NCBI GenBank assembly: GCA_019358985.1
Contig: JAHHIJ010000009.1
Span: 124,001-188,000 of the forward strand
DNA: 64,000 nt
From: Tolypothrix brevis GSE-NOS-MK-07-07A
Lineage (GTDB): Bacteria > Cyanobacteriota > Cyanobacteriia > Cyanobacteriales > Nostocaceae
Direction of reading: 5' to 3'
The notes beneath the pieces were generated by a model that was not told the origin of the DNA, made no database searches, and saw nothing but the letters and a program-made list of their open reading frames with translations. A program made the position numbers and the translations under genes. Of the stretch, positions 1-64,000 are shown piece by piece; the stretch's first letter is position 1, and each line of letters starts with the position of its first letter.

Positions 1-39
1 ATTATAAGTCAATTTAGCGTGCGATGCCTACCTAAAATC

Positions 40-3000
40 CTACTTCTCATCATCCGGTGGGTGTAAAACACTATCTCTATAAAGAATTAAATTCAGTACA
101 TTTAACTCATTAGAAGTTAAAAGATACTTGTCTGTAAAAACTTTTTGCCTCATTTCCTCTAGACTGTAACTTCTAAAAACAACAAAAGGAAAATCTTGAT
201 AATTGTTACCAATAGGCAAAATATTACCAACAGGATACAGCAAGCGAATATATGCAGCTAGGATATCACGGAAGCGTTCATCTTCAGGTTCATTAGGTTC
301 ATTCGCAAAATATTCACTCATAGCCTCACCGCTAATAAATGCATATAATGGCAATGCATAATACTGATCAAAACGCTGGCTAAATTGTTCAAGTCTCTGT
401 GTTTTTTCAACCCCATCCGTGAGCTTTGTGATTAACTCTATAGCATCCTTAATCGCAGAGCGCAAACTTTCCGGGTAAGATTTCCGGTGACTAATTTGCT
501 GCATATTTAGCCACAATTCATCAGTAGAATTTGCAATATCAAGCAATCGTATTTGATAAATTTCTTCTAAAGTATTGTTAGCAATAGGCACTATCAACAG
601 ACTACCACTAATGTAGCCCAGTTCAATTTTACCAAAATCCAGTAACTTATCTAGAGTGTGACAAATTTGATAAAAATCCCGATTGAAAGACTCCCGTAAC
701 GCTAGATAATTAGATTTAGTTGTATCTCTAACAGTAAATTCTGCTCGTCCTAATAACTGTTCTAAGCTTGTATAAACCTTTTCTACTAAAACATCGCTTT
801 TGTTTCTATAATGTTCTTTTTTCAATTGGTTGATGAGATTTACCATCTGAGCAGAAAATGTTTCACCAGCAGCTAAAACAGACTTACCACCTATAGGTAT
901 AATGATAAAATTATCGCGTCCTATGCAACCAGAGCCAAAAATTCTGGTCATTATAGAAGCTTTCAAAATTAATAAGATATTTAACAGACTCAGCACACTT
1001 TCTTGTAAAGATAATTGCTGGTCATCCTGATAATAAACTGAACGTTCTGATAAATAGAAAACTAATTCTTTATCCTGACTATCTATCTTATCATTACCAC
1101 GACCTCTGTAAATTACTTGAATTACTTCCATGAGATTTTTCTCAATCTCAAATTTGGGAATTTCTACCAGGATGTGTTTAGCTTTGGGGAAGGATAAACC
1201 CCGACTTCCGGAAGAAGTCATAAAAACTACTTTTACGGTTTCTTGAAAATTCTGTATTTCTTTCTTTTCCTCTTCAGATATATTTGCGTGTATCTCCAGA
1301 TAATCGGTGAACTTATCAAATTGTCCCCGATGTTCTTTAATTCTTTCAATCAGTTCTGCTAATCTGCGCTGATTTTGGATGTAAACTATTATCTGGTCAA
1401 CATCAGATTGATTTAAAAAAGCTTCGATGTCTTTTAAAATCTCCTTTTGCAAACTTGCTTCCAAGTTATGTTTTTGCTTGAAACGCGCTTCATCAATAAA
1501 CTTGCAAGATTCTATCAATACTTTATATGTGATAGATAAACTTTTTGCCGGGTAGGAGTTAGTATTGATAACAGTTGCTGCGAAATCTTTAAATACTAAT
1601 GGTTGAATTGAAATAGGTTGAGCAATTTCTGTAGCACGACGAAAATAGATTTTGTCTGGTTCTGGTGATTTATCAGAAAGGTGTTGAATTATGACGTTTT
1701 TATCAACGATAGAAGCATCGGCAACAATCACCTTTGTATTAAAACCATACTGATTATCATTTAATTTATACGTAGATATAATCTTATGAATTCCATCTAA
1801 AAAGTGAACTCCGCTATCATCCCCTGTTATTTCATCTATCATGATGAATAAGTGCTTGATTCTGCCAGAAATCTCTCGCATTCTCTCAGGAAAGATTATA
1901 TTTTCTCTTTCGTTGTAAGCATTTCTAAATATTTTTTCAAAATGCTTCAAAGTGTCGTCAGTTTGTGTTTTTTTTAAAGCTTGGATAGAAGCAGTAGCGA
2001 TGATATTATTTGACAATTCATCTTCTACAATCGTTGATATTGCCTCGCAAATGCTATTTAAAACGCCTTTCTTTTTGTGTTTATTATCTTGAATAACATC
2101 GTCAGTCGGTTTCTTAAGCTTATCTGAACGTCGTGCGATTCGCTCAACTTCCCTACTATCAATAAAGTGTACAGACTTTCGCACAAAGTTACCTTGACAC
2201 TGATTGCAGGTATATTCAACAGTGTAGCGTCCGAAATTATCTGTAATTAGATTGCTGTGGCTATTAATAGCTAATAACCTATCATCGCATAAATTACCGA
2301 TTTTTTTATTTTTAAACTTCTCGATAATATCTAAGTTAACTTGTTTTCTTGGACTGACATAAAATAAGAGAAAACCTTCATCTATATGATTTTTGAGAAA
2401 ATCAACGATCGCTGTAGTTTTACCAATACCAGGATTGCCAGTTAAAAATATATAAGTATCCTGAGAAATTAAAGCTTTTTTAATCAATTCAGCATGAGCT
2501 TGTCGCAGGTTCATAACTCCAGTTAAACCTAACTCTTGCATCAGTTTTGGGGGAACTTCTGCAACAAAGTTGAAAAATCCAGTAATTTTCTCTTGATGAG
2601 GAGGTAAAAAAGTAATCTCGTCAGCAGGAACTTCTAAAAGAGCATCAACAAACTGTTTACCACGCTCAAAACTATGATAAGCGCTTCGTTTAATTAGATT
2701 TAAGACTTGCTTGCGTGCTTCGGGAATTTCTTTGCCACTTGAGTCATGTTTGTAAATCTGATAGCAGGTTTTCAAAACATCTATATTTTCGCGGTTGATG
2801 GACATGGCACTTATTCCGCGATCGCTATATCCTAGAGAGTTGAATACCACTGATGCTGCATCAGGTAAAATCCCACTTGAGTGCATAAAATTATAGAAGC
2901 TATGAGCATAACCAGCAGCTTGGATTAATTTCGCACTTTCTTTGTCTTTATATTTAAAAGCACTAAAATAACTCTTTAAATCTTCCGAAAAATCTAACCC

Positions 3001-3678
3001 TAAAGATTCGGTATCAATGCGAAGATTAGAAAAAACACTTTTGGAGCGTAAATAACTAATATCCCTCATCAATAAACGTCGGATAATTTCTATATAATCT
3101 AGGTTTTTAACATCGTCATTGGAATTAATAGAAAACACCGATAAATCAACACAGATAACCCGATATTCTCTCCGATGTCGCAGCAGTATTAAAGTGTCTG
3201 CATTCAAAAACTCACCTTTTGCTTTATAACCTTTAATATACTGAGAGATATTATCTAAGTTTTCAAACTGAGATAATACTTCTGTAAACCACTGACTATC
3301 ATCCTTGATATCGTAGGTTCCGATGCTGTTATCACCGCTAAACCTACATTGGTAATATAATATTTCTATATTTCTTAGGTTGTGAGATTTAAGCCAATCT
3401 GTAGATTTCAAGTATTCATGAAAGAAATTAAAACCACTCAAAAACCCTTTTTGTAAAAAGAATGTACTCCAAGTTTCAGCCATTTCTCTTTCTAAAGTGC
3501 TGATAACTTTATCTACAACTCGCAACCGCATTTTGGGAAACTTTAATTGCTGTAATTCATGACGATATAAGTTTGCAAATTTGTGCTGAATTTTGTTTTG
3601 CTCAATATAGGCAAGAATCCCAATATTAAATCCTACTTCAAACAAACGTCCTAAATCTTCTGCTATTTTTGATTTCAT
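40..3678 (-). CDS. Large SF2-like helicase/ATPase (1212 aa), candidate defence or accessory protein
   Basis: The central part of this protein carries a full series of superfamily-2 helicase-like motifs: Walker A GNPGIGKTT near residue 413, motif Ia FYVSPRKQV, a DEIT Walker B near 613, VIVADAS as motif III, IIVYIQNQRR as motif IV, TSSGSRGLSF as motif V and YRGRGN near 855. A single CNQC pair sits between motifs Ia and II. The N-terminal 400 residues hold a hydrophobic strand pattern (LRHRREYRVICVDLSVF) but no domain I can name; the C-terminal 330 residues are also unassigned. It lies 69 bp downstream of another very large minus-strand gene, so the two probably form one transcription unit. The role is unknown; helicase plus a giant partner is a common layout in phage-defence modules, which is inference only. 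Its GC-poor coding sequence differs somewhat from the metabolic genes nearby. Confidence 0.8.
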   Translation of the reverse strand: MKSKIAEDLGRLFEVGFNIGILAYIEQNKIQHKFANLYRHELQQLKFPKMRLRVVDKVISTLEREMAETWSTFFLQKGFLSGFNFFHEYLKSTDWLKSHNLRNIEILYYQCRFSGDNSIGTYDIKDDSQWFTEVLSQFENLDNISQYIKGYKAKGEFLNADTLILLRHRREYRVICVDLSVFSINSNDDVKNLDYIEIIRRLLMRDISYLRSKSVFSNLRIDTESLGLDFSEDLKSYFSAFKYKDKESAKLIQAAGYAHSFYNFMHSSGILPDAASVVFNSLGYSDRGISAMSINRENIDVLKTCYQIYKHDSSGKEIPEARKQVLNLIKRSAYHSFERGKQFVDALLEVPADEITFLPPHQEKITGFFNFVAEVPPKLMQELGLTGVMNLRQAHAELIKKALISQDTYIFLTGNPGIGKTTAIVDFLKNHIDEGFLLFYVSPRKQVNLDIIEKFKNKKIGNLCDDRLLAINSHSNLITDNFGRYTVEYTCNQCQGNFVRKSVHFIDSREVERIARRSDKLKKPTDDVIQDNKHKKKGVLNSICEAISTIVEDELSNNIIATASIQALKKTQTDDTLKHFEKIFRNAYNERENIIFPERMREISGRIKHLFIMIDEITGDDSGVHFLDGIHKIISTYKLNDNQYGFNTKVIVADASIVDKNVIIQHLSDKSPEPDKIYFRRATEIAQPISIQPLVFKDFAATVINTNSYPAKSLSITYKVLIESCKFIDEARFKQKHNLEASLQKEILKDIEAFLNQSDVDQIIVYIQNQRRLAELIERIKEHRGQFDKFTDYLEIHANISEEEKKEIQNFQETVKVVFMTSSGSRGLSFPKAKHILVEIPKFEIEKNLMEVIQVIYRGRGNDKIDSQDKELVFYLSERSVYYQDDQQLSLQESVLSLLNILLILKASIMTRIFGSGCIGRDNFIIIPIGGKSVLAAGETFSAQMVNLINQLKKEHYRNKSDVLVEKVYTSLEQLLGRAEFTVRDTTKSNYLALRESFNRDFYQICHTLDKLLDFGKIELGYISGSLLIVPIANNTLEEIYQIRLLDIANSTDELWLNMQQISHRKSYPESLRSAIKDAIELITKLTDGVEKTQRLEQFSQRFDQYYALPLYAFISGEAMSEYFANEPNEPEDERFRDILAAYIRLLYPVGNILPIGNNYQDFPFVVFRSYSLEEMRQKVFTDKYLLTSNELNVLNLILYRDSVLHPPDDEK

Positions 3679-3690
3679 TATAGTCTTTTT

Positions 3691-3735
3691 TTAACGCAAA
3701 GGAACGCAGAGGGAAGCGCAGAGTAGCGCAGAGTA
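3691..3735. repeat. GCAGAG-type dispersed repeat between the two large genes
   Basis: A run of near-repeats built on AACGCAGAGG and AGCGCAGAG fills the gap between the two large genes. The same sequence type recurs near 63825-63860 and, inverted, inside the small element at 25602-25692, so it is a dispersed repeat of this genome rather than a gene-specific signal. Confidence 0.6.
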
Positions 3736-3747
3736 AGATAAGATAAT

Positions 3748-6700
3748 TCAGCGAATTTCTGTGTTTAATACTTTCTTTACTTGAGTTAAAAAAGCTAATG
3801 AGTTAAATTCGCTTTTTCCTCTCATATGATTAAATAGGGAGAGTTTACCGACAGACTCTTCTCCGATGAGATTTTCGTAAGGATCAAGTTTGAGATAAAT
3901 GTCTTTAGAAGCTTTTTGGTATCGAGAAAAGTGGAACAAGGTCAAATATTGCAAGATGTCGTTTTTTAATGAACCGTTGAAAATCAAACCTTTCCTAATG
4001 TCTTCATCATCAAGGATGTCTTTATAAATATTTAATAAGGTTGCGTAAGAAATAACACCGTTGTAGTTTTTTTGTTCACCAGGAACGTCAATTCCATTAA
4101 ATAAGTTAAAAAATACAACAGATTGCTTGCTGGGGTCATTGACTAAATTTGTCAGTTCTATGGTATCTTGAATATATAATGAACTTGACTTGAATTTTTC
4201 TGGAAGCTTAACCGCATAGTATTTATCAAAAAACATCGGATATATCTTGATGTCTTTGTGTTCTGCTTTTAAAGCTTTAATCACATCTCTTGACATGAAA
4301 AATAATCCGTCATCCTCCTCAGTTTGAGTCATGTGCAATGTACTCGAATAAGGTGCTTTGGCAATATACAGAAAATGCTTAAATCCCATTTTGTAAAGTT
4401 TAGCTACTTCGTCAATGACAACGCTGGGATATGTAAACATTTGTTGTTTATCGTAGTTGTCTGAGAAAGTTTTAAGTAACTGCACTCTGACAGCATTATC
4501 TTGACGTCTAACTCCCATAATTTCTCCCATCAAATTGGAGATTTTTTGAGAACTATTCCATCTGCGATCGCTCTCTCGACTAGAAACTATCACAATCGCT
4601 AATTTGTCCAATTCAGGAGAGTTTGACGCATTGGTAAAGGTAAATTTTTTCGGCAAGACTGAGTATAATGAACTCAGAACATTCGGAATTTTAAATTTAC
4701 CTTTACTTTGCAAGTCTCTAATGTCAATTCCTTGTGCATTAGAACGATGTTTCTCGTTGAGTAAATGAGATAATACACAAGACAAGGACACGATAAATTT
4801 TTCTATTGGTGCATCGTCTTGCTTGTTGTTTAGATGTAGCCGAAAAATCGGGATAAATAATATCGTCTGCTTATTCAATAATATGCGAATACTGATATAA
4901 GCAAGTAAGCAAAAGGTAAAGCGATAAGCAAAAGCTTGGTGAGATTCTAGTTTATTACTTTCTAAACTGTAAGGGAACAATATCAACTTACGCTGTGTGA
5001 AATGTTGATTGTAAATCTCTTGGCATTTTTTATCTTTTAGAGGGACAAAAAGGATAGGTAAAGCACGGATACCTTTTAAATCGTACTCCATTCGGAAGGT
5101 TTCGCGGTCATCGGTAGCAAAAAAATGAATGTCGCTGATTGTAATTTTGGCTGGAAGAGTACAAAGAGAATTTGTCTGTGCTTTCGCTTCCCCAATAGAT
5201 ATATACTTGAGAACTTCTTTGGGGTTTCCTCTTAAAACAGGTTTGAAGAATGTATTGTTTTTGAAGATATTACTTTTATTGTCCTCAAGGATGCTTTTTT
5301 TCACAGAAATATGCAGGGGATATTCTCGTATCGGAAAGCTAGTCTCTCGTTTGAGGAGATTTTGCAGCAACTTCTTGAGAAGATTGATTTTTCTCTGAAC
5401 TTTGAATTCTTGAAAATATTTGTAAATCTTCCGAAAAAGCTGTTGTTTTGCAGCTTCGTCAGAACCCTTAAGAATCTGGATTACATTTTTCTCAAATCCA
5501 GCAATAGGATCGTATTCTAATTCAGCATTCAGTTTGTAATCTTTGCTTTCTGGGTTATTGCGACTGGCAAATAAAAAATAGTATAAAAACGCTATTTGTA
5601 AAACTTTTCTCGCAAATGTTTCGTTCTTAGCATCTGCGATTCCCCCTTGATGTTCCTTGGTATCTGGATTAAGCAAATTCAGACGATATTGAAAGACATT
5701 TTTACCACCATACGCTTGCACTTTACCATCAAGCTTCAGCTTCAGACCAAAGATAAATTGAATTTCTCCCCGGTTGTCATCTTTGGTTTCTCCTAAGTAA
5801 CCTTCTATGATGGGGATAATTGGCAATATTTCAAATGCTTCAGCACGAGAAAACAAATCTCTATAATTAACTGAAGTACCTGCATAGTTGACCAAGTAAT
5901 CACCATCAGCTTTGGTGGTATCGTTAATATATTCTTCTATCAGCTTTAGTCGTCTAATCAAGTCTTGCAGATATATAGCACCTTCAGTATAAGCAGCGCT
6001 AGTACCAGTATTAATATTCTCGTGGAGAAACTCCAAATAATTTATCTGTGCTTGTTTTTTGAGTTTTCCTAATGTTTGCTGATTGACAATATCCCGCAAT
6101 TTGTAAAAGTCAGAGTTAGTCTCTTTTTCCAAATCTTCAAGTATGTACTCAATATCTTCTTTCTCTCCGGCACTTGCACTACTAAATTGCTCGTGAATAT
6201 AATGTTCTAAACCTTGCTGTAATTGTCTGTTAAAATCACGCGTATTCTGCACAGTGATAGACAATTTGTGAACTTTCAAAACTTCTTTGTTCTCAGGATT
6301 TTCGCTATTGAAAGTTAACCGCTGTTTTTGTAACCCTTGATGTGGAAGAAAGGGATAGGTAAAGTCTAAACTAGGCTTATCTCCTTGAAAATTCTGCAAA
6401 TCTGTAACTAAGTTGCTTACAAACTCTTCAATTGAGGTACTATCTCCTAGTTCAGATTCTAATATCTGCTTAAGACAATCTCTTATTTTTTGAATTTGAT
6501 TGGGAAAGTTTTCTTTAAAACCTGGACTAAAGTTAACTGTAGCAGCTTTGGCGCTATTAGCAGAAACTCCTAAAGGATTGTCTACCTGCAAAGTAGCAAC
6601 TTGAGCAGCTATGCTATCAATATCGATGTGTAAATGGTTGTTATCATCAGAGATTTTAAAGACTTTTTGATCACGCAAACAATGTAAAATTTTTGATAAC

Positions 6701-6819
6701 AAATCGCTATAATCTACGTAAATTAAATCGTCGCTTCTTGCTTGAATATTATTCACCCTGTTAATTCCTAGCTTATGGTGACTATTCAGTATTAGTCTTA
6801 ATAGCCACCATAACGCCAC
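3748..6819 (-). CDS. Unrecognised 1023-residue protein paired with the helicase
   Basis: I do not recognise a family for this protein. It is soluble-looking, rich in Lys, Asn and Glu, with no clear signal peptide or membrane anchor. A middle segment (about residues 350-480) contains a beta-rich stretch followed by charged helices; the last 300 residues contain alternating strands and helices (IVIVSSRESDR, FKHFLYIAKAPYSS, IKIYPMFFDKYY) resembling a Rossmann or RNase H-like fold in secondary-structure pattern only. The start is uncertain: the longest frame begins with GTG at 6819 and no ATG follows soon. It is followed after 69 bp by the helicase gene on the same strand, which suggests co-transcription and joint function. 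Nothing visible identifies an active site, so no activity is proposed. Confidence 0.75.
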   Translation of the reverse strand: MALWWLLRLILNSHHKLGINRVNNIQARSDDLIYVDYSDLLSKILHCLRDQKVFKISDDNNHLHIDIDSIAAQVATLQVDNPLGVSANSAKAATVNFSPGFKENFPNQIQKIRDCLKQILESELGDSTSIEEFVSNLVTDLQNFQGDKPSLDFTYPFLPHQGLQKQRLTFNSENPENKEVLKVHKLSITVQNTRDFNRQLQQGLEHYIHEQFSSASAGEKEDIEYILEDLEKETNSDFYKLRDIVNQQTLGKLKKQAQINYLEFLHENINTGTSAAYTEGAIYLQDLIRRLKLIEEYINDTTKADGDYLVNYAGTSVNYRDLFSRAEAFEILPIIPIIEGYLGETKDDNRGEIQFIFGLKLKLDGKVQAYGGKNVFQYRLNLLNPDTKEHQGGIADAKNETFARKVLQIAFLYYFLFASRNNPESKDYKLNAELEYDPIAGFEKNVIQILKGSDEAAKQQLFRKIYKYFQEFKVQRKINLLKKLLQNLLKRETSFPIREYPLHISVKKSILEDNKSNIFKNNTFFKPVLRGNPKEVLKYISIGEAKAQTNSLCTLPAKITISDIHFFATDDRETFRMEYDLKGIRALPILFVPLKDKKCQEIYNQHFTQRKLILFPYSLESNKLESHQAFAYRFTFCLLAYISIRILLNKQTILFIPIFRLHLNNKQDDAPIEKFIVSLSCVLSHLLNEKHRSNAQGIDIRDLQSKGKFKIPNVLSSLYSVLPKKFTFTNASNSPELDKLAIVIVSSRESDRRWNSSQKISNLMGEIMGVRRQDNAVRVQLLKTFSDNYDKQQMFTYPSVVIDEVAKLYKMGFKHFLYIAKAPYSSTLHMTQTEEDDGLFFMSRDVIKALKAEHKDIKIYPMFFDKYYAVKLPEKFKSSSLYIQDTIELTNLVNDPSKQSVVFFNLFNGIDVPGEQKNYNGVISYATLLNIYKDILDDEDIRKGLIFNGSLKNDILQYLTLFHFSRYQKASKDIYLKLDPYENLIGEESVGKLSLFNHMRGKSEFNSLAFLTQVKKVLNTEIR

Positions 6820-6905
6820 GGTAATTTAACGTAGGAGTTACACCAATTTTGTATGAATTTGGGCTATATCACCCTCATTCTATAAGAGTGGGGTTACACA
6901 AACAA

Positions 6906-6923
6906 AGCCTGTCTACCCAGGCT
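6906..6923. repeat. Hairpin of the GGCTATACAAACAAA-type repeat family
   Basis: AGCCTG and CAGGCT form a six-base stem around a loop, just after a GGGGTTACACAAACAAA lead. The same lead-plus-hairpin design recurs near 12841-12888, 28270-28300, 46680-46730 and 55370-55435 with different but self-complementary stems. Confidence 0.55.
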
Positions 6924-6954
6924 GAATTTGGCGAGTCTTTAAGAAGAAATTATA

Positions 6955-7632
6955 TTACACTAAAGAGCCTATTTTATCTAACAATCCAGAAAACAACTTT
7001 AACCCATCAGTACTACCCAATACCGCATCTGACGCTCTTTCTGGATGGGGCATCATGCCTAGCACGTTTCCTGTAGAATTGCAAATACCCGCAATATTAT
7101 TTAACGAGCCGTTAGGATTTTCACCTTCGTAACGAAAGACAACTTGATTGTTATCTTCAATTTTTGTCAAAGTGACATCATCAGCATGATATCTTCCTTC
7201 ACCGTGAGCGATCGCTAAAGTGATAATTTCACCTTTTGTATAAGCTTGTGTCCAAGGTAAATCGGTGCGCTCAACTTTTAGGGGAGAGCGATCGCATATA
7301 AAATGCAAATCCCGATTTCTCACCAAAGCTCCAGGCAATAGTCCAGCTTCAGTTAATACCTGAAAACCATTGCAAATACCGATGACAAATTTACCTTTTT
7401 TTGCATGTTCCACAACCTGCTGCATCACAGGTGAAAAACGAGCGATCGCTCCACAGCGCAGATAATCCCCGTAACTAAAACCACCAGGGATAATTATCAC
7501 ATCACTATCCGAAATATCCGTATCTTGATGCCAAATCATGCGAGTAGGTTGCTTGAGAATGTCTCGTGTGACATAAGCAACATCGCGATCGCAATTAGAA
7601 CCTGGAAAAACCAAAATGCCGAATTTAATCAT
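6955..7632 (-). CDS. purQ: Phosphoribosylformylglycinamidine synthase subunit PurQ
   Basis: PurQ is the glutaminase subunit that supplies ammonia to PurL for the fourth step of purine synthesis. At 225 residues it has the usual length of the stand-alone subunit. The class I glutamine amidotransferase site is visible: nucleophile Cys87 in GICNGFQ, and the partner His and Glu in MPHPERASD near the C terminus. The start MIKFGILVFPGSNCDRD matches the family N terminus. purS lies 144 bp upstream on the same strand, so PurS and PurQ are probably co-transcribed and join PurL, which is not in this window. The gap between them is filled with heptameric repeats. Confidence 0.97.
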   Translation of the reverse strand: MIKFGILVFPGSNCDRDVAYVTRDILKQPTRMIWHQDTDISDSDVIIIPGGFSYGDYLRCGAIARFSPVMQQVVEHAKKGKFVIGICNGFQVLTEAGLLPGALVRNRDLHFICDRSPLKVERTDLPWTQAYTKGEIITLAIAHGEGRYHADDVTLTKIEDNNQVVFRYEGENPNGSLNNIAGICNSTGNVLGMMPHPERASDAVLGSTDGLKLFSGLLDKIGSLV

Positions 7633-7644
7633 TTTTTATTGAGG

Positions 7645-7779
7645 AACGGGGAATGGGCATTGGGCATGGGGCATTGGGTATGGAAAGAATCGTATTTATT
7701 CACGCATGAGCGATCTTGAACTTGTTTAATTCGAGCCTGCCCATTGCCCGTTGCCCGTTGCCCATTGCCCAATTCCCTA
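7645..7779. repeat. GGGCATT/GCCCATT heptameric repeats in the purS-purQ gap
   Basis: Short tandem heptamers of the TGGGCAT type occur at 7650-7682, and their complement CCATTGC/CCGTTGC at 7738-7775, so the gap can fold back on itself. These match the short tandemly repeated sequences known from heterocystous cyanobacteria; the same unit makes a longer array at 15091-15187. Confidence 0.65.
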
Positions 7780-8055
7780 GAATACTCCTGTCTGTGATTC
7801 GACTTCAATCAAATCAAAGCGATAATTTTCAATCACGGGATTTGCTAACATTTGGTCACAGATGCGCTCCAAATGTTGACGTGCTTTACGCTCATCAGGT
7901 TCAGTGATGGTTACTTCGATGTACTTACCAATCCGTACAGAGTTAACGTTATCGTATCCCAACTGCTTTAGGCTAGATTGTACAGCTACACCAGCAGGGT
8001 CTAAGACCGAGGGACGAAGGGTGACAAAAATTTTAGCTAGATATTTCCTTTGCAC
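7777..8055 (-). CDS. purS: Phosphoribosylformylglycinamidine synthase subunit PurS
   Basis: PurS is the small bridging subunit of the three-part FGAM synthase and holds PurQ and PurL together. The 92-residue length is typical. Family features are visible: an N-terminal strand KIFVTLRPSVLDPAGVAVQ, then LGYDNVNSVRIGKYIE, then a C-terminal LANPVIENYRFDL. It is followed by purQ on the same strand after a repeat-filled gap. Upstream, divergent from zur, lies a long structured RNA element. Confidence 0.95.
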   Translation of the reverse strand: MQRKYLAKIFVTLRPSVLDPAGVAVQSSLKQLGYDNVNSVRIGKYIEVTITEPDERKARQHLERICDQMLANPVIENYRFDLIEVESQTGVF

Positions 8056-8178
8056 AGGCTTTTGCTGAATGCTGCGATCGCTATACTATAACTTTCTGTT
8101 CCAAGTGAGTGAAAATAAGATCAAGAAGCCCTAACTTGTTGATTTATCAATTAGCCAGTAAACAGCTTTAACTACAGT

Positions 8179-8619
8179 GTCAGCACCCCGCTTGCTCAGA
8201 GACCGGGCTTTGTGCCTCCTCTGTAGATAGCTGACCCGTCTTACGTACCTCGCGTACTACGTTATCGGCAAGCGTTTAAGTTCACACCTTTGGATACGCC
8301 GCCAGTCCACTGCTCTGTAACCGAAACATTAACCAGTTCTACCAAGGGGTAAGACCGTGTGTTTTGGATAGTACCGACCGATAACATTGACTAGGCGAAC
8401 ATTACCCCGCAAGGGAGTTTACAGCGCTGCTATGCGTACAGGGCAAATAGTTCATAGTGGTAATTGTCCCACTGAAAGTACATTACAAAAGTACGCTGAA
8501 CTTAGTAGTCTCAAGGCGGTAGCAGCATCAAAAATATTCAAGGCAGTTTTAACTGCCTGAGTCGTGTTTCCTCCTATGCCGCACATGCACGCTCGTTTCC
8601 ACACTTACCAGTATTTTTT
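8179..8619 (+). ncRNA. HEARO-like structured RNA, copy 1 (no associated ORF)
   Basis: This 441-nt stretch aligns along its length with a second copy at 11835-12313. Both share blocks such as AGCTGACC, GGCAAG, GTTTAAG, GTACCGACC, ACCCCGCAAGGGAG, TATGCGTACAGGG and TGAAAGT. Helices are supported by paired changes: GTTATCGG (8261-8268) pairs with CCGATAAC (8378-8385), where copy 2 has GTTAAAGG with CCTTTAAC; TGGA/TCCA here is AGGG/CCCT there; AGTGG/CCACT is ATGG/CCAT; GTAC/GTAC is GTGC/GCAC. A terminal hairpin GGCAGTTTTAACTGCC lies at 8542-8557. The element ends exactly before ATGA, the start of zur. Size, mobility and the ATGA junction recall HEARO RNAs, the omega-RNAs of IscB elements, in an ORF-less form. 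Structure is well supported; the family name is inference. Confidence 0.65.
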
Positions 8620-9015
8620 ATGAGAGCCATACGTACCCGCAGTCAAGACCGTATCTTGAGCCTTCTGAAAACCATCAAGCAAGGCATTTCGGCACAGGAT
8701 ATTTACGTAGAACTGCGTCAACGCAACCAAAGCATGGGTTTAGCTACAGTTTACCGCTCAATGGATGCTTTAAAAATGGAAGGCATGGTGCAAGTGCGGA
8801 CATTAGCTAACGGTGAAGCCCTTTATAGCCTAGCGCAGCAAGACAAGCATCACATGACTTGCTTGCAATGCGGTACTTCAATTGGGATTAATCAATGCCC
8901 AGTCCATGATTTAGAAGAACAATTGCAAGGCACTCATAAGTTTAAGATTTTTTATCACACCTTAGAGTTTTTTGGTTTGTGCAGCCAATGCCAAATGACA
9001 CAAGCTGCGGAGTAG
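8620..9015 (+). CDS. zur: Fur-family zinc uptake regulator (Zur/FurB)
   Basis: This 131-residue protein has the Fur layout: an N-terminal winged helix (ISAQDIYVEL, then GLATVYRSMDAL as recognition helix) and a C-terminal metal-binding dimer domain with two CxxC pairs, CLQC and CSQC, plus HH and IFYHTLEFFGLC. From memory the sequence type (MRAIRTRSQ start, short C terminus) is the cyanobacterial FurB/Zur branch, which represses zinc uptake genes when zinc is replete. The ATG is part of the ATGA that borders the HEARO-like RNA, so the RNA lies directly at the 5' end of the gene, and no Shine-Dalgarno sequence other than element sequence is available. Transcription must therefore either start inside the RNA element or run through it. 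Confidence 0.9.
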   Translation: MRAIRTRSQDRILSLLKTIKQGISAQDIYVELRQRNQSMGLATVYRSMDALKMEGMVQVRTLANGEALYSLAQQDKHHMTCLQCGTSIGINQCPVHDLEEQLQGTHKFKIFYHTLEFFGLCSQCQMTQAAE

Positions 9016-9377
9016 GGGGATGGGGAGAGGGGAGGATGGGAAGCAGGGGGAGCAGGAGGAGAAAGAAGAATTATTCTCCTTGTCTCCTTGTTTCGGCTAT
9101 AATTACATGATTGAATTTTCGACTACTATTGTTTGTGGCGATCGCACAATCTCAAAGCATACTTAAGTAATTAAACTTAAATACCATTGTAAAAATAATC
9201 TATACCAAAACATGAGACTATAACCTACTCAAAACATCCAAAAAGTTTATTCGCGAGTGCGTATTGAGAAGGATAAAAAATACAACTTTTGTAAAAGATT
9301 AATTTCATCCTTCTTCAGTTGACAGCCAGATGTAATCGAATTCAGCGGTTGATTTAAACCTTTAACTTTTTAGGTGC
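9016..9377. other. Intergenic region zur to PP2C gene
   Basis: The first 75 bases are a G-rich GGGGA/GGAGGAG run followed by its partial complement TTCTCCTTGTCTCC, which can fold. The rest is AT-rich with no open frame. I see no RNA gene and no clear terminator. Confidence 0.5.
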
Positions 9378-11279
9378 ATGATTTTACAAGAGCGGATAAT
9401 TTATTGCACAAATCCCGGCTGTACTAACCCCATCAATTCTCTGGGTGAAAGCAGATTATGTGCAAGTTGTCAAACTCCTTTAATTCACCGTTATATTTGG
9501 GCTACTGGGGAACATCAAGCCATTCCACCGGGAGAATTAATAAAAGATAGATATGAGGTAATTACATCGCAAATTTGGCTGGATATTCAACCCCTCCAGG
9601 TGCCAGAGATACCCGAACAATTGCCAAAAGCAATTATTCCTTATTTACGCTTATCGAGCGATCGCTCCCATCTGCCTCAAATTTATGGATTTGCGGATGA
9701 TATACTTTTACTGGAAAATGTGCCGATAGATGAAACTGGAAATTTATATCCAGCGATCACCGACGCATGGGAACAAGCAACTCCAGTGCGACAAGTTTAC
9801 TGGCTGTGGCAAATGATTCAACTTTGGCAACCTCTATCAGAATTTGGAGTTGCCGAAAGCTTACTGTTTCCACACAACCTGCGAGTACAAGGTTGGTGCG
9901 TGCGACTCTTGGAACTTTATGAGTCAGAACAGCCGAGTCTTCAACAGTTGGGTGAATCCTGGAAACCGATTGTAGCTGTCGCTAAACCAGAAGTAGCACC
10001 AGCTTTGGAAAAAATAGTCGATTCTATGTGCCTTGAGGGTGAAATTGACTTAAAAGCGATCGCAACTCAACTCAATCAGCTATTATTATCATCAGCAGCC
10101 CAATTGCCATTAAATCTACAAGTGGCAGGGGCAACAGATAGCGGTTCCCAACAAAAGCAAAATGAAGATACTTGCTATCCCATCGCTTTTGGTAACTCAG
10201 ACGATCCCCTATTACCCCGCTTATCGATTGTTTGCGATGGTATCGGCGGACATGAGGGCGGTGAAGTCGCAAGCCAATTGGCAGTACAATCTCTGAAGTT
10301 GCAAATTCGCGCTTTACTAGCAGAAGTAGCAGAACAAACTGAACTAGTATCGCCAGAATTGTTACAGCAGCAACTAGAAGCAAGTTTGCGGGTTGTAAAT
10401 AACGTCATTTGTGCCTGCAACGACGAGCAAAAACGCCAGGGTAGGGAACGCATGGCAACAACCGTCGTTATGGCTCTACAAGTGCCGCAACAAATCAAGA
10501 TAGCTCCTGGTTCGTATTCACAAAATACTCACGAACTTTACTTAGCAAGTGTCGGTGATAGCCGCGCATACTGGATTACACGCGATTACTGCCAGCTACT
10601 GACAGTAGATGACGATGTGGCATCGCGGGAAGTACGCTTTGCCCGCAGTCTGTATCGCAAAGCACTACAACGTCCAGATGCTTATGCTCTTACCCAAGCT
10701 TTGGGAACGAAAGATGGTGAATTTCTGCGTTTTGTAATTCAGCGATTCATCTTAGAAGAAGATGGCATATTAATGCTATGTTCCGATGGACTCAGCGATC
10801 ATAATTTGGTAGAAAATCACTGGACAGAATATGCAGTACCAGTCTTAAAAGGTGAAATTTCACCAGAAGATGCGGTTGACAACTGGATTAATTTGGCAAA
10901 TCAGAAAAATGGTCATGATAATATTTCGGTTGTGCTTACCCATTGCCGTGTATCTCCAGAATACTTGGTGCCTGTAACTCCCTCCCAGCCGCTAGCCGTA
11001 ATAGAAGAAGAAGCAGAATCAGAGTTGGCAGATAGTTCTCAAGCGCTACTAGATTTAGACATTCCACCAGCCGAAGCACCTGCCGTTTCTGTAACTCCAA
11101 CTGAAGTGAAAAAACCACCTCACGGTAAGCTTTGGGTACTACTGTCCGGGGTGTTGGCGTTGCTGGCAGGAACTACAATAGGATTGTTTGCTTGGTCGCA
11201 ACTTAATCCTCAAAGATTCCAGCAAACGTGCCGGCAACTTCCTCAAAAAGTACAGCAACTCTGTCCACATGGGAAATAG
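9378..11279 (+). CDS. Zinc-ribbon PP2C-type serine/threonine phosphatase, membrane-anchored
   Basis: The 633-residue protein starts with a short zinc-ribbon-like segment (CTNPGC and CASC within the first 35 residues), followed by a 200-residue linker and a PP2C/PPM phosphatase domain. The metal-binding motifs are intact: NEDTCY near 255, VCDGIGGHEGG near 285, TTVVMAL, VGDSRAYW, CSDGLSDH and NGHDNISVV. A single membrane segment near residues 583-605 (LWVLLSGVLALLAG) is followed by a short tail, so the catalytic part should face the cytoplasm. It probably reverses Ser/Thr phosphorylation by Hanks-type kinases; no kinase gene is adjacent. It has ATG at 9378 and no operon partner. Confidence 0.9.
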   Translation: MILQERIIYCTNPGCTNPINSLGESRLCASCQTPLIHRYIWATGEHQAIPPGELIKDRYEVITSQIWLDIQPLQVPEIPEQLPKAIIPYLRLSSDRSHLPQIYGFADDILLLENVPIDETGNLYPAITDAWEQATPVRQVYWLWQMIQLWQPLSEFGVAESLLFPHNLRVQGWCVRLLELYESEQPSLQQLGESWKPIVAVAKPEVAPALEKIVDSMCLEGEIDLKAIATQLNQLLLSSAAQLPLNLQVAGATDSGSQQKQNEDTCYPIAFGNSDDPLLPRLSIVCDGIGGHEGGEVASQLAVQSLKLQIRALLAEVAEQTELVSPELLQQQLEASLRVVNNVICACNDEQKRQGRERMATTVVMALQVPQQIKIAPGSYSQNTHELYLASVGDSRAYWITRDYCQLLTVDDDVASREVRFARSLYRKALQRPDAYALTQALGTKDGEFLRFVIQRFILEEDGILMLCSDGLSDHNLVENHWTEYAVPVLKGEISPEDAVDNWINLANQKNGHDNISVVLTHCRVSPEYLVPVTPSQPLAVIEEEAESELADSSQALLDLDIPPAEAPAVSVTPTEVKKPPHGKLWVLLSGVLALLAGTTIGLFAWSQLNPQRFQQTCRQLPQKVQQLCPHGK

Positions 11280-11307
11280 GGACAAAGGTACATCTGGTAG
11301 AAAACAC

Positions 11308-11332
11308 GTAGAGACGTAGCATTGCTACGTCT
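11308..11332. repeat. Palindromic repeat, GTAGAGACG family (TAGC-type core)
   Basis: GTAGAGACGTAGC followed by ATTGCTACGTCT forms a hairpin. The copy at 51934-51958 is nearly identical and also shares the flank AATCAAGGGTTTAGG; a third copy is at 62820-62848. Confidence 0.65.
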
Positions 11333-11593
11333 AATCAAGGGTTTAGGGCAATGCATAATTAAATTCGGTCGATGTTTAATGGGGAAATATTTCTTCTATC
11401 TCAACCTTTCCCCTTCCTTCCTGCCCAGTGCCCCATTTGTTGTAAAATTAATCTTGGCGTTAAGACGCACTTAAAAAGCGTCGTCGGGTTATTCCTTTCG
11501 GATTATAAGGCAATGCTTCATAGCGATCGCGTCTGTTGGAGTTCTCGCTTTGTTTAACGAAGAGTGAAATCGAAGATAAAAAATGAGACTTCT

Positions 11594-11728
11594 TGCTAAA
11601 GTACCTGACGACTCTGATGTTGCCGTCTAATTGTTATTAAAGCCTGCACTGGCTCTTAATGATAGGCTTTCTGCGCTGACGGCAATTCCAGATTTCGGGA
11701 CTTTATTTTTATAGCAGGTACTTAAGCA
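11594..11728. other. Nested inverted repeat, possible structured RNA or miniature element
   Basis: Three nested complementary pairs lie in 135 bases: TGCTAAAGTACCTG (11594-11607) with CAGGTACTTAAGCA (11715-11728), one mismatch; TTGCCGTC (11630-11637) with GACGGCAA (11678-11685); and an inner ATTAAAGCC with GGCTCTTAAT. No open frame covers it. It could be a non-coding RNA or a miniature inverted-repeat element. I cannot assign a family. Confidence 0.45.
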
Positions 11729-11834
11729 TTAATCTTCAAAGAAAGCAAGCAGTCTATTTTGAAATCAATGTTCAGTAAAATGAGGAACGACTGTGGAGAT
11801 ACTTGTAGAAAAGCAACTAGGTGTAAATGTTAAT

Positions 11835-12313
11835 GTCAGCAACCCCGGTCTGAAGAAACGGGGCTTCTAGCCTAAAACTAGAAGTCTTCTTCAGAAATAG
11901 CTGACCAGACTAAGTACTACGAGTACTACGTTAAAGGCAAGAGTTTAAGACCTACCTGAGGGTGCGTAGCTAGCCCTCTGCTCTAGAACCGAACAATTAA
12001 ACATCTTTAAAAGGTTAAAGAAGTGTTGTTTGGAAAGTACCGACCTTTAACATTGTCGTTCGCGCAGCGTCTCCCTTTGGGAGAAGCTCACATCACCCCG
12101 CAAGGGAGGCTCGAATGAGCAAACATTATGCGTACAGGGTTGTGAAATTTGAAATGGTAACTGTCCCATTGAAAGTGCAAAACAATAGCACACCTAGTCA
12201 AACAATCCCAAGGCGATAATGGTTTCAAAATATTGAATGCGGTTAAAACCGCGATTTGCAGTTTCCCTCCCACGGCTAAAGCCAGTGGGTTTCCCACTTA
12301 ACATTTTTTTCTT
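11835..12313 (+). ncRNA. HEARO-like structured RNA, copy 2 (no associated ORF)
   Basis: This 479-nt copy aligns with 8179-8619. It begins with GTCAGCAACCCCGG and a CCCCG/CGGGG hairpin, keeps the AGCTGACC and GTACCGACC blocks, and has the long-range helix GTTAAAGG (11930-11937) with CCTTTAAC (12044-12051). A 30-odd-base insert at about 12055-12090 is a common dispersed repeat (CGTCTCCCTTTGGGAGAAG). Its 3' part has hairpins GCGGTTAAAACCGC (12239-12252) and CCCAC/GTGGG (12269-12289). It ends right before ATGA at 12314, the start of ftrV. The helices changed in both arms relative to copy 1, which argues for a conserved RNA fold. HEARO/IscB omega-RNA identity is inferred from length, junction and absence of an ORF. 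Confidence 0.65.
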
Positions 12314-12535
12314 ATGAAAATTGGCGATCGCGTCCGCGTTAAAGAATCCGTAATAATTTACCATCATCCTGAGCATCGCGGTCAGGGTTTTGACATCAAA
12401 GGATCAGAAGGGGAAGTAGTGCAAATTGCAACCGAATGGAAAGGTAAACCTATTAGCGCTAACCTGCCCTTCGTGGTACAGTTTACCAAAAAATTTAAGG
12501 CTCACTTACGCGATAATGAGTTAGAAATAATATAA
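12314..12535 (+). CDS. ftrV: Ferredoxin-thioredoxin reductase variable subunit
   Basis: The 73-residue protein matches the variable chain of ferredoxin:thioredoxin reductase: MKIGDRVRVKESV, YHHPEHRGQGFDIKG, SANLPFVVQF and a C-terminal HLRDNELEII. It has an SH3-like beta barrel and caps the catalytic FtrC subunit, which holds the [4Fe-4S] cluster and passes photosynthetic electrons to thioredoxin. No ftrC lies in the window. Its ATG begins the ATGA that borders the HEARO-like RNA, so as for zur the structured RNA occupies the immediate 5' leader and no ordinary leader remains. Confidence 0.92.
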   Translation: MKIGDRVRVKESVIIYHHPEHRGQGFDIKGSEGEVVQIATEWKGKPISANLPFVVQFTKKFKAHLRDNELEII

Positions 12536-12545
12536 TTTAAATTTC

Positions 12546-12767
12546 TTATCGGCGGCGAAACAAACGGAAAATATTTAGTTCGCCGCGCATCTTTTCTAAT
12601 TCTTGACGGTTACGCTCTGCTGTGATATAATACCATTCACAATGACGCTTAAACTCTGACCGCGCCCGAACTTCGTGATAAAACTGATGAGTAGTTTGGT
12701 GAGCGGTAAAGGTTTCTTCAATTTCCGGTTGAGGAATGCGAAGAATATACGGTAAGTTTTTATTCAT
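12546..12767 (-). CDS. Small conserved-looking hypothetical protein (73 aa)
   Basis: This protein converges on ftrV with 10 bp between the stop codons. It is charged and helical (YHEVRARSEFKRHCEWYYITAERNRQELEKMRGEL), ends in FRLFRRR, and has no membrane segment or signal peptide. I do not recognise a named family. ATG start with a clean frame and compact spacing support it as a real gene. Confidence 0.65.
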   Translation of the reverse strand: MNKNLPYILRIPQPEIEETFTAHQTTHQFYHEVRARSEFKRHCEWYYITAERNRQELEKMRGELNIFRLFRRR

Positions 12768-12840
12768 TGACTTTTTTATAAGTGCTGAGGGATTTAGGAT
12801 TTTGTAGCTATTGAAATTATAGCGATTTATGAATCGCCCT

Positions 12841-12888
12841 CAGACTGGAAGTCTGGGGCTATACAAACAAAACCCGCCTACGCGGGTT
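12841..12888. repeat. Two-hairpin dispersed repeat
   Basis: CAGACT/AGTCTG forms a first hairpin, GGGGCTATACAAACAAA follows, then AACCCGC/GCGGGTT encloses a CTAC loop. This is the same design as at 6906, 28270, 46680 and 55370. Confidence 0.6.
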
Positions 12889-12935
12889 AAAATAATGAAG
12901 TATTTTTTGAAACATGTAAATGCTTGCGTATTTAT

Positions 12936-14261
12936 TTAGTTATTTTCGCTTTGTAGTCGTGAGGATAATGAATTACGCTGCAACCACGCATATAGTTTTA
13001 AATGTAAAGAATCTTCTGGCTTTGGCTTGTATTCACCAGTTTGAATTTCTTCAAGAACCTTATATAAAAATGAGCTGACATCATTCTTTACCAAGTCCTC
13101 AAACATAACTAATGGTAGCAGTACGCTTTCAACTTCTACATCGTCTTCACTAAACATGATAGTTTCAAATCTAAATCTATAGCCAGACCATTTAATACTA
13201 GATAGTCTATCTACTGCATTCTGAAAATTTATTATTAGATTGTAATTCTGTGGGTTCGGATTTTTTTGTCCACGCATTATCCACCAATAAACATTGTGCC
13301 TGACAAAATACTTTCCATTTGCGTTGGTACATACCTCTACTTCCACACCGTCTACATCCAAGAACTGACGAGTCATTACTCTAGCTTCACCTTCAGGCAT
13401 TGGTTCTAATTCCTCCCAAGGTTCTACATCAACTACATTTATATGTTTCCCCTCTTGAGGTTGATAGTTATCAACAAGCTTTACCGGAATAGGATCATCC
13501 TCCAAAGCTTCTAGAGATGAAATTTCCTCTTTCTCTGGTATATTTTCTAGAAGTACTTCTAGCTGCTCTTGGCTAAAAGCCATAAACTCTACACCAGCAA
13601 TAGTCCTATGGGTGGAATTATCCATAAAATGAACTAGACCATCAAATGGCGTTAAATCTATTCTTATACCGTTATAAATTGTTTCCCAATAACCTAATTT
13701 ACCTAAGGATTTAGGGTTTGTTTGGTACTCTTTCCACTTCAAAGAACTAGCCTTTTTGTTAATACTTCTCAATACGCTCCGGATGCCACCGGATACACCG
13801 CGTCTGCCATAAACAGGGTACATTAAATATATTGTCAGTGGTTCTTCTTCAGCTACTGCGTCAAAGCCAAATATCATAGTATTGAACTTGGCTAGCTGTT
13901 GAAGGCTCTGTTGTAATGCTGTCTCTAATGGAGTTATTTTTCTAATTGGTGATACGACTTTCGACCAATTTAGAGGCGGTTTATATAACTTTATTAACTC
14001 ATTTTCGAGATGTAAAAGAGTATTTATATCGTTAGTGCAAACCATCCAGCTAATACTAATCCGGTCTTTTCTATTAAACCTTTTTAGTTGCTTAAACCTA
14101 TGGTGGTCTTTCCAGCGTTTAACTAAGTTGAGTGTTCTACCAATATAAAGCACCTGACTGCTATCAGATACGAAGTAGATGGCTGCACAATTAGGTAAAT
14201 TATCTTTGTCTAATAAATAAATTGATTGCAGTTCAGATAATTTAATTTCTTCTATTAACAT
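12936..14261 (-). CDS. GIY-YIG nuclease-domain protein with a large unassigned C-terminal region
   Basis: Residues 20-115 form a GIY-YIG domain: IYFVSDSSQVLYIG gives the two signature strands, RTLNLVKRW holds the conserved Arg, and HLENELIKLYKPPLN carries the metal-binding Glu. The remaining 320 residues are not recognised; they include an acidic segment (VEPWEELEPMPEGE). GIY-YIG domains cut or nick DNA in homing, repair and restriction enzymes; here the substrate is unknown. I choose ATG at 14261, giving 441 residues; an upstream ATG at 14303 would overlap the preceding gene by ten bases. It follows the YdcF-like gene on the same strand with 32 bp between them. The frame is AT-richer than the neighbouring genes, so transfer is possible. 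Confidence 0.75.
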   Translation of the reverse strand: MLIEEIKLSELQSIYLLDKDNLPNCAAIYFVSDSSQVLYIGRTLNLVKRWKDHHRFKQLKRFNRKDRISISWMVCTNDINTLLHLENELIKLYKPPLNWSKVVSPIRKITPLETALQQSLQQLAKFNTMIFGFDAVAEEEPLTIYLMYPVYGRRGVSGGIRSVLRSINKKASSLKWKEYQTNPKSLGKLGYWETIYNGIRIDLTPFDGLVHFMDNSTHRTIAGVEFMAFSQEQLEVLLENIPEKEEISSLEALEDDPIPVKLVDNYQPQEGKHINVVDVEPWEELEPMPEGEARVMTRQFLDVDGVEVEVCTNANGKYFVRHNVYWWIMRGQKNPNPQNYNLIINFQNAVDRLSSIKWSGYRFRFETIMFSEDDVEVESVLLPLVMFEDLVKNDVSSFLYKVLEEIQTGEYKPKPEDSLHLKLYAWLQRNSLSSRLQSENN

Positions 14262-14293
14262 CTGACTTGACAGCTTTCCTCTAAAGAGTATTC

Positions 14294-15085
14294 TCAAAGC
14301 CAACCGCGTAAACGATAGACAAGAGTACCAATGTACTCTTTTAAAGCGCTGGTAAAGTCGTGTAAATTGCCACTATCGGGAAACAAATTTAGGATAGCGG
14401 CTTTGGGAGTGTTGGCGAGTTCATTTATTTCGCCCTCACTGACGAGAAAATCAGTAGGTGCAGGAATAGCATCAATTCCTTGACGCTTAAAAATAAGTAG
14501 CGATCGCGGCATATGCATTGCCGAAGTAACTAACAATACCCGACGAATCCCACGAGCCGCAACAATTTTCTTGACATTTACAGCATTTTCATGAGTATTG
14601 AGAGAGTCAGGTTCTTGGACAATTGCCTCTTTTGGTATACCAATAGAAGTCAGAATTGTTGCCATATCCCCTGACTCTGAGGAACCGCTACCACGCCAAT
14701 CGATCCGACCACCACTGAGAATAATTATGGGGGCTTTTTTTTGGCGATAAAGTTGAGCCGCGTAAATAACGCGATCGCCTGCTTCATTTAAATCTACACC
14801 TGGACGTGGCGGAGTCGCTGATTTAGTTGCACCACCCAAAACCACAATTGCATCAGAAGGTGGTATTTCCGCAAGTGGGAGATTTTGCCATTCAAGCGAT
14901 CGCACCAAAGACTTAGAAACCCAAGCATTACCAGAAACTAGTAATATAATTAATGCGAATGCGATCGCTATCGCTGCCATGCGCGGTCTTTTCCACAGCA
15001 GAAGAAGTGAAAACAGCAACAAAATGCAAGCTAACCCTAGCGGGTAAAAAAACAGCGGTAATAACTTAGAAAGATATAAAAACAT
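14294..15085 (-). CDS. YdcF/SanA-like DUF218 membrane protein
   Basis: With ATG at 15085 the protein has 263 residues: two hydrophobic segments near the N terminus ([24 protein letters not shown] and [17 protein letters not shown]), then a DUF218 domain starting at DAIVVLGG, with [18 protein letters not shown], and [16 protein letters not shown]218 proteins (YdcF, SanA, ElyC) act at the cell envelope; the exact reaction is unsettled. The reading frame runs upstream to 15256, but that extension only translates heptamer repeats (NAQCPMP units) and should not be part of the protein. Confidence 0.85.
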
Positions 15086-15090
15086 AATAG

Positions 15091-15255
15091 GGAATGGGGC
15101 AATGGGCATTGGGCATTGGGCATTGGGCATTGGGCATTGGGCATTGGGCATTGGGCATGGGGCAATGGGCATTGGGCATTGGGCATTGGTAATAATTCTT
15201 TTCATAATCCCCAGTCCCCAGTCCCCAGTCCCTAGTCCCCAGTCCCTAGTTCCCA
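15091..15255. repeat. Heptamer tandem array GGGCATT and CCCCAGT
   Basis: From about 15091 to 15187 the unit GGGCATT repeats about a dozen times with few changes. After a short spacer, CCCCAGT/CCCTAGT units repeat from 15209 to 15255. This is a short tandemly repeated sequence of the kind known in heterocystous cyanobacteria. The period of seven is not a multiple of three, so any frame through it is incidental. Confidence 0.85.
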
Positions 15256-15259
15256 ATTA

Positions 15260-15769
15260 CTACTTTTCCCAAAACTTCAAATTGAAAGCTCCACGAGAGC
15301 GACGGAAACGACGAGTGGGTCTGCGTTTCCGTTTGGTTGCCCTTTCGTTTGAGAGTTGTCCTTGATCATCTTCTGCCTCTTCAGCAGGTAATTGAGTTTT
15401 AGTTTCTTCTGAGGCTTCCCACCAAGCAATAATCCAGCCCCCCCCTAAACCAGCTAATGCGCTCAACAAAACACTTATGGGTCCTGGATATCGCAAAACT
15501 AGAAAACCAAGTAGAAAAAATAACCAGTATTTCAATCCGGCATCAATGCCATCAGCTGAACCTAAAGTAGGGGCTTGAGGACTGGTTCTGGTTGCGGTTG
15601 TTAAGCCACCTAATGCTATACCACCCACTATCCCCAAGAAGATACTTAGGGATGATGGTGCGCCCGTCATGGAAAATATGAGTGTTAAAAATAATCCAAA
15701 GACGAGTTGAGAAAAGAAAGCTTGAGAGATGGTAATCAGACCGCCGAAGTCGTTCTTTTTTGGTGCCAT
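15260..15769 (-). CDS. Small membrane protein with basic C-terminal tail
   Basis: The 169-residue protein has three or four hydrophobic segments (LVFGLFLTLIFSM, LSIFLGIVGGIALGGL, WLFFLLGFLVL, ISVLLSALAGLGGGWIIAW) and then a cytoplasmic-looking tail, first acidic (PAEEAEDDQ) and then strongly basic (KRKRRPTRRFRRSRG). I do not recognise a named family. It starts 10 bp after the stop of the phosphotransferase/kinase gene on the same strand and is probably co-transcribed with it. Confidence 0.7.
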   Translation of the reverse strand: MAPKKNDFGGLITISQAFFSQLVFGLFLTLIFSMTGAPSSLSIFLGIVGGIALGGLTTATRTSPQAPTLGSADGIDAGLKYWLFFLLGFLVLRYPGPISVLLSALAGLGGGWIIAWWEASEETKTQLPAEEAEDDQGQLSNERATKRKRRPTRRFRRSRGAFNLKFWEK

Positions 15770-15779
15770 AAGCTTAAAT

Positions 15780-17318
15780 CTATTGGCGAATTACTTCTAA
15801 TTGTGCCTGTTGTGGTTGAGTTGTATCCAAAATTTTCAGGTAGGGTTTTTCTTCTTCGGTGAAGGGTTCAGCCGAGTTAAGTTGCGATCGCAATAAATCA
15901 ACTGTGGCATCGGCAATATCACCAGTGCGATCGCGCAACCGTTGTTCCAAAACGGATACTGGTGCGGTGCATTGGATAATTTGCAAAGGAAGTTGGTGTT
16001 TATTAGCTTGGGCGATCGCTTCTTGTCGCAGTTGTTGTTTATCATACTTGGCATCCAAAATCACTGTATAACCTTGATTTGCCAGTAGAATTCCCAATTC
16101 CAGCAACCGTGCATAAGTTTTCTGGGTCATCTCAGGTGTATACAAATCATCTCCACCCCGTTCTAAAAGTGGAATTCCCGCCAAATGTTTCCGCACTGCA
16201 TCTGAACGAATCAGAATTGCTCCTAGCTGACGCGATAATAACCGCGCTGTGGTACTTTTACCAGAACCTGACAACCCCGACATCAATATTAATTGCCCTT
16301 GCTTGGGTTTAGTATAATGCCAAGCCAGTTTGTAATACTCAGATGCGGTTTTTGCTGCCTCTTCCTTAACGGTTGCGGGAACACCTGGATCATCTAACAA
16401 AAATGATGTCACCTTTGCCCTGACATACGCTTGACGGTTTAAATATATTGGTAGTACCTGTAACCCTTCCCAATCACCAGTTTGCTCTAGATAAGTATTT
16501 AAGTACGCATTACTCAAATCTTGTCGCTGCTCTGCTTCTAAATTCATCACAGCATATGCGATGTCGAACATGACATCGACAAAGCGAAACGGTTCATTAA
16601 ACTCAATGCAATCGAACAGTAAAATTTTATCTTGCCACAAAGCAATATTTCTTAAGTGCAAGTCTCCGTGACATTCTCGAATGAAGTTATTGGCAATGCG
16701 ACTTTTAAACAGTTCGGTGCGATCGCGAAAAAAGTTATCTGTATATAGCTTTGTTTCGTCAAATTGTGTCTGCGTTTGAGGACCACCGATATATTTTTCA
16801 CTTTGCTCGTAATTCTCATCAAACGCTTCTCGAACTTGAGCAACTTCCCCAAAACTGCGAATGCGATCGCTAGTCTCAGTTTTGGCGTGATACTCAGCTA
16901 CAACTTGTCCCAAGTGTTCTAAATCAGTTTCATTCAACTTACCCTGTTCAAATAAAGCGCTAAATAAAGTCTCTTGAGGGAATTGCTGCATTTTCAACAC
17001 ATATTCTACAGCTTCTCCCGTTCCTCCCAGATGATATTGATTATCCGTCAAAGTTATAGGCAAAACTTCTAAATACAGTTCTGCTGCTCCCCGCTGATTT
17101 AACCGCAATTCTTCTTGAGTAAAATGCTGCCGTTTTTCCAAAGTTGAAAAGTCCAAAAAGCCAAAATTCATCGGCTTTTTCACTTTATAAGCATAATCCC
17201 CAGTTAGCAGCACATAAGAAATGTGCGTTTGAATCAGTTGAATTGGTTCTGTTACCCCATGAGGATAAAACCCAGGTTGCAACATTTGCTCAATCAAAGC
17301 TGGAACAGAAACTGTCAT
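15780..17318 (-). CDS. Aminoglycoside-phosphotransferase-like domain fused to a P-loop kinase
   Basis: The first 330 residues form a phosphotransferase fold of the APH/choline kinase group, with HGDLHLRN as catalytic loop and LLFDCIEF as the metal-binding segment. The last 180 residues are a P-loop kinase domain with Walker A SGLSGSGKST, then IRSDAVRKHL and DAKYD. This APH plus ATP-binding fusion of about 510 residues is known in cyanobacteria and proteobacteria, but its substrate is not established and it should not be read as antibiotic resistance. It precedes a small membrane protein gene by 10 bp. The ATG at 17318 gives a normal N terminus. Confidence 0.88.
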   Translation of the reverse strand: MTVSVPALIEQMLQPGFYPHGVTEPIQLIQTHISYVLLTGDYAYKVKKPMNFGFLDFSTLEKRQHFTQEELRLNQRGAAELYLEVLPITLTDNQYHLGGTGEAVEYVLKMQQFPQETLFSALFEQGKLNETDLEHLGQVVAEYHAKTETSDRIRSFGEVAQVREAFDENYEQSEKYIGGPQTQTQFDETKLYTDNFFRDRTELFKSRIANNFIRECHGDLHLRNIALWQDKILLFDCIEFNEPFRFVDVMFDIAYAVMNLEAEQRQDLSNAYLNTYLEQTGDWEGLQVLPIYLNRQAYVRAKVTSFLLDDPGVPATVKEEAAKTASEYYKLAWHYTKPKQGQLILMSGLSGSGKSTTARLLSRQLGAILIRSDAVRKHLAGIPLLERGGDDLYTPEMTQKTYARLLELGILLANQGYTVILDAKYDKQQLRQEAIAQANKHQLPLQIIQCTAPVSVLEQRLRDRTGDIADATVDLLRSQLNSAEPFTEEEKPYLKILDTTQPQQAQLEVIRQ

Positions 17319-17356
17319 CTTTTTTTAGCGTCCTTGGTGAGTTGGCAATTCAAACA

Positions 17357-17384
17357 CAAAAAAAACCAGGAATTAACTCCTGGT
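17357..17384 (-). terminator. Rho-independent terminator on the minus strand
   Basis: Read on the minus strand, ACCAGGA and TCCTGGT form a seven-base stem with a six-base loop, followed directly by a run of eight T. It lies after the RHH gene and just before the phosphotransferase gene, and would stop transcription coming from the TnpB element. Confidence 0.75.
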
Positions 17385-17532
17385 ATCATCGACAACTATT
17401 ATATACTTCAGTTAGAACAGCAGGAGCCTCACACTCACCCATAAAGGGAGTGTGAGAGGAATGCGCGTGAGTTAAGGAGTAGTTTCTGACCAATGCTCGG
17501 AGAGCGAGGGAAGACACCGACGACGAAACGAA

Positions 17533-17667
17533 CTATCTCTCTGGTAATGAACGAATAAACTCCCGAATCACATCCGTCTTATTACGCTTCACTTTCTTGC
17601 AATAGGTATCTAGCATTTTCTTCTCTTCTTTTGGGAGCCTGATGTTAATTGAATCCTCATACTTCAT
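17533..17667 (-). CDS. Ribbon-helix-helix (CopG/MetJ-like) DNA-binding protein, 44 aa
   Basis: The protein MKYEDSINIRLPKEEKKML... is a minimal ribbon-helix-helix unit: the strand SINIRLP, then two helices EEKKMLDTYCKKVKRN and TDVIREFIRSL. Such proteins bind DNA as dimers through the paired strands. I take the ATG at 17667; the frame continues upstream to 17739 but that part overlaps the TnpB start region and looks random (MEVLCTGRCISYYDC). It is divergent from tnpB with 38 bp between start codons, and a palindrome lies in that gap, so it probably regulates itself and tnpB. It is carried within the element. Confidence 0.8.
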   Translation of the reverse strand: MKYEDSINIRLPKEEKKMLDTYCKKVKRNKTDVIREFIRSLPER

Positions 17668-17676
17668 AGGTTGCGA

Positions 17677-17697
17677 TGTAAAGCAATATGATTTACA
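17677..17697. promoter_or_regulatory. Candidate operator between RHH gene and tnpB
   Basis: TGTAAA at 17677-17682 and TTTACA at 17692-17697 form a perfect inverted repeat with a nine-base spacer in the 38-bp divergent promoter gap. Position and symmetry suit binding by the adjacent RHH dimer. This is inference. Confidence 0.5.
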
Positions 17698-17705
17698 ATC
17701 ATAGT

Positions 17706-19072
17706 ATGAAATACACCTACCAGTACAAAGCACTTCCAACTACTGAAATTAAGTTAGAGATAAATCTCTGGCTGCGGATTTGCCAGTACTGGTACAATCG
17801 GCAGCTAGGGGACAGATTCGATTGGTGGGAACAAAACAGAACATCCGTTGATAGTTGCCCATTGGTTGCTTCGCTTCCTGTGCTGCGAGACAAACCCAAC
17901 TATTACAGTCAGAAAAAATATCTACCAGGACTCAAGAAAAAGCCTGTAACGGTGCAATGGTCGGGTGAAGAGTTGGACTTATCACGAGTTCCAGCGAACA
18001 CACTACAATCCGTCTGCAAGCGGGTTGATATTGCGTTTGAACGATTCATCGCGGGTGATTCTAATGGTCAGAGAAGCGGTAAGCCTCGCTTCAAGGCTCA
18101 ATCTCGCTATCGGTCTTTCGTGATTGAAGGTGCAGGTTTGGATCTGCATTCTTGCTCGGTCGGTGGTAAATATCTATATATTCGAGTTCCCAAGATCGGG
18201 CTAATCAAAATCCGGTCACATCGTCATTTACCTGATGGTGCGATTCTCAAACAGTTCCAGTTTGTCAAAAAGAATGATGGTTGGTTCGTAAACCTGCGAT
18301 TAGAAGATGCTACCGTACCCGTTAAGAGCGATGATATTGTTCCAACTTGGGATAACTCGCTTGGAATGGATGCGGTGCTGCATGAAGATGATTATCTTGC
18401 CACTTCTGAAGGTGTTAAACTGCCATCGCTTAAGGTGTTGCGAAAAAGTCAACACAAACTAACTCGCATTTCGCAGAAAAAGAACGCTCGTAAACGCGGT
18501 TCTAAAGCCCGTCGTCAACTGGCAAAACGAGAAGGAGGGCAACACCAAAAAATTGCAAGATGTCGTAAGGACATGTCTAATACAAAACTGCTCACCAATT
18601 ATTGAGAACGGGTAAGAAAGTGTTCTTTCACGAAGACCTTAATCTCAAAGGTCTATCCCGTCGAAATGCACCCAAACAGGACGAAACGGGTGCTTTCATT
18701 CCCAACGGTCAATCTGCTAAATCTGGACTTAATTTGTCTTGGTCGGATGCCGCGTTTGGTCAATTCTTCCAAATCCTCGGTAACATAGCTGGAAAAGCTG
18801 GAGCCATAGTAATTGCGAAGAATCCTGCTTATACGTCTCAATTACTGAGCTATCGGGATGAAGTTATTTTCACCGATTGCAGTATTCGTGAGTATTGGGA
18901 TGAGGTTCATAAACTTTGGGTTGACCGCGACATTAACGCCGCAGTCAACATCATGAGAGTAGGGCTGGACATTTTCCCTACTATAAAACGCCGTAAAGGT
19001 GGGGTCGTAATAGTTGGTTCTATTACCGATGATACCTCTAAGGAAGTTCTCCATATTCTTCGGAATATCTGA
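17706..19072 (+). pseudogene. tnpB: TnpB-like nuclease gene broken by a single frameshift, zinc finger absent
   Basis: The first frame (17706-18605) contains the N-terminal half and the RuvC-I Asp in SLGMDAVL; the second frame, entered by a -1 shift near 18602, contains RuvC-II Glu in FFHEDLNLKGL and RuvC-III Asp in VDRDINAAVN. The three catalytic acids survive but lie in two frames, which overlap by four bases around TTATTGAGAACG. Between RuvC-II and III, where TnpB usually has four zinc-binding Cys, this protein reads TSQLLSYRDEVIFTDCSIREYWDE with only one Cys. From memory a cyanobacterial TnpB branch has this Cys-poor form. TnpB is an RNA-guided DNA nuclease; this copy is probably dead, unless the shift is bypassed. 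Confidence 0.8.
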
Positions 19073-19118
19073 GAAGCCTACACCTACTCGAAGAGAGGTG
19101 TAGGAGATGTCACTTAGC

Positions 19119-19718
19119 TTAAGACTGAGTTGCAGTCTCTGTAGACTCGCTTTCAGCCGAGCCTTGTGATGGTAAAACGCTGACAACAAGTTGTTCTGGT
19201 TCAGCTAAAGCTGTCACACCTGGGGGCAATGAAAGCTGATGGATCTGCAAGCTGTCACCAACTTTCATGTTAGAAACATCAACTTCAATTGCTTCGGGGA
19301 TATTTTCTGGTTCGCAACTGACTTGCAATTGGTTAAACACGGTGTCTAACATACCACCTTCTTGTTTAACACCGATCGCTTCTCCGACAAACCGCAGTGG
19401 TACTTCTACTGTAGTCGGACCGTGACCTGCTACCGCAAAAAAGCTGAGGTGGAAGGGGGTGCGTTTTGCTGGATGAATCTGAACTTCTCGCAACAAAGTT
19501 TTGCCTTGCCAAGGGATATCAGTAATTTTCAAATCAATCAAGGTGTTGTTGACTGAACCTTTTTTTAGCAAGCGTTCAACAGTTTTGGCATCAATGGTTA
19601 AAGAGATAGACTCTGTACCTTTGTGACCGTATAAATTCGCCGGAATTCGCCCAGAACGGCGCAAAGCCTTGGGTTTGCTGCCTTCTAAGCGCTTTTGACA
19701 TTCAATTGTGAGATCCAT
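19119..19718 (-). CDS. rplY: 50S ribosomal protein L25 (CTC form)
   Basis: The 199-residue protein has the long CTC form of L25: an N-terminal 5S rRNA-binding domain ([41 protein letters not shown]) and a C-terminal TL5-like domain ([40 protein letters not shown]), ending in a Ser/Glu/Thr-rich tail. It belongs to the ribosome central protuberance. It follows purA on the same strand after a repeat-filled 118-bp gap. The TnpB element ends about 15 bp beyond its stop codon. Confidence 0.93.
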
Positions 19719-19724
19719 AAAAGT

Positions 19725-19823
19725 TGTTAGTGGATGGTTGTTAGTTGATGGTTGTTAGTTGATGGTTGTTAGTTGTTAGTTGATGGTTAAGAGTTATCCA
19801 CTAACCACTAACCACTACCCACT
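19725..19823. repeat. TTGTTAG/TGATGG tandem repeats
   Basis: Repeated GTTGTTAGTTGATG units are followed by the complementary TAACCACTAACCACTA units, so the stretch can form a hairpin between purA and rplY. Similar repeats occur at 34350-34430, 37238-37280 and 47011-47075. Confidence 0.65.
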
Positions 19824-19836
19824 ATCCAAATCACGA

Positions 19837-22029
<2,193 letters not shown>

Positions 22030-23814
22030 ATGCTTGAAGCCGCTCGGCAGTCAATTATATCTCCTAGAGATAAGCAAATGACAAATAATATTCAAATGCT
22101 AGTTCTCGACATTGAGTCAAAACAAAAGTTATCAGAGCAAATGTTGCCTAAACTGTTTCGTAAAGAGACAAACAGAACATTGTCAAAAAGACAATTTTCT
22201 GGGAGTATAAAGGCGATCGCTAAATTTTTCATCAGCAAGATTGCAGATTTTTCGCTCTTTGCGATCCTGTATAAATTGCTTATACATTACATCAGCCAAC
22301 TGAAACAAGCAGAACAGAAAATCTGTGAACAAGCAGCGCTACTGGATGTAGCAACTGACGCAATTTTCGTAAAAAACATCCAAAATCAGATTTTATTCTG
22401 GAATAAAAGCGCGGAAATTTTGTATGGCTGGAAAGTTGAGGAAGCCGTTGGTAAAGATGCTTTAGCGCTTTTGTACGAAGATTTACCACACCCAGAATCA
22501 GCGCTATTAACTGTGATTCAAAACGGTTCGTGGCAAGGTGAATTAAAACAAGTACAAAAAAATGGTGATGAAGTTTTAGTAGAAAGTCGATGGAGTTTGG
22601 TACGTGATGAATTTGGGCAACCGAAATCAATTTTAATTGTTAATACAGAAATCACGCAAAAGAAACAACTAGAAGCAGAACTTTTGCGATCGCAACGTTT
22701 GGAATGTATCGGCACTTTAGCTGGTGGTATTGCCCACGATCTCAACAATGTGTTAGCACCGATTTTATTAGCAGTTCCTTTATTGCAGATGAAATTGTCC
22801 GATCCGCAAAGCGAACATTTGCTAAAAATGTTAGAAAATAACGTCAAGCGCGGAGCAAATTTAGTTAGACAAATCTTGTCTTTTGCACGGGGTATAGAAG
22901 GCAGACAGACAACTGTTAAAATTAACTCTTTGTTAACAGAAATTAAGGACATCACCGGCACATTCTCTAAATCCATTGCTTGCCATACACACATATCAGA
23001 CAATCTTTGGCATGTCCAGGGAAACACTACCCAATTGCATCAAGTGCTAATGAACTTAGTTGTCAACGCCCGCGATGCCATGCCAGACGGCGGTATAATG
23101 ACGATTTCAGCCGAAAATCTCGCCATTGATGAACACTATGCGAAAATGCATATCGACGCCAAAGTGGGTTGTTATGTTGCCATCACCATTGCGGACACAG
23201 GTATAGGGATACCGCAGACAATTCAAGAGCGAATTTTTGAGACTTTTTTCACTACTAAAGAGGTGGGTAAAGGTACAGGTTTAGGACTTTCTACAGCATT
23301 AGGCATTATTAAAAACCACGGTGGATTTGTTAATTTATACAGTGAAGTTAATCAGGGAACGCAATTTCAGATTTACTTACCTTGTTCCACTAAAGTGGAA
23401 ATCGATCCTCCTTCTGAAGAACTAAAAGCACTTACAGGAAATGGTGAATTAATTTTGGTGGTGGATGATGAAACTGCAATTCGCGATGTGACTAAATCAT
23501 CTTTAGAAACATATAATTATCGGGTGTTAACTGCTAGTGATGCTGTTGAAGCTGTAGCAATTTATGCCCAAAATAAGCAGGAAATTAGTATAGTATTGTT
23601 GGATATGATGATGCCTTGGATGGATGGTGCGATCGCTATTCGCACCCTACAAAAAATCAATCCTGATGTGAAAATTATCGCCATGAGCGGTTTGTTATCA
23701 AATCAAAACATTGCCGAATCCGCCGGCACAGGTGTCAATGGATTTTTATCCAAACCCTGCACAGCTGGAGAATTATTGCAAGCGATCAACTCAACTCGCT
23801 GCCAAATCCATTAA
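22030..23814 (+). CDS. Hybrid sensor histidine kinase (PAS-HisKA-HATPase-receiver)
   Basis: With ATG at 22030 the protein has 594 residues. After a charged N-terminal part with a hydrophobic stretch (FSLFAILYKLLIHYI) come a PAS domain (VATDAIFVKNIQNQILFWNKSAEIL), the H box GGIAHDLNNVLAP with the phospho-accepting His, an ATPase domain (N box VLMNLVVNARDAM, ADTGIGIP, GKGTGLGLS) and a C-terminal receiver (LVVDDE, LLDMMMPWMDG with the Asp, and SKPCT). This is a phosphorelay hybrid whose partner histidine phosphotransferase or regulator is not encoded nearby. ATG at 22078 is a possible alternative start. The hydrophobic segment may be a membrane association, not a clear sensor. Confidence 0.9.
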   Translation: MLEAARQSIISPRDKQMTNNIQMLVLDIESKQKLSEQMLPKLFRKETNRTLSKRQFSGSIKAIAKFFISKIADFSLFAILYKLLIHYISQLKQAEQKICEQAALLDVATDAIFVKNIQNQILFWNKSAEILYGWKVEEAVGKDALALLYEDLPHPESALLTVIQNGSWQGELKQVQKNGDEVLVESRWSLVRDEFGQPKSILIVNTEITQKKQLEAELLRSQRLECIGTLAGGIAHDLNNVLAPILLAVPLLQMKLSDPQSEHLLKMLENNVKRGANLVRQILSFARGIEGRQTTVKINSLLTEIKDITGTFSKSIACHTHISDNLWHVQGNTTQLHQVLMNLVVNARDAMPDGGIMTISAENLAIDEHYAKMHIDAKVGCYVAITIADTGIGIPQTIQERIFETFFTTKEVGKGTGLGLSTALGIIKNHGGFVNLYSEVNQGTQFQIYLPCSTKVEIDPPSEELKALTGNGELILVVDDETAIRDVTKSSLETYNYRVLTASDAVEAVAIYAQNKQEISIVLLDMMMPWMDGAIAIRTLQKINPDVKIIAMSGLLSNQNIAESAGTGVNGFLSKPCTAGELLQAINSTRCQIH

Positions 23815-24137
23815 TAACTTGCTCTCAATGATGGACTTTTGACTGTTGAATGCGTGACGGAATTCGCTTGTCAATAGCATTTGAGATGCGCTTACCCTGA
23901 TCACCATGATTGAAAATACCATGAACACATTACTCATTTTTCGACTAGTTTAGTTGAACAGTATCTAAAACAAACTACATCAGAACGATGTTTGCTAGCT
24001 CACTTTTAAAGAATGTTTAAGTTGCAAATCTTAGCTATAGATTTAAAGTTTCCAGAAATTAGACAAAAATAACAAGTCACAAGTGAAAATTGCCGAAAAA
24101 ATGGTACGAATAGATAAAACTACCTTGGTTCTATCGG
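23815..24137. other. Intergenic region kinase to amidase
   Basis: This 323-bp stretch is AT-rich with no convincing open frame, hairpin terminator or repeat. It presumably holds the amidase promoter, but I see no motif that defines it. Confidence 0.5.
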
Positions 24138-25544
24138 ATGAATCAAATTGACTTAGCTTTTACTCCAGCATTACAGCAGGCAGAATTAATTCGTCAGCGT
24201 CAAGTGTCACCGTTGGAGTTGGTGGAATTATATCTAGAACGAATTCAGCGCTTAGATCCGCAATTAGGAAGTTATTTTACAGTAATGGCAGAGAGTGCTT
24301 TAGCTGATGCCAAAGCCAAAACAGAAATGTTGTCTGGGGGTGGGGTTTCCTCATCCCTACCACCATTTTTTGGGGTGCCAATTTCAATTAAAGACCTGAA
24401 TCCGGTGGCTGGTTTCCCTTGTACCTACGGCAATCCGGCGTTGTTGAATCAGATTGCTGAGTCTGATGATGGGATAGTGACGCGAATACGCTCCGCTGGA
24501 TTTGTTCTTTTGGGTAAAACGGCAACTTCCGAACTAGGTTCATTCCCTTACACAGAGCCTACGGGTTTTCCCCCAACGAGAAATCCGTGGAATTTGGAAT
24601 ACACTCCCGGTGGTTCCAGTGGGGGGGCAGCGGCAGCACTCGCAGCGGGATTGTCTGCCATCGCTCAAGGTTCCGATGGTGGTGGATCGATTCGCGGTCC
24701 TGCGGCTTGTTGTGGTTTGGTGGGGATTAAGCCATCTCGTGGTAGAGTGACACATGCACCAGCAGGCGATCGCCTCAGTGGAATTGCCACCAATGGTCCC
24801 ATAGCTCGTACTGTAGCCGATGCAGCGGCTCTTTTGGATGTCATGTCTGGCTATGTCACCGGCGATCCTTACTGGTTGCCCGATCCCAAACCATCATTTC
24901 TCACTGCAAGTAAAGAAAAAGTCGGGAAATTGCGAATTGCCTTTGGGACTAGCATCCCTCCCTTAGGAAAAGCTGACGCAACTTGCCACCAAGCTGTGAT
25001 GCAAACAGTTAAGTTATTAGAAGAACTTGGTCATACAGTTGAAGAACAATGCCCAGATTTTAGCGGTTTAGTTGAACCATTTCAAGTTGTGTGGCAATCT
25101 AGCGTGGCTGCGTCGGGTATTCCGGCTGAAGTTTTGCAACCCGTGAATCGCTTTTTATTAGCGCGAACCGGTTCGGCTGGTGAATATCTGCGAGCAGTCT
25201 TTCAAATGCAAATGGTAGCGCGGCAAATTATAGCGTTTTTTGACACAGTGGATGTGTTGGTATTGCCAGTTTATCTGCATTCACCCATCCGCGTTGGAGA
25301 ATGGGCAAATTTGAGTCCGGAAGAGACATTCCAAAAAATTATACAATGGATTGCACCTTGTCCACCCGCCAATGCTACTGGACTACCAGCGATCGCACTG
25401 ACCGTTGGTTTTGACAATAACAGTTTACCTATGAGCGTTCAATTAATCGGAAAACCCGCTGCTGAAGCTACTCTTATCAGCCTTGCAGCACAACTGGAAG
25501 CCGTTTTACCGCAGGTATCCCATCGTCCAGCATTTGCGACATAA
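24138..25544 (+). CDS. Amidase signature family hydrolase
   Basis: The 468-residue protein has the Ser-cisSer-Lys triad of amidase signature enzymes: Lys in PISIKDLN near 85, Ser in the Gly/Ser loop TPGGSSGGAAAALA near 157 and the nucleophile Ser in DGGGSIRGPAACCG near 180. The family includes GatA, fatty acid amide hydrolases and other amidases. This one is shorter than typical in the C-terminal part and is not next to gatB (at 56974) or gatC; GatA identity is unlikely. It carries no signal peptide. Single gene with ATG 24138. Confidence 0.88.
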   Translation: MNQIDLAFTPALQQAELIRQRQVSPLELVELYLERIQRLDPQLGSYFTVMAESALADAKAKTEMLSGGGVSSSLPPFFGVPISIKDLNPVAGFPCTYGNPALLNQIAESDDGIVTRIRSAGFVLLGKTATSELGSFPYTEPTGFPPTRNPWNLEYTPGGSSGGAAAALAAGLSAIAQGSDGGGSIRGPAACCGLVGIKPSRGRVTHAPAGDRLSGIATNGPIARTVADAAALLDVMSGYVTGDPYWLPDPKPSFLTASKEKVGKLRIAFGTSIPPLGKADATCHQAVMQTVKLLEELGHTVEEQCPDFSGLVEPFQVVWQSSVAASGIPAEVLQPVNRFLLARTGSAGEYLRAVFQMQMVARQIIAFFDTVDVLVLPVYLHSPIRVGEWANLSPEETFQKIIQWIAPCPPANATGLPAIALTVGFDNNSLPMSVQLIGKPAAEATLISLAAQLEAVLPQVSHRPAFAT

Positions 25545-25601
25545 TGCAACCTCACAACCTTGGTACAGCGTTATGCGATCGCCTGCCAAACTATATACTA
25601 T

Positions 25602-25692
25602 AGGACTTACGCAAAAACTCTCTCGCTCCTCTTATTTCTCTGTGTTCTCTGTGCCTCTGCGGTTCGTTTTATCATTATTATGCGTAAGTCCT
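25602..25692. mobile_element. Miniature inverted-repeat element, AGGACTTACGC ends, copy 1
   Basis: AGGACTTACGC (25602-25612) and GCGTAAGTCCT (25682-25692) are perfect terminal inverted repeats of a 91-bp element; TA dinucleotides lie one base outside both ends, as expected for IS630/mariner-type target choice. A second copy with the same ends and related interior, inverted, lies at 41416-41544. Confidence 0.75.
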
Positions 25693-25719
25693 GTACTATT
25701 GTCAGCGGCTCAATTTAAA

Positions 25720-25917
25720 TCACCAAAATAGGAAAAAGTATCGTAGACTACAAAAATTTTCAGCGATCGCTTTAGTGAGAAAAGTTTGTGATTTACTGGT
25801 AATAGGTTTTACATAAGTTAAGCGGTTATCTTCCACTTTTATAAGTACTGTAGAAGTCATTACAAAACTATCACCAGTAAACACTTGACGTTTATCACGC
25901 TTAATTTTTGTGGTCAT
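25720..25917 (-). CDS. Small hypothetical protein (65 aa)
   Basis: Starts 6 bp after the stop of the DUF6887-like gene on the same strand, which suggests a three-gene unit. The N-terminal part (TKIKRDKRQVFTGDSF) is basic; the C-terminal part (ENFCSLRYFFLFW) is aromatic and may be read past a natural end. No family recognised. Support is mainly positional. Confidence 0.45.
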   Translation of the reverse strand: MTTKIKRDKRQVFTGDSFVMTSTVLIKVEDNRLTYVKPITSKSQTFLTKAIAENFCSLRYFFLFW

Positions 25918-25923
25918 TAGAAT

Positions 25924-26124
25924 TTATGGTTGGTGCTTTGACTCTGCCTGTATTCTCTTTTGAAATTCAATTACAGCTTGCTCTTCCGTGCTAACTACAA
26001 CTCTACCCGGTTTTGCTCGCATAATAGCAAGGTAGTGTTGAAAAGCGTCCTCATCTTCAGGATGTTGTTTAATATAATTTCTCAGTTCAATTTCTGTTAA
26101 TTGTTGATAGTTAGTGTTACTCAT
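25924..26124 (-). CDS. DUF6887-like small protein
   Basis: The 66-residue protein MSNTNYQQLTEIELRNYIKQH... resembles, from memory, the small cyanobacterial DUF6887 family: a Q-L-T-x-x-E-L-R helix, then HPEDEDAFQHYLAIM and a charged tail. Its ATG overlaps the stop of the upstream gene as ATGA, a sign of translational coupling. Function is unknown; such genes are commonly paired with a DUF6888-type gene, as here. Confidence 0.65.
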   Translation of the reverse strand: MSNTNYQQLTEIELRNYIKQHPEDEDAFQHYLAIMRAKPGRVVVSTEEQAVIEFQKRIQAESKHQP

Positions 26125-26357
26125 TGAATTATTTCCTCTCCATTACTCAAAATTTCTACTTGAATTTCTTGACCTATTAAAACAACGATTCGCTGTGAGC
26201 GTGTATCGTATCTTGTTAATTCAATATTCCTTAATAGATTACTTGCCCGTACACATATACGGAAAAAGGTTTTTAGCTGTTCTGTAGTAGGCACTACTTT
26301 TAAGTTTCCTCCTTTCTGAGTGTTTTCTACCCTACATACTAGCCGATGTTCGCGCAT
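26121..26357 (-). CDS. DUF6888-like small protein
   Basis: The C-terminal 60 residues (PTTEQLKTFFRICVRASNLLRNIELTRYDTRSQRIVVLIGQEIQVEILSNG, quoted in two parts as PTTEQLKTFFRIC and LTRYDTRSQRIVVLIG) resemble the cyanobacterial DUF6888 type as I remember it. I take ATG at 26357, giving 78 residues; the open frame continues to 26528 but the extra 57 residues are Ser/Arg-rich and unconvincing. It overlaps the DUF6887-like gene by four bases. The pair looks like a small co-expressed module of unknown role; a toxin-antitoxin function is possible but there is no direct evidence. Confidence 0.55.
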   Translation of the reverse strand: MREHRLVCRVENTQKGGNLKVVPTTEQLKTFFRICVRASNLLRNIELTRYDTRSQRIVVLIGQEIQVEILSNGEEIIQ

Positions 26358-26762
26358 CAATTCGAGGAAAATATCAGTTTGCTCCCTCCGTGTGAGCGAC
26401 GTTTTAGAGATGCTGGCTGAAAATGTAAGTGCAGCCAAAATTTTAGAAGATTTTCTCCCTCTGGAGCTAGATGTCATAAATCCTAATCTGAGGCAGATTC
26501 TTGCCCGGTTTCCTGACGCTTGTAACAAGGTGAAGCGATCGCCGAAATTAGCGATCGCCCCTACCTAAAGTGTTTTTACTAGGTATTTATTCCTAGTTTT
26601 AGTCAAAGAATCGCTTTATAAAAAGAAAAAATGCCGAAATCTATATAAATTAATGGTTTCATCTATCCACATCTGGCTACAACGCCTTAGAATGATTCTT
26701 TGAAAAGTTGAGTTTCCGGGATTTACAGATTTTGTGTGGAATGCTCCCAAAGGAGACTTTTT

Positions 26763-26786
26763 GTAAATCTCGAAACGGAGATTTAC
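26763..26786 (+). promoter_or_regulatory. Stem-loop in the hup leader
   Basis: GTAAATCTC and GAGATTTAC form a perfect nine-base stem around GAAACG, 62 bases before the HU start codon. It has no T-run after it, so a regulatory leader is more likely than a terminator. Confidence 0.4.
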
Positions 26787-26848
26787 GCTTGTGATGCGCT
26801 CAGGAGCGTGTCCGTAGACAATCGAAAATAAACTTCAAGGAGTTTCAC

Positions 26849-27133
26849 GTGAACAAAGGTGAATTAGTTGATGCGGTGGCTGAAAAAGCTAGTGTGACGA
26901 AGAAGCAAGCTGATGCTGTCTTAAGTGCGGCGTTGGAAACTATTATCGAAGCTGTCTCTTCTGGTGATAAGGTAACGCTGGTGGGGTTTGGTTCGTTTGA
27001 ATCACGCGAACGTAAAGCTCGTGAAGGTCGCAACCCGAAAACAAACGAAAAGATGGAAATTCCAGCAACCAAGGTTCCTGCTTTTTCCGCTGGCAAAATG
27101 TTTAGAGAAAGAGTTGCACCTCCAAAAGTATAA
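26849..27133 (+). CDS. hup: Histone-like DNA-binding protein HU
   Basis: The 94-residue protein matches HU: MNKGELVDAVAEKASVTKKQA, VGFGSFESRERKAREGRNPKT as the DNA-binding arm, and PAFSAGKMFRERV. HU dimers bend and compact DNA. The start is GTG at 26849 with a good ribosome-binding site AAGGAG seven bases upstream. A long leader with a stem-loop precedes it. The next gene starts 26 bp downstream on the same strand and may be read through. Confidence 0.96.
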   Translation: MNKGELVDAVAEKASVTKKQADAVLSAALETIIEAVSSGDKVTLVGFGSFESRERKAREGRNPKTNEKMEIPATKVPAFSAGKMFRERVAPPKV

Positions 27134-27159
27134 ATTCTTTCTTAGGGAACTCTTTTTTT

Positions 27160-28233
27160 ATGCGGCAAAAAGCACACGGGGGAAATTTAGCTTGGGCAGC
27201 AGCACTCGCTGGCTGTTCCCCTAGTGCTATTCTGGATTTTTCTGCGAGCATCAGCCCTTTGGGACCTCCAAATAGCGCGATCGCTGCTATTACATCTCAA
27301 TTGGGTAATCTTAAGCACTATCCAGATCCCGATTACAGTGAACTGAGACAGGCTCTAGGTCACTTCCATCAATTGCCGCCTGAATGGATTCTGCCGGGTA
27401 ATGGATCGGCAGAATTACTTACGTTGTCAGGTAAAGAATTTTCAAGACTAGCCGCAACAACTTTAATTACTCCAGCTTTTGGCGACTATTACCGCTCGCT
27501 AGCGGCATATGATGTCAAAGTGCTGGAGTGTCCGAAGTCAATAGTCAATAGTGATTTGTCAATGATTATTGACAAAGGACAAAAAACTTTAGACAAAGGA
27601 CTATTGCTGAATAATCCTCACAACCCAACAGGTAAATTGTTTTCGGTAGAAGAGATTTTGCCTTACTTGGAACAGTTTGCTTTGGTGGTGGTGGATGAAG
27701 CGTTTATGGATTTTCTGCCTCCGGATGAGGAACAAAGTCTAATTCCGCTAATTCAGGAATATGCCAATTTGGTGATTTTGCGATCGCTAACGAAATTTTA
27801 CAGTCTGCCTGGACTGCGACTCGGATATGCGATCGCTAATCCGGAGCGCTTGTCTAAATGGCAGTTGTGGCGCGATCCTTGGCCCGTTAACACTTTAGCA
27901 GCAGCAGCGGCGATCGCTGCACTCGATGATAAAGAGTTTCAGTCTGCAACCTGGGAATGGCTACCACCTACACGAAACCAACTCTTTCAGGGTTTAGCTA
28001 AATTACCAGGCTTGCAACCAAAGGAGAGTGCTGCTAATTTTTTACTTGTTGAGTCACAACAATCTGTCTGCCAATTGCAAGAACAATTGCTTAAGGAGTA
28101 CCAAATTTACATTCGCGATTGTCTGAGTTTTAAAGAATTAGGCGATCGCTATTTCCGAGTTGCTGTACGCTCTAAATCAGATAACCAACGTTTACTAACA
28201 GCGCTGAAAGCATTACTAAAGGATAAAGGATGA
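27160..28233 (+). CDS. cobD: CobD-like PLP-dependent decarboxylase/aminotransferase
   Basis: The 357-residue protein is a fold-type I PLP enzyme of the histidinol-phosphate aminotransferase group. HGGNLAWAAALAG and DFSASISPLGPP at the N terminus are typical of threonine-phosphate decarboxylase CobD, which makes the aminopropanol arm of cobamides; HisC proteins lack this start. PLP contacts include NNPHNPTG, VDEAFMDF and the Schiff-base Lys in LRSLTKFYSLPGLRLGY. It lies 26 bp after hup. In cyanobacteria such CobD-like genes can also be annotated as generic aminotransferases, so the substrate is not certain. Confidence 0.82.
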   Translation: MRQKAHGGNLAWAAALAGCSPSAILDFSASISPLGPPNSAIAAITSQLGNLKHYPDPDYSELRQALGHFHQLPPEWILPGNGSAELLTLSGKEFSRLAATTLITPAFGDYYRSLAAYDVKVLECPKSIVNSDLSMIIDKGQKTLDKGLLLNNPHNPTGKLFSVEEILPYLEQFALVVVDEAFMDFLPPDEEQSLIPLIQEYANLVILRSLTKFYSLPGLRLGYAIANPERLSKWQLWRDPWPVNTLAAAAAIAALDDKEFQSATWEWLPPTRNQLFQGLAKLPGLQPKESAANFLLVESQQSVCQLQEQLLKEYQIYIRDCLSFKELGDRYFRVAVRSKSDNQRLLTALKALLKDKG

Positions 28234-28348
28234 AGAAGCCCTGACGATTAAAATCGCGGAGTTTACGGGCACACAAACGCTCGTCCACCTACGCGGACTG
28301 AAAATAGGGTTTCAAATTTGCTCTCTCCAGAGTAATAAAAGAGCGCTA

Positions 28349-28405
28349 TGACCCTTGACTATTGACTCTTGACCCTTGACTATTGACTAATGACTATTGA
28401 CTACG
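28349..28405. repeat. TTGACTA/TGACCCT heptamer repeats running into a start codon
   Basis: Units of the TTGACTA and TTGACCC type repeat about eight times and continue past the ATG at 28390 of the flavoprotein gene, so codons 1-5 are themselves repeat sequence. Confidence 0.7.
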
Positions 28406-29886
28406 ATGTTGTAATTATTGGCGGTAGTCTCGCTGGACGCAATGCAGCCCTTGCTGCTACTAATCTACACGCCACTGTTGCCCTAGTGGAACCCAAAGTT
28501 GAATTTGGGTTTATTTATCACTATGCGCTTGGGGAAATTAGCAAACTTGCCCAGCGTGTTGATGCTGCGGCTAATTTTGGTATTCATTCCTATGGGGATA
28601 CTACACAGAATTACCTAAACGGGACAAGACCCATAACAGTCTCCCCAGAAAAATGCCAAACATCTGTAGAATGGCAAGAGGCGATGCTTTATGCTCGCGG
28701 TGTTGTCTCAAATCTTCAAGAACAAAATTCACTCGCGATTTTAGCGGCAAAAGGTGTCGATGTCATCATTGGTAGCGGTGAATTTGTATTGTCACCTCAT
28801 CTTGCTTTTGCCGTTAATAAGCGTCAGCTTCGCGCACGTACCTATTTATTAGCTAGTGGTTCCCGTCCCGCAATTCCAGACATTGAAGGGTTGCAAAGTA
28901 CTGGCTTTTTGACTTTATCTAATATTTGGCAGGCTTTGGGTGAGTTTTCAACATTACCGAAAAATTGGGTGATAATTGGTGGTGTTCCCCAAAGCGTTGA
29001 AATAGCACAAACTTTGGCACGATTGGGTTGCAGCGTGACGCTGGTTGTCAAGCATCCCTATATTTTGCCAAATCTAGACCCAGAGATAACCCAGTTGCTG
29101 CAAGCACAGTTAGAAGTCGATGGTGTGCGCTTGTTGACGCAAACAACCGTAACTCAGGTGAGACGAATTGATAACCAAAAGTGGGTTCAGGCAGGAGATA
29201 AGGCAATTGAAACGGATGCAATTTTGGTAGCGATGGCACAACACCCAAATATTGAATCTTTAAATTTAGCTGCCGTTGGTGTCAAATGGCATCAACATCG
29301 CTTGATAGTAAATGACAAATTGCAAACAACTAATCGCCGCGTTTATGCTTGTGGTGATGTTATTGGTGGTTATGAATTTGCTAATATTGCTAATTATGAA
29401 GCGAAAATTGCTTTAAAGAATGCTTTGTTTTTTCCAGTTAGTAGAGTTAATTATCAATGGGTTCCTTGGGGTCTGTTTTCTTATCCAATGCTGGCACAAG
29501 TCGGCTTAACAGAAGAACAAGCCAAAGGTCGATATATTCCAGATGAAGTTTTAGTTTTGCGACAGTATTTTAAAACATTAACAGCAGCCCAAATCAGCGA
29601 AGAAACTACAGGTATATGTAAATTAATTGCCCATCGTAATGGAGAAATCTTAGGCGCTACTTTACTGGGGGCAGAAGCGGGAGAATTAATCAATTTTATT
29701 GCTTTGGCTATATCTCAAAAAATTAAAATTAATCAATTAGCAAATCAATCTTTTATTTATCCAGGTTTCTCAGAAATTATTGAACAAACTGTACGAGAAT
29801 GGGAACGGCAAAGGTTAAATAGCAATATTGCTTTGCAAGATTTTCTGGAAGGCTTTTTCCACTTTCGCCGAAATTGGAATGTGTGA
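28390..29886 (+). CDS. Mercuric-reductase-like FAD/NAD flavoprotein lacking the redox disulfide
   Basis: The 498-residue protein follows the class I pyridine nucleotide-disulfide oxidoreductase layout: FAD-binding VVIIGGSLAGRNAA at the N terminus, a second Rossmann motif WVIIGGVPQSVEIAQTLARLG near 195, the second FAD motif RVYACGDVIGG near 315 and a dimerisation domain from SYPMLAQVGLTEEQAK. The usual CxxxxC after the first FAD motif is missing; the region reads EFGFIYHYALGEISKLAQ. The C-terminal catalytic His region also differs (SFIYPGFSEII in place of HAHPT). It may therefore use FAD without disulfide exchange. The ATG lies inside a heptamer repeat. Confidence 0.82.
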   Translation: MTIDYDVVIIGGSLAGRNAALAATNLHATVALVEPKVEFGFIYHYALGEISKLAQRVDAAANFGIHSYGDTTQNYLNGTRPITVSPEKCQTSVEWQEAMLYARGVVSNLQEQNSLAILAAKGVDVIIGSGEFVLSPHLAFAVNKRQLRARTYLLASGSRPAIPDIEGLQSTGFLTLSNIWQALGEFSTLPKNWVIIGGVPQSVEIAQTLARLGCSVTLVVKHPYILPNLDPEITQLLQAQLEVDGVRLLTQTTVTQVRRIDNQKWVQAGDKAIETDAILVAMAQHPNIESLNLAAVGVKWHQHRLIVNDKLQTTNRRVYACGDVIGGYEFANIANYEAKIALKNALFFPVSRVNYQWVPWGLFSYPMLAQVGLTEEQAKGRYIPDEVLVLRQYFKTLTAAQISEETTGICKLIAHRNGEILGATLLGAEAGELINFIALAISQKIKINQLANQSFIYPGFSEIIEQTVREWERQRLNSNIALQDFLEGFFHFRRNWNV

Positions 29887-29904
29887 GTTATCTTTATATT
29901 ATTG

Positions 29905-29933
29905 TAAAGACGTTCCGCCGGAACGTCTCTACG
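29905..29933. repeat. Palindromic repeat, GTAGAGACG family (TTCCG-type core)
   Basis: GTAAAGACGTTCCG and CGGAACGTCTCTAC form a near-perfect hairpin 16 bp after the flavoprotein stop. Related copies are at 30433, 31771, 40444 and, in tandem, 48389-48621. Confidence 0.65.
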
Positions 29934-30009
29934 AGGGTTGCGATATTTTTTTAATGTTAATTAGACATAATATAATTAGTAATTAGCACATAAATAGGAG
30001 AGTCTCATC

Positions 30010-30408
30010 ATGCTAGCTCAACATCAAAAGATAATGAAAGGTAAAAAAATACCCTTATACTTATCCGTCTTAGGTTTGTCTGTCTCAGTTGTTAGCGCTG
30101 GTATTATCTTTTTTACTAGCCCCACTGCTGTTCAAGCAGCCGAGGTAGTCACAAAACCAAGCATTGCCACAGTCAAAAGTATGACTAATGGCGACATTAT
30201 GTGCTATGTCAACTTAGTAGATAACAAAGGAAAAGTTTACCAAAATATCGGTGCGTCTTTTAACATTTGTGCCAAGGAAAAAACTTTTTTAAACAAGAAA
30301 GTGCGCTTATCTTATCAAAAAGTCTCAGTTAACGATTGCCAAAGCGCTGAACCCTGCGGCAAAAGCCGACTAGAAACCCTAATCACGAAGATGCAATTAA
30401 TTCGATAA
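30010..30408 (+). CDS. Secreted or periplasmic hypothetical protein
   Basis: The 132-residue protein has a positively charged start (KIMKGKKIP), a hydrophobic stretch (LYLSVLGLSVSVVSAGIIFF) and a likely cleavage after VQAAE near residue 45, so export is probable. The mature part contains four Cys (IMCYVN, NICAKE, NDCQSAEPCG) suited to two disulfides. No family is recognised. A second Met at residue 10 could be the true start. ATG 30010 is preceded by AGGAGA. Confidence 0.7.
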   Translation: MLAQHQKIMKGKKIPLYLSVLGLSVSVVSAGIIFFTSPTAVQAAEVVTKPSIATVKSMTNGDIMCYVNLVDNKGKVYQNIGASFNICAKEKTFLNKKVRLSYQKVSVNDCQSAEPCGKSRLETLITKMQLIR

Positions 30409-30432
30409 AAGTCTTTGATTTAAAACAACAGT

Positions 30433-30461
30433 AGTAGAGACGTTCCAGTGGAACGTCTCTA
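30433..30461. repeat. Palindromic repeat, GTAGAGACG family, overlapping a stop codon
   Basis: GTAGAGACGTTCC and GGAACGTCTCTAC pair around a three-base loop between two convergent genes. Its last three bases are the stop codon of the minus-strand REC-DUF3685 gene, and it may act as a bidirectional transcription end. Confidence 0.6.
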
Positions 30462-32273
30462 CTTAGTAGGTCGGTCATCGTTTCGTCGCAAGTTTCTTTC
30501 GGGCAATTTTGCACTACCAATACCTTGGAGAATACCACGACCAATTAACCCCAAACCTCTACCAATTACTTGAGTGAGGACAAAAACAATACCACTACCC
30601 GCGAAAGATAAAAGGGATTTTAGCCGAGGAGCGATCGCATCCCGAAATTCTAATGCTAATGTTACTAATAGGGGAATTCCAGAAAGTTGGGCTAACTCTT
30701 GACTGCGGGGAGCATAAATTGATATTTTCGCAATACCACGAGGGGTAAATACAAGTAGTTCATAACGACTTTCAAAAATCGCCTCAGCTTCACTGACATA
30801 ATTTCGCAAGCGGTATTTCCATGATAAATCATTGCGGAAACGTTCGATTTCTCGCGTGGAAATAAATTGGCGATCGTAAAAACTTTGTTTAATGGCTTCT
30901 ACGTCTGCTAAAGTGTTAAGCAGTGGCTGCACTACACAATTTGCCACTTGAATTAATAAGTTTTCTAATATTATTAAAGATTGCTCCATCGCTTCTAAGC
31001 TGCCCGCTGGGTAAATGGCATTATCAATAGATAAATCTGTTTGAAATAGTAGATAAGAAAATAACTCTACTACCAGAGGAATCTTTAGAAGAATTTCTGT
31101 TTCCACAACTTTCGCAGCTTGCAACAAAAAAGTAACAATTTCTAAATTTTGATTACCTACTTGTACTTTAGTAAATTTACCAAAAAAGTCTGTTGTTGAT
31201 GCTTGCCATAAATCACATAATATGATATTTGTTAACTCATTTAATCGATGAACTTCTATTTGAGAAGCACGCAGTTCATCCAAAGAATTAGCAAGCTTTT
31301 GCAGAATGAGATAAAGCAAGTCCCGTTTTTTATCTTGGCGAAAAATGTCAATTTCTAAAGGTTCATCGCTCAAATTTTGTAAAGGTAATTGAAGTTTTGC
31401 AACACAAGACGAAAATAATCTTGCTTGGAGCGCTCTTGGGCTAAGTAAAGAAGGATAATTTTGCTTTATTGACGAGTCTATGACAATAGCAGTATTAAGT
31501 GAAGGATTTGCCGCTGGTGAATCTTGAGCAGCACCAAGCGCTGTCATTTTGTCATTTTGCCTTTCTTGGGGTGTTGCTAACAGCCGATTGACTAGCCAAC
31601 TTGCTGCTAATAATTCGCGTCGCTGTCCAGCTAAAATAGCTCGATCTAATAGCGGTAAACCGGGTCTTTGCAGTTTTGCGGTCACTTCCGCCAAAGTAGC
31701 GTTAATAGAATTAATTCCTAATAAATGCCAATTATTCCGCAGTCTAGCGAAAGGAAGACGGGAGGATTGAGGTAGAGACGTTCCGTCGGAACGTCTGTAC
31801 GAAACGGAACGTCTGTATGAAAGTGGGGAGTTTGAAGTTATTTCTTCCCCACTCCCCACTTCCCCCACTCCATCCCAATAACTACCACCAGATGCTAAGA
31901 GTTGCATTGCCTCAACTAACTCAGAAACAAGTGTACCTTTGGGACAGTAGCCATCGACACCAGCATCTCTTGCTGCCATCAGCAGCCCTGGTTCAGAAAC
32001 AGAACTGAGCAGTAAAATTGGTAAATTGGGGTACTCAGCTTTAAGTTGGCGACAAAGTTGTAAATAACGACTATTACCTAATTCCAAAATAACCAAATTC
32101 ACTGCTTTTGGGTCATTTTTGGCAAATTCTGCTAATATATGCAAGGCAACGGTATCTGTTTGAGCCTCCGATGTAACTTCCAAATTAGGGACTTGTTCCA
32201 AAGCTACTCGCAACCCTAACCGAAAAATTGGGTCTTGGTCGATTAATAATACTTTTAGAGGGCGATCGCTCAT
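30459..32273 (-). CDS. Receiver-DUF3685 (Ycf55-like) protein with Asp-to-Glu phosphosite
   Basis: Residues 1-125 form a response-regulator receiver: acidic pair D12/D14 in LLIDQDPIFRLGL, then VNLVILELGNSR where the phospho-accepting Asp is Glu64, then LLSSVSE and the conserved Lys in CPKGT. The rest (about 180-590) matches the cyanobacterial DUF3685/Ycf55 type: HLLGINSINATLAEV, LLDRAILAGQRRELLAASWLV and a C-terminal hydrophobic region near a glycine-rich end. The linker at about residues 150-170 (YRRSVSYRRSDGTS) is translated from an inserted palindromic repeat. Function is unknown; Glu64 may mimic permanent phosphorylation. Confidence 0.82.
   Translation of the reverse strand: MSDRPLKVLLIDQDPIFRLGLRVALEQVPNLEVTSEAQTDTVALHILAEFAKNDPKAVNLVILELGNSRYLQLCRQLKAEYPNLPILLLSSVSEPGLLMAARDAGVDGYCPKGTLVSELVEAMQLLASGGSYWDGVGEVGSGEEITSNSPLSYRRSVSYRRSDGTSLPQSSRLPFARLRNNWHLLGINSINATLAEVTAKLQRPGLPLLDRAILAGQRRELLAASWLVNRLLATPQERQNDKMTALGAAQDSPAANPSLNTAIVIDSSIKQNYPSLLSPRALQARLFSSCVAKLQLPLQNLSDEPLEIDIFRQDKKRDLLYLILQKLANSLDELRASQIEVHRLNELTNIILCDLWQASTTDFFGKFTKVQVGNQNLEIVTFLLQAAKVVETEILLKIPLVVELFSYLLFQTDLSIDNAIYPAGSLEAMEQSLIILENLLIQVANCVVQPLLNTLADVEAIKQSFYDRQFISTREIERFRNDLSWKYRLRNYVSEAEAIFESRYELLVFTPRGIAKISIYAPRSQELAQLSGIPLLVTLALEFRDAIAPRLKSLLSFAGSGIVFVLTQVIGRGLGLIGRGILQGIGSAKLPERNLRRNDDRPTK
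31771..31822. repeat. Palindromic repeat inserted in frame in a coding sequence
   Basis: GTAGAGACGTTCCG with CGGAACGTCTGTAC, followed by a half copy GAACGGAACGTCTGTATG-like unit, lies inside the REC-DUF3685 reading frame between the two domains and is translated as YRRS repeats without breaking the frame. Confidence 0.65.
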
Positions 32274-32464
32274 AGTCCACTCAAAAATGTAGATGCTATT
32301 TTTCGGGCTTTTAGGAAACAGCTGTGATACTTAGTTTAATCCCCTTATTGTGACTTGTTTTGGCACCACTATCACCCTTTTATTTTAATACCCAATAGTC
32401 AATAGTCAAAGGAGAAAAGGAGAATAATTCTTCTTTCTCCCCCCTTTCCCCGTACCCTTGTCTC

Positions 32465-32914
32465 CTAACTCTCGTTTTTGTTCTGCCGATAGCCATAAAA
32501 ATTAATACTATATTCAGTAATTTTCACTCCAGTTTGCTCTTCAACTTGGCGGATAAAATTTTCTGGTAGTTCGATATGAACATCAAGAATTTGATTTGTA
32601 TCTATGCAATTAACATGACTGTGAGAATCACTTATATTACCATATAAACGTCCATCGCAGCGTTCGATGCACTCAATGATGTTTTGACTAGATAACGCTT
32701 CTAAATTTTGATATACAGAGGTATGTCCGATTTCTTTGCCTTCTTGGTTTAAGCGATCGTAAATCTCTCTGGCAGAAAGATGCTCTTTTGCTTGCCACAG
32801 TAGTTCTAAAATAAAGCGACGCTGCCGGCTAACGCGCATACCCAGCGTTTGGCATCTGTCAATAGCATCTTCTAGAGAACGAATTGGTGTTGTAGAGATT
32901 ACTTGTTTTTGCAT
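32465..32914 (-). CDS. furC: Fur-family peroxide/metal regulator, PerR/FurC-like
   Basis: The 149-residue protein has the Fur fold: winged helix with LSAREIYDRL and GHTSVYQNLEAL, then a dimer domain with HSHVNCIDTNQ and the end KITEYSINFYGY. It lacks the CxxC pairs of structural zinc seen in the zur gene product of this window. From memory the sequence type (PIRSLEDA...GMRVSRQRRFILELLWQA) matches cyanobacterial FurC, the PerR-like repressor of peroxide defence. The 900-bp upstream region holds no neighbour that would confirm the regulon. Confidence 0.85.
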   Translation of the reverse strand: MQKQVISTTPIRSLEDAIDRCQTLGMRVSRQRRFILELLWQAKEHLSAREIYDRLNQEGKEIGHTSVYQNLEALSSQNIIECIERCDGRLYGNISDSHSHVNCIDTNQILDVHIELPENFIRQVEEQTGVKITEYSINFYGYRQNKNES

Positions 32915-33495
32915 ATTTATTTAACTTTCTTAACTATTGGGGTTATTTTTATGTTTGAACGTGTAATTGTTATTTTATTTATGCAATATTTTTGTAATTT
33001 GCACTGAAATTCCTATGTCTCTATTTTTGCTTTTGATTGCTACGCAAGCATAAAGAAAGAGCGATTAGTTTTTGTGCTTCTTGAGAGTTGGTTTCGCACA
33101 CCCTAATCTAAAACAAACTCATTACAACTTTAGCTTAAAATCACAGCTTACGTCTACTTGAGGCAGGGGTTTAAGTTATGTTACGGCTATATACAGCAGA
33201 TTGCTATGCTATTTGTGTAGGCGATTTTCCTCAAGCAGGCAAGCAATTATAGGGCTTTGTGGAAGTGATACCCAGTTTGACAAAAACGCCGACCTGTAGT
33301 AAAGACAGTCCAAGGGCTAATTTGAAGGTGAATGCCAATACATTATGTTAGAAAGACCCTGTGCGACTAATAAGGGCGATCGCTAAGATTAATTTTTTAA
33401 GCGAGAATTTTCGCACTTCAAAATGTAATATATTTATATTCAAGAACAATTCTTAATAAGGCTGTATTATTAAGAATTAATGCTGATAATTCTTG
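32915..33495. other. Gene-poor region upstream of furC
   Basis: About 580 bp with no convincing gene. A 24-codon frame at 33178-33252 is isolated. The furC promoter should lie here on the minus strand. The sequence after 33140 may be decayed coding DNA, since a recognisable pseudogene follows. Confidence 0.45.
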
Positions 33496-33682
33496 GTATT
33501 TGCGATTGTTACTGATAATGCTTTGTAGCGCAAAACCTGGGATAATCTTACTTGGAACGCTTGAAAGAATTTAGGAGGCTCGTGCATTTGTTGCTCCTGC
33601 TGCTGTTTCTGCGGGAATCAACCGTATTGACACGTTTGTTGTGAGTGGCGATAATGCCTTGTACCGCAAATCTTTCAGTTAA
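33496..33682 (+). pseudogene. Decayed tectonin/PLL-type beta-propeller repeat gene
   Basis: Translation gives VFAIVTDNAL, stop, RKTWDNLTWNA, stop, KNLGG, then after a frame change VAPAAVSAGINRIDTFVV and SGDNALYRKSFS, stop. The DNALYRK plus TW/NLGG pattern is that of PLL-like or tectonin beta-propeller repeats, lectin-like modules. The two stops fall where Tyr and Trp are expected, and a frameshift separates the repeats, so this is a remnant of two repeats of a lost gene. Confidence 0.7.
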
Positions 33683-33752
33683 TCCAGATCATATCAGGGT
33701 GCATTTGCTGTAAGCACGAAAAGTGCTGTAAATAAGCGTTTCAGCGCTTACT

Positions 33753-33790
33753 AAGAGTAGAGACGCGATATTCCTCGCGTCTCTACTCTT
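33753..33790. repeat. Palindromic repeat, GTAGAGACG family (CGAT-type core)
   Basis: AAGAGTAGAGACGCGA and TCGCGTCTCTACTCTT form a perfect 16-base stem with a six-base loop upstream of crr6. Confidence 0.7.
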
Positions 33791-33868
33791 AATCAATGAG
33801 GTATGGCGTTAATACCTGAAAGCTGCTACTGTATATTATCGATCTTATTGTTGTACAGAATCGTAAGA

Positions 33869-34348
33869 ATGCCTATGACGATCGCGATCGCACTTAATAC
33901 CGACTGCATTAACAATCTGGATCTATCACCTGCATTAACGGTGATTTCACAACTGCTGCAAGATAACGCAATTACATCTCACGAACAGCAGCTGCACTTT
34001 GAGATAAACTATTCTCAAGAAAAAAGCGATCCACGGGAACTTTCAGAAATTCCTGAGGTACGCTTGTGGTTTCTCCGTCTAGATGCTCGCTATCCTTGGT
34101 TGCCATTTTTACTAGATTGGAAAGCTGGAGAACTTGTTCGTTACGTCGCTATGCTCGTACCCCACCAATTCAGTCAAAAAGAAGGTATTCAGTATAATCC
34201 TGAAGCTTTAGAAATCTTTTTGATGCAGAGAATCTTTATTTTAAGCGATTGGCTCAAACAGCAAGGTATACCCAATCAATTCCGTCTCAAATCAATGGCT
34301 CAATTGCTAGGTTATGACTTAGATGATACTTTGTTTGAGATGTTTTGA
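33869..34348 (+). CDS. crr6: CRR6-type NDH-1 (NdhI) maturation factor
   Basis: With ATG at 33869 the protein has 159 residues. Its sequence (DPRELSEIPEVRLWFLRLDARYPW in two parts DPRELSEIPEVRLWF and RLDARYPWLPFLLDWKAGE, then YNPEALEIFLM and KSMAQLLGYDLDD) matches the chlororespiratory reduction 6 family as I remember it. CRR6 assists assembly of the NdhI subunit into the photosynthetic NDH-1 complex in chloroplasts and cyanobacteria. The frame extends upstream to 33803, but MALIPESCYCILSILLLYR is not typical of the family. ATG at 33875 (MTIAIALN) is equally possible. Single gene. Confidence 0.8.
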   Translation: MPMTIAIALNTDCINNLDLSPALTVISQLLQDNAITSHEQQLHFEINYSQEKSDPRELSEIPEVRLWFLRLDARYPWLPFLLDWKAGELVRYVAMLVPHQFSQKEGIQYNPEALEIFLMQRIFILSDWLKQQGIPNQFRLKSMAQLLGYDLDDTLFEMF

Positions 34349-34349
34349 A

Positions 34350-34430
34350 GTTGATAGTTGATAGTTGATAGTGGATGGTTGTAACGAGTACTTTTTGACA
34401 GCTAACAACTAACAACCAACAACAACTCAC
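34350..34430. repeat. TTGATAG and CTAACAA repeats forming an inverted pair
   Basis: GTTGATA units (three in a row) are followed after 30 bases by complementary-type AACTAACAACCAACAAC units, between two convergent genes. It could end transcription in both directions. Confidence 0.55.
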
Positions 34431-35191
34431 TTTATACGATATATAAAACTTAATGCGCTATTGAAAGCGTATTCAACTGCTTTTGATTTACTTGGTAAAG
34501 CTTCTTGCCAGATTCGATAATCGTTATAGTCAATAATTCTATTTACTATTTCATCAATCCTGATTTGATTCAGTATTTTGTATTGTTTAGCTTCAAAATC
34601 TTTCGCTGTACCACCGATTTCTAAAACTTCCTGTGCAGCTTTAATAAAGCTATTCAAAACTGTTTGCATATATTTTTTTCCGGCATTTTCTGCAAACACG
34701 AATGATGCTTTTAAAGCGTTAAATTCTGCTAAAAGCAAATCGGCAATTTCTCTTCCCTCGGAAGTATTCCAATTTAAAGGAAGTTCTACATCCAAATATT
34801 CACATTGATTATATTTATAGTTGAGATAATCATGAATATTTTCGGCTAATCGAATTAGTTTTTTACCAGCTAATAATTCTTTGAGAAAATTTGCGCTTGT
34901 GTCGATAGATAAGTCATGGAATACTTTTTCTTCCATCAGCGAACATTCATACACAACATAAGTCCAAATTCCTGGGTTAACTTCATTCTTCGTTCCCGCT
35001 TGGTAAAAAGTTATTGTTGCGTCTTCTTTACACTTGAAATATGCACTTTTAGTATTTTCTAATGTCGAAAAACGCATTCTTGGTGAGGAACACATAATAC
35101 GAAGGAAAACCCCAATGATATGATGAGTCTGAGTATCTACTTGGATATACCGTTTTCCACTGCTAATAAAGCCATGTAACCAAATCGCCAT
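34427..35191 (-). CDS. Hypothetical protein (254 aa)
   Basis: I do not recognise a family. The N-terminal 100 residues are beta-rich (KRYIQVDTQTHHIIGVFLRI, TITFYQAG, IWTYVVYECSLM); the remaining part is helical with repeated charged segments. No signal peptide or membrane anchor. Convergent with crr6, with the repeat pair at their junction. ATG at 35191 is well placed with TATACACAAGGAAAAATA upstream, giving an AAGGA ribosome-binding site. Confidence 0.7.
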   Translation of the reverse strand: MAIWLHGFISSGKRYIQVDTQTHHIIGVFLRIMCSSPRMRFSTLENTKSAYFKCKEDATITFYQAGTKNEVNPGIWTYVVYECSLMEEKVFHDLSIDTSANFLKELLAGKKLIRLAENIHDYLNYKYNQCEYLDVELPLNWNTSEGREIADLLLAEFNALKASFVFAENAGKKYMQTVLNSFIKAAQEVLEIGGTAKDFEAKQYKILNQIRIDEIVNRIIDYNDYRIWQEALPSKSKAVEYAFNSALSFIYRIK

Positions 35192-36237
35192 TTATTTTTC
35201 CTTGTGTATAGTTCATCACATTTTTGGCTGAACGCTAGCATTTTTAACGAAAGTCAAGTTAAGGAACACAAAATATGGCGTGTTAGATCCACCCATAAGC
35301 TAATCACACCAAGTAGTATCGGCAACCAGTGTTTGCCCAATAGCCGAGAACCCTTAATTTTGTGTATTAAGGTTACTAATTTTTGTTTGAACTGAAATTT
35401 CTAGTTGTAATTGATTAGTTTTGTCAAAAAATCTCATATTTTCTGCTCAACCAAAAAGGATATTTTGCTGTTCATTTTTTTATTGAAAATTTAATTCATG
35501 TTTAATACCTGGTTGTTAACTAGGACACATTGACCATTCATAATTAGCCATTTTCCGATTTTCACAACTGGGTTAAATGCATACTATTTATAATGCCAAA
35601 GATATTGTTCCCACAAATATATATAAACTAACAATTTGACAAAAATCTATTTTTTTTAACTTATCTTTGTCAATTACATATTTGTCAAACTTTGTAAATA
35701 AATCAGTCAAAATAGAGACAAAGTGTTAATAAAAATACTTGACAACATCTGCTTAGGATAATTATTTTTTTGTTTTAAACTAAAATTTGCTGCAAAATAA
35801 ACTCAACTATTACAGCTAAATTTTTGGCAATGTAATCAGATTTTGTGTGGTGTTAGTTTAGAATTTTCGGCTTGGGGTAGGTTGATTATCCGCTATGTTC
35901 TGACTGAATACAATGGAAGTGAAAAATTAATATAGGAAAAATATTATAGCGCATCTAAATTTGTCTTAGCCTGTGGAAGAAACAATAAAAATTTCACTGT
36001 TTCAAAAAATACACTAAGTAATAACTCTTGTATAGTCTAGGAAAATGGAAACTCAAAAAAAAGAATTTATGGCGATCGCTTAACCCTCCACACGGCTTAA
36101 ATAATACTCTCATGGGATGTTCAAATATTCTCCGTGGCAAATGTAGCTCTATTGAATAAGCGATCGCACTCAAGAAAAATGTGCTATTTAATCCTCAGTC
36201 AAGACGTGTAAAGCACAAATACACAATTATTGCAATA
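35192..36237. other. AT-rich 1-kb gene desert with repeated TTTGTCAA motifs
   Basis: No open frame of note. Between 35635 and 35745 the motif TTTGTCAA or its complement TTTGACAAA occurs at 35635, 35666, 35681, with weaker forms at 35705, 35715 and 35739. The remainder is plain AT-rich sequence with two HIP1 sites near 36070 and 36160. Confidence 0.5.
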
Positions 36238-37182
36238 CTAACCACCCCAAACTTTCTGCAAAACTGTATTGGGTGAAATATCAGCGATTCTACCGGTAAG
36301 AGATTTAATCGCCAAGAATTTATCACTCTTGGGTAACAACTTAGATGGTTCTGTGTCACCAAATAAAGCAATGGTATAAGTTTGTACTGCCACACTCAAG
36401 TGCATCGCCGCACTGTCGGTACACAGCATCAAATTTGCCCCGCCAATCATGGCGGCTAACTTGCCGATATCACCTGGGGAAGTCATTTTAACATATGACG
36501 AGGACGACGTTTCAAGGGATTGCGCCAATTCGTCTTCTGCTTCTTTGACTACTACCACAGGCATTTCTGGTTGCTTGCTGCGGAAATTTTGAATAATTTG
36601 CAACCAACTTTCCACAGGATAAATGCTTTGGGCTAACTGACTAGAACCGGGGTAAATCAAGATATAACCTGTTTCATGCACACCTAAACGTTTTTGTTCT
36701 TTTTCTGCCCAATCAATATCGGCTAAAGGTATATTGACCGTTAAATCTGGGCAAGTAGATTGAATGCCCAAACCTGTGAGTAAATCGTGATACATTTGTG
36801 CAGTGTACTGCGATTGTTTTAGGGGTACTGGGTTGGTTAAAAAAACAGAGCCTTTGCCTTGGTAGCCTATGCGTGTGGGGATTCCCGTCAACCAAAGTAA
36901 AAAACGAACCAACCAGCTTCGTCCTAAAACAATGGCAACATCGTACTCGCGATCGCGAATCATGCCCACCAAGTTACCCCAATCTGCTAAACTATTGCGA
37001 TCTTGGAAATCAAATGCCAGTACTTGGTCAACTGACTTGTTTACCTGGTAGGCAGCTTTTGAGCGGGGTTCAGTAACAACGTCTATGTGAGCTGAAGGTA
37101 ATGAGCGCTTCAGATCATCTAGAGTCGGAAAGAAGAGAATTTGCTCGCCAATTCCGCCGGGAAGAAGGGCTACTATTCGCAT
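36238..37182 (-). CDS. Glycosyltransferase family 9 (heptosyltransferase-like)
   Basis: The 314-residue protein has the GT-B two-domain layout of family 9: N-terminal MRIVALLPGGIGEQILFFPTLDDL, a linker, then ILIYPGSSQLAQSIYPVESWLQII and a C-terminal CTDSAAMHLSVAVQTYTIALFGDTEPSKLLP containing the Asp-Ser-Ala-Met-His signature of the nucleotide-sugar site. It probably adds a sugar to an envelope polysaccharide or lipid core; the donor and acceptor cannot be read from sequence. It is divergent from ispD. Confidence 0.88.
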   Translation of the reverse strand: MRIVALLPGGIGEQILFFPTLDDLKRSLPSAHIDVVTEPRSKAAYQVNKSVDQVLAFDFQDRNSLADWGNLVGMIRDREYDVAIVLGRSWLVRFLLWLTGIPTRIGYQGKGSVFLTNPVPLKQSQYTAQMYHDLLTGLGIQSTCPDLTVNIPLADIDWAEKEQKRLGVHETGYILIYPGSSQLAQSIYPVESWLQIIQNFRSKQPEMPVVVVKEAEDELAQSLETSSSSYVKMTSPGDIGKLAAMIGGANLMLCTDSAAMHLSVAVQTYTIALFGDTEPSKLLPKSDKFLAIKSLTGRIADISPNTVLQKVWGG

Positions 37183-37237
37183 AAGATTTATTTACGCTTA
37201 CTCGCTACTTATTTGAAATTGTTCCTTGGAGCGTTGG

Positions 37238-37280
37238 AGCGTCAATAGTCAACAGTCAACAGTCAACAGTCAACAGTTAT
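37238..37280. repeat. TCAACAG heptamer tandem repeat
   Basis: TCAACAG repeats four times after one TCAATAG unit in the divergent gap between the GT9 gene and ispD. Confidence 0.75.
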
Positions 37281-37354
37281 CGACTATCCACTAACTACTA
37301 ACAACGCTCCAGTTATCCACCATCCACTATCCAGTATCTAGATTGAGGAAAATT

Positions 37355-38056
37355 GTGCATTTACTAATTCCAGCTGCGGGGATGGGACGAAGAATGGGAA
37401 GCGATCGCAATAAACTTTTGTTAATGGTGCGATCGCAACCGATAATTAGTTGGACCCTCAAAGCCGCTGAAGCCTCATGTTTAATCAGTTGGATCGGGAT
37501 TATTGCGAATCCTACCGACTGGCAAGACCTCCAGACAATTGTCGCTCAACAAAAATTAACTAAACCTGTGGAATTGATCGAAGGCGGCTCCACACGCCAA
37601 GAATCAGTTTACAATGGTTTACTTGCATTACCATCTATCGCAGAGCAAGTGTTGATTCACGATGGTGCCAGATGTCTTGCGACACCGGATTTATTTGATG
37701 CTTGTGCTTTATCGATTCGCCATTATTCTGGTTTGATCGCTGCCATCCCTGTCAAGGATACTATCAAAGTTGTCGATGAAAATGGCATAATTCAAAGTAC
37801 TCCTGACCGACGGCGACTGTATGCAGCACAAACTCCCCAAGGTTTTGATGTTAAGTTGTTGAAACAATGCCACGAAACGGGTATCCGTCAAGGTTGGGAA
37901 GTAACTGACGATGCGGCTTTGTTTGAAAAGTGCGGCTACAGCGTCGCAATTGTTCAAGGAGAAGAAACCAATTTGAAAGTGACTACCCCACAAGATTTAG
38001 CGATCGCCGAATTCATCCTCACAACTAGAGAGCAGGGGAAAAAGGAGAATTTTTAA
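37355..38056 (+). CDS. ispD: 2-C-methyl-D-erythritol 4-phosphate cytidylyltransferase
   Basis: IspD makes CDP-methylerythritol from MEP and CTP in the non-mevalonate isoprenoid pathway that feeds carotenoids and chlorophyll phytol. Visible are the CTP loop LIPAAGMGRRMGSDRNKLLL, IHDGARCLATPDL, IPVKDTIKVVD, AAQTPQGFD and VTDDAALFEK. I choose GTG at 37355, five bases after GAGGAA; a TTG at 37343 would add four residues. The TnpB element starts right after its stop codon. Confidence 0.95.
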   Translation: MHLLIPAAGMGRRMGSDRNKLLLMVRSQPIISWTLKAAEASCLISWIGIIANPTDWQDLQTIVAQQKLTKPVELIEGGSTRQESVYNGLLALPSIAEQVLIHDGARCLATPDLFDACALSIRHYSGLIAAIPVKDTIKVVDENGIIQSTPDRRRLYAAQTPQGFDVKLLKQCHETGIRQGWEVTDDAALFEKCGYSVAIVQGEETNLKVTTPQDLAIAEFILTTREQGKKENF

Positions 38057-38199
38057 GTTTGACACAAATGTCAAATAATGATATGATCCCACACACTTAT
38101 CAGAAAAATGGGTTTAAAACCCCGTCCTTCCCTTGACGGCTTTCCCTGTCAAACAAAAGCATCTTGTGCTAAGATAGCCAGCATAAGACCAATAAAGCC

Positions 38200-39354
38200 A
38201 TGCTAGTTTTTGAGTTTAAAACATACGGGAAGCCCCAGCAATTTGCATCTATTGACGAAGCGATTAGAACCGCCCAATTCATTAGAAACAAATGCTTGCG
38301 TTTTTGGATAGATCATCCTAAAGCCAGTAAATACGACCTTAATAAACTGTGTGCTGTATTGGCTAAGGAATTCCCTTTTGCTGACAAACTAAACTCCCAA
38401 GCTAGACAGGCATCAGCCGAAAGAGCTTGGGCTGCAATCTCTCGTTTCCATGAGAATTGTCAGAAGAAAGTGGCAGGAAAGAAGGGCTTTCCACAGTTTC
38501 AGAAGGATTGTAGATCCGTGGAATACAAAACCACTGGCTACAAGATAGCTGATGACCGGAAATCGATAACATTTACAGATAAGAATGGAATCGGGAAGCT
38601 GAGGCTTAAAGGAACTAGGGATCTAAACTTCTATCAGCCTGACCAAATCAAACGGGTAAGACTGGTAAAACGTGCAGATGGTTACTATGTTCAATTTTGT
38701 ATTTCTGTTGACCGCACAGAGATTTTACCCGCCACTGGCAAGACCATTGGGTTAGATGTAGGACTGAAAAGTTTTTACACTGATTCAAACGGTTTAGAGG
38801 TTGAAAACCCGAAATTTTACCGAACTGGCGCAGTCAAGATGAAGCGGGCACAACGTCTAGTTTCACGCAAAGTTAAAGGGTCAACCAATCGCGTTAAATC
38901 TCGAATTAAGCTAGGTAAAATCCACCTGAAAATAAGTCGGCAACGTAAAGACCATGCTGTGAAATTGGCACGGTGCGTAATCAGATCTAACGATCTAGTA
39001 GCCTACGAAGATTTAAGAGTGAGAAATATGGTGAAAAACCATTGTTTAGCTAAATCGATTTCTGATGCGGGATGGTATCAGTTTAGAGTTTGGCTAGAAA
39101 CATTCGCGCGAGTCTTTGGACGGGTCACTGTTGCAGTGAATCCAGCCTATACCAGTGAAGAATGCTCTAATTGTGGCGTAGTTGTGAAGAAGTCTCTATC
39201 TACCCGTACCCATGCTTGCCAGTGTGGCTGTGTACTAGACCGTGACCATAACGCCGCTCTAAATATATTAACTAAAGGAATAGCTACCGTAGGGCATACG
39301 GGAAGCTCAGTACTAGATACTGGCAACGCTTCTGGAGAAACGACCTCTATCTGA
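38200..39354 (+). CDS. tnpB: TnpB RNA-guided nuclease, apparently intact
   Basis: The 384-residue protein has the complete TnpB/OrfB layout: an N-terminal helix-turn-helix and wedge region, RuvC-I Asp in IGLDVGLKSF, RuvC-II Glu in VAYEDLRVRNM, a zinc finger with CSNCG and CQCGC and RuvC-III Asp in LDRDHNAALNI. All catalytic and zinc residues are present. TnpB proteins cut DNA next to a short TAM, guided by an RNA that overlaps the 3' end of their own gene, and so favour keeping the element at its site. The hairpin 47 bases after the stop would be the end of that guide RNA scaffold. It starts with ATG at 38200. Confidence 0.93.
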   Translation: MLVFEFKTYGKPQQFASIDEAIRTAQFIRNKCLRFWIDHPKASKYDLNKLCAVLAKEFPFADKLNSQARQASAERAWAAISRFHENCQKKVAGKKGFPQFQKDCRSVEYKTTGYKIADDRKSITFTDKNGIGKLRLKGTRDLNFYQPDQIKRVRLVKRADGYYVQFCISVDRTEILPATGKTIGLDVGLKSFYTDSNGLEVENPKFYRTGAVKMKRAQRLVSRKVKGSTNRVKSRIKLGKIHLKISRQRKDHAVKLARCVIRSNDLVAYEDLRVRNMVKNHCLAKSISDAGWYQFRVWLETFARVFGRVTVAVNPAYTSEECSNCGVVVKKSLSTRTHACQCGCVLDRDHNAALNILTKGIATVGHTGSSVLDTGNASGETTSI

Positions 39355-39400
39355 GTTGGTGCAAACCTGCTGGGGTAAGTTGATTCGTTGAGAGAAGAAT

Positions 39401-39422
39401 CCTCACGCCTGAAGGCGTGAGG
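39401..39422 (+). ncRNA. Terminal hairpin of the TnpB guide (right-end) RNA
   Basis: CCTCACGCC and GGCGTGAGG pair around TGAA just after tnpB. In IS200/IS605 elements the right-end hairpin closes the scaffold, and the bases that follow (AGTGTCAA and on) would be the guide. The 5' end of the RNA lies within tnpB and cannot be placed. Confidence 0.55.
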
Positions 39423-39502
39423 AGTGTCAAAAATCAGTAAGTGTGAGTCAGTCAGGCAGTTGTCATTTGCTCTGGTGACTCTTGACTAGTGACTAATGAC
39501 CA

Positions 39503-40033
39503 ATGATTACAGCCACAGCGAACAAGATAGAAGCGATTCTCTATTTAAAAGGTAAACCCTTATCCCTCAGTGAAATCGCTGAGTATGCAGCGTGCGATCG
39601 CGCTACTGTTGAGGAAGGGATAATTGAATTAATTGATAACTATGCCCATAGAGATGGTGCTTTAGAAGTTGTAGAAACCCCAGCAGGTTACTGCCTACAA
39701 CTGCGGTCAGATTATCATGAATTAGTGCAAACTATGATACCAGTAGAATTGGGCTTGGGGGCATTGCGAACTTTAGCAGCGATCGCTCTCAATACCCCGA
39801 TTCTTCAAAGCGACTTGATTAACCTGCGTGGTTCGGGAGTATATCAACACGTTCCCGAACTAGTCGAACTCGGTTTTGTCCGAAAACGTCGAGATCATGA
39901 ATCTCGGTCTTATTCGCTACAAATTACTCCGAAATTTCACCAATACTTCCAAATTGAGCAACTTCCCGAACCATTCGGGAGCAGTCAAGAAGAACGACAA
40001 CTAGAACTAGACTTCAAAACTGAACCAGATTGA
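39503..40033 (+). CDS. scpB: Segregation and condensation protein B
   Basis: ScpB is the winged-helix kleisin partner that with ScpA and SMC organises the chromosome. The 176-residue protein has MITATANKIEAILYLKGKPLSLSEIAEYA as the first winged helix and LRTLAAIALNTPILQSDLINLRGSGVYQHVPELVELGFV as the second (each quoted in part: IEAILYLKGKPLSLSEIAEY; LRTLAAIALNTPILQSDL). The start lies after a TTGACTA-type repeat. scpA is not nearby. An IS605 remnant begins directly at its stop codon. Confidence 0.93.
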   Translation: MITATANKIEAILYLKGKPLSLSEIAEYAACDRATVEEGIIELIDNYAHRDGALEVVETPAGYCLQLRSDYHELVQTMIPVELGLGALRTLAAIALNTPILQSDLINLRGSGVYQHVPELVELGFVRKRRDHESRSYSLQITPKFHQYFQIEQLPEPFGSSQEERQLELDFKTEPD

Positions 40034-40219
40034 CATCCTCCCCGCGCCCATTCGGTCGGGGATTCCTAACACTCACGAATTAGGTTTCTGCTTCATAGCA
40101 CCAGCCTTAACAGATTTATTCTGTTCGGGTCTTATGGTCGCTCCACAGACATTTTTTCTGATAAAGGGGTGTAGGGTTGCAGGTTTCGGGTGTAGGTTAA
40201 AACCCCACCCCTCGTGGGT
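40034..40219 (-). pseudogene. tnpB: 3' remnant of a TnpB gene with right-end hairpin
   Basis: Read on the minus strand, a frame ending at 40073 encodes LQPYTPLSEKNVCGATIRP, then EQNKSVKAGAMKQKPNS and a stop, which matches the C-terminal tail common in cyanobacterial TnpB (CGxxVRP, then VKQEPNS-like). The right-end hairpin follows (40040-40061, CCCCG with CGGGG). The 5' part is missing; a miniature element starts at 40220, exactly where the homology is lost. Confidence 0.7.
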
Positions 40220-40395
40220 GCAGGGCTGTTTCGTTCCCTAAAAGGCTCGCATTCTTCAAGGGTTCAGGAGATGAAAAATAAGCTCCCCATTTAATCTTAG
40301 GCATCAAAATGGTCACCAATTCATGACTTTTGCCCTGATATTTATCGCCAATTATATTGACAAAATACGTATCTTATCGAATGAAACAGCCCTGC
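40220..40395. mobile_element. Miniature inverted-repeat element, GCAGGGCTGTTTC ends
   Basis: GCAGGGCTGTTTCGTTC (40220-40236) and its complement GAATGAAACAGCCCTGC (40379-40395) are 17-base terminal inverted repeats with one mismatch. The 142-bp interior has no open frame. It abuts the TnpB remnant. Confidence 0.7.
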
Positions 40396-40525
40396 TTTTT
40401 AAGGGGGGTTGGGGGGATCGAGTCTTATCCGAACCGTATTGGCTAGAGACCTTCCAACGGAACGTCTCTACAATATGTATGATTTGCTGGACATGAAATA
40501 AGGACGCGCATTCCTGACTACAAAG

Positions 40526-41353
40526 TTAAACTAGAGAACGGTCAGTCAAAATCTCATAGCCAGTATCCGTCACTAACACAGTATGCTCAAACTGAGCCGA
40601 AAGTGAATTATCCACCGTTACAGCAGTCCAGCGGTCAGATAAAGTCCGCGTCACCTTAGAACCTGCATTCAAAATTGGCTCAATAGCCAGCGTCATTCCT
40701 GCACGTAGCTTTACATTTGGCATTTCCCGTGTGCGGAAGTTGAAAACTGAAGGTTCTTCGTGCAAGTTGCGACCAACACCGTGTCCGGTGAAATCCTCAA
40801 CTACACTAAAGCCATTACCTTTTACATGGTCTTCAATTGCTCCAGCAATATCTATGAGGTAATTCCCCGCTTTAACTTTTTCAATACCTTTGAAAAGCGA
40901 TTCTTCGGCTACGCGAATCAGTTTAGCAGCATCTGGGGTGACATTACCCACGGCAATAGTAATGCAGGAGTCACCATGAAAACCTTGATAAAAAGCACCT
41001 GTATCTACTTTTAAAACATCTCCTAAACGGATGACTTTTTTCGGACTGGGGATACCATGTACAACTTCATTATTAATGCTGGAGCAGATAGAACCAGGAA
41101 AACCGTGATATCCTTTAAAGCTTGGTGTTGCACCCATTTCTCGGATGCGTTTTTCCGCATGAATATCTAAGTCAGCAGTAGTCATTCCTGGCTGTACCAG
41201 CTCAGAAATTTCTTTCAAAACGGTAGCCACAATTTTTGCAGATTGCCGCATAATTTCAATTTCACGCGGTGATTTAATTTCAATTCCTCTGCGTTGTCGT
41301 TTGGAAACATTAGGTTGAGTTGATTGAGAAAGTAGGTTGCTGAAAATGTTCAT
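40526..41353 (-). CDS. map: Methionine aminopeptidase, type I
   Basis: Map removes the initiator Met from new proteins. The 275-residue protein contains the five metal ligands: Asp and Asp in [16 protein letters not shown], His in [14 protein letters not shown], Glu in LAIEPILN and Glu in [10 protein letters not shown], plus the substrate His in [21 protein letters not shown] (second part). A 30-residue N-terminal extension with [11 protein letters not shown] precedes the catalytic core. Single gene. Confidence 0.96.
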
Positions 41354-41415
41354 AGGATATTAATAATTATTTGCGCCTTGCCGCTTAAGAGTCAATGATT
41401 TTTTTAGATTAGTTC

Positions 41416-41544
41416 AGGACTTACGCTTTTAGGATCAAAAAACGAACCGCCTTCTCTGCGAGAGGCACGCGGCTACGCGCTTCGCGTCTCCGAAGGAGAA
41501 GAAGCCAAGGAATAAGAGTTTAAGAGAGTTTTTGCGTAAGTCCT
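41416..41544. mobile_element. Miniature inverted-repeat element, AGGACTTACGC ends, copy 2
   Basis: AGGACTTACGC (41416-41426) and GCGTAAGTCCT (41534-41544) enclose an interior that, inverted, matches copy 1 at 25602-25692 (AAAAACTCTCT and GCGGTTCGTTTT). A different dispersed repeat, CTACGCGCTTCGCGTCTCCG-like, is inserted in the middle and explains the extra length. Confidence 0.75.
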
Positions 41545-41613
41545 ATAGTTGAGTTGAGAAACAATATCTATATTTAAGTTAGCTTATTTGGTTGTTAGTG
41601 GGCATTGGGCAAT

Positions 41614-41752
41614 TTTGAAGAGGAGAAAGGGGAAAGGGAAAGGGGGAAAAAATATTCATTCGTATTATTTAAATAACTCTTCTTGCAAACGTTGCTGAGG
41701 AAAGCGCTTTATTTCCATACCTTTACCCTTTTCCCTTTCCCCCCTCTTCAAA
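41614..41752. mobile_element. Miniature element with TTTGAA ends, copy 2, supplying a stop codon
   Basis: Starts TTTGAAGAGGAG and ends CCCCTCTTCAAA, with AGCGCTTTATTTCCATA (41703-41719), the complement of the core of copy 1. Its right end overlaps the last codons of the M16 peptidase gene: the TGA stop of that gene is read from the TTTGAA terminus. Confidence 0.7.
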
Positions 41753-44579
41753 TGCCATGTGCTAAGACAGCCGGTCCGGCTGTGACTACTACAATTTTAT
41801 CTGGATGAAGTAACTCACGAGCAGCAAGATTTACTTGGGCAAGATTGGCTGTCTGGATTTTTTGGGTAAAAGAACGTAATTCCATTTCATCCAGTCCATA
41901 TACTTCGTTCATGAGAATTCTTTTAGTTAATTCCTGTGGGTTTGCAAGAGTTACAGTGTAGTTGCTGATTAAGGTGCGTTTGGCTGCCTCTATTTCTTCG
42001 GTGCTGACACCATGAGTATGCAATTGTTGTAGCAGATTGCGGGTGCTAGCGATCGCTTTACTTGCATCTTCTGGGCTGGTTTGCATTTCTATGGAAAATG
42101 TGCCTATATTTTTCCCAGCTTGGAAGTAGCTATAAATTCCATAAGTCAGACCTAAGCGATCGCGTACTTCTGCACCCAGTCTACTCGAAAGTGTATCACC
42201 ACCTAAAATCTGATTTAAGATTAAAGCCGCATAAAATCTTGGATCTTGACGGTTTATACCTATGTAACCCATATAAGTAATCGCTTGGGCTTTACCAGGA
42301 AGCACTGAATTGACACGGACTACTTTTTCTGGTATAGATACAGCCGGATATTTTAATTTTGGTGGTTTACCGCTAACTTGCCAATCACTAAACTCGTTTT
42401 TCAGAAGCGATCGCACTTTCGTCGCTTCAAAATCTCCCACCAACACCAACACTGTTGTATCTGGACGATAATATTTTGCTTTGAAATTAACCACATCTTC
42501 ACGGCTAATTTTTCGCAAACTCTTTTCGGTGGGGAAGGTGTGTGATGGATGATTTTTCGGATAAATCGATTGTACAAATGTTCTTTCTGCTACTTCCGAT
42601 GGGTCATCTAATCCCAGTTCCAAAGCATTCAAAGCTTGTTGGCGAGTCAATTCCAATTCTTTTTCAGCAAAAGTAGCATTTTTGATTTCATCACCTAAAG
42701 TGTGAATTAAGACAGGCAAATCTGCGGCTAGACTATTACCCTGAATTCGCACACCTTCGCGATACGTTTCCAAATCCAAATTTGCTCCCCGTTCTTCCAA
42801 AGCTTGGGCAAGAGTTAAAACATCCTTGGTTTTTGTACCATTCATTAAGTTGTCTGCTACAAGAGATGCCAACCCCGCTTTATCTTCTGGATCAAATTCT
42901 GCCCCAGCTTTTAAATAACCACTCAGCGTCACCGTGGGAGTACTTTTATCCGGCAACAGCAATACCCGCAAACCGTTGCTAAATATAATTTTTTGTGGTA
43001 GCAGCGTTCCCTTTTCTGAAGAGGTTTTATCAACAATCTCTGTAGTCGAATCCACAGATGGTAAATACTTCATCACCTCATTTGGCGCTACAGGGACACC
43101 AGAAGTAAAATTTTCCGTAGTTTGTACAGAATTTGCTTTACCACTATTTCCTTTAATCTGTTTCTGAGTTGGTTCAAAAAAGCCCACCGTGCGTGCTTCT
43201 TGTTGAAGATACTTATTTACCACACGCCTAATATCCGCCTCAGTGACTTTGCGAACCGCTTCTAAATAGCGTTCTGTGTAGAGATAATCACCAGTCGTTA
43301 GCTCATCGTTACCCAGTTGCATTGCTTGATTGCTGATGTCACGGTTACTCAAAATTGCAGAAGCTTCTAACTGCATCTTGGCTCGTTTCATTTCTTTTGA
43401 AGTCACCCCAAAAGCCAGCTTACTGATTTCACTACTTAGTACTGAGTCAATTTTCCGCAAATCGTGATGAGGTGCCGCTGTCACCGATATCTTATACCAG
43501 CCAGAGGAGAGCAAGCTAGCAACCGAAGCAGTAACATCACTAGCCAAACCTGATTCCACTAATGCCTGATAAAACCGAGAATTCCGTCCTTCTGTCAAGA
43601 TGTAATCCATCACTTCCAACGCTGGCACATCCGGATGATTCACCTGGGGCAGTGGGTAGATTGCTTGTAACAAACCCGCAGAACCCGGTTCTCGCAAGAC
43701 GATGGGAGACGAGGAGACGGGGAGACGGGGGAATTTAGACTCTTGACCATTGACTATTGACTCTTGACTCTTAGGTATTTTCCCAAATATCTCTTGTACT
43801 GCTTTAAGGGTTTTTACGGTGTTAAAATCCCCGACAATCACCAAAACAGCGTTGTTGGGAGTGTAGAAGTTACGGTAATACTTACGTACTTGCTCAACTT
43901 GAAACTTCTCCACATCGGCTTTAGTACCACCCACAGGCAATCCGTAAGCACTCTGGGGAAACGCTGCTTGCATTACAGCGCGGTTGAGACGGTAATCAGG
44001 ACTATTTTCGTAACCTTGCAACTCGGAAATTACTACCCGTTTTTCACTCGCTAATTGTTCGGCATCAATCAGAGAGTTTTGCATTCTGTCTGCTTCCAGC
44101 ACTAGGAGAGCTTTAAGCTTTTCTCGTTCTAAAGTTCCATAATATGCTGTTTGATCGTAGCTAGTGAAAGCATTTGAGTCGCTACCCAAAGCACTAAATA
44201 ATCGTCCAAATTGAATTGGACGGTTGCGAGTGCCTTTAAACATCATGTGTTCTAACTGGTGGGCAATGCCATTGACTCCTGGTTGTTCATTGCGGGAGCC
44301 GACTTTGTACCACACTTGCACAGCTACAACCGGCGCTGTATGCACTTCTTTTGTGAGGACAGTCAGACCATTTTCCAGCACCGTTTTGTTGACGTTTTCT
44401 GTCACTGTTAGAGATTTTGGCTTTGTTGCTACAAGTGTTTTCTGGGTACTTACCTGATTGTAAGCAAGCAAAAGCCTACTCTGAGCAGGTTTATGACTGA
44501 GAAACAACACCACAATCAGCCAAGCGCTGAACATTAAAAACAAAAAACGGTACTTACGTAATGCGGAAAATACTGACAT
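41748..44579 (-). CDS. M16-family zinc peptidase (pitrilysin/insulinase type), exported
   Basis: The 943-residue protein begins with a hydrophobic segment (FLFLMFSAWLIVVLFLSH) acting as signal or anchor and contains two M16 halves. The first holds the inverted zinc motif H107-x-x-E110-H111 in AHQLEHMMFKGT and a downstream SEKRVVISEL with the third ligand Glu; the second half (from about 540) lacks HxxEH and should be the inactive partner. It probably degrades small peptides in the periplasm or thylakoid lumen. At about residues 278-300 (KSQESIVNGQESKFPRLP) a TTGACTATTG-type heptamer repeat has been read in frame. The C-terminal stop is provided by a miniature element. Confidence 0.9.
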   Translation of the reverse strand: MSVFSALRKYRFLFLMFSAWLIVVLFLSHKPAQSRLLLAYNQVSTQKTLVATKPKSLTVTENVNKTVLENGLTVLTKEVHTAPVVAVQVWYKVGSRNEQPGVNGIAHQLEHMMFKGTRNRPIQFGRLFSALGSDSNAFTSYDQTAYYGTLEREKLKALLVLEADRMQNSLIDAEQLASEKRVVISELQGYENSPDYRLNRAVMQAAFPQSAYGLPVGGTKADVEKFQVEQVRKYYRNFYTPNNAVLVIVGDFNTVKTLKAVQEIFGKIPKSQESIVNGQESKFPRLPVSSSPIVLREPGSAGLLQAIYPLPQVNHPDVPALEVMDYILTEGRNSRFYQALVESGLASDVTASVASLLSSGWYKISVTAAPHHDLRKIDSVLSSEISKLAFGVTSKEMKRAKMQLEASAILSNRDISNQAMQLGNDELTTGDYLYTERYLEAVRKVTEADIRRVVNKYLQQEARTVGFFEPTQKQIKGNSGKANSVQTTENFTSGVPVAPNEVMKYLPSVDSTTEIVDKTSSEKGTLLPQKIIFSNGLRVLLLPDKSTPTVTLSGYLKAGAEFDPEDKAGLASLVADNLMNGTKTKDVLTLAQALEERGANLDLETYREGVRIQGNSLAADLPVLIHTLGDEIKNATFAEKELELTRQQALNALELGLDDPSEVAERTFVQSIYPKNHPSHTFPTEKSLRKISREDVVNFKAKYYRPDTTVLVLVGDFEATKVRSLLKNEFSDWQVSGKPPKLKYPAVSIPEKVVRVNSVLPGKAQAITYMGYIGINRQDPRFYAALILNQILGGDTLSSRLGAEVRDRLGLTYGIYSYFQAGKNIGTFSIEMQTSPEDASKAIASTRNLLQQLHTHGVSTEEIEAAKRTLISNYTVTLANPQELTKRILMNEVYGLDEMELRSFTQKIQTANLAQVNLAARELLHPDKIVVVTAGPAVLAHGI

Positions 44580-44725
44580 TACCTTTTTAAACTTCCTCTG
44601 TAAATTCTATGAGAAATTTTCTTTTAATAATAGTTTAATCTTTTTCTGTAAGTTATTGCTTCGACAATATTACAGAGAAAGATTATTTTAGAGTTAAGAG
44701 GAAGTAGAAGCCACTATTCGCCGAT

Positions 44726-45160
44726 TTATGATAAGATCCGTAGAAATTCAAGTGGTAATCCGTCAGTATCGGCAATAAAAGCAACTTCGTAAATACGCGA
44801 GCCTATTTGCTGCTGTGTGGGTTCTAACAGCACTACCAACGGTTGCGATTGTTCACCTTGAGATTGTGAAGCGATCGCCAAACGTTCTTTGAGATTTGTT
44901 AACCAACTTGGTAAATCTGCCGTTATTTGTGTTAGATCAAATGACAGATGATAATACCCGACATAATGCTCATCTGCGAATGCATCCGGGGCTGGCTTTG
45001 GTTCGGGAATTTGGATAAACTCTATTCTGCCCCCTAATCCTTCCATCCAGCAAGCCAGAGTATAGCCTGTAGTGAAGCGTTCACAGACTATAAACCCCAA
45101 CTGCTCGTAAAAGGCGATCGCACGATGAATATTCGCGGTACGAATCGAAGCGTGATGCAT
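44726..45160 (-). CDS. VOC/glyoxalase-superfamily protein
   Basis: The 144-residue protein shows a vicinal oxygen chelate fold: MHHASIRTANIHRAIAFYEQLGF at the start, GRIEFIQIPEP in the middle, HLSFDLTQ, then IYEVAFIADTDGLPLEFL with the terminal Glu. Possible metal ligands are His2 or His3, Glu in RIEFI, His in YHLSF and Glu in PLEFL, as in lactoylglutathione lyase, but the substrate is not known. It lies 147 bp upstream of the M16 peptidase gene on the same strand. Confidence 0.82.
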   Translation of the reverse strand: MHHASIRTANIHRAIAFYEQLGFIVCERFTTGYTLACWMEGLGGRIEFIQIPEPKPAPDAFADEHYVGYYHLSFDLTQITADLPSWLTNLKERLAIASQSQGEQSQPLVVLLEPTQQQIGSRIYEVAFIADTDGLPLEFLRILS

Positions 45161-45204
45161 CTTAATAGTTATGAGTTATGAATTAAATTTAACTCCAAAC
45201 TCCT

Positions 45205-45232
45205 GTATAGACGCGAAATTTCGCGTCTACAC
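45205..45232. repeat. Palindromic repeat, AGACG family (CGAAA-type core)
   Basis: GTATAGACGCGAAA and TTTCGCGTCTACAC form a hairpin between the VOC gene and the TIGR02652-like gene, with a partial second copy following. Confidence 0.6.
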
Positions 45233-45252
45233 AATTTCGCGTCTCCTAACGA

Positions 45253-45765
45253 TTACTCAAACAACCGAAAATAAGGATAGCGCACAGGCACACCAGGCTC
45301 TTTTTCCAAATCAAAATTTATCACTTCCCAGCAGCCATCTTCTGCGGAATCCGGGCTAAACTCCACTGGTAAACCGTAAAGCCGCGAAGATGTTGTCTCC
45401 CCTTGACCAGAACGCCAAGGTGTGCTGCGTTCCAAGTAGCCACTCATCAATTCTTGATACCGTTTGGCAATAATCACTTTTGTTGCTCGGTATCCTTGAG
45501 TGTACAGCTTATCTAGCGCCTCGTGAATTTCAAAGCGAATGCCATCGGGATGGGTATGTTGCCGATACCATTCATTATTCCACCTCCGCCAATGACGCCC
45601 GGACTGAAGATGAATCAATTCACCATCTTTGGGATCTGCTTCAAAAGCGCCATGCCTAGTACATAAATATGTATCTGTTAGTGTCAGTGCCGGAATTGTT
45701 TGACGGCAGTGGGGACACTGGATTTCGGGACCAAATATTGGGTACTGCAAACCTGGATTCATCAT
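45253..45765 (-). CDS. TIGR02652-type cyanobacterial zinc-finger protein
   Basis: The 170-residue protein starts MMNPGLQYPIFGPEIQCPHC and carries CPHC plus a later CTRHG, a possible zinc site. The rest has HWRRWNNEWYRQH, and ends VRYPYFRLFE. It matches, from memory, the uncharacterised cyanobacterial family TIGR02652, whose members have the same N terminus. Function is unknown. It is followed by the VOC gene on the same strand. Confidence 0.8.
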   Translation of the reverse strand: MMNPGLQYPIFGPEIQCPHCRQTIPALTLTDTYLCTRHGAFEADPKDGELIHLQSGRHWRRWNNEWYRQHTHPDGIRFEIHEALDKLYTQGYRATKVIIAKRYQELMSGYLERSTPWRSGQGETTSSRLYGLPVEFSPDSAEDGCWEVINFDLEKEPGVPVRYPYFRLFE

Positions 45766-46004
45766 GAAGTGCGTACAAACATACTTTTGTTTTCACCCGC
45801 CAAATTGGTTTTAGTTTACACTTCTACTCCGTTTACTTGGGGTAATTACTTATTGCTGCACAGAAATTGAGTTGCGCTGTCAGTTTTCCACAAAGCGTAT
45901 CCTCTGAACATCAAGGCTTAACACCGTGATATTCTGTTGAATGCAACCAGCTTCCAAGGTTGGAGTTTTTCCAGTGTTCCTGGGTACCATATTCATATTC
46001 TATC

Positions 46005-46538
46005 GTGTCTACCGCTTCTTACTGGTCTTCTGTTGATATTTCTCAAGCTGCCTTCGTTGCCGCGAATGCTGTGGTTATTGGTTCGGTAAACATAGCCGCA
46101 GGAGCGAGCATTTGGTATCAAGCTGTAGTTAGGGGAGATGTGGAAAGGATTGAAATTGGCGAATGCACCAATATTCAGGATGGAGCAATTCTACACGGCG
46201 ACCCAGGCTTTCCCACAATTTTAGAAGATTATGTAACCGTCGGACATCGTGCTGTGATACATTCAGCTTACATTGAACGTGGCAGCTTAATTGGAATTGG
46301 CGCGATTATTTTGAACAAGGTGCGGGTAGGCGCTGGTAGTATTATTGGTGCTGGTGCAGTCGTAACTAAAAATGTACCTCCTTTATCTTTGGTAACGGGG
46401 GTTCCGGGGAAAGTGTTGCGACAAGTAACCCACGACGAAGCAGCCGAACTCATCGAACATGCTCAACGTTACCAAAAGTTAGCTTTGGTTCATGCAGGGA
46501 AAGGAACTGATATCGGTTTTACAAAGGCTGGGGAATAG
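46005..46538 (+). CDS. Gamma-class carbonic anhydrase-like protein
   Basis: I take GTG at 46005, giving 177 residues; the frame extends to 45960 but the extra part is unlike the family. The protein is a left-handed beta helix of hexapeptide repeats (VVIGSVNIAAGASIWY, then LIGIGAIILNKVRVGAGSII). The His ligands of gamma carbonic anhydrases are visible in ILHGDPG and VGHRAVIHSAY, and VRGDVERIEIG precedes them. It resembles the CaiE/YrdA/CcmM N-terminal group; carbonic anhydrase activity has not been shown for all members. No carboxysome genes are adjacent. Confidence 0.87.
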   Translation: MSTASYWSSVDISQAAFVAANAVVIGSVNIAAGASIWYQAVVRGDVERIEIGECTNIQDGAILHGDPGFPTILEDYVTVGHRAVIHSAYIERGSLIGIGAIILNKVRVGAGSIIGAGAVVTKNVPPLSLVTGVPGKVLRQVTHDEAAELIEHAQRYQKLALVHAGKGTDIGFTKAGE

Positions 46539-46679
46539 CCTTCAGGCTGAAGCCTGAACGCCAGGTGCTATAACGGTCGTGTTCCTCCCTTCGGGTTCGC
46601 CACTTCGACGGGACGGAAACCGACACCGCCGAGTGGACTCACCGCAACGCACTGGCTCGGCTACATGAACAGAGCTTAC

Positions 46680-46730
46680 CTACGTGGGCTAAAAACCCTA
46701 TTTTGTAGTCCGCGTAGGCGGACGAGGATT
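46680..46730. repeat. Two-hairpin dispersed repeat, reverse orientation
   Basis: AGCTTACCTACGTGGGCT can pair with two wobble pairs, and GTCCGC/GCGGAC (46708-46723) encloses GTAG. GGATTTGTATAGCC follows, the complement of the GGCTATACAAA lead found in the other copies. Confidence 0.55.
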
Positions 46731-46761
46731 TGTATAGCCGGTGTTGGGTTGTATGTGAACA

Positions 46762-46798
46762 CAGACCTATTTGTAAACATTCTTTACAAATAGGTCTG
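46762..46798. terminator. Perfect 16-bp stem-loop upstream of psbY
   Basis: CAGACCTATTTGTAAA and TTTACAAATAGGTCTG form a perfect stem with a five-base loop. No clear T-run follows, so it may be a terminator for the gamma carbonic anhydrase gene or a regulatory hairpin before psbY. Confidence 0.45.
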
Positions 46799-46881
46799 GA
46801 AAAATTTCCCACTTCAGCTAACAATGAAAATGAGAACAGTTGACAAAACTTTAATTTCTACTTAACAGAGGGGTTCTAAAT

Positions 46882-47001
46882 ATGGATATGCGTGTTGTGA
46901 TCGTTTTAGCACCAATTGCTATTGCTGCTGCTTGGGCAATATTCAACATCGGTGCTGCTGCTTTAAGACAAATTCAAGGCTTTTTAGACAAAGAAGCCTA
47001 A
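46882..47001 (+). CDS. psbY: Photosystem II protein PsbY
   Basis: A 39-residue frame with ATG at 46882 encodes [20 protein letters not shown] followed by [19 protein letters not shown]. One membrane helix, the phrase LAPI...AW..FNIG and the LRQIQGFL amphipathic tail match PsbY, a single-span subunit at the edge of photosystem II near cytochrome b559. The AGAGGGG sequence about 15 bases upstream could serve as ribosome-binding site. It lies alone, 80 bp before folC. PsbY supports the cyanobacterial origin of the window. Confidence 0.88.
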
Positions 47002-47081
47002 ATTTGACGTGGTTGTTAGTGGTTAGTAAATATTTGTTACAACTAGCCACTAACTACTAACCGATAACTACTAACTAAGAC

Positions 47082-48365
47082 GTGAATATCGACTTATTAC
47101 TACAACCCTTCCAACGCTTCGGCGTTCATCTGGGATTAGATCGTATTGTCAAGCTTTTGGCAAATCTTGGCAACCCTCATCATCAAGTCCCGGTGATTCA
47201 CGTTGCTGGTACGAATGGTAAAGGTTCTGTTTGTGCTTATCTTTCCTCCGTACTTACTGAGGCAGGTTATCGCACAGGACGCTATACTTCACCGCATTTG
47301 GTTGATTGGACGGAACGCATTTGTTTGAATGAACAAGCGATCGCTTCCGAAAGATTGTATCAATTATTACTGGAAGTTCAAGCCGCAATCAGCCCAAATG
47401 AAGAATCACCAACTCAGTTTGAAGTAATTACCGCAGCCGCTTGGTTATATTTTGCCCAAAATAAAGTTGATGTAGCGGTAGTAGAAGTTGGATTGGGAGG
47501 ACGTTTAGATGCGACAAACGTTTGCTCACAGCCTTTAGTAACTATTATCACTTCCATTAGCCGCGAACATTGGCAACAACTCGGTTCTACAGTCGCCGAG
47601 ATTGCCAGAGAAAAAGCTGGAATTCTGAAACCCGGATGTCCGGCAGTTGTGGGAATATTGCCAGCGGATGCAGAAAAAGTCGTGCGATCGCGTACTCTAG
47701 AATTACAATGCCCCTATATTGTGCCTCAACCCGCCCGTCAAATATCCCCAGCATGGGCAGAATATCAAACAATTGAAAATTCCCAAGTAATTAAATATCG
47801 ATTGCCCTTAGAAGGACAAATACAGTTAGCTAATTCAAGTTTAGCTTTAGCCGCTTTAGAAATTTTACAACAAAAAGGTTGGCAGATATCACAAGAAGCC
47901 ATTATCAACGGCATCGCCAAAACTAAATGGCTAGGGCGAATGCAATGGACAACCTGGAGAAATCATAAACTATTAATTGACGGCGCTCATAACCCAGCTG
48001 CGGCTCAAGCCTTACGTGCGTATGTAGATAGTCTGGATATTCCCAAAGTTAATTGGGTAATGGGAATGCTTTCCACCAAAGAACATGCCGACATCTTCCA
48101 AGCTTTACTGCGACCAAAGGACAGTTTATACTTAGCGCCAGTACCAGATCATAGTTCAGCCGATACGAGGGAACTAGCAAAACTAGCTCAAGAAATTTGT
48201 CCAGAATTGAGCTGTTGCCAAACTTATCCAGATTTATTATCAGCACTAGAAACGGCTTTTAGCGCAACCGATGATTTAGTCATTTTATGCGGTTCACTTT
48301 ATTTAGTTGGGCATTTTTTCGCAACCGTAAATACCCAAAATTTTAACCAGCCGCGGACACCCTAA
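47082..48365 (+). CDS. folC: Dihydrofolate/folylpolyglutamate synthase
   Basis: FolC adds glutamate to dihydropteroate and later to folates. The 427-residue protein begins at GTG 47082 with LQPFQRFGVHLGLDRI and has the Mur-ligase-like P-loop HVAGTNGKGSVCAYL, RTGRYTSPHLVDWTERI, EVGLGGRLDATNV, the carbamylated-Lys region and LIDGAHNPAAAQAL. Length and order are normal. The upstream gap contains TAACTACTAACC repeats. Confidence 0.93.
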   Translation: MNIDLLLQPFQRFGVHLGLDRIVKLLANLGNPHHQVPVIHVAGTNGKGSVCAYLSSVLTEAGYRTGRYTSPHLVDWTERICLNEQAIASERLYQLLLEVQAAISPNEESPTQFEVITAAAWLYFAQNKVDVAVVEVGLGGRLDATNVCSQPLVTIITSISREHWQQLGSTVAEIAREKAGILKPGCPAVVGILPADAEKVVRSRTLELQCPYIVPQPARQISPAWAEYQTIENSQVIKYRLPLEGQIQLANSSLALAALEILQQKGWQISQEAIINGIAKTKWLGRMQWTTWRNHKLLIDGAHNPAAAQALRAYVDSLDIPKVNWVMGMLSTKEHADIFQALLRPKDSLYLAPVPDHSSADTRELAKLAQEICPELSCCQTYPDLLSALETAFSATDDLVILCGSLYLVGHFFATVNTQNFNQPRTP

Positions 48366-48388
48366 CCCTCTCGTCCTCTTAACTTATA

Positions 48389-48621
48389 GTACAGACGTTC
48401 CGGCGGAACGTCTCTACCACCACGCCTTTTGTACAGACGTTCCGGCGGAACGTCTCTACCACCACGCCTTTTGTACAGACGTTCCGGCGGAACGTCTCTA
48501 CCACCACGCCTTTTGTACAGACGTTCCGGCGGAACGTCTCTACCGCGCCTTTTGTACAGACGTTCCGGCGGAACGTCTCTACCGCGCCTTTTGTACAGAC
48601 GTTCGGGTGGAACGTCTCTAC
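48389..48621. repeat. Tandem array of six palindromic repeats
   Basis: The hairpin GTACAGACGTTCCG with CGGAACGTCTCTAC recurs six times starting at 48389, 48431, 48473, 48515, 48554 and 48593. Spacers between the hairpins are nearly constant (CACCACGCCTTTT or CGCGCCTTTT), so periods are 42, 42, 42, 39 and 39. The last unit is diverged. The array ends at the stop codon of the solute-binding protein gene. Confidence 0.9.
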
Positions 48622-49923
48622 CTAACCCCTACTACTATTCCACTCCTGCGCCGCATCTTCAACAGCTTTATCTACCGTTTTCTCACCCAGCATCGCAGCT
48701 TGCAGATTCTCATAAATTGCCTTTTGCAGCTTATTAAAATCCTTCAAAGTTGGAGTTAAAATTTCTGCTTGTTGCAACTCTTTCGCACTCATCGCCCGCG
48801 CCTTTTCTAAAGTCGAAGCACTAGCAGGCACATCTTTAAAGTAGCTGTCAGACAGCGCTTTAGTCGTCGATGGTAGAACATTTGCCGCTTTAGCAAACGC
48901 TAACTGATTCTCATCATTAGTCACAAATAGTGCAAATTTAACAGCCGCATCTGGTTGTTTAGTGTCGCGGGGGATAACTATGTTCATCACAGCGACATTT
49001 TTCTTACCCGTTTCCCCTGTAATTTGGGGTGCAGTTGCCGAAACTTCAGCTATTTTCGGCGCATTTATGGCAATCTGCTTTAAAAATTCAGGACCACTAG
49101 CAAGTATAGCTGTTTCTCCAGCTTGGTACAAATCGATCGCATGACGATGACCTTGAGTTAACACCTCTTGTGGTAAAAGTTTCTTTTTGTACAAGTCTAC
49201 CCAATATTGAAACGCCGCTTTCCCTTGGGGAGTGTTAAAAGCCGCCTTACCTTCAGCATCTATTAAAGTCACCCCCATCTGCACCAAAGACTCAATTACT
49301 TCACCAGAATCTTGTGGTACAAAAGTCACAAAAAAAGCATATTTTCCAGTTTTTTCCTTAATTTGTTGAGCAAAAATTGCTAATTCCGTGTAAGTACTGG
49401 GTACTTTATTAATACTTAACTGTTTTAATAAAGCGGTATTATAGATAGTTAACCGCGTGGTGAGATACCAGGGAATTCCAAAACTTTTGTCATTAAGCGT
49501 GCTTGCTTTCCATATATTCGGCAGATATGAGGAGCGTGTTTCGTTTGGGATTTTTGCATCCAAATTCAACCAGGCATTTCGTCCTGCAAGTTGAGATGCA
49601 AAATCCGGATTTAAATTCACAACATCAGGTGGCGTTTTTCCGGTTACAGCTGTTAAGATTTTGTTCTCCATCGCTGCCCAAGGCACATCAACCCAGTTCA
49701 CCTTTATACCGGGATTTTGCGTTTGAAAAGTCGCAATTAGGCTTTGAAAGTAGTTAGTAAATTGAGGTTGGAGTTGCATTGTCCAAAACTCAATACTTGC
49801 CCCTGAAGAAGCTTGTTTTGGACTTGTGCCGACATTACCTGTTGTGCAGCTGACAATCCAACTGGTTAATAAGCCAAGCAGCACACAAACAGTCAATCGT
49901 TTTAATTTTTGAATTTGAATCAT
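48622..49923 (-). CDS. ABC transporter family 1 solute-binding lipoprotein (sugar type)
   Basis: With ATG at 49923 the protein has 433 residues. It begins with a lipoprotein signal (KLKRLTVCVLLGLLTSWIVSC, lipid-modified Cys in the WIVSC lipobox) and follows the MalE-like family 1 fold: ASIEFWTMQLQPQFTNYFQ, PDVVNLNPDFASQLAG, FGIPWYLTTRLTIYNTALL. Substrate is probably a sugar or oligosaccharide delivered to a membrane permease; no permease or ATPase gene is adjacent. The N-terminal extension to 49959 (MVRVNYQPTTTT) is repeat-derived. Confidence 0.88.
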   Translation of the reverse strand: MIQIQKLKRLTVCVLLGLLTSWIVSCTTGNVGTSPKQASSGASIEFWTMQLQPQFTNYFQSLIATFQTQNPGIKVNWVDVPWAAMENKILTAVTGKTPPDVVNLNPDFASQLAGRNAWLNLDAKIPNETRSSYLPNIWKASTLNDKSFGIPWYLTTRLTIYNTALLKQLSINKVPSTYTELAIFAQQIKEKTGKYAFFVTFVPQDSGEVIESLVQMGVTLIDAEGKAAFNTPQGKAAFQYWVDLYKKKLLPQEVLTQGHRHAIDLYQAGETAILASGPEFLKQIAINAPKIAEVSATAPQITGETGKKNVAVMNIVIPRDTKQPDAAVKFALFVTNDENQLAFAKAANVLPSTTKALSDSYFKDVPASASTLEKARAMSAKELQQAEILTPTLKDFNKLQKAIYENLQAAMLGEKTVDKAVEDAAQEWNSSRG

Positions 49924-49965
49924 CGTGGTAGTTGTTGGTTGATAGTTAACGCGAACCATTAAATT

Positions 49966-49993
49966 GTACAGACGCGATTAATCGCGTCTCTAG
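49966..49993. repeat. Palindromic repeat, AGACG family (CGATTAATCG core)
   Basis: GTACAGACGCGATT and AATCGCGTCTCTAG form a hairpin in the divergent gap between the solute-binding protein gene and pilM. Confidence 0.6.
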
Positions 49994-50029
49994 CTAAGTT
50001 TTCTACTATACAGTGCGGCGCGAAAAACT

Positions 50030-51139
50030 GTGGTTAAAAATTTCCAGAAATTCTTTAGCAAATCAAATAAAGGAGTCGGGATAGAACTTGCTCCTGAGCG
50101 GGTGAATATTGCTCAACTACACAAGCAGCGTCAAGGTTTAAAATTAGACTCCTTAACATCGGTGCCAGTTCCAGAAGGCATTTTTGTTGATGGTCAAATT
50201 ACCGATACTGCTGCAATGGCGGAATTAATTCAGCAAGGGTTAGCTGAAAGTAAAATCAAAGCTTCTCGCGTCGCGACTGCTGTACCGGGACGAGAATCAA
50301 TTATACGTTTGATACCAGTGCCGGCTGAGTTAGATGACAAAGAACTGCGGGAAATGGTGCTAAACCACGAAGCTGGTTTATATTTGCCTTATCCTCGTGA
50401 AGAAGCTGATGTTGATTATCAAAAACTTGGATACAAAGTAGATGAAGATGGCATTGAGAAAGTAAATGTGCTTTTAGTTGCCACTCGTAAAGATATTACA
50501 GATTCTTATGTAAGTACATTTGAGCAAGCGGGATTGCAAGTTGATGTTTTAGAAATTAGCAGTTTTGCTTTAATTCGCACAATTCGCGAAAAATTGCGCC
50601 AATTCGGACCGCAAGAAGCAGCAGTGTTAGTTAATATCGAGTTCGACAACACAGAAATTGCGATTATTATCAACGGAGTACCAGAATTTACACGCTCAGT
50701 ACCGATAGGGACTTATCAAATGCAAACAGCTTTGTCAAAAGCGATGAATTTACCAACATCACGAGACACGGAGCTGTTGCAAGGCATGATTATTCCGACC
50801 ACCCCGATGGAAGCTGGGGGAAAAACCGGTGTTACTAGCATTAATCCTGGGATGGCAGCGATGGTGCGAGTATTGGGAGAATTAACAGATGAACTGCGTC
50901 GTTCAATGGATTTTTACCTCAATCAAGCTGAAAATTTGGAGGTAGCAGAGATTATGTTAGCAGGTCCAGGAGGTGGACTTGGGCAGTTAAATGAGTTTTT
51001 CACCCAAAGATTAAGTTTACCAACTACCCAAATCGATCCTGTGGGTGCGCTGTCGTTGGAAATTGACGAGGAAAAATATCCCTTCGTGCAGCGTGCTGGA
51101 TTGGGAATAGTACTTGGTCTAGGAATGCGGGAGATGTAA
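50030..51139 (+). CDS. pilM: Type IV pilus assembly protein PilM
   Basis: PilM is the actin-like cytoplasmic protein of the type IV pilus alignment complex and binds the N terminus of PilN. The 369-residue protein has GVGIELAPERVNIAQL, the ATP-site loop VNIEFDNTEIAII and AGPGGGLGQLNEF. It starts with GTG at 50030. pilN begins 5 bp after its stop, so the two are co-transcribed in the order pilM-pilN-pilO-pilQ. Confidence 0.94.
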   Translation: MVKNFQKFFSKSNKGVGIELAPERVNIAQLHKQRQGLKLDSLTSVPVPEGIFVDGQITDTAAMAELIQQGLAESKIKASRVATAVPGRESIIRLIPVPAELDDKELREMVLNHEAGLYLPYPREEADVDYQKLGYKVDEDGIEKVNVLLVATRKDITDSYVSTFEQAGLQVDVLEISSFALIRTIREKLRQFGPQEAAVLVNIEFDNTEIAIIINGVPEFTRSVPIGTYQMQTALSKAMNLPTSRDTELLQGMIIPTTPMEAGGKTGVTSINPGMAAMVRVLGELTDELRRSMDFYLNQAENLEVAEIMLAGPGGGLGQLNEFFTQRLSLPTTQIDPVGALSLEIDEEKYPFVQRAGLGIVLGLGMREM

Positions 51140-51144
51140 CATAA

Positions 51145-51915
51145 ATGTACAGTTTAGACGTTAATTTTCTTAAAGACCGCAAACCTCAGCCGAAAAATAC
51201 GGGCAAGAAACCAAGACAGGCAATTTCTCTTGGTGATTTAACACCGATATATATAGGAGCTACTGTTGGTGTGATTTTCCCGGCTTTGGTGGGGGGTGGA
51301 TTGTGGTTTTTGCAAGGGAAAAATAGTGAGTTAGGAGAGAACATAGCCAAACTAGAGCAACAGAATCAAGAATTAGAGTCGAAAGTTGGGGATATTAACA
51401 AAATTAAGGAAGAAACGAACAAAGTAAAGGAGGAAACACAAGCTTTAGTGACTGTATTTGACCAAATTCGACCTTGGTCAGCGATGTTGCAAGATATGCG
51501 CGATCGCATTCCCGCAACTGTGCAAATTGAAAATATCAAACAAATCGCACCCACTGCCGCTGTTCAAGGGCAACCAGCAGCTAATCCCGCTGGTGGAGTT
51601 GAAATTACTGGCTATGCTCGCTCTTTTAACGATGTCAACGATTTCTTACTCAGTCTGCAACAGTCACGTTTCCTTAAATCCACCGAGGGCAAAATTACAA
51701 CCGCAGAGTTAGTAGATGCTCCCATACCCCCTGGTACAGATCAACCTGCGAATTCTGTATTAATTAAACCACCGCAAATAGTCAAATACACTATTCAATC
51801 TACTATGAGTGATGTTCCGGCTTCTCAGTTAACCCGCGAGTTGGAGCAAAAAGGCACAGTCGGATTAGTCAGTAGAATTCGCAGTCTACAACAAACAGGA
51901 GTCATTTCTAAATAG
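51145..51915 (+). CDS. pilN: Type IV pilus assembly protein PilN
   Basis: The 256-residue protein starts with the conserved PilM-binding phrase MYSLDVNFLKDRKPQ, then a membrane helix (IGATVGVIFPALVGGGLWFLQ split as IGATVGVIFPALVG and GGLWFLQ), a coiled coil (LEQQNQELESKVGDINKIKEE) and a periplasmic ferredoxin-like domain (ITGYARSFNDVNDFLLSLQ). It joins PilO to form the inner-membrane ring under the secretin. Confidence 0.92.
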   Translation: MYSLDVNFLKDRKPQPKNTGKKPRQAISLGDLTPIYIGATVGVIFPALVGGGLWFLQGKNSELGENIAKLEQQNQELESKVGDINKIKEETNKVKEETQALVTVFDQIRPWSAMLQDMRDRIPATVQIENIKQIAPTAAVQGQPAANPAGGVEITGYARSFNDVNDFLLSLQQSRFLKSTEGKITTAELVDAPIPPGTDQPANSVLIKPPQIVKYTIQSTMSDVPASQLTRELEQKGTVGLVSRIRSLQQTGVISK

Positions 51916-51933
51916 ACATCTCCGAAAAAGAAT

Positions 51934-51958
51934 GTAGAGACGTAGCACTGCTACGTCT
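51934..51958. repeat. Palindromic repeat in the pilN-pilO gap
   Basis: Near-identical to the copy at 11308-11332, including the AATCAAGGGTTT flank. It sits inside a presumed operon. Confidence 0.65.
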
Positions 51959-52004
51959 AATCAAGGGTTTTAGGCAACGCATAGTTCATTTCTGGAGATG
52001 TCTA

Positions 52005-52766
52005 ATGACGTACAGTGAAGATTTAAATTTTGGTGAGCAAGACGGAGCATTTGAAGCGCCCAGTTCTGGTTATACCGCATTCGGCATTACCTTCACGCCA
52101 AAAATCATTGGGATTGTCGTGGGGGTTGTGGGTTTGGGGGTAGCAGGTTTTATGCTTTTTAGCTTAGTGATGCCGGCTTGGGAGGCATTTCAGCAACAGC
52201 AAACAAAAAGCCAAGACTTAGATTCCCAAGTTCAGCAAAAGAATGCCAGCATCCAACAAATTGGCAAAGTTAAAGAAGAATTAGCGCAATCAAAACAGCA
52301 ACAAATCCAAGTTTTATCTTTATTTGCCAATGAGAAAACCCTGGATACATTGCTACTCGATTTGAATCGCTTAGTTGAATCTGGTAATTCTCAAATTCCG
52401 GCAAATGCAGTTAAGGCAAAGCTGAAAAAGTTTGCACCATCTGGACAGAAACCAGAACCGATTATCGATAGTAGTTTGGGACCATTAGTAAACAACAAAT
52501 TGAAACGCAGCATTATTAATATTGAAGTTCAAGGAACCTATGAACAAACACAATCGATTTTCCGCAACATTGAACGTTTACAGCCTTTGTTGCTAGTTAA
52601 AGATTATCAATCTATTTTGGCATCAGAACCTGCTGTTGAACTAGGTAAAGGCATACGTCGAATTGGTCCAGCACCGATTACTACAAGTTTTGTGTTACAA
52701 GCGTTGATGCCACTTAATGCCGAGGAAGTCGCAGCAGCAGCTAAAGAAGGGCAAGCGAAGAAGTAA
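52005..52766 (+). CDS. pilO: Type IV pilus assembly protein PilO
   Basis: The 253-residue protein has an N-terminal membrane helix (IGIVVGVVGLGVAGFMLFSL), a Gln-rich coiled coil (QQQTKSQDLDSQVQQKNASI) and a periplasmic domain (IINIEVQGTYEQTQSIFRNI). It partners PilN. It follows pilN after 89 bp that contain a palindromic repeat. Confidence 0.9.
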   Translation: MTYSEDLNFGEQDGAFEAPSSGYTAFGITFTPKIIGIVVGVVGLGVAGFMLFSLVMPAWEAFQQQQTKSQDLDSQVQQKNASIQQIGKVKEELAQSKQQQIQVLSLFANEKTLDTLLLDLNRLVESGNSQIPANAVKAKLKKFAPSGQKPEPIIDSSLGPLVNNKLKRSIINIEVQGTYEQTQSIFRNIERLQPLLLVKDYQSILASEPAVELGKGIRRIGPAPITTSFVLQALMPLNAEEVAAAAKEGQAKK

Positions 52767-52869
52767 CGATTGCTTCGTAGTGAGCGCTGAAGCGCTCAAA
52801 ATAAAGATTTAAATGGCTAAAGCCATTACTACATTTGTCTAAATAATTTAATAAAGTGAGGAATGAACT

Positions 52870-55185
52870 GTGAAACAACTTCACGGTAATAGTTTTATAT
52901 TGGCAGCCGCTGCTTTTGTGTTTGTAGCCGCTCAACCTGTGTCGGCACAGACTTCTGAGATTACTGATGTACAGTTAAATCCCGTTGATGGGGGAATTAA
53001 TGTTGTTCTAAAAACTTCCTCAGGTTCCCGCCCCCAAGTTTTTACCACAAAACGGGGTAAAAGTCTAGTAGCAGATTTGATTAATACGCAACTACGTTTG
53101 CCTAAAGGTAATAGTTTCCGCCAAGATAACCCCGCACCGGGAATTACCTCTGTTGTAATCAATCAGCTTGATGCTAATAGCATTCGGGTAACGGTGACTG
53201 GAGAGAAAGGAGTTCCCAATACTCAGCCTGTGAAGCGAGGAGGCAGCGGAATTACCCTCGGCTTTAGCCCAGGGACGGAAATAGCGGTAGAGGCACCAAT
53301 TCCGGCAGCGCTGAGTGCTTCTAAGGCTCCTGTTGTTCCTAACCCGCAAGTGAGGGTGGACGGGACACCGGCACAAGCAGCGGGTTCTGGTCAACCTGGG
53401 ACAGCGGCACCGCCTTTTTTACCGAGAGCGGTTGCCCCACCAGTGGGAGATATTGCCATTTCTAATACTGATGCTTCTCCGAGCGTGATTGATTTGGGAA
53501 CTCAAGAACGTGTCCCGCGCTTGGTGTTACGAGATGCTCCAGTACGTGAAGTTTTATCACTGCTTGCCCGTGCTGCTAATTTGAATTTGGCTTATGCAAG
53601 TGGGGGACAAGGTGCTGATGGTAAGCCGGCTGCTGCTGGGGTTGATGGACCGACAATTTCGTTAGATATTGAAAATGAGCCAGTGCAAGATGTTTTTAAC
53701 TACGTTTTGCGGTTGAGTGGTTTGGAGGCTAACCGCAGCGGACGCACGATTTTTGTGGGGGCGAATTTACCTAACGCTACTCGTGATACGGTAATGCGTA
53801 ATTTGCGACTCAATCAGGTAACGGTGGGAGTCGCTTTGAACTTTTTGGTCGGCTTAGGGGCAGAAAGTGCCGTCAGCCGCGAACGACAAGTTACCAGCGT
53901 TAATGCTGTGCCTGTGGGTAGTGGAGTTGCATCAATCACTCAAACTCAAACGACGCTAGAAAGCAGAGTTGAAAATCAACGCATTAACTTTGAAGATTCA
54001 AAGCCATTACTAAGAGGTTTGCAAGCACTAGGAGACGAGCGCACTAATTCCCTGACCTTAATTGGTTCACCGAAGCTAGTTGAGATGGCAATGGCACAAC
54101 TAGGTCAGCTTGATGTTCGGCGTCGGCAAGTGTCAATCAACGTCAAAATTATTGACGTTAACCTGTTAAATACTCAAAACTCTAACACGAGCTTCTCCTT
54201 TGGTGTTGGTAATAACTTCTTTGTCAATGATGGTGGTGCTGCGGCTCTAAATTTTGGCGGTGTCAATCCACCTACTGCTGCACAAACAACTGCATCTGGC
54301 GCTTTGACTCCACCTGTTATCAATAACGTGTATAGAAGCGCACAGCCTTTTATATATCCAGACAATCCAAACCAAGGCTATATTCCTTTAAATGATCCGC
54401 TGCAACCTGGTGTTACAAGTGCTGTGACAACTACAGATCAAATTGTACCGATACGCATCAATCCGAACACTGGTATACCCGATCAATATACTCTTCGGGG
54501 CGTAACAAGTAACTCTACACTTTCTCTCCCATCTCTATATCAATTCCCTAAACGCTTCCTTTCAACTTTGCAAGCTCAGGTAACAAGCGGTAATGCCAAG
54601 ATTCTCACCGATCCAACCTTGACAGTACAAGAAGGACAGCAAGCTCTGGTGAATCTAACACAAGAAGTGTACGCAGGTTTAAAACAAGTACAGACAGGTT
54701 CATCACAAAGTTTACAAACCATCTTTACGAGAGAACCGATCATCAGAGAAGCTGGTCTCACCCTTTCAGTTAAAGTTGATCGGATTGATGATAATGGTTT
54801 TATTTCTTTATCTGTTGCACCAACTGTATCTGCACCTAACGGTTCAGTAGCCACTCCTGATGGTGATATAACTTTACTATCAAAAAGAAGTCTCCAATCT
54901 GGAGCAATTCGCTTGCGAGATGGTCAGACGCTAATTCTTAGCGGCATCATTCAAGACTCAGATCGGACAAGTGTATCCAAGATTCCTATTTTGGGTGACA
55001 TTCCTCTCCTTGGTTCGCTGTTTAGAAAGACAAACAGATCCAATCAGCGCAATGAGGTGATTGTGTTGCTGACGCCGCAAATTATGGATGACTCAGAGCG
55101 CTCCTCCTACGGCTATAACTACACTCCTAGCCCAGAGGTGCGGCAAACCCTTGAGCGTAGTGGCTTGAAGGTTCCAGGGAGATAA
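52870..55185 (+). CDS. pilQ: Type IV pilus secretin PilQ
   Basis: PilQ forms the outer-membrane gate for type IV pili. The 771-residue protein begins with GTG at 52870 and a signal peptide (ILAAAAFVFVAAQPVSAQ). Then come an AMIN domain (about 30-125, ITDVQLNPVDGGINVVLKTS), a proline-rich linker, an STN domain (VPRLVLRDAPVREVLSLLA), secretin N-domain (FEDSKPLLRGLQALGDERTN) and the secretin core ending in SGIIQDSDRTSVSKIPILGD and RKTNRSNQRNEVIVLLTPQI. One AMIN domain is fewer than in many bacterial PilQ. It closes the pilMNOQ operon; pilP is absent, as usual in cyanobacteria. Confidence 0.94.
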   Translation: MKQLHGNSFILAAAAFVFVAAQPVSAQTSEITDVQLNPVDGGINVVLKTSSGSRPQVFTTKRGKSLVADLINTQLRLPKGNSFRQDNPAPGITSVVINQLDANSIRVTVTGEKGVPNTQPVKRGGSGITLGFSPGTEIAVEAPIPAALSASKAPVVPNPQVRVDGTPAQAAGSGQPGTAAPPFLPRAVAPPVGDIAISNTDASPSVIDLGTQERVPRLVLRDAPVREVLSLLARAANLNLAYASGGQGADGKPAAAGVDGPTISLDIENEPVQDVFNYVLRLSGLEANRSGRTIFVGANLPNATRDTVMRNLRLNQVTVGVALNFLVGLGAESAVSRERQVTSVNAVPVGSGVASITQTQTTLESRVENQRINFEDSKPLLRGLQALGDERTNSLTLIGSPKLVEMAMAQLGQLDVRRRQVSINVKIIDVNLLNTQNSNTSFSFGVGNNFFVNDGGAAALNFGGVNPPTAAQTTASGALTPPVINNVYRSAQPFIYPDNPNQGYIPLNDPLQPGVTSAVTTTDQIVPIRINPNTGIPDQYTLRGVTSNSTLSLPSLYQFPKRFLSTLQAQVTSGNAKILTDPTLTVQEGQQALVNLTQEVYAGLKQVQTGSSQSLQTIFTREPIIREAGLTLSVKVDRIDDNGFISLSVAPTVSAPNGSVATPDGDITLLSKRSLQSGAIRLRDGQTLILSGIIQDSDRTSVSKIPILGDIPLLGSLFRKTNRSNQRNEVIVLLTPQIMDDSERSSYGYNYTPSPEVRQTLERSGLKVPGR

Positions 55186-55364
55186 GCCGTGGCGAATAAA
55201 ATTCGGTGCAGAAACTAGTAGTCCACCACACTAAACAATGCCTAGTTGGTAGTAAGAGCTTTAGTCCTTAAAAAGCGATAAATCGCTTACTACGAAAGAA
55301 AGCAAAGTTTCATTGGCATACTACTAGTGGTCTATAAATACCTTCGCCAAAATCCGACACCCTG

Positions 55365-55435
55365 GAAGGGTGCGGCTATACGGACAAAGGCTGCCTCCGC
55401 AGCCTGTAAGGATTTCAGCCCGCGCAGGCGGGCTT
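55365..55435. repeat. Multi-hairpin dispersed repeat
   Basis: GGCTGC/GCAGCC around CTCC (55389-55404) and AGCCCGC/GCGGGCT around GCAG (55417-55434) follow a GGCTATACGGACAAA lead. This is the largest of five copies of the design seen elsewhere in the window. Confidence 0.6.
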
Positions 55436-55548
55436 CGCTTGTGTAGCCCCAGGCTTTAGCCTGTGGGCGTTTTACAGCAAGATCCCCGGATCTGATTGAC
55501 CTGATTGCCGGTTTGAGAACAAGTTGAATCCCAAATCGGAGACGAAAA

Positions 55549-56649
<1,101 letters not shown>

Positions 56650-56756
56650 CTAATCTGCTGAGGTACAAATTTATCTGCGTCCATCGGCGTTTATCTATCT
56701 TCATCTGCGGTTAATTTTTTCTTTCTGTACCTCACGAATGTAGGAATCGCTATAAG

Positions 56757-56810
56757 AGACGCGATAAATCGCCGTCTCTACAATTGTAAAGACGGCGATT
56801 TATCGCGTCT
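56757..56810. repeat. Perfect 21-bp inverted repeat
   Basis: Two 21-base arms, 56757-56777 and 56790-56810, are perfect complements around a 12-base loop that is itself self-complementary (ACAATTGT). The arms begin AGACGCGATAAATCG, linking it to the AGACG palindrome family. The rest of 56575-56973 is AT-rich with no gene. Confidence 0.75.
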
Positions 56811-56973
56811 TTGTGATCTATATCCGAACCGTATTGAGGCTGTACGCGATCGCCACTCATAACAAAATTGTTTGATCAAGACTAAGTTTCCCCCCAATAA
56901 CCGCCTTCATCGGAGGTAAATAGCAGTCTACAATAGTAGCCTAAAGAAGGATTATGCCCAAGCAAGTGATTTT

Positions 56974-58449
56974 ATGACTTCAACTGCTCTTGTAAAAACT
57001 GAGTACGAAGCGATTATTGGTTTAGAAACCCATTGTCAACTAAGTACTAATACGAAGATTTTCTCTAGTAGTTCTACGGCTTTTGGTGCTGACCCCAATA
57101 CTAACATTGACCCGGTTTGTATGGGTCTACCTGGGGTATTACCTGTACTCAACGAAAAGGTATTAGAATACGCTGTGAAAGCGGGTTTAGCCCTAAATTG
57201 CCAAATCGCTAGATATAGCAAGTTTGACCGCAAACAGTATTTTTATCCCGATTTACCGAAAAATTACCAAATTTCTCAATACGACTTACCCATCGCTGAA
57301 CATGGCTGGTTAGAAATTGAGTTAGTCGATGCTGATGGGAATCCGATGCGGAAAAAAATCGGCGTCACTCGTCTGCATATGGAAGAAGATGCGGGAAAAT
57401 TAGTCCACGCGGGAAGCGATCGCCTTTCTGGTTCTACTTATTCTCTGGTAGACTATAATCGAGCCGGTATACCTTTGATCGAAATTGTCTCGGAACCAGA
57501 TTTGCGTTCCGGACAAGAAGCTGCTGAATATGCTCAAGAATTACGCCGCATTGTCCGCTATATCGGTGTCAGTGACGGTAACATGCAAGAAGGTTCTCTC
57601 CGCTGTGATGTCAATATTTCTGTGCGTCCCATTGGACAAAAAGAGTTTGGCACGAAGGTGGAAATTAAGAACATGAACTCTTTCAACGCTATTCAACGCG
57701 CGATAGAATACGAAATTGAACGCCAAATAGCCGCAGTAGAAGCTGGCGATCGCATTATACAAGAAACTCGTCTTTGGGAAGAAACTTCTCAACGCACTAT
57801 TAGTATGCGTATCAAAGAAGGAAGCAGCGATTATCGCTATTTCCCGGAACCAGATTTAGCACCGATTGAGGTAACAAACGAACAATTAGCATCTTGGCAT
57901 AGCATACTACCAGAATTACCAGCAGCAAAACGACATCGTTATGAATCTGATTTGGGACTTTCACCTTACGATGCACGGGTATTGACAGAGGAAACTACTG
58001 TTGCTGGGTATTTTGAAAATGCGATCGCATTTGGTGCAAATCCCAAACAAGCTGCTAACTGGATTATGGGCGATATCGCTGCATACCTCAACAAGCAAAA
58101 ACTCAGCATCACCGAAATCGCCCTTACTCCTACCAACTTAGCAAAACTTATCACCCTCATTGAAAAGGGTACCATCGGCAGCAACAAAGCGAAAGAGAAA
58201 TTACCAGAGTTGCTAGCTGGTAATTCTCCCGATGAAGTATTCAAAGGGGAAGAGAAAATCTCTGACGCTAGCGTACTCGAACCCATTATCGACCAAATTA
58301 TTGCCGCCAATCCCAAAGAACTAGAAAAATACAAGAGTGGTAAAACCAACCTCAAAGGCTTTTTTGTTGGACAAGTTCTCAAACAAACTGGTGGACGTGC
58401 TGATCCGAAACTGACTAACGAGTTGGTAGACCAAAAGTTGAATAATTAG
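56974..58449 (+). CDS. gatB: Asp/Glu-tRNA amidotransferase subunit B
   Basis: GatB is the kinase subunit of GatCAB, which turns Glu-tRNA(Gln) and Asp-tRNA(Asn) into the amide forms. The 491-residue protein has YEAIIGLETHCQLSTNTKIF, GLPGVLPVLNEK, FDRKQYFYPDLPKNYQISQY, LVDYNRAGIPLIEIVSEPD, GSLRCDVNISVRP and the C-terminal tail domain ending in VGQVLKQTGGRADPKL. Length is usual. gatA and gatC are not adjacent. Confidence 0.96.
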   Translation: MTSTALVKTEYEAIIGLETHCQLSTNTKIFSSSSTAFGADPNTNIDPVCMGLPGVLPVLNEKVLEYAVKAGLALNCQIARYSKFDRKQYFYPDLPKNYQISQYDLPIAEHGWLEIELVDADGNPMRKKIGVTRLHMEEDAGKLVHAGSDRLSGSTYSLVDYNRAGIPLIEIVSEPDLRSGQEAAEYAQELRRIVRYIGVSDGNMQEGSLRCDVNISVRPIGQKEFGTKVEIKNMNSFNAIQRAIEYEIERQIAAVEAGDRIIQETRLWEETSQRTISMRIKEGSSDYRYFPEPDLAPIEVTNEQLASWHSILPELPAAKRHRYESDLGLSPYDARVLTEETTVAGYFENAIAFGANPKQAANWIMGDIAAYLNKQKLSITEIALTPTNLAKLITLIEKGTIGSNKAKEKLPELLAGNSPDEVFKGEEKISDASVLEPIIDQIIAANPKELEKYKSGKTNLKGFFVGQVLKQTGGRADPKLTNELVDQKLNN

Positions 58450-58609
58450 TTAAGGAGACAGGGAGACAGGGAGACAGGGGGGATAATTCTTCTTTCCTCC
58501 CCTTTTCCCCTTTTAACTGTAATTTTTCGGATAATTCTTCACAATAACTTCATAAAAAGTACATAAAAGATGGGTGTAACACCTCAGCCCTAAAATGCTA
58601 TAGTATGAT

Positions 58610-58661
58610 AATTAGATGCACCCTGATGATATGGAGAGCTACCCAAGTAGCTCTCCTTTTT
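58610..58661 (+). ncRNA. Candidate small RNA with strong terminator
   Basis: GGAGAGCTAC (58633-58642) and GTAGCTCTCC (58647-58656) form a perfect ten-base stem with a CCAA loop, followed by five T: a clear rho-independent terminator. About 20 bases before it, TATAGTATGATAAT contains -10-like hexamers, so a short transcript of about 50 bases could start near 58612 and end here. Alternatively it only terminates gatB, 184 bp upstream. Confidence 0.5.
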
Positions 58662-58786
58662 CCTTTGTTACAAGTTATTAAGGTAAGTCAAAAGTCACGC
58701 ATTGAAAAATCAAAAAGCTTGAAATACAAGGTTTCTGGCTTTATTTACACCAACCTATATGATTTGTGAACGATACAGATGTAGAG

Positions 58787-58814
58787 TAGAGACGCGATAT
58801 ATCGCGTCTCTACA
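58787..58814. repeat. Palindromic repeat, GTAGAGACG family (CGATATATCG core)
   Basis: GTAGAGACGCGATA and TATCGCGTCTCTAC form a perfect 28-bp palindrome near the end of the caspase-lipase gene, 38 bp past its stop. Confidence 0.7.
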
Positions 58815-58851
58815 ATTTCAATTTTCACGCTCTTATTTAGGATTCCTATAG

Positions 58852-61800
58852 TTAGAGCGAGTGTTTGTTAGCAGCTACAGTCTGACTGCTTTGGGTTTGA
58901 TTAGTTGGCTGTGGTTGCGGAGAACGATTCCGCAAAATGGAGATAGCAATGCTTGCTATAAGCAATGCAATTCCTGTAATAATTGCAGTACTAATTAACA
59001 GTGGATTTTGGGTTTGTGAGGAAGTCTTAGTGGCTTTTGGTGTGGTACTTGGTTCAGGTTTTGCAATCAATGAATCGGCAGTTTTTGCTGATGCTGCTGG
59101 TGGTTGATTTCCGTTGTGGGGAAATTCGTAAAGTGCTGTAGATAGTGCAGCTAACCCGGCAGGATGAGTAAAGTAGGTAAGGTGATCGCAGGCGGCGTCA
59201 GGTGGTAATATTCTAGGTTGAGGCGATCGCTTAGAATTAACGCTCTTTATACTAGTCAAAGTCACTGCTATATCATTCGGCTGAGTAAAGAACGCCATAT
59301 CTACAACTTTATTTACAGACGCACCAAACATCCTACCCATCAGTTGTTTGAGTGGATTGATTTGATTGTCTCCTTGGAGTGTAGCATTAGCAGCAGCCAT
59401 CACCGACCTATCACCGGCAATAATTGTATAAGGAACACCAGGATCGGGATTTTCGGCAAGCTGTTTCAAAATAGGTGAATCTGGCTGCATTTGCTCTAGA
59501 GAGTTATCATTATTTTCCAGAACTTTCAGCAACTCTGCTACTATTTTAGTCGGCCAAATTATTGTCGAAAGTTGATTCAACCCGATAGCAAGAGCGGTAA
59601 AAACCCAATCCTGTATAGCTGCCCAAGGTGAACCTGCATTTGGTGTCCCTAACATTACTAAATGTTGTACAATTTGATTGCCACCTTCGCGTTCAATAAA
59701 CCAGCGAGAAACCAAACCACCCATTGAGTGAGCAACAATATGCAATTGTTTCCCGTGGTTTGCTCCCAAGCCAATTTCTTGCAATCTTTCCCCTAAAAAC
59801 TTGGCGTTTTCTTCAATTGTAGTTTTGATATTTTCATAGTCAAAAGTCAAAACTACGTCATAAAGTTCTTTAATTGAACGCTGGTTTCCATCGACTTCTA
59901 CAAAAGCATGATTCACACTGGGAACCATACTTGCAGTGTCACCAACAATTCCATGAACGTAGAGAACAATTTTTTCCGCTTGCGCTACTCGCGCTTTAAT
60001 TATCTCCTTATCTTTTTCGTAGGTTACTTTGTCTTTTTCGTCAACTTCGGCTATAGCTAAAATTGGATATTCAAATGGACTTCCTAGTTTTTGGCTAACT
60101 ATTCTTTCAAAGAAAATCCGAATTGAACCCTGTATGCTGCGACTAATTCCTGTTGGCTTTGGCAACCTTTCTAAGGTAATTTTCGTTTTACCATCTGCCA
60201 CTTGCGAAGCTCTTCCTAATGGTAAGAAAAACTGTCCATCATAAGCAAACGGTAAAAGATGTTCATTCTCTGCTAATTGAGTATCAACTAGTAATTCAAG
60301 TGGTGCATCTGCTGTCACAACAGTGTGATCTACTACGTCACTTAACTCTAAAGCACTCAAACCGGGATCGCTACCTCGACTAGTAGTAAATTGAAAAGAT
60401 TCACTAAAACGAGGTTGTTGGCGCAAAATGGCAGGTAAAATCAAATTGCCTAAATCTCTGCTTGCTTGCGGTACAGTGGTGAGATTAACTTTTGCTTGCA
60501 AACTCGGATGTGGTTGCACTTCAACTACACCATTTTGTAATGCGGTGCTACTATCAGATTTAATTGCTCTGGCATCTTGCGGACAGACTATGGTTATGGA
60601 AACTTGCTTAGTCATCCAATTATCATAACTGCCTTCGGCTCTGACAGCTTCACGACTATTTACCCCTGCCATTAAACGGTCAAGTGTGCCTTGATTTCCT
60701 CCAACTGAACGAGTTTCTGAAGGTGGGTTTAATCCATCTTGTTGTAGCAAACTGGCATCAAATTCAGTTGTGCTGACTATCAGCTTGAATATATCTTTGT
60801 ACTCAGTAATTCCCAATGCTAAATATTCATCTTTGATGACCAATTCGAGGTTGACACTTTCGAGAGTATTATTTTTTCCTGAGTCTTTGGCTGCAAGTTT
60901 GAAGCTGCTTGTTTGGTATTCATCTAACAAGTTGCTAGATATAGAGTAACTTTCTGCAAGATCTAATACATTGCAATAAAGTGCTTTATTGCTATTATTA
61001 GTAAGTTTGATTTGGATAGTTGGCTTTACCCATTCATCATTTTCAGAGGTATACTCTAGCCGCATTTCTGAAGCTATTTTTTCATCACCACCAAGGGAAG
61101 TTTCTTGTTGTCCAGAAAGGACGCTAATTTCCATCTCTACATCATCGGTTTTAACGCTACTAGTTGCAGGGGTGGAAAGTTCGAGAATGTTTGTCCATCT
61201 GGCAATATGTTCTAAACGAACAACTACTCCACGAGCATTTTCCGAGGTATAAGCTTCTGCGGGATTTTCGGGAATGGGAGCAACTAGCGGACGTTGATCG
61301 TTAGGCTGTGTAATCCAATACTGACCTTGACGAATTACTAAATCATAATCTGCATATGTAGCTTCTTCTACTTGACTGATGTATAATGAAGGTTTGGAAT
61401 CGAGTGCAGATGTTTGTAGTGCTTGTTTGACGAGTTCTAAACCTGCTTTTTCGCTATCTTCGTTCCTGATGTAAATTTTCAGAGGCGGCAATGGTATACT
61501 AGTAACGATCGCCCAATAAGTTTCATCTGGAGATAAGCGATCGCTACCACTGATAATTTTGACTTTACTCTTTTGTGGCAGCACTTGCATAACTTGCGCT
61601 TCCCCTAAAGCTTGGGAAAGTTGGGTTAATTGCTCAGGAGTACTTGCAGCTGGAAATATTGCCAATAAAGTGTCTCCATCCTTAGATGGTTTCGGGATAC
61701 CAGAAATAGCACCAGCGTCAATTACCCAACTATTATCGTTTTTGCTGCGGGTCAAAGTAAAGTAATTAGGACGTTCTTTAATTGCACCACCTAAAAACGG

Positions 61801-62685
61801 TTGATCTAAATCTTTTGGATCTGTTGCTTCTACTTGCGGCGATTGTTCCTTAACTTTACCACTTACCAACGCATTGAGATTTCTCGCTAAATCTCGATAG
61901 GTTATGTTACTATTAGTTCGCTGGAGAGTTTGCAATAAGAAGTAAGAAAAAGCTCCTCTAGGTTGACCGTCTTCTCCTTTGTATTCTTTCGCCAACTCAT
62001 AATCACGACAAGCGGAAAACATGACGTGTTTGCCTTTAGGCAATACCACACCAGTTCTTTTCTGTTCTAAGCTGCACGAAGAATTCAATAATTCATTTAA
62101 TGCTCTTGTGTCTTCCGCAAAAATAAAGCTGCTTAATGGACGTTCTCGTGAGTCTATAGGAGAACGACGCACTCTAATTTCTGGTGATAAATCTCTGGTT
62201 CCCGAACCAGAGTGACAGCAGTCGAGAATAATGACAACATGAGGGTTGTTCTCTGCAACTTTCGAGATTAGGTAGGCTATTTCTTTATCTGCTAAGTCTC
62301 GACTATTTGCTGTACGGCTATCGTAGCAAACTAAGCTCTCATCTAAACGATCTGCCTCTAAATGCCAAAATTCTTCTGGTGCTTTTTCTTGAGCGCCATG
62401 ACCTGCATAATAAAATAAGACTACATCTTCACTGTCAGCTTTGCATAGATGCTGTAAAAAGCCGTTGATTACTGCTTGACGAGTAGCTTGTTCATTAGTG
62501 AGTATCCAAGATTGATTAGTGGGTTCAACTAATTTCCATTCTCCATCTTTAGTGATGCGATCGCGCAAATAATATTCTACCGCTTTGATGTCGTTAACAC
62601 AACCTTTCAATGAGGGAATTTGCTGTGTAGATGTCGGATCGTATTCGTCAATACCAACCAAAAGTGCGTAGATGTTGTTAGTCAT
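58852..62685 (-). CDS. Caspase-like peptidase fused to an alpha/beta-hydrolase, with C-terminal membrane anchor
   Basis: With ATG at 62685 the protein has 1277 residues. Residues 1-270 are a C14 caspase-like p20 domain: IYALLVGIDEYDPTSTQQIP, catalytic His96 in YYAGHGAQ and Cys157 in ILDCCHSGSG. The middle 600 residues are beta-rich and unassigned. From about 895 a lipase-type alpha/beta-hydrolase appears: oxyanion HGIVGDT and nucleophile Ser987 in VAHSMGGLVSRW, as in PGAP1 or triacylglycerol lipases, with DAACDHLTYFTHP offering the late Asp and His. A single membrane helix (LLISTAIITGIALLIASIAI) near the end precedes a polar tail. Cyanobacterial orthocaspases are common; this triple fusion could be an effector that acts on lipids after proteolytic activation, which is inference. 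The frame extends upstream to 62796 without homology. Confidence 0.87.
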   Translation of the reverse strand: MTNNIYALLVGIDEYDPTSTQQIPSLKGCVNDIKAVEYYLRDRITKDGEWKLVEPTNQSWILTNEQATRQAVINGFLQHLCKADSEDVVLFYYAGHGAQEKAPEEFWHLEADRLDESLVCYDSRTANSRDLADKEIAYLISKVAENNPHVVIILDCCHSGSGTRDLSPEIRVRRSPIDSRERPLSSFIFAEDTRALNELLNSSCSLEQKRTGVVLPKGKHVMFSACRDYELAKEYKGEDGQPRGAFSYFLLQTLQRTNSNITYRDLARNLNALVSGKVKEQSPQVEATDPKDLDQPFLGGAIKERPNYFTLTRSKNDNSWVIDAGAISGIPKPSKDGDTLLAIFPAASTPEQLTQLSQALGEAQVMQVLPQKSKVKIISGSDRLSPDETYWAIVTSIPLPPLKIYIRNEDSEKAGLELVKQALQTSALDSKPSLYISQVEEATYADYDLVIRQGQYWITQPNDQRPLVAPIPENPAEAYTSENARGVVVRLEHIARWTNILELSTPATSSVKTDDVEMEISVLSGQQETSLGGDEKIASEMRLEYTSENDEWVKPTIQIKLTNNSNKALYCNVLDLAESYSISSNLLDEYQTSSFKLAAKDSGKNNTLESVNLELVIKDEYLALGITEYKDIFKLIVSTTEFDASLLQQDGLNPPSETRSVGGNQGTLDRLMAGVNSREAVRAEGSYDNWMTKQVSITIVCPQDARAIKSDSSTALQNGVVEVQPHPSLQAKVNLTTVPQASRDLGNLILPAILRQQPRFSESFQFTTSRGSDPGLSALELSDVVDHTVVTADAPLELLVDTQLAENEHLLPFAYDGQFFLPLGRASQVADGKTKITLERLPKPTGISRSIQGSIRIFFERIVSQKLGSPFEYPILAIAEVDEKDKVTYEKDKEIIKARVAQAEKIVLYVHGIVGDTASMVPSVNHAFVEVDGNQRSIKELYDVVLTFDYENIKTTIEENAKFLGERLQEIGLGANHGKQLHIVAHSMGGLVSRWFIEREGGNQIVQHLVMLGTPNAGSPWAAIQDWVFTALAIGLNQLSTIIWPTKIVAELLKVLENNDNSLEQMQPDSPILKQLAENPDPGVPYTIIAGDRSVMAAANATLQGDNQINPLKQLMGRMFGASVNKVVDMAFFTQPNDIAVTLTSIKSVNSKRSPQPRILPPDAACDHLTYFTHPAGLAALSTALYEFPHNGNQPPAASAKTADSLIAKPEPSTTPKATKTSSQTQNPLLISTAIITGIALLIASIAISILRNRSPQPQPTNQTQSSQTVAANKHSL

Positions 62686-62819
62686 ATTTACCCTACTTTT
62701 TTGATATCGTAATTTAACTACGGTTGCATTTTTTGTAGCAAACCTATACACAATCTCAATAGGTTTGAGCATAATCAAATTATGCACTTTATCCAATAGA
62801 TATAGGCGTGAAAAATAAT

Positions 62820-62848
62820 GTAGAGACGTAGCATTGCTACGTCTCTTA
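62820..62848. repeat. Palindromic repeat, GTAGAGACG family (TAGCATTGCTA core)
   Basis: GTAGAGACGTAGC and GCTACGTCTCTTA form a hairpin upstream of the caspase-lipase gene. The interior is identical to 11308-11332. Confidence 0.65.
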
Positions 62849-62939
62849 AATTGCGAGTTTGATAAATAACTTAAATAAACTTAACTTCGTAGTAAGCACT
62901 TTAGTGCTTAAGATCAGCGTTCTCATCGCTGACTACGAT

Positions 62940-63812
62940 TTATAAAATCTGCTTCAGTTGCTTGCAGGCTTTTTCAATGGCATCTATACTACCTGGATTC
63001 ACTAATCCATAATAATCAAAAACGTAAACGCGGTTATTTTTAGTCGCTTTTAGTTCCTTCCAAAAAGCTTCTTTTTTCAACGAATCTAGAAGCGCTGCAT
63101 CAGTTTGTTGTGGAGAATTTACAACAATGATTACATCTGGATTTGCTTGTAGAACTTTCTCTGCCGAAAGCGTTACATATCCACCAATTGGACTACTACC
63201 TTGTAAAGAAGCTGCGAGATTGGTGGTTGGAAATTTTTCCAGCAAATCCCCAGCCCAACTGTTTTTATTTGGTGCTAAAATTGGTTGGCGACTGACTAAA
63301 ACTAAAGTTGATAATGTGGGACTTTGCTTTTCTGGTAAAAAGGTTTTATACCGATTTAATAATGGCTGTGGATCAGCATCAATTCTAAACGCAAGTGTTT
63401 TTGTAAGCTCTTGTAATGATTCCCAAGTCTTTATTTGGGTAAGATATACAGGAATTCCTAGCTGCTTCAGTTTGTCGGTTATTTGATTAGAAAAGCCTTC
63501 TGCACCAATTACTAAATCTGGTTTGAGAGCGACTATTTTTTCTAAATTAGGTGGATTTTGTCCTTCATTGACACGAGGAAGTTTTTGGAATTGCGGATTA
63601 TCTGTAAATAATTTGCTTCCAGAAATGCCCACAAGTTTTGTTTGGTCGAGTTGAGATATAATGTCTGCTGCAAGTGAGCTAAGTGCTACAACTTTTTTGG
63701 CTGTTTGATTTGTGTTTGTGGCTGATGGTTGCTGTGTGCTTGCGGTGCTGCAAGCAAGTAAAAGGAAGCTTAATAGTATTGCGAAAATTGATGATATATA
63801 ACGATTATACAT
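62940..63812 (-). CDS. BtuF/FhuD-type ABC transporter substrate-binding lipoprotein
   Basis: With ATG at 63812 the protein has 290 residues. It carries a lipoprotein signal (IFAILLSFLLLACSTAST, lipid Cys in LLLAC) and a cluster A-II binding fold: KKVVALSSLAADIISQLDQT, NLEKIVALKPDLVIGAEGFS, SPIGGYVTLSAEKVLQANPD and VYVFDYYGLVNPGSIDAI. Such proteins bind iron-siderophores or cobalamin; the ligand cannot be decided here. No permease gene is in the window, but the upstream side is cut off. The frame extends to 63878 by reading GAGGAA repeats as Leu-Pro and is not native. Confidence 0.85.
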   Translation of the reverse strand: MYNRYISSIFAILLSFLLLACSTASTQQPSATNTNQTAKKVVALSSLAADIISQLDQTKLVGISGSKLFTDNPQFQKLPRVNEGQNPPNLEKIVALKPDLVIGAEGFSNQITDKLKQLGIPVYLTQIKTWESLQELTKTLAFRIDADPQPLLNRYKTFLPEKQSPTLSTLVLVSRQPILAPNKNSWAGDLLEKFPTTNLAASLQGSSPIGGYVTLSAEKVLQANPDVIIVVNSPQQTDAALLDSLKKEAFWKELKATKNNRVYVFDYYGLVNPGSIDAIEKACKQLKQIL

Positions 63813-63821
63813 GTTTTTAAA

Positions 63822-63870
63822 CGAACCGCAGAGGCGCAGAGAGCGCAGAGGAAGAGGAAGAGGAAGAGGA
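63822..63870. repeat. GCAGAG and GGAAGA simple repeats
   Basis: AACCGCAGAGGCGCAGAGAG is followed by GGAAGA units. The first part is the same dispersed repeat as at 3691-3735. Confidence 0.65.
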
Positions 63871-64000
63871 AGTTTCACGAATTATTTAGAAATGTCATAT
63901 CAGCATAATGGTTTTATTGTATATAAAAAAGAGCGAGTAAACATATGTCAAATTCTACTAGGAATACCTGACTGTGTTACTCGCTTGTTTCTATACAAGG

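Follow-up and report, generated by a model that had tools for sequence, protein, structure and literature searches.

HEARO elements lacking iscB directly 5' of start codons in Tolypothrix brevis and other bacteria

HEARO is the guide RNA (omega-RNA) of IscB, which is the probable ancestor of Cas9. The RNA reportedly integrates at ATGA and GTGA, an observation ascribed to Weinberg in 2009, and stand-alone omega-RNAs of Ktedonobacter are said to have been described by Altae-Tran in 2021. Non-autonomous derivatives of IS200/IS605 elements, which are MITE- or PATE-like, are inserted cleanly and without target duplication, and depend on functions supplied in trans. In one study the guide lies 5' of the scaffold, and HEARO nucleases are rarely accompanied by TnpA (PMC9755519). 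Another gives the target motif of IsrB as NTGA or NTG (PMC9581776). HEARO RNAs have also been seen in a cyanobacterial transcriptome, where they were set aside as remnants and a study of their location was called for (PMC8400943).

Two RNAs of this kind are present in a 64,000 nt stretch of the Tolypothrix brevis GSE-NOS-MK-07-07A genome (contig JAHHIJ010000009.1, positions 124,001 to 188,000; the window). Both resemble described HEARO in matching the full length of the Rfam model RF02033 over its cut-off and in having [AG]TGA directly 3' of the copy. They differ from it in lacking iscB, although the associated HNH/IscB ORF is optional for the RNA family, in bearing, beyond the 211 positions of that model, another covarying domain, itself modelled with 104 positions, and in having their junction at host start codons. 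The 5' guide position and the NTGA-type motif are shared with the IscB/IsrB OMEGA systems of IS200/IS605-like elements, and IscB/IsrB frames are found in the same genome; unlike in those systems, no linked nuclease or TnpA was found for the copies. Clean insertion without target duplication, together with a probable dependence on trans functions, recalls the non-autonomous IS200/IS605 derivatives, but the copies carry a full guide-RNA scaffold and sit in sense leaders. The occurrence of many iscB-less copies in one genome, as for the stand-alone omega-RNAs of Ktedonobacter, is seen here in Ktedonobacteria bacterium brp13.

Identity, boundaries and empty sites of the elements

Two paralogous structured RNAs with compensatory changes in four helices had been predicted at 8179-8619 and 11835-12313 of the window, with HEARO, the omega-RNA of IscB, as the suggested family. 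Both RNAs are real, all four helix pairs are present, and the coordinates agree with the element boundaries obtained from comparison with congeners. The RF02033 search (cmscan; gathering cut-off 83) matched both copies over model positions 1-211 of 211, copy 1 with 104.8 bits (8179-8405) and copy 2 with 147.5 bits (11835-12096), far beyond chance with E values of 6.3e-31 and 1.6e-20 among the two copies; the lack of a HEARO match that had been named as counting against the prediction did not occur. In the cmscan alignment, the helix GTTATCGG/CCGATAAC of copy 1 (8261/8378), which is GTTAAAGG/CCTTTAAC in copy 2 (11930/12044), and the helix TGGA/TCCA (8291/8306), which is AGGG/CCCT in copy 2 (11959/11974), lie inside consensus helices of RF02033. 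The other two, AGTGG/CCACT (8456/8469) against ATGG/CCAT (12154/12166) and GTAC/GTAC (8478/8491) against GTGC/GCAC (12175/12188), belong to a second domain outside the 211-position Rfam model.

Copy 1 (8179-8619, + strand) consists of the omega-RNA scaffold at 8179-8405 and an extra 3' RNA domain, here called D3, at 8424-8526 (93.1 bits with model R1, whose alignment includes this copy). It is followed directly by the ATGA (8620-8623) that contains the start codon of fur, as judged from the sequence and from congeners, and the Fur-family regulator frame is intact (8620-9015, +; PF01475, E 1.9e-23). Copy 2 (11835-12313, +) has its scaffold at 11835-12096 and D3 at 12120-12223 (112.9 bits with R1, whose alignment likewise includes the copy). 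It lies directly 5' of an ATGA (12314-12317) which, by the same evidence, is either the start of ftrV, the gene for the ferredoxin-thioredoxin reductase variable chain (12314-12535, +; PF02941, E 1.6e-36), or an internal methionine codon of a longer native frame. The ftrV frame of the congeners starts 16 codons earlier, and this conserved N-terminal extension, in frame with the rest, is cut off in T. brevis by the insertion of copy 2 (11787-11834). The predicted guide segments, for which a length of 16 nt was assumed, are at 8163-8178 (+), from their position 5' of HEARO nucleotide 1, and at 11819-11834 (+), where the empty sites have a nearly identical flank before ATGA.

The empty site of ftrV is clean in congeners G001 and G002, the host flank there running directly into ATGA; in T. 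brevis the same flank is followed by the element, which extends from GTCA to the base before ATGA. The fur leaders of both congeners are also without the element, and there about 21 bp that are missing from T. brevis lie between the 5' junction and ATGA. Nine more T. brevis loci have clean empty sites with small base differences in two or three congeners each (L003, L004, L009, L011, L013, L016, L018, L020 and L024), and for a further locus, L001, the comparison was with G001 alone. At ftrV and these nine loci the element has inserted cleanly at a short motif, with no target duplication; fur deviates by its 21 bp or so of flank. At the leader of a gene taken here to be apcE, a HEARO is present at the same site, about 22 nt upstream of the start, in T. 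brevis (L014) and in G003 (L410), and the site is empty in G001, G002 and G004; the flank of L014 matches, but the comparison shows that ATGA is now ATAT. The ftrV of G004 carries a HEARO at the same ATGA with about 55 bp of flank missing, and this element differs from copy 2 in sequence at both ends. HEARO is thus not conserved at orthologous leaders, the exceptions being ftrV in G004 and apcE in G003, and since at least one congener has an empty site at each T. brevis locus compared, the copies are insertions.

Since nothing of the element precedes HEARO nucleotide 1, the guide region consists of host DNA. GTCA forms the first four nucleotides in 81 of 86 copies. At 71 resolved junctions the following motif is ATGA in 54 and GTGA in 17, the junctions having been snapped to this motif. 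A longer target motif was sought, and nothing was found beyond [AG]TGA and mild A-richness after it. This target fits the NTGA or NTG motif of IsrB.

The 6.52 Mb genome contains 39 HEARO matches, 26 over the cut-off and 13 below. Zero matches were found in 14 control genomes, and 36 of the 59 genomes of the relatives search, T. brevis included, have at least one. The genome also has 10 RRXRR (IscB/IsrB) frames, and an IscB-like frame directly follows the RNA in three of the 26 over-cut-off copies (L008, L012 and L025). By the same check none follows the other 23, five of the 26 being without a resolved 3' end, and no iscB frame, linked nuclease or TnpA was found for copy 1 or copy 2. Five more RRXRR frames (L034-L038) are 349-386 aa and shorter than the three long ones, and four of them adjoin weak HEARO matches. 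Of six Y1 transposase (Y1_Tnp) domain matches, the five loci looked at have no HEARO-like ends. Both RNAs of the window are certainly mobile HEARO elements without a nuclease gene of their own, and they probably moved in trans; most T. brevis copies, being without a recognisable iscB, would need to be moved, and to serve, in trans. The further suggestion of recruitment for another role is unsupported for these two copies.

The remainder of the window encodes a 1023-aa protein without Pfam or PADLOC match (3748-6819, -) and a 455-aa protein with a GIY-YIG domain and a weak PADLOC PDC-S14 match (12936-14303, -). Intergenic tandem repeats of the ATTGGGC type are present at 7638-7779 and 15087-15260. 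A single CRISPR-DR28 match barely over the cut-off (55416-55439, -) is perhaps just a G+C-rich hairpin, and no tRNA was found in the window.

Placement of HEARO at start codons

The main sample comprised 90 copies, 30 from T. brevis and 60 from relatives, with 71 resolved and 19 unresolvable junctions. The 60 were drawn from the first 66 matches outside T. brevis in the relatives search, six being skipped, some at contig ends and some by oversight; four of these six were added later. The junction was placed where similarity between copies ceases and then snapped onto an [AG]TGA, and eleven junctions, six of them start-type, were set by eye. A junction was counted as start-type when a frame of 60 aa or more opened at the [AG]TG, which held for 35. 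L117, whose frame of 51 aa has no Pfam match, was added to these; not counted were L161, with 53 aa, and L169, which has 48 aa and lies inside a gene.

HEARO elements sit directly 5' of the start codons of ordinary genes far more often than expected by chance. Start-type junctions make up 36 of 71, and 27 of the 71 are Pfam-supported, 20 of these having a domain that starts no later than residue 15. Without the by-eye junctions the count is 30 of 60, and among over-cut-off copies (n = 86), with unresolved junctions counted as negative, it is 10 of 26 in T. brevis and 26 of 60 in relatives. The background was taken from 464 kb of the T. brevis genome with genes called by a simple custom script. 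Called starts account for 9.1% of 1565 intergenic [AG]TGA sites there, and 17.4% have an open frame of at least 60 aa; a rerun with other edges gave 10.5% starts among 1277 intergenic sites, and over all 6391 [AG]TGA sites the figures are 2.5% and 18.9%. The genes at start-type junctions include fur, ftrV, a phycobilisome protein (presumably phycocyanin alpha), rubredoxin, a response regulator, a CPP1-like protein, a TatA family member, homoserine dehydrogenase, pyridoxamine oxidase, Ycf9 and 6-phosphogluconate dehydrogenase.

The next gene is in sense at 64 of the 71 junctions, antisense at five and absent at two, with 16 of the 64 sense junctions inside a called gene, several through a frame that extends upstream of the start. 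Of the 19 T. brevis copies that have a downstream gene, none is antisense to it, compared with about 35% of intergenic sites. The start bias is strong in iscB-less copies (28 of 48) and weak in iscB-bearing copies (8 of 23; 4 of 23 Pfam-supported, P 0.15).

A conditional test within the regions hit, which took 18 of 21 T. brevis copies, put 14 of the 18 no more than 60 nt from a start, where 6.31 would be expected (P 3e-5), and nine at the start itself (4.07 expected, P 0.003); the P values given here are all too small, because the copies are related. Orientation was uninformative in this test (18 in sense, 15.33 expected), and the sense bias therefore lies in the choice of regions. The counts indicate that most of the effect is location in leaders, in regions with a downstream gene start, to which the start codon itself adds less. 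A control family of palindromic repeats in the same genome has 2 of 26 copies within 60 nt of a start. Insertion preference and selection are not separable by these placement data.

Further genomes look alike. In a later sample of 20 further loci, 13 of which had a scripted site, 7 of the 13 scripted junctions open a frame of at least 60 aa (without a Pfam scan). Scytonema sp. NIES-4073 has 61 HEARO matches, 50 of them over the cut-off. Thirty of the 61 were taken and 18 junctions were found; with two of negative score dropped, 7 of the 16 used open such a frame, six of them supported by Pfam, and two of the 16 have an antisense gene next. The seventh, L352, lacks a Pfam match and is possibly internal. 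Compared with 48 earlier junctions, the script that located these had agreed at 36, differed at eight and failed at four. Ktedonobacteria bacterium brp13, a member of the Chloroflexota by its name, has 35 matches with 14 over the cut-off. From the 30 taken, 21 ends were located by a pattern that includes a Shine-Dalgarno (SD)-like motif, most of these copies being near-identical and 16 of the 21 below the RF02033 cut-off. The motif following the 21 ends is ATGG in 17, ATGA in three and GTGG in one. A frame of at least 60 aa opens at 14 of the 21; 11 were judged to be starts, three of the 14 not being counted, and nine of the 11 have a Pfam domain, which begins within the first 15 residues in four. 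Starts are 7.5% of 1594 intergenic ATG[GA] sites in this genome, and the next gene is antisense in 2 of 21.

HEARO placement at start codons is not known to have been reported, and no such report turned up where the literature pairs HEARO or IscB with cyanobacteria, with insertion sites or with start codons, the two founding papers lying outside this scope. The observation is presented as new here.

Element ends and the additional 3' RNA domain

An SD-like tetramer is present 4-15 nt before the junction in 38 of the 71 cyanobacterial copies, compared with 84 of 710 windows inside the same elements, and in 28 of 56 distinct 16-nt termini. SD-like ends showed no association with start-type junctions (P 0.24), and the motif as a cause of start-type placement is thus unsupported. 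In brp13 the count of SD-like ends is 19 of 21; the copies are near-identical, and since the pattern used to find the ends contains the motif, this count is circular and gives no independent support. Separately determined similarity ends of the brp13 iscB-less family show AGAAAGGATTT shortly before the junction. Scans for promoters and terminators were not above shuffled sequence (6 compared with 7.7, and 2 compared with 4.6). Copy 2 has a terminator-like stem at 12284-12298, before ftrV, which could block read-through.

Many iscB-less copies bear D3, a covarying RNA domain outside RF02033. Model R1 has 104 positions and was built from 24 copies. In the T. brevis genome it is found at 18 places, all 19-29 nt downstream of a HEARO match; as 150 of 2355 first-look candidates were scored, places outside HEARO are possible. 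Among the 24 sequences, 94.8% of cells are paired and 15 of 25 pairs have changed on both sides, a result reached by 0 of 500 shuffles, with slid controls 32-39% paired; the structure was derived from the same alignment, and two pairs were added by hand. Seventeen of the 59 genomes in the relatives search carry D3. It occupies the position in iscB-less copies at which iscB begins in iscB-bearing copies; R1 had no match in the 23 of 28 iscB-bearing copies that were scored, and a motif check was negative in all 28. D3 matches no known RNA family at E values up to 5. It might cap the guide RNA at its 3' end or be bound by a trans-acting factor, both being guesses.

Proposed source of the guide RNA and alternative explanations

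Because the element starts at nucleotide 1 of the scaffold, the guide must be transcribed from outside. The guide would be host sequence, and RNA bearing it would be obtainable only from an upstream host promoter. This need for a host promoter would explain why copies lie in sense in 5' leaders, often with the [AG]TG of the target as the start codon. A sense leader would supply the promoter and [AG]TGA at the start codon would supply the target, and an SD-like motif at the 3' end of the element could let the downstream gene still be translated. IscB is predicted to spare the occupied site, since insertion has put GTCA next to the guide in place of [AG]TGA. Empty alleles would stay cleavable, which would favour element copies in a cell with multiple genomes. 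Retention through the cutting of empty alleles resembles the behaviour of TnpB.

The same placement could arise without any gain to the copy if the transposase reaches start-codon regions more easily, through single strands linked to transcription or replication. In support of this, every T. brevis locus compared is empty in at least one congener, so that the copies are recent and sorting had little time to act; the TCAT strand is however probably the template strand rather than the displaced strand of the transcription bubble, and the SD-like ends in cyanobacteria are left unexplained, so that this preference is a rather unlikely account. Slightly less credit is given to a neutral, MITE-like element that inserts at any [AG]TGA and is purged from gene interiors by selection, starts being among what is left by chance, since ATGA serves as target and as start context alike. 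In its favour, the target is no more than [AG]TGA followed by mildly A-rich sequence, ATGA is densely supplied near leaders by start codons, and, given location in a leader, the excess at the start is modest (9 compared with 4.07). Gene interiors are however already removed from the background that gives 9.1% starts against 36 of 71. Nor would neutrality predict the absence of antisense copies among the 19, when about 35% of intergenic sites are antisense, or the 14 copies within 60 nt of a start where 6.31 were expected. Another repeat of the same genome has no such bias, and brp13 shows similar placement despite targets that are mostly ATGG.

It is improbable that the copies are inert remnants without present activity, a view to which the 13 of 39 T. 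brevis matches below the cut-off lend some weight. Their structure has been kept through compensatory changes, the insertions are recent, and three IscB-like frames adjoin HEARO copies in the genome. The least probable reading is that redox and photosynthesis genes have recruited the copies as cis-regulatory leader RNAs. Genes of this type (fur, ftrV, the phycobilisome protein, rubredoxin and Ycf9) are among those hit, and four families, those of ftrV, rubredoxin, the CPP1-like protein and a PPC-domain protein, are hit in two genomes; against this, the two ftrV elements are unlike at both ends, many unrelated genes are hit, and at least one congener is empty at each T. brevis locus compared. 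The domesticated regulatory leader was set aside as the main reading on account of these empty sites.

The best explanation as a whole is that copies persist where a host promoter transcribes guide and scaffold together, to which a probability of about one half is given. It would involve transcription from the host promoter, action of IscB in trans and continued translation of the gene. A fuller version of this persistence under host promoters is possible and is put forward tentatively: the element may be a parasite that captures leaders, a promoterless mobile guide RNA that persists only under a host promoter, finds its target motif in the host start codon, is able to supply a ribosome-binding site of its own and, in the non-autonomous form, has iscB replaced by a new RNA domain. 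Each insertion would then make a guide against the empty start-codon site, amounting to RNA-guided retention at gene starts in at least two phyla.

The guide of IscB lies outside the mobile element, and it is thus fair to ask how guide RNA arises in nature. Survival chiefly downstream of host promoters, if that is the rule, would explain the transcript and predict the locations of working omega-RNAs. On that view the elements also rewrite the 5' leaders of core genes, among them fur, ftrV and those for rubredoxin, gatC and 6-phosphogluconate dehydrogenase, with most of the protein left intact.
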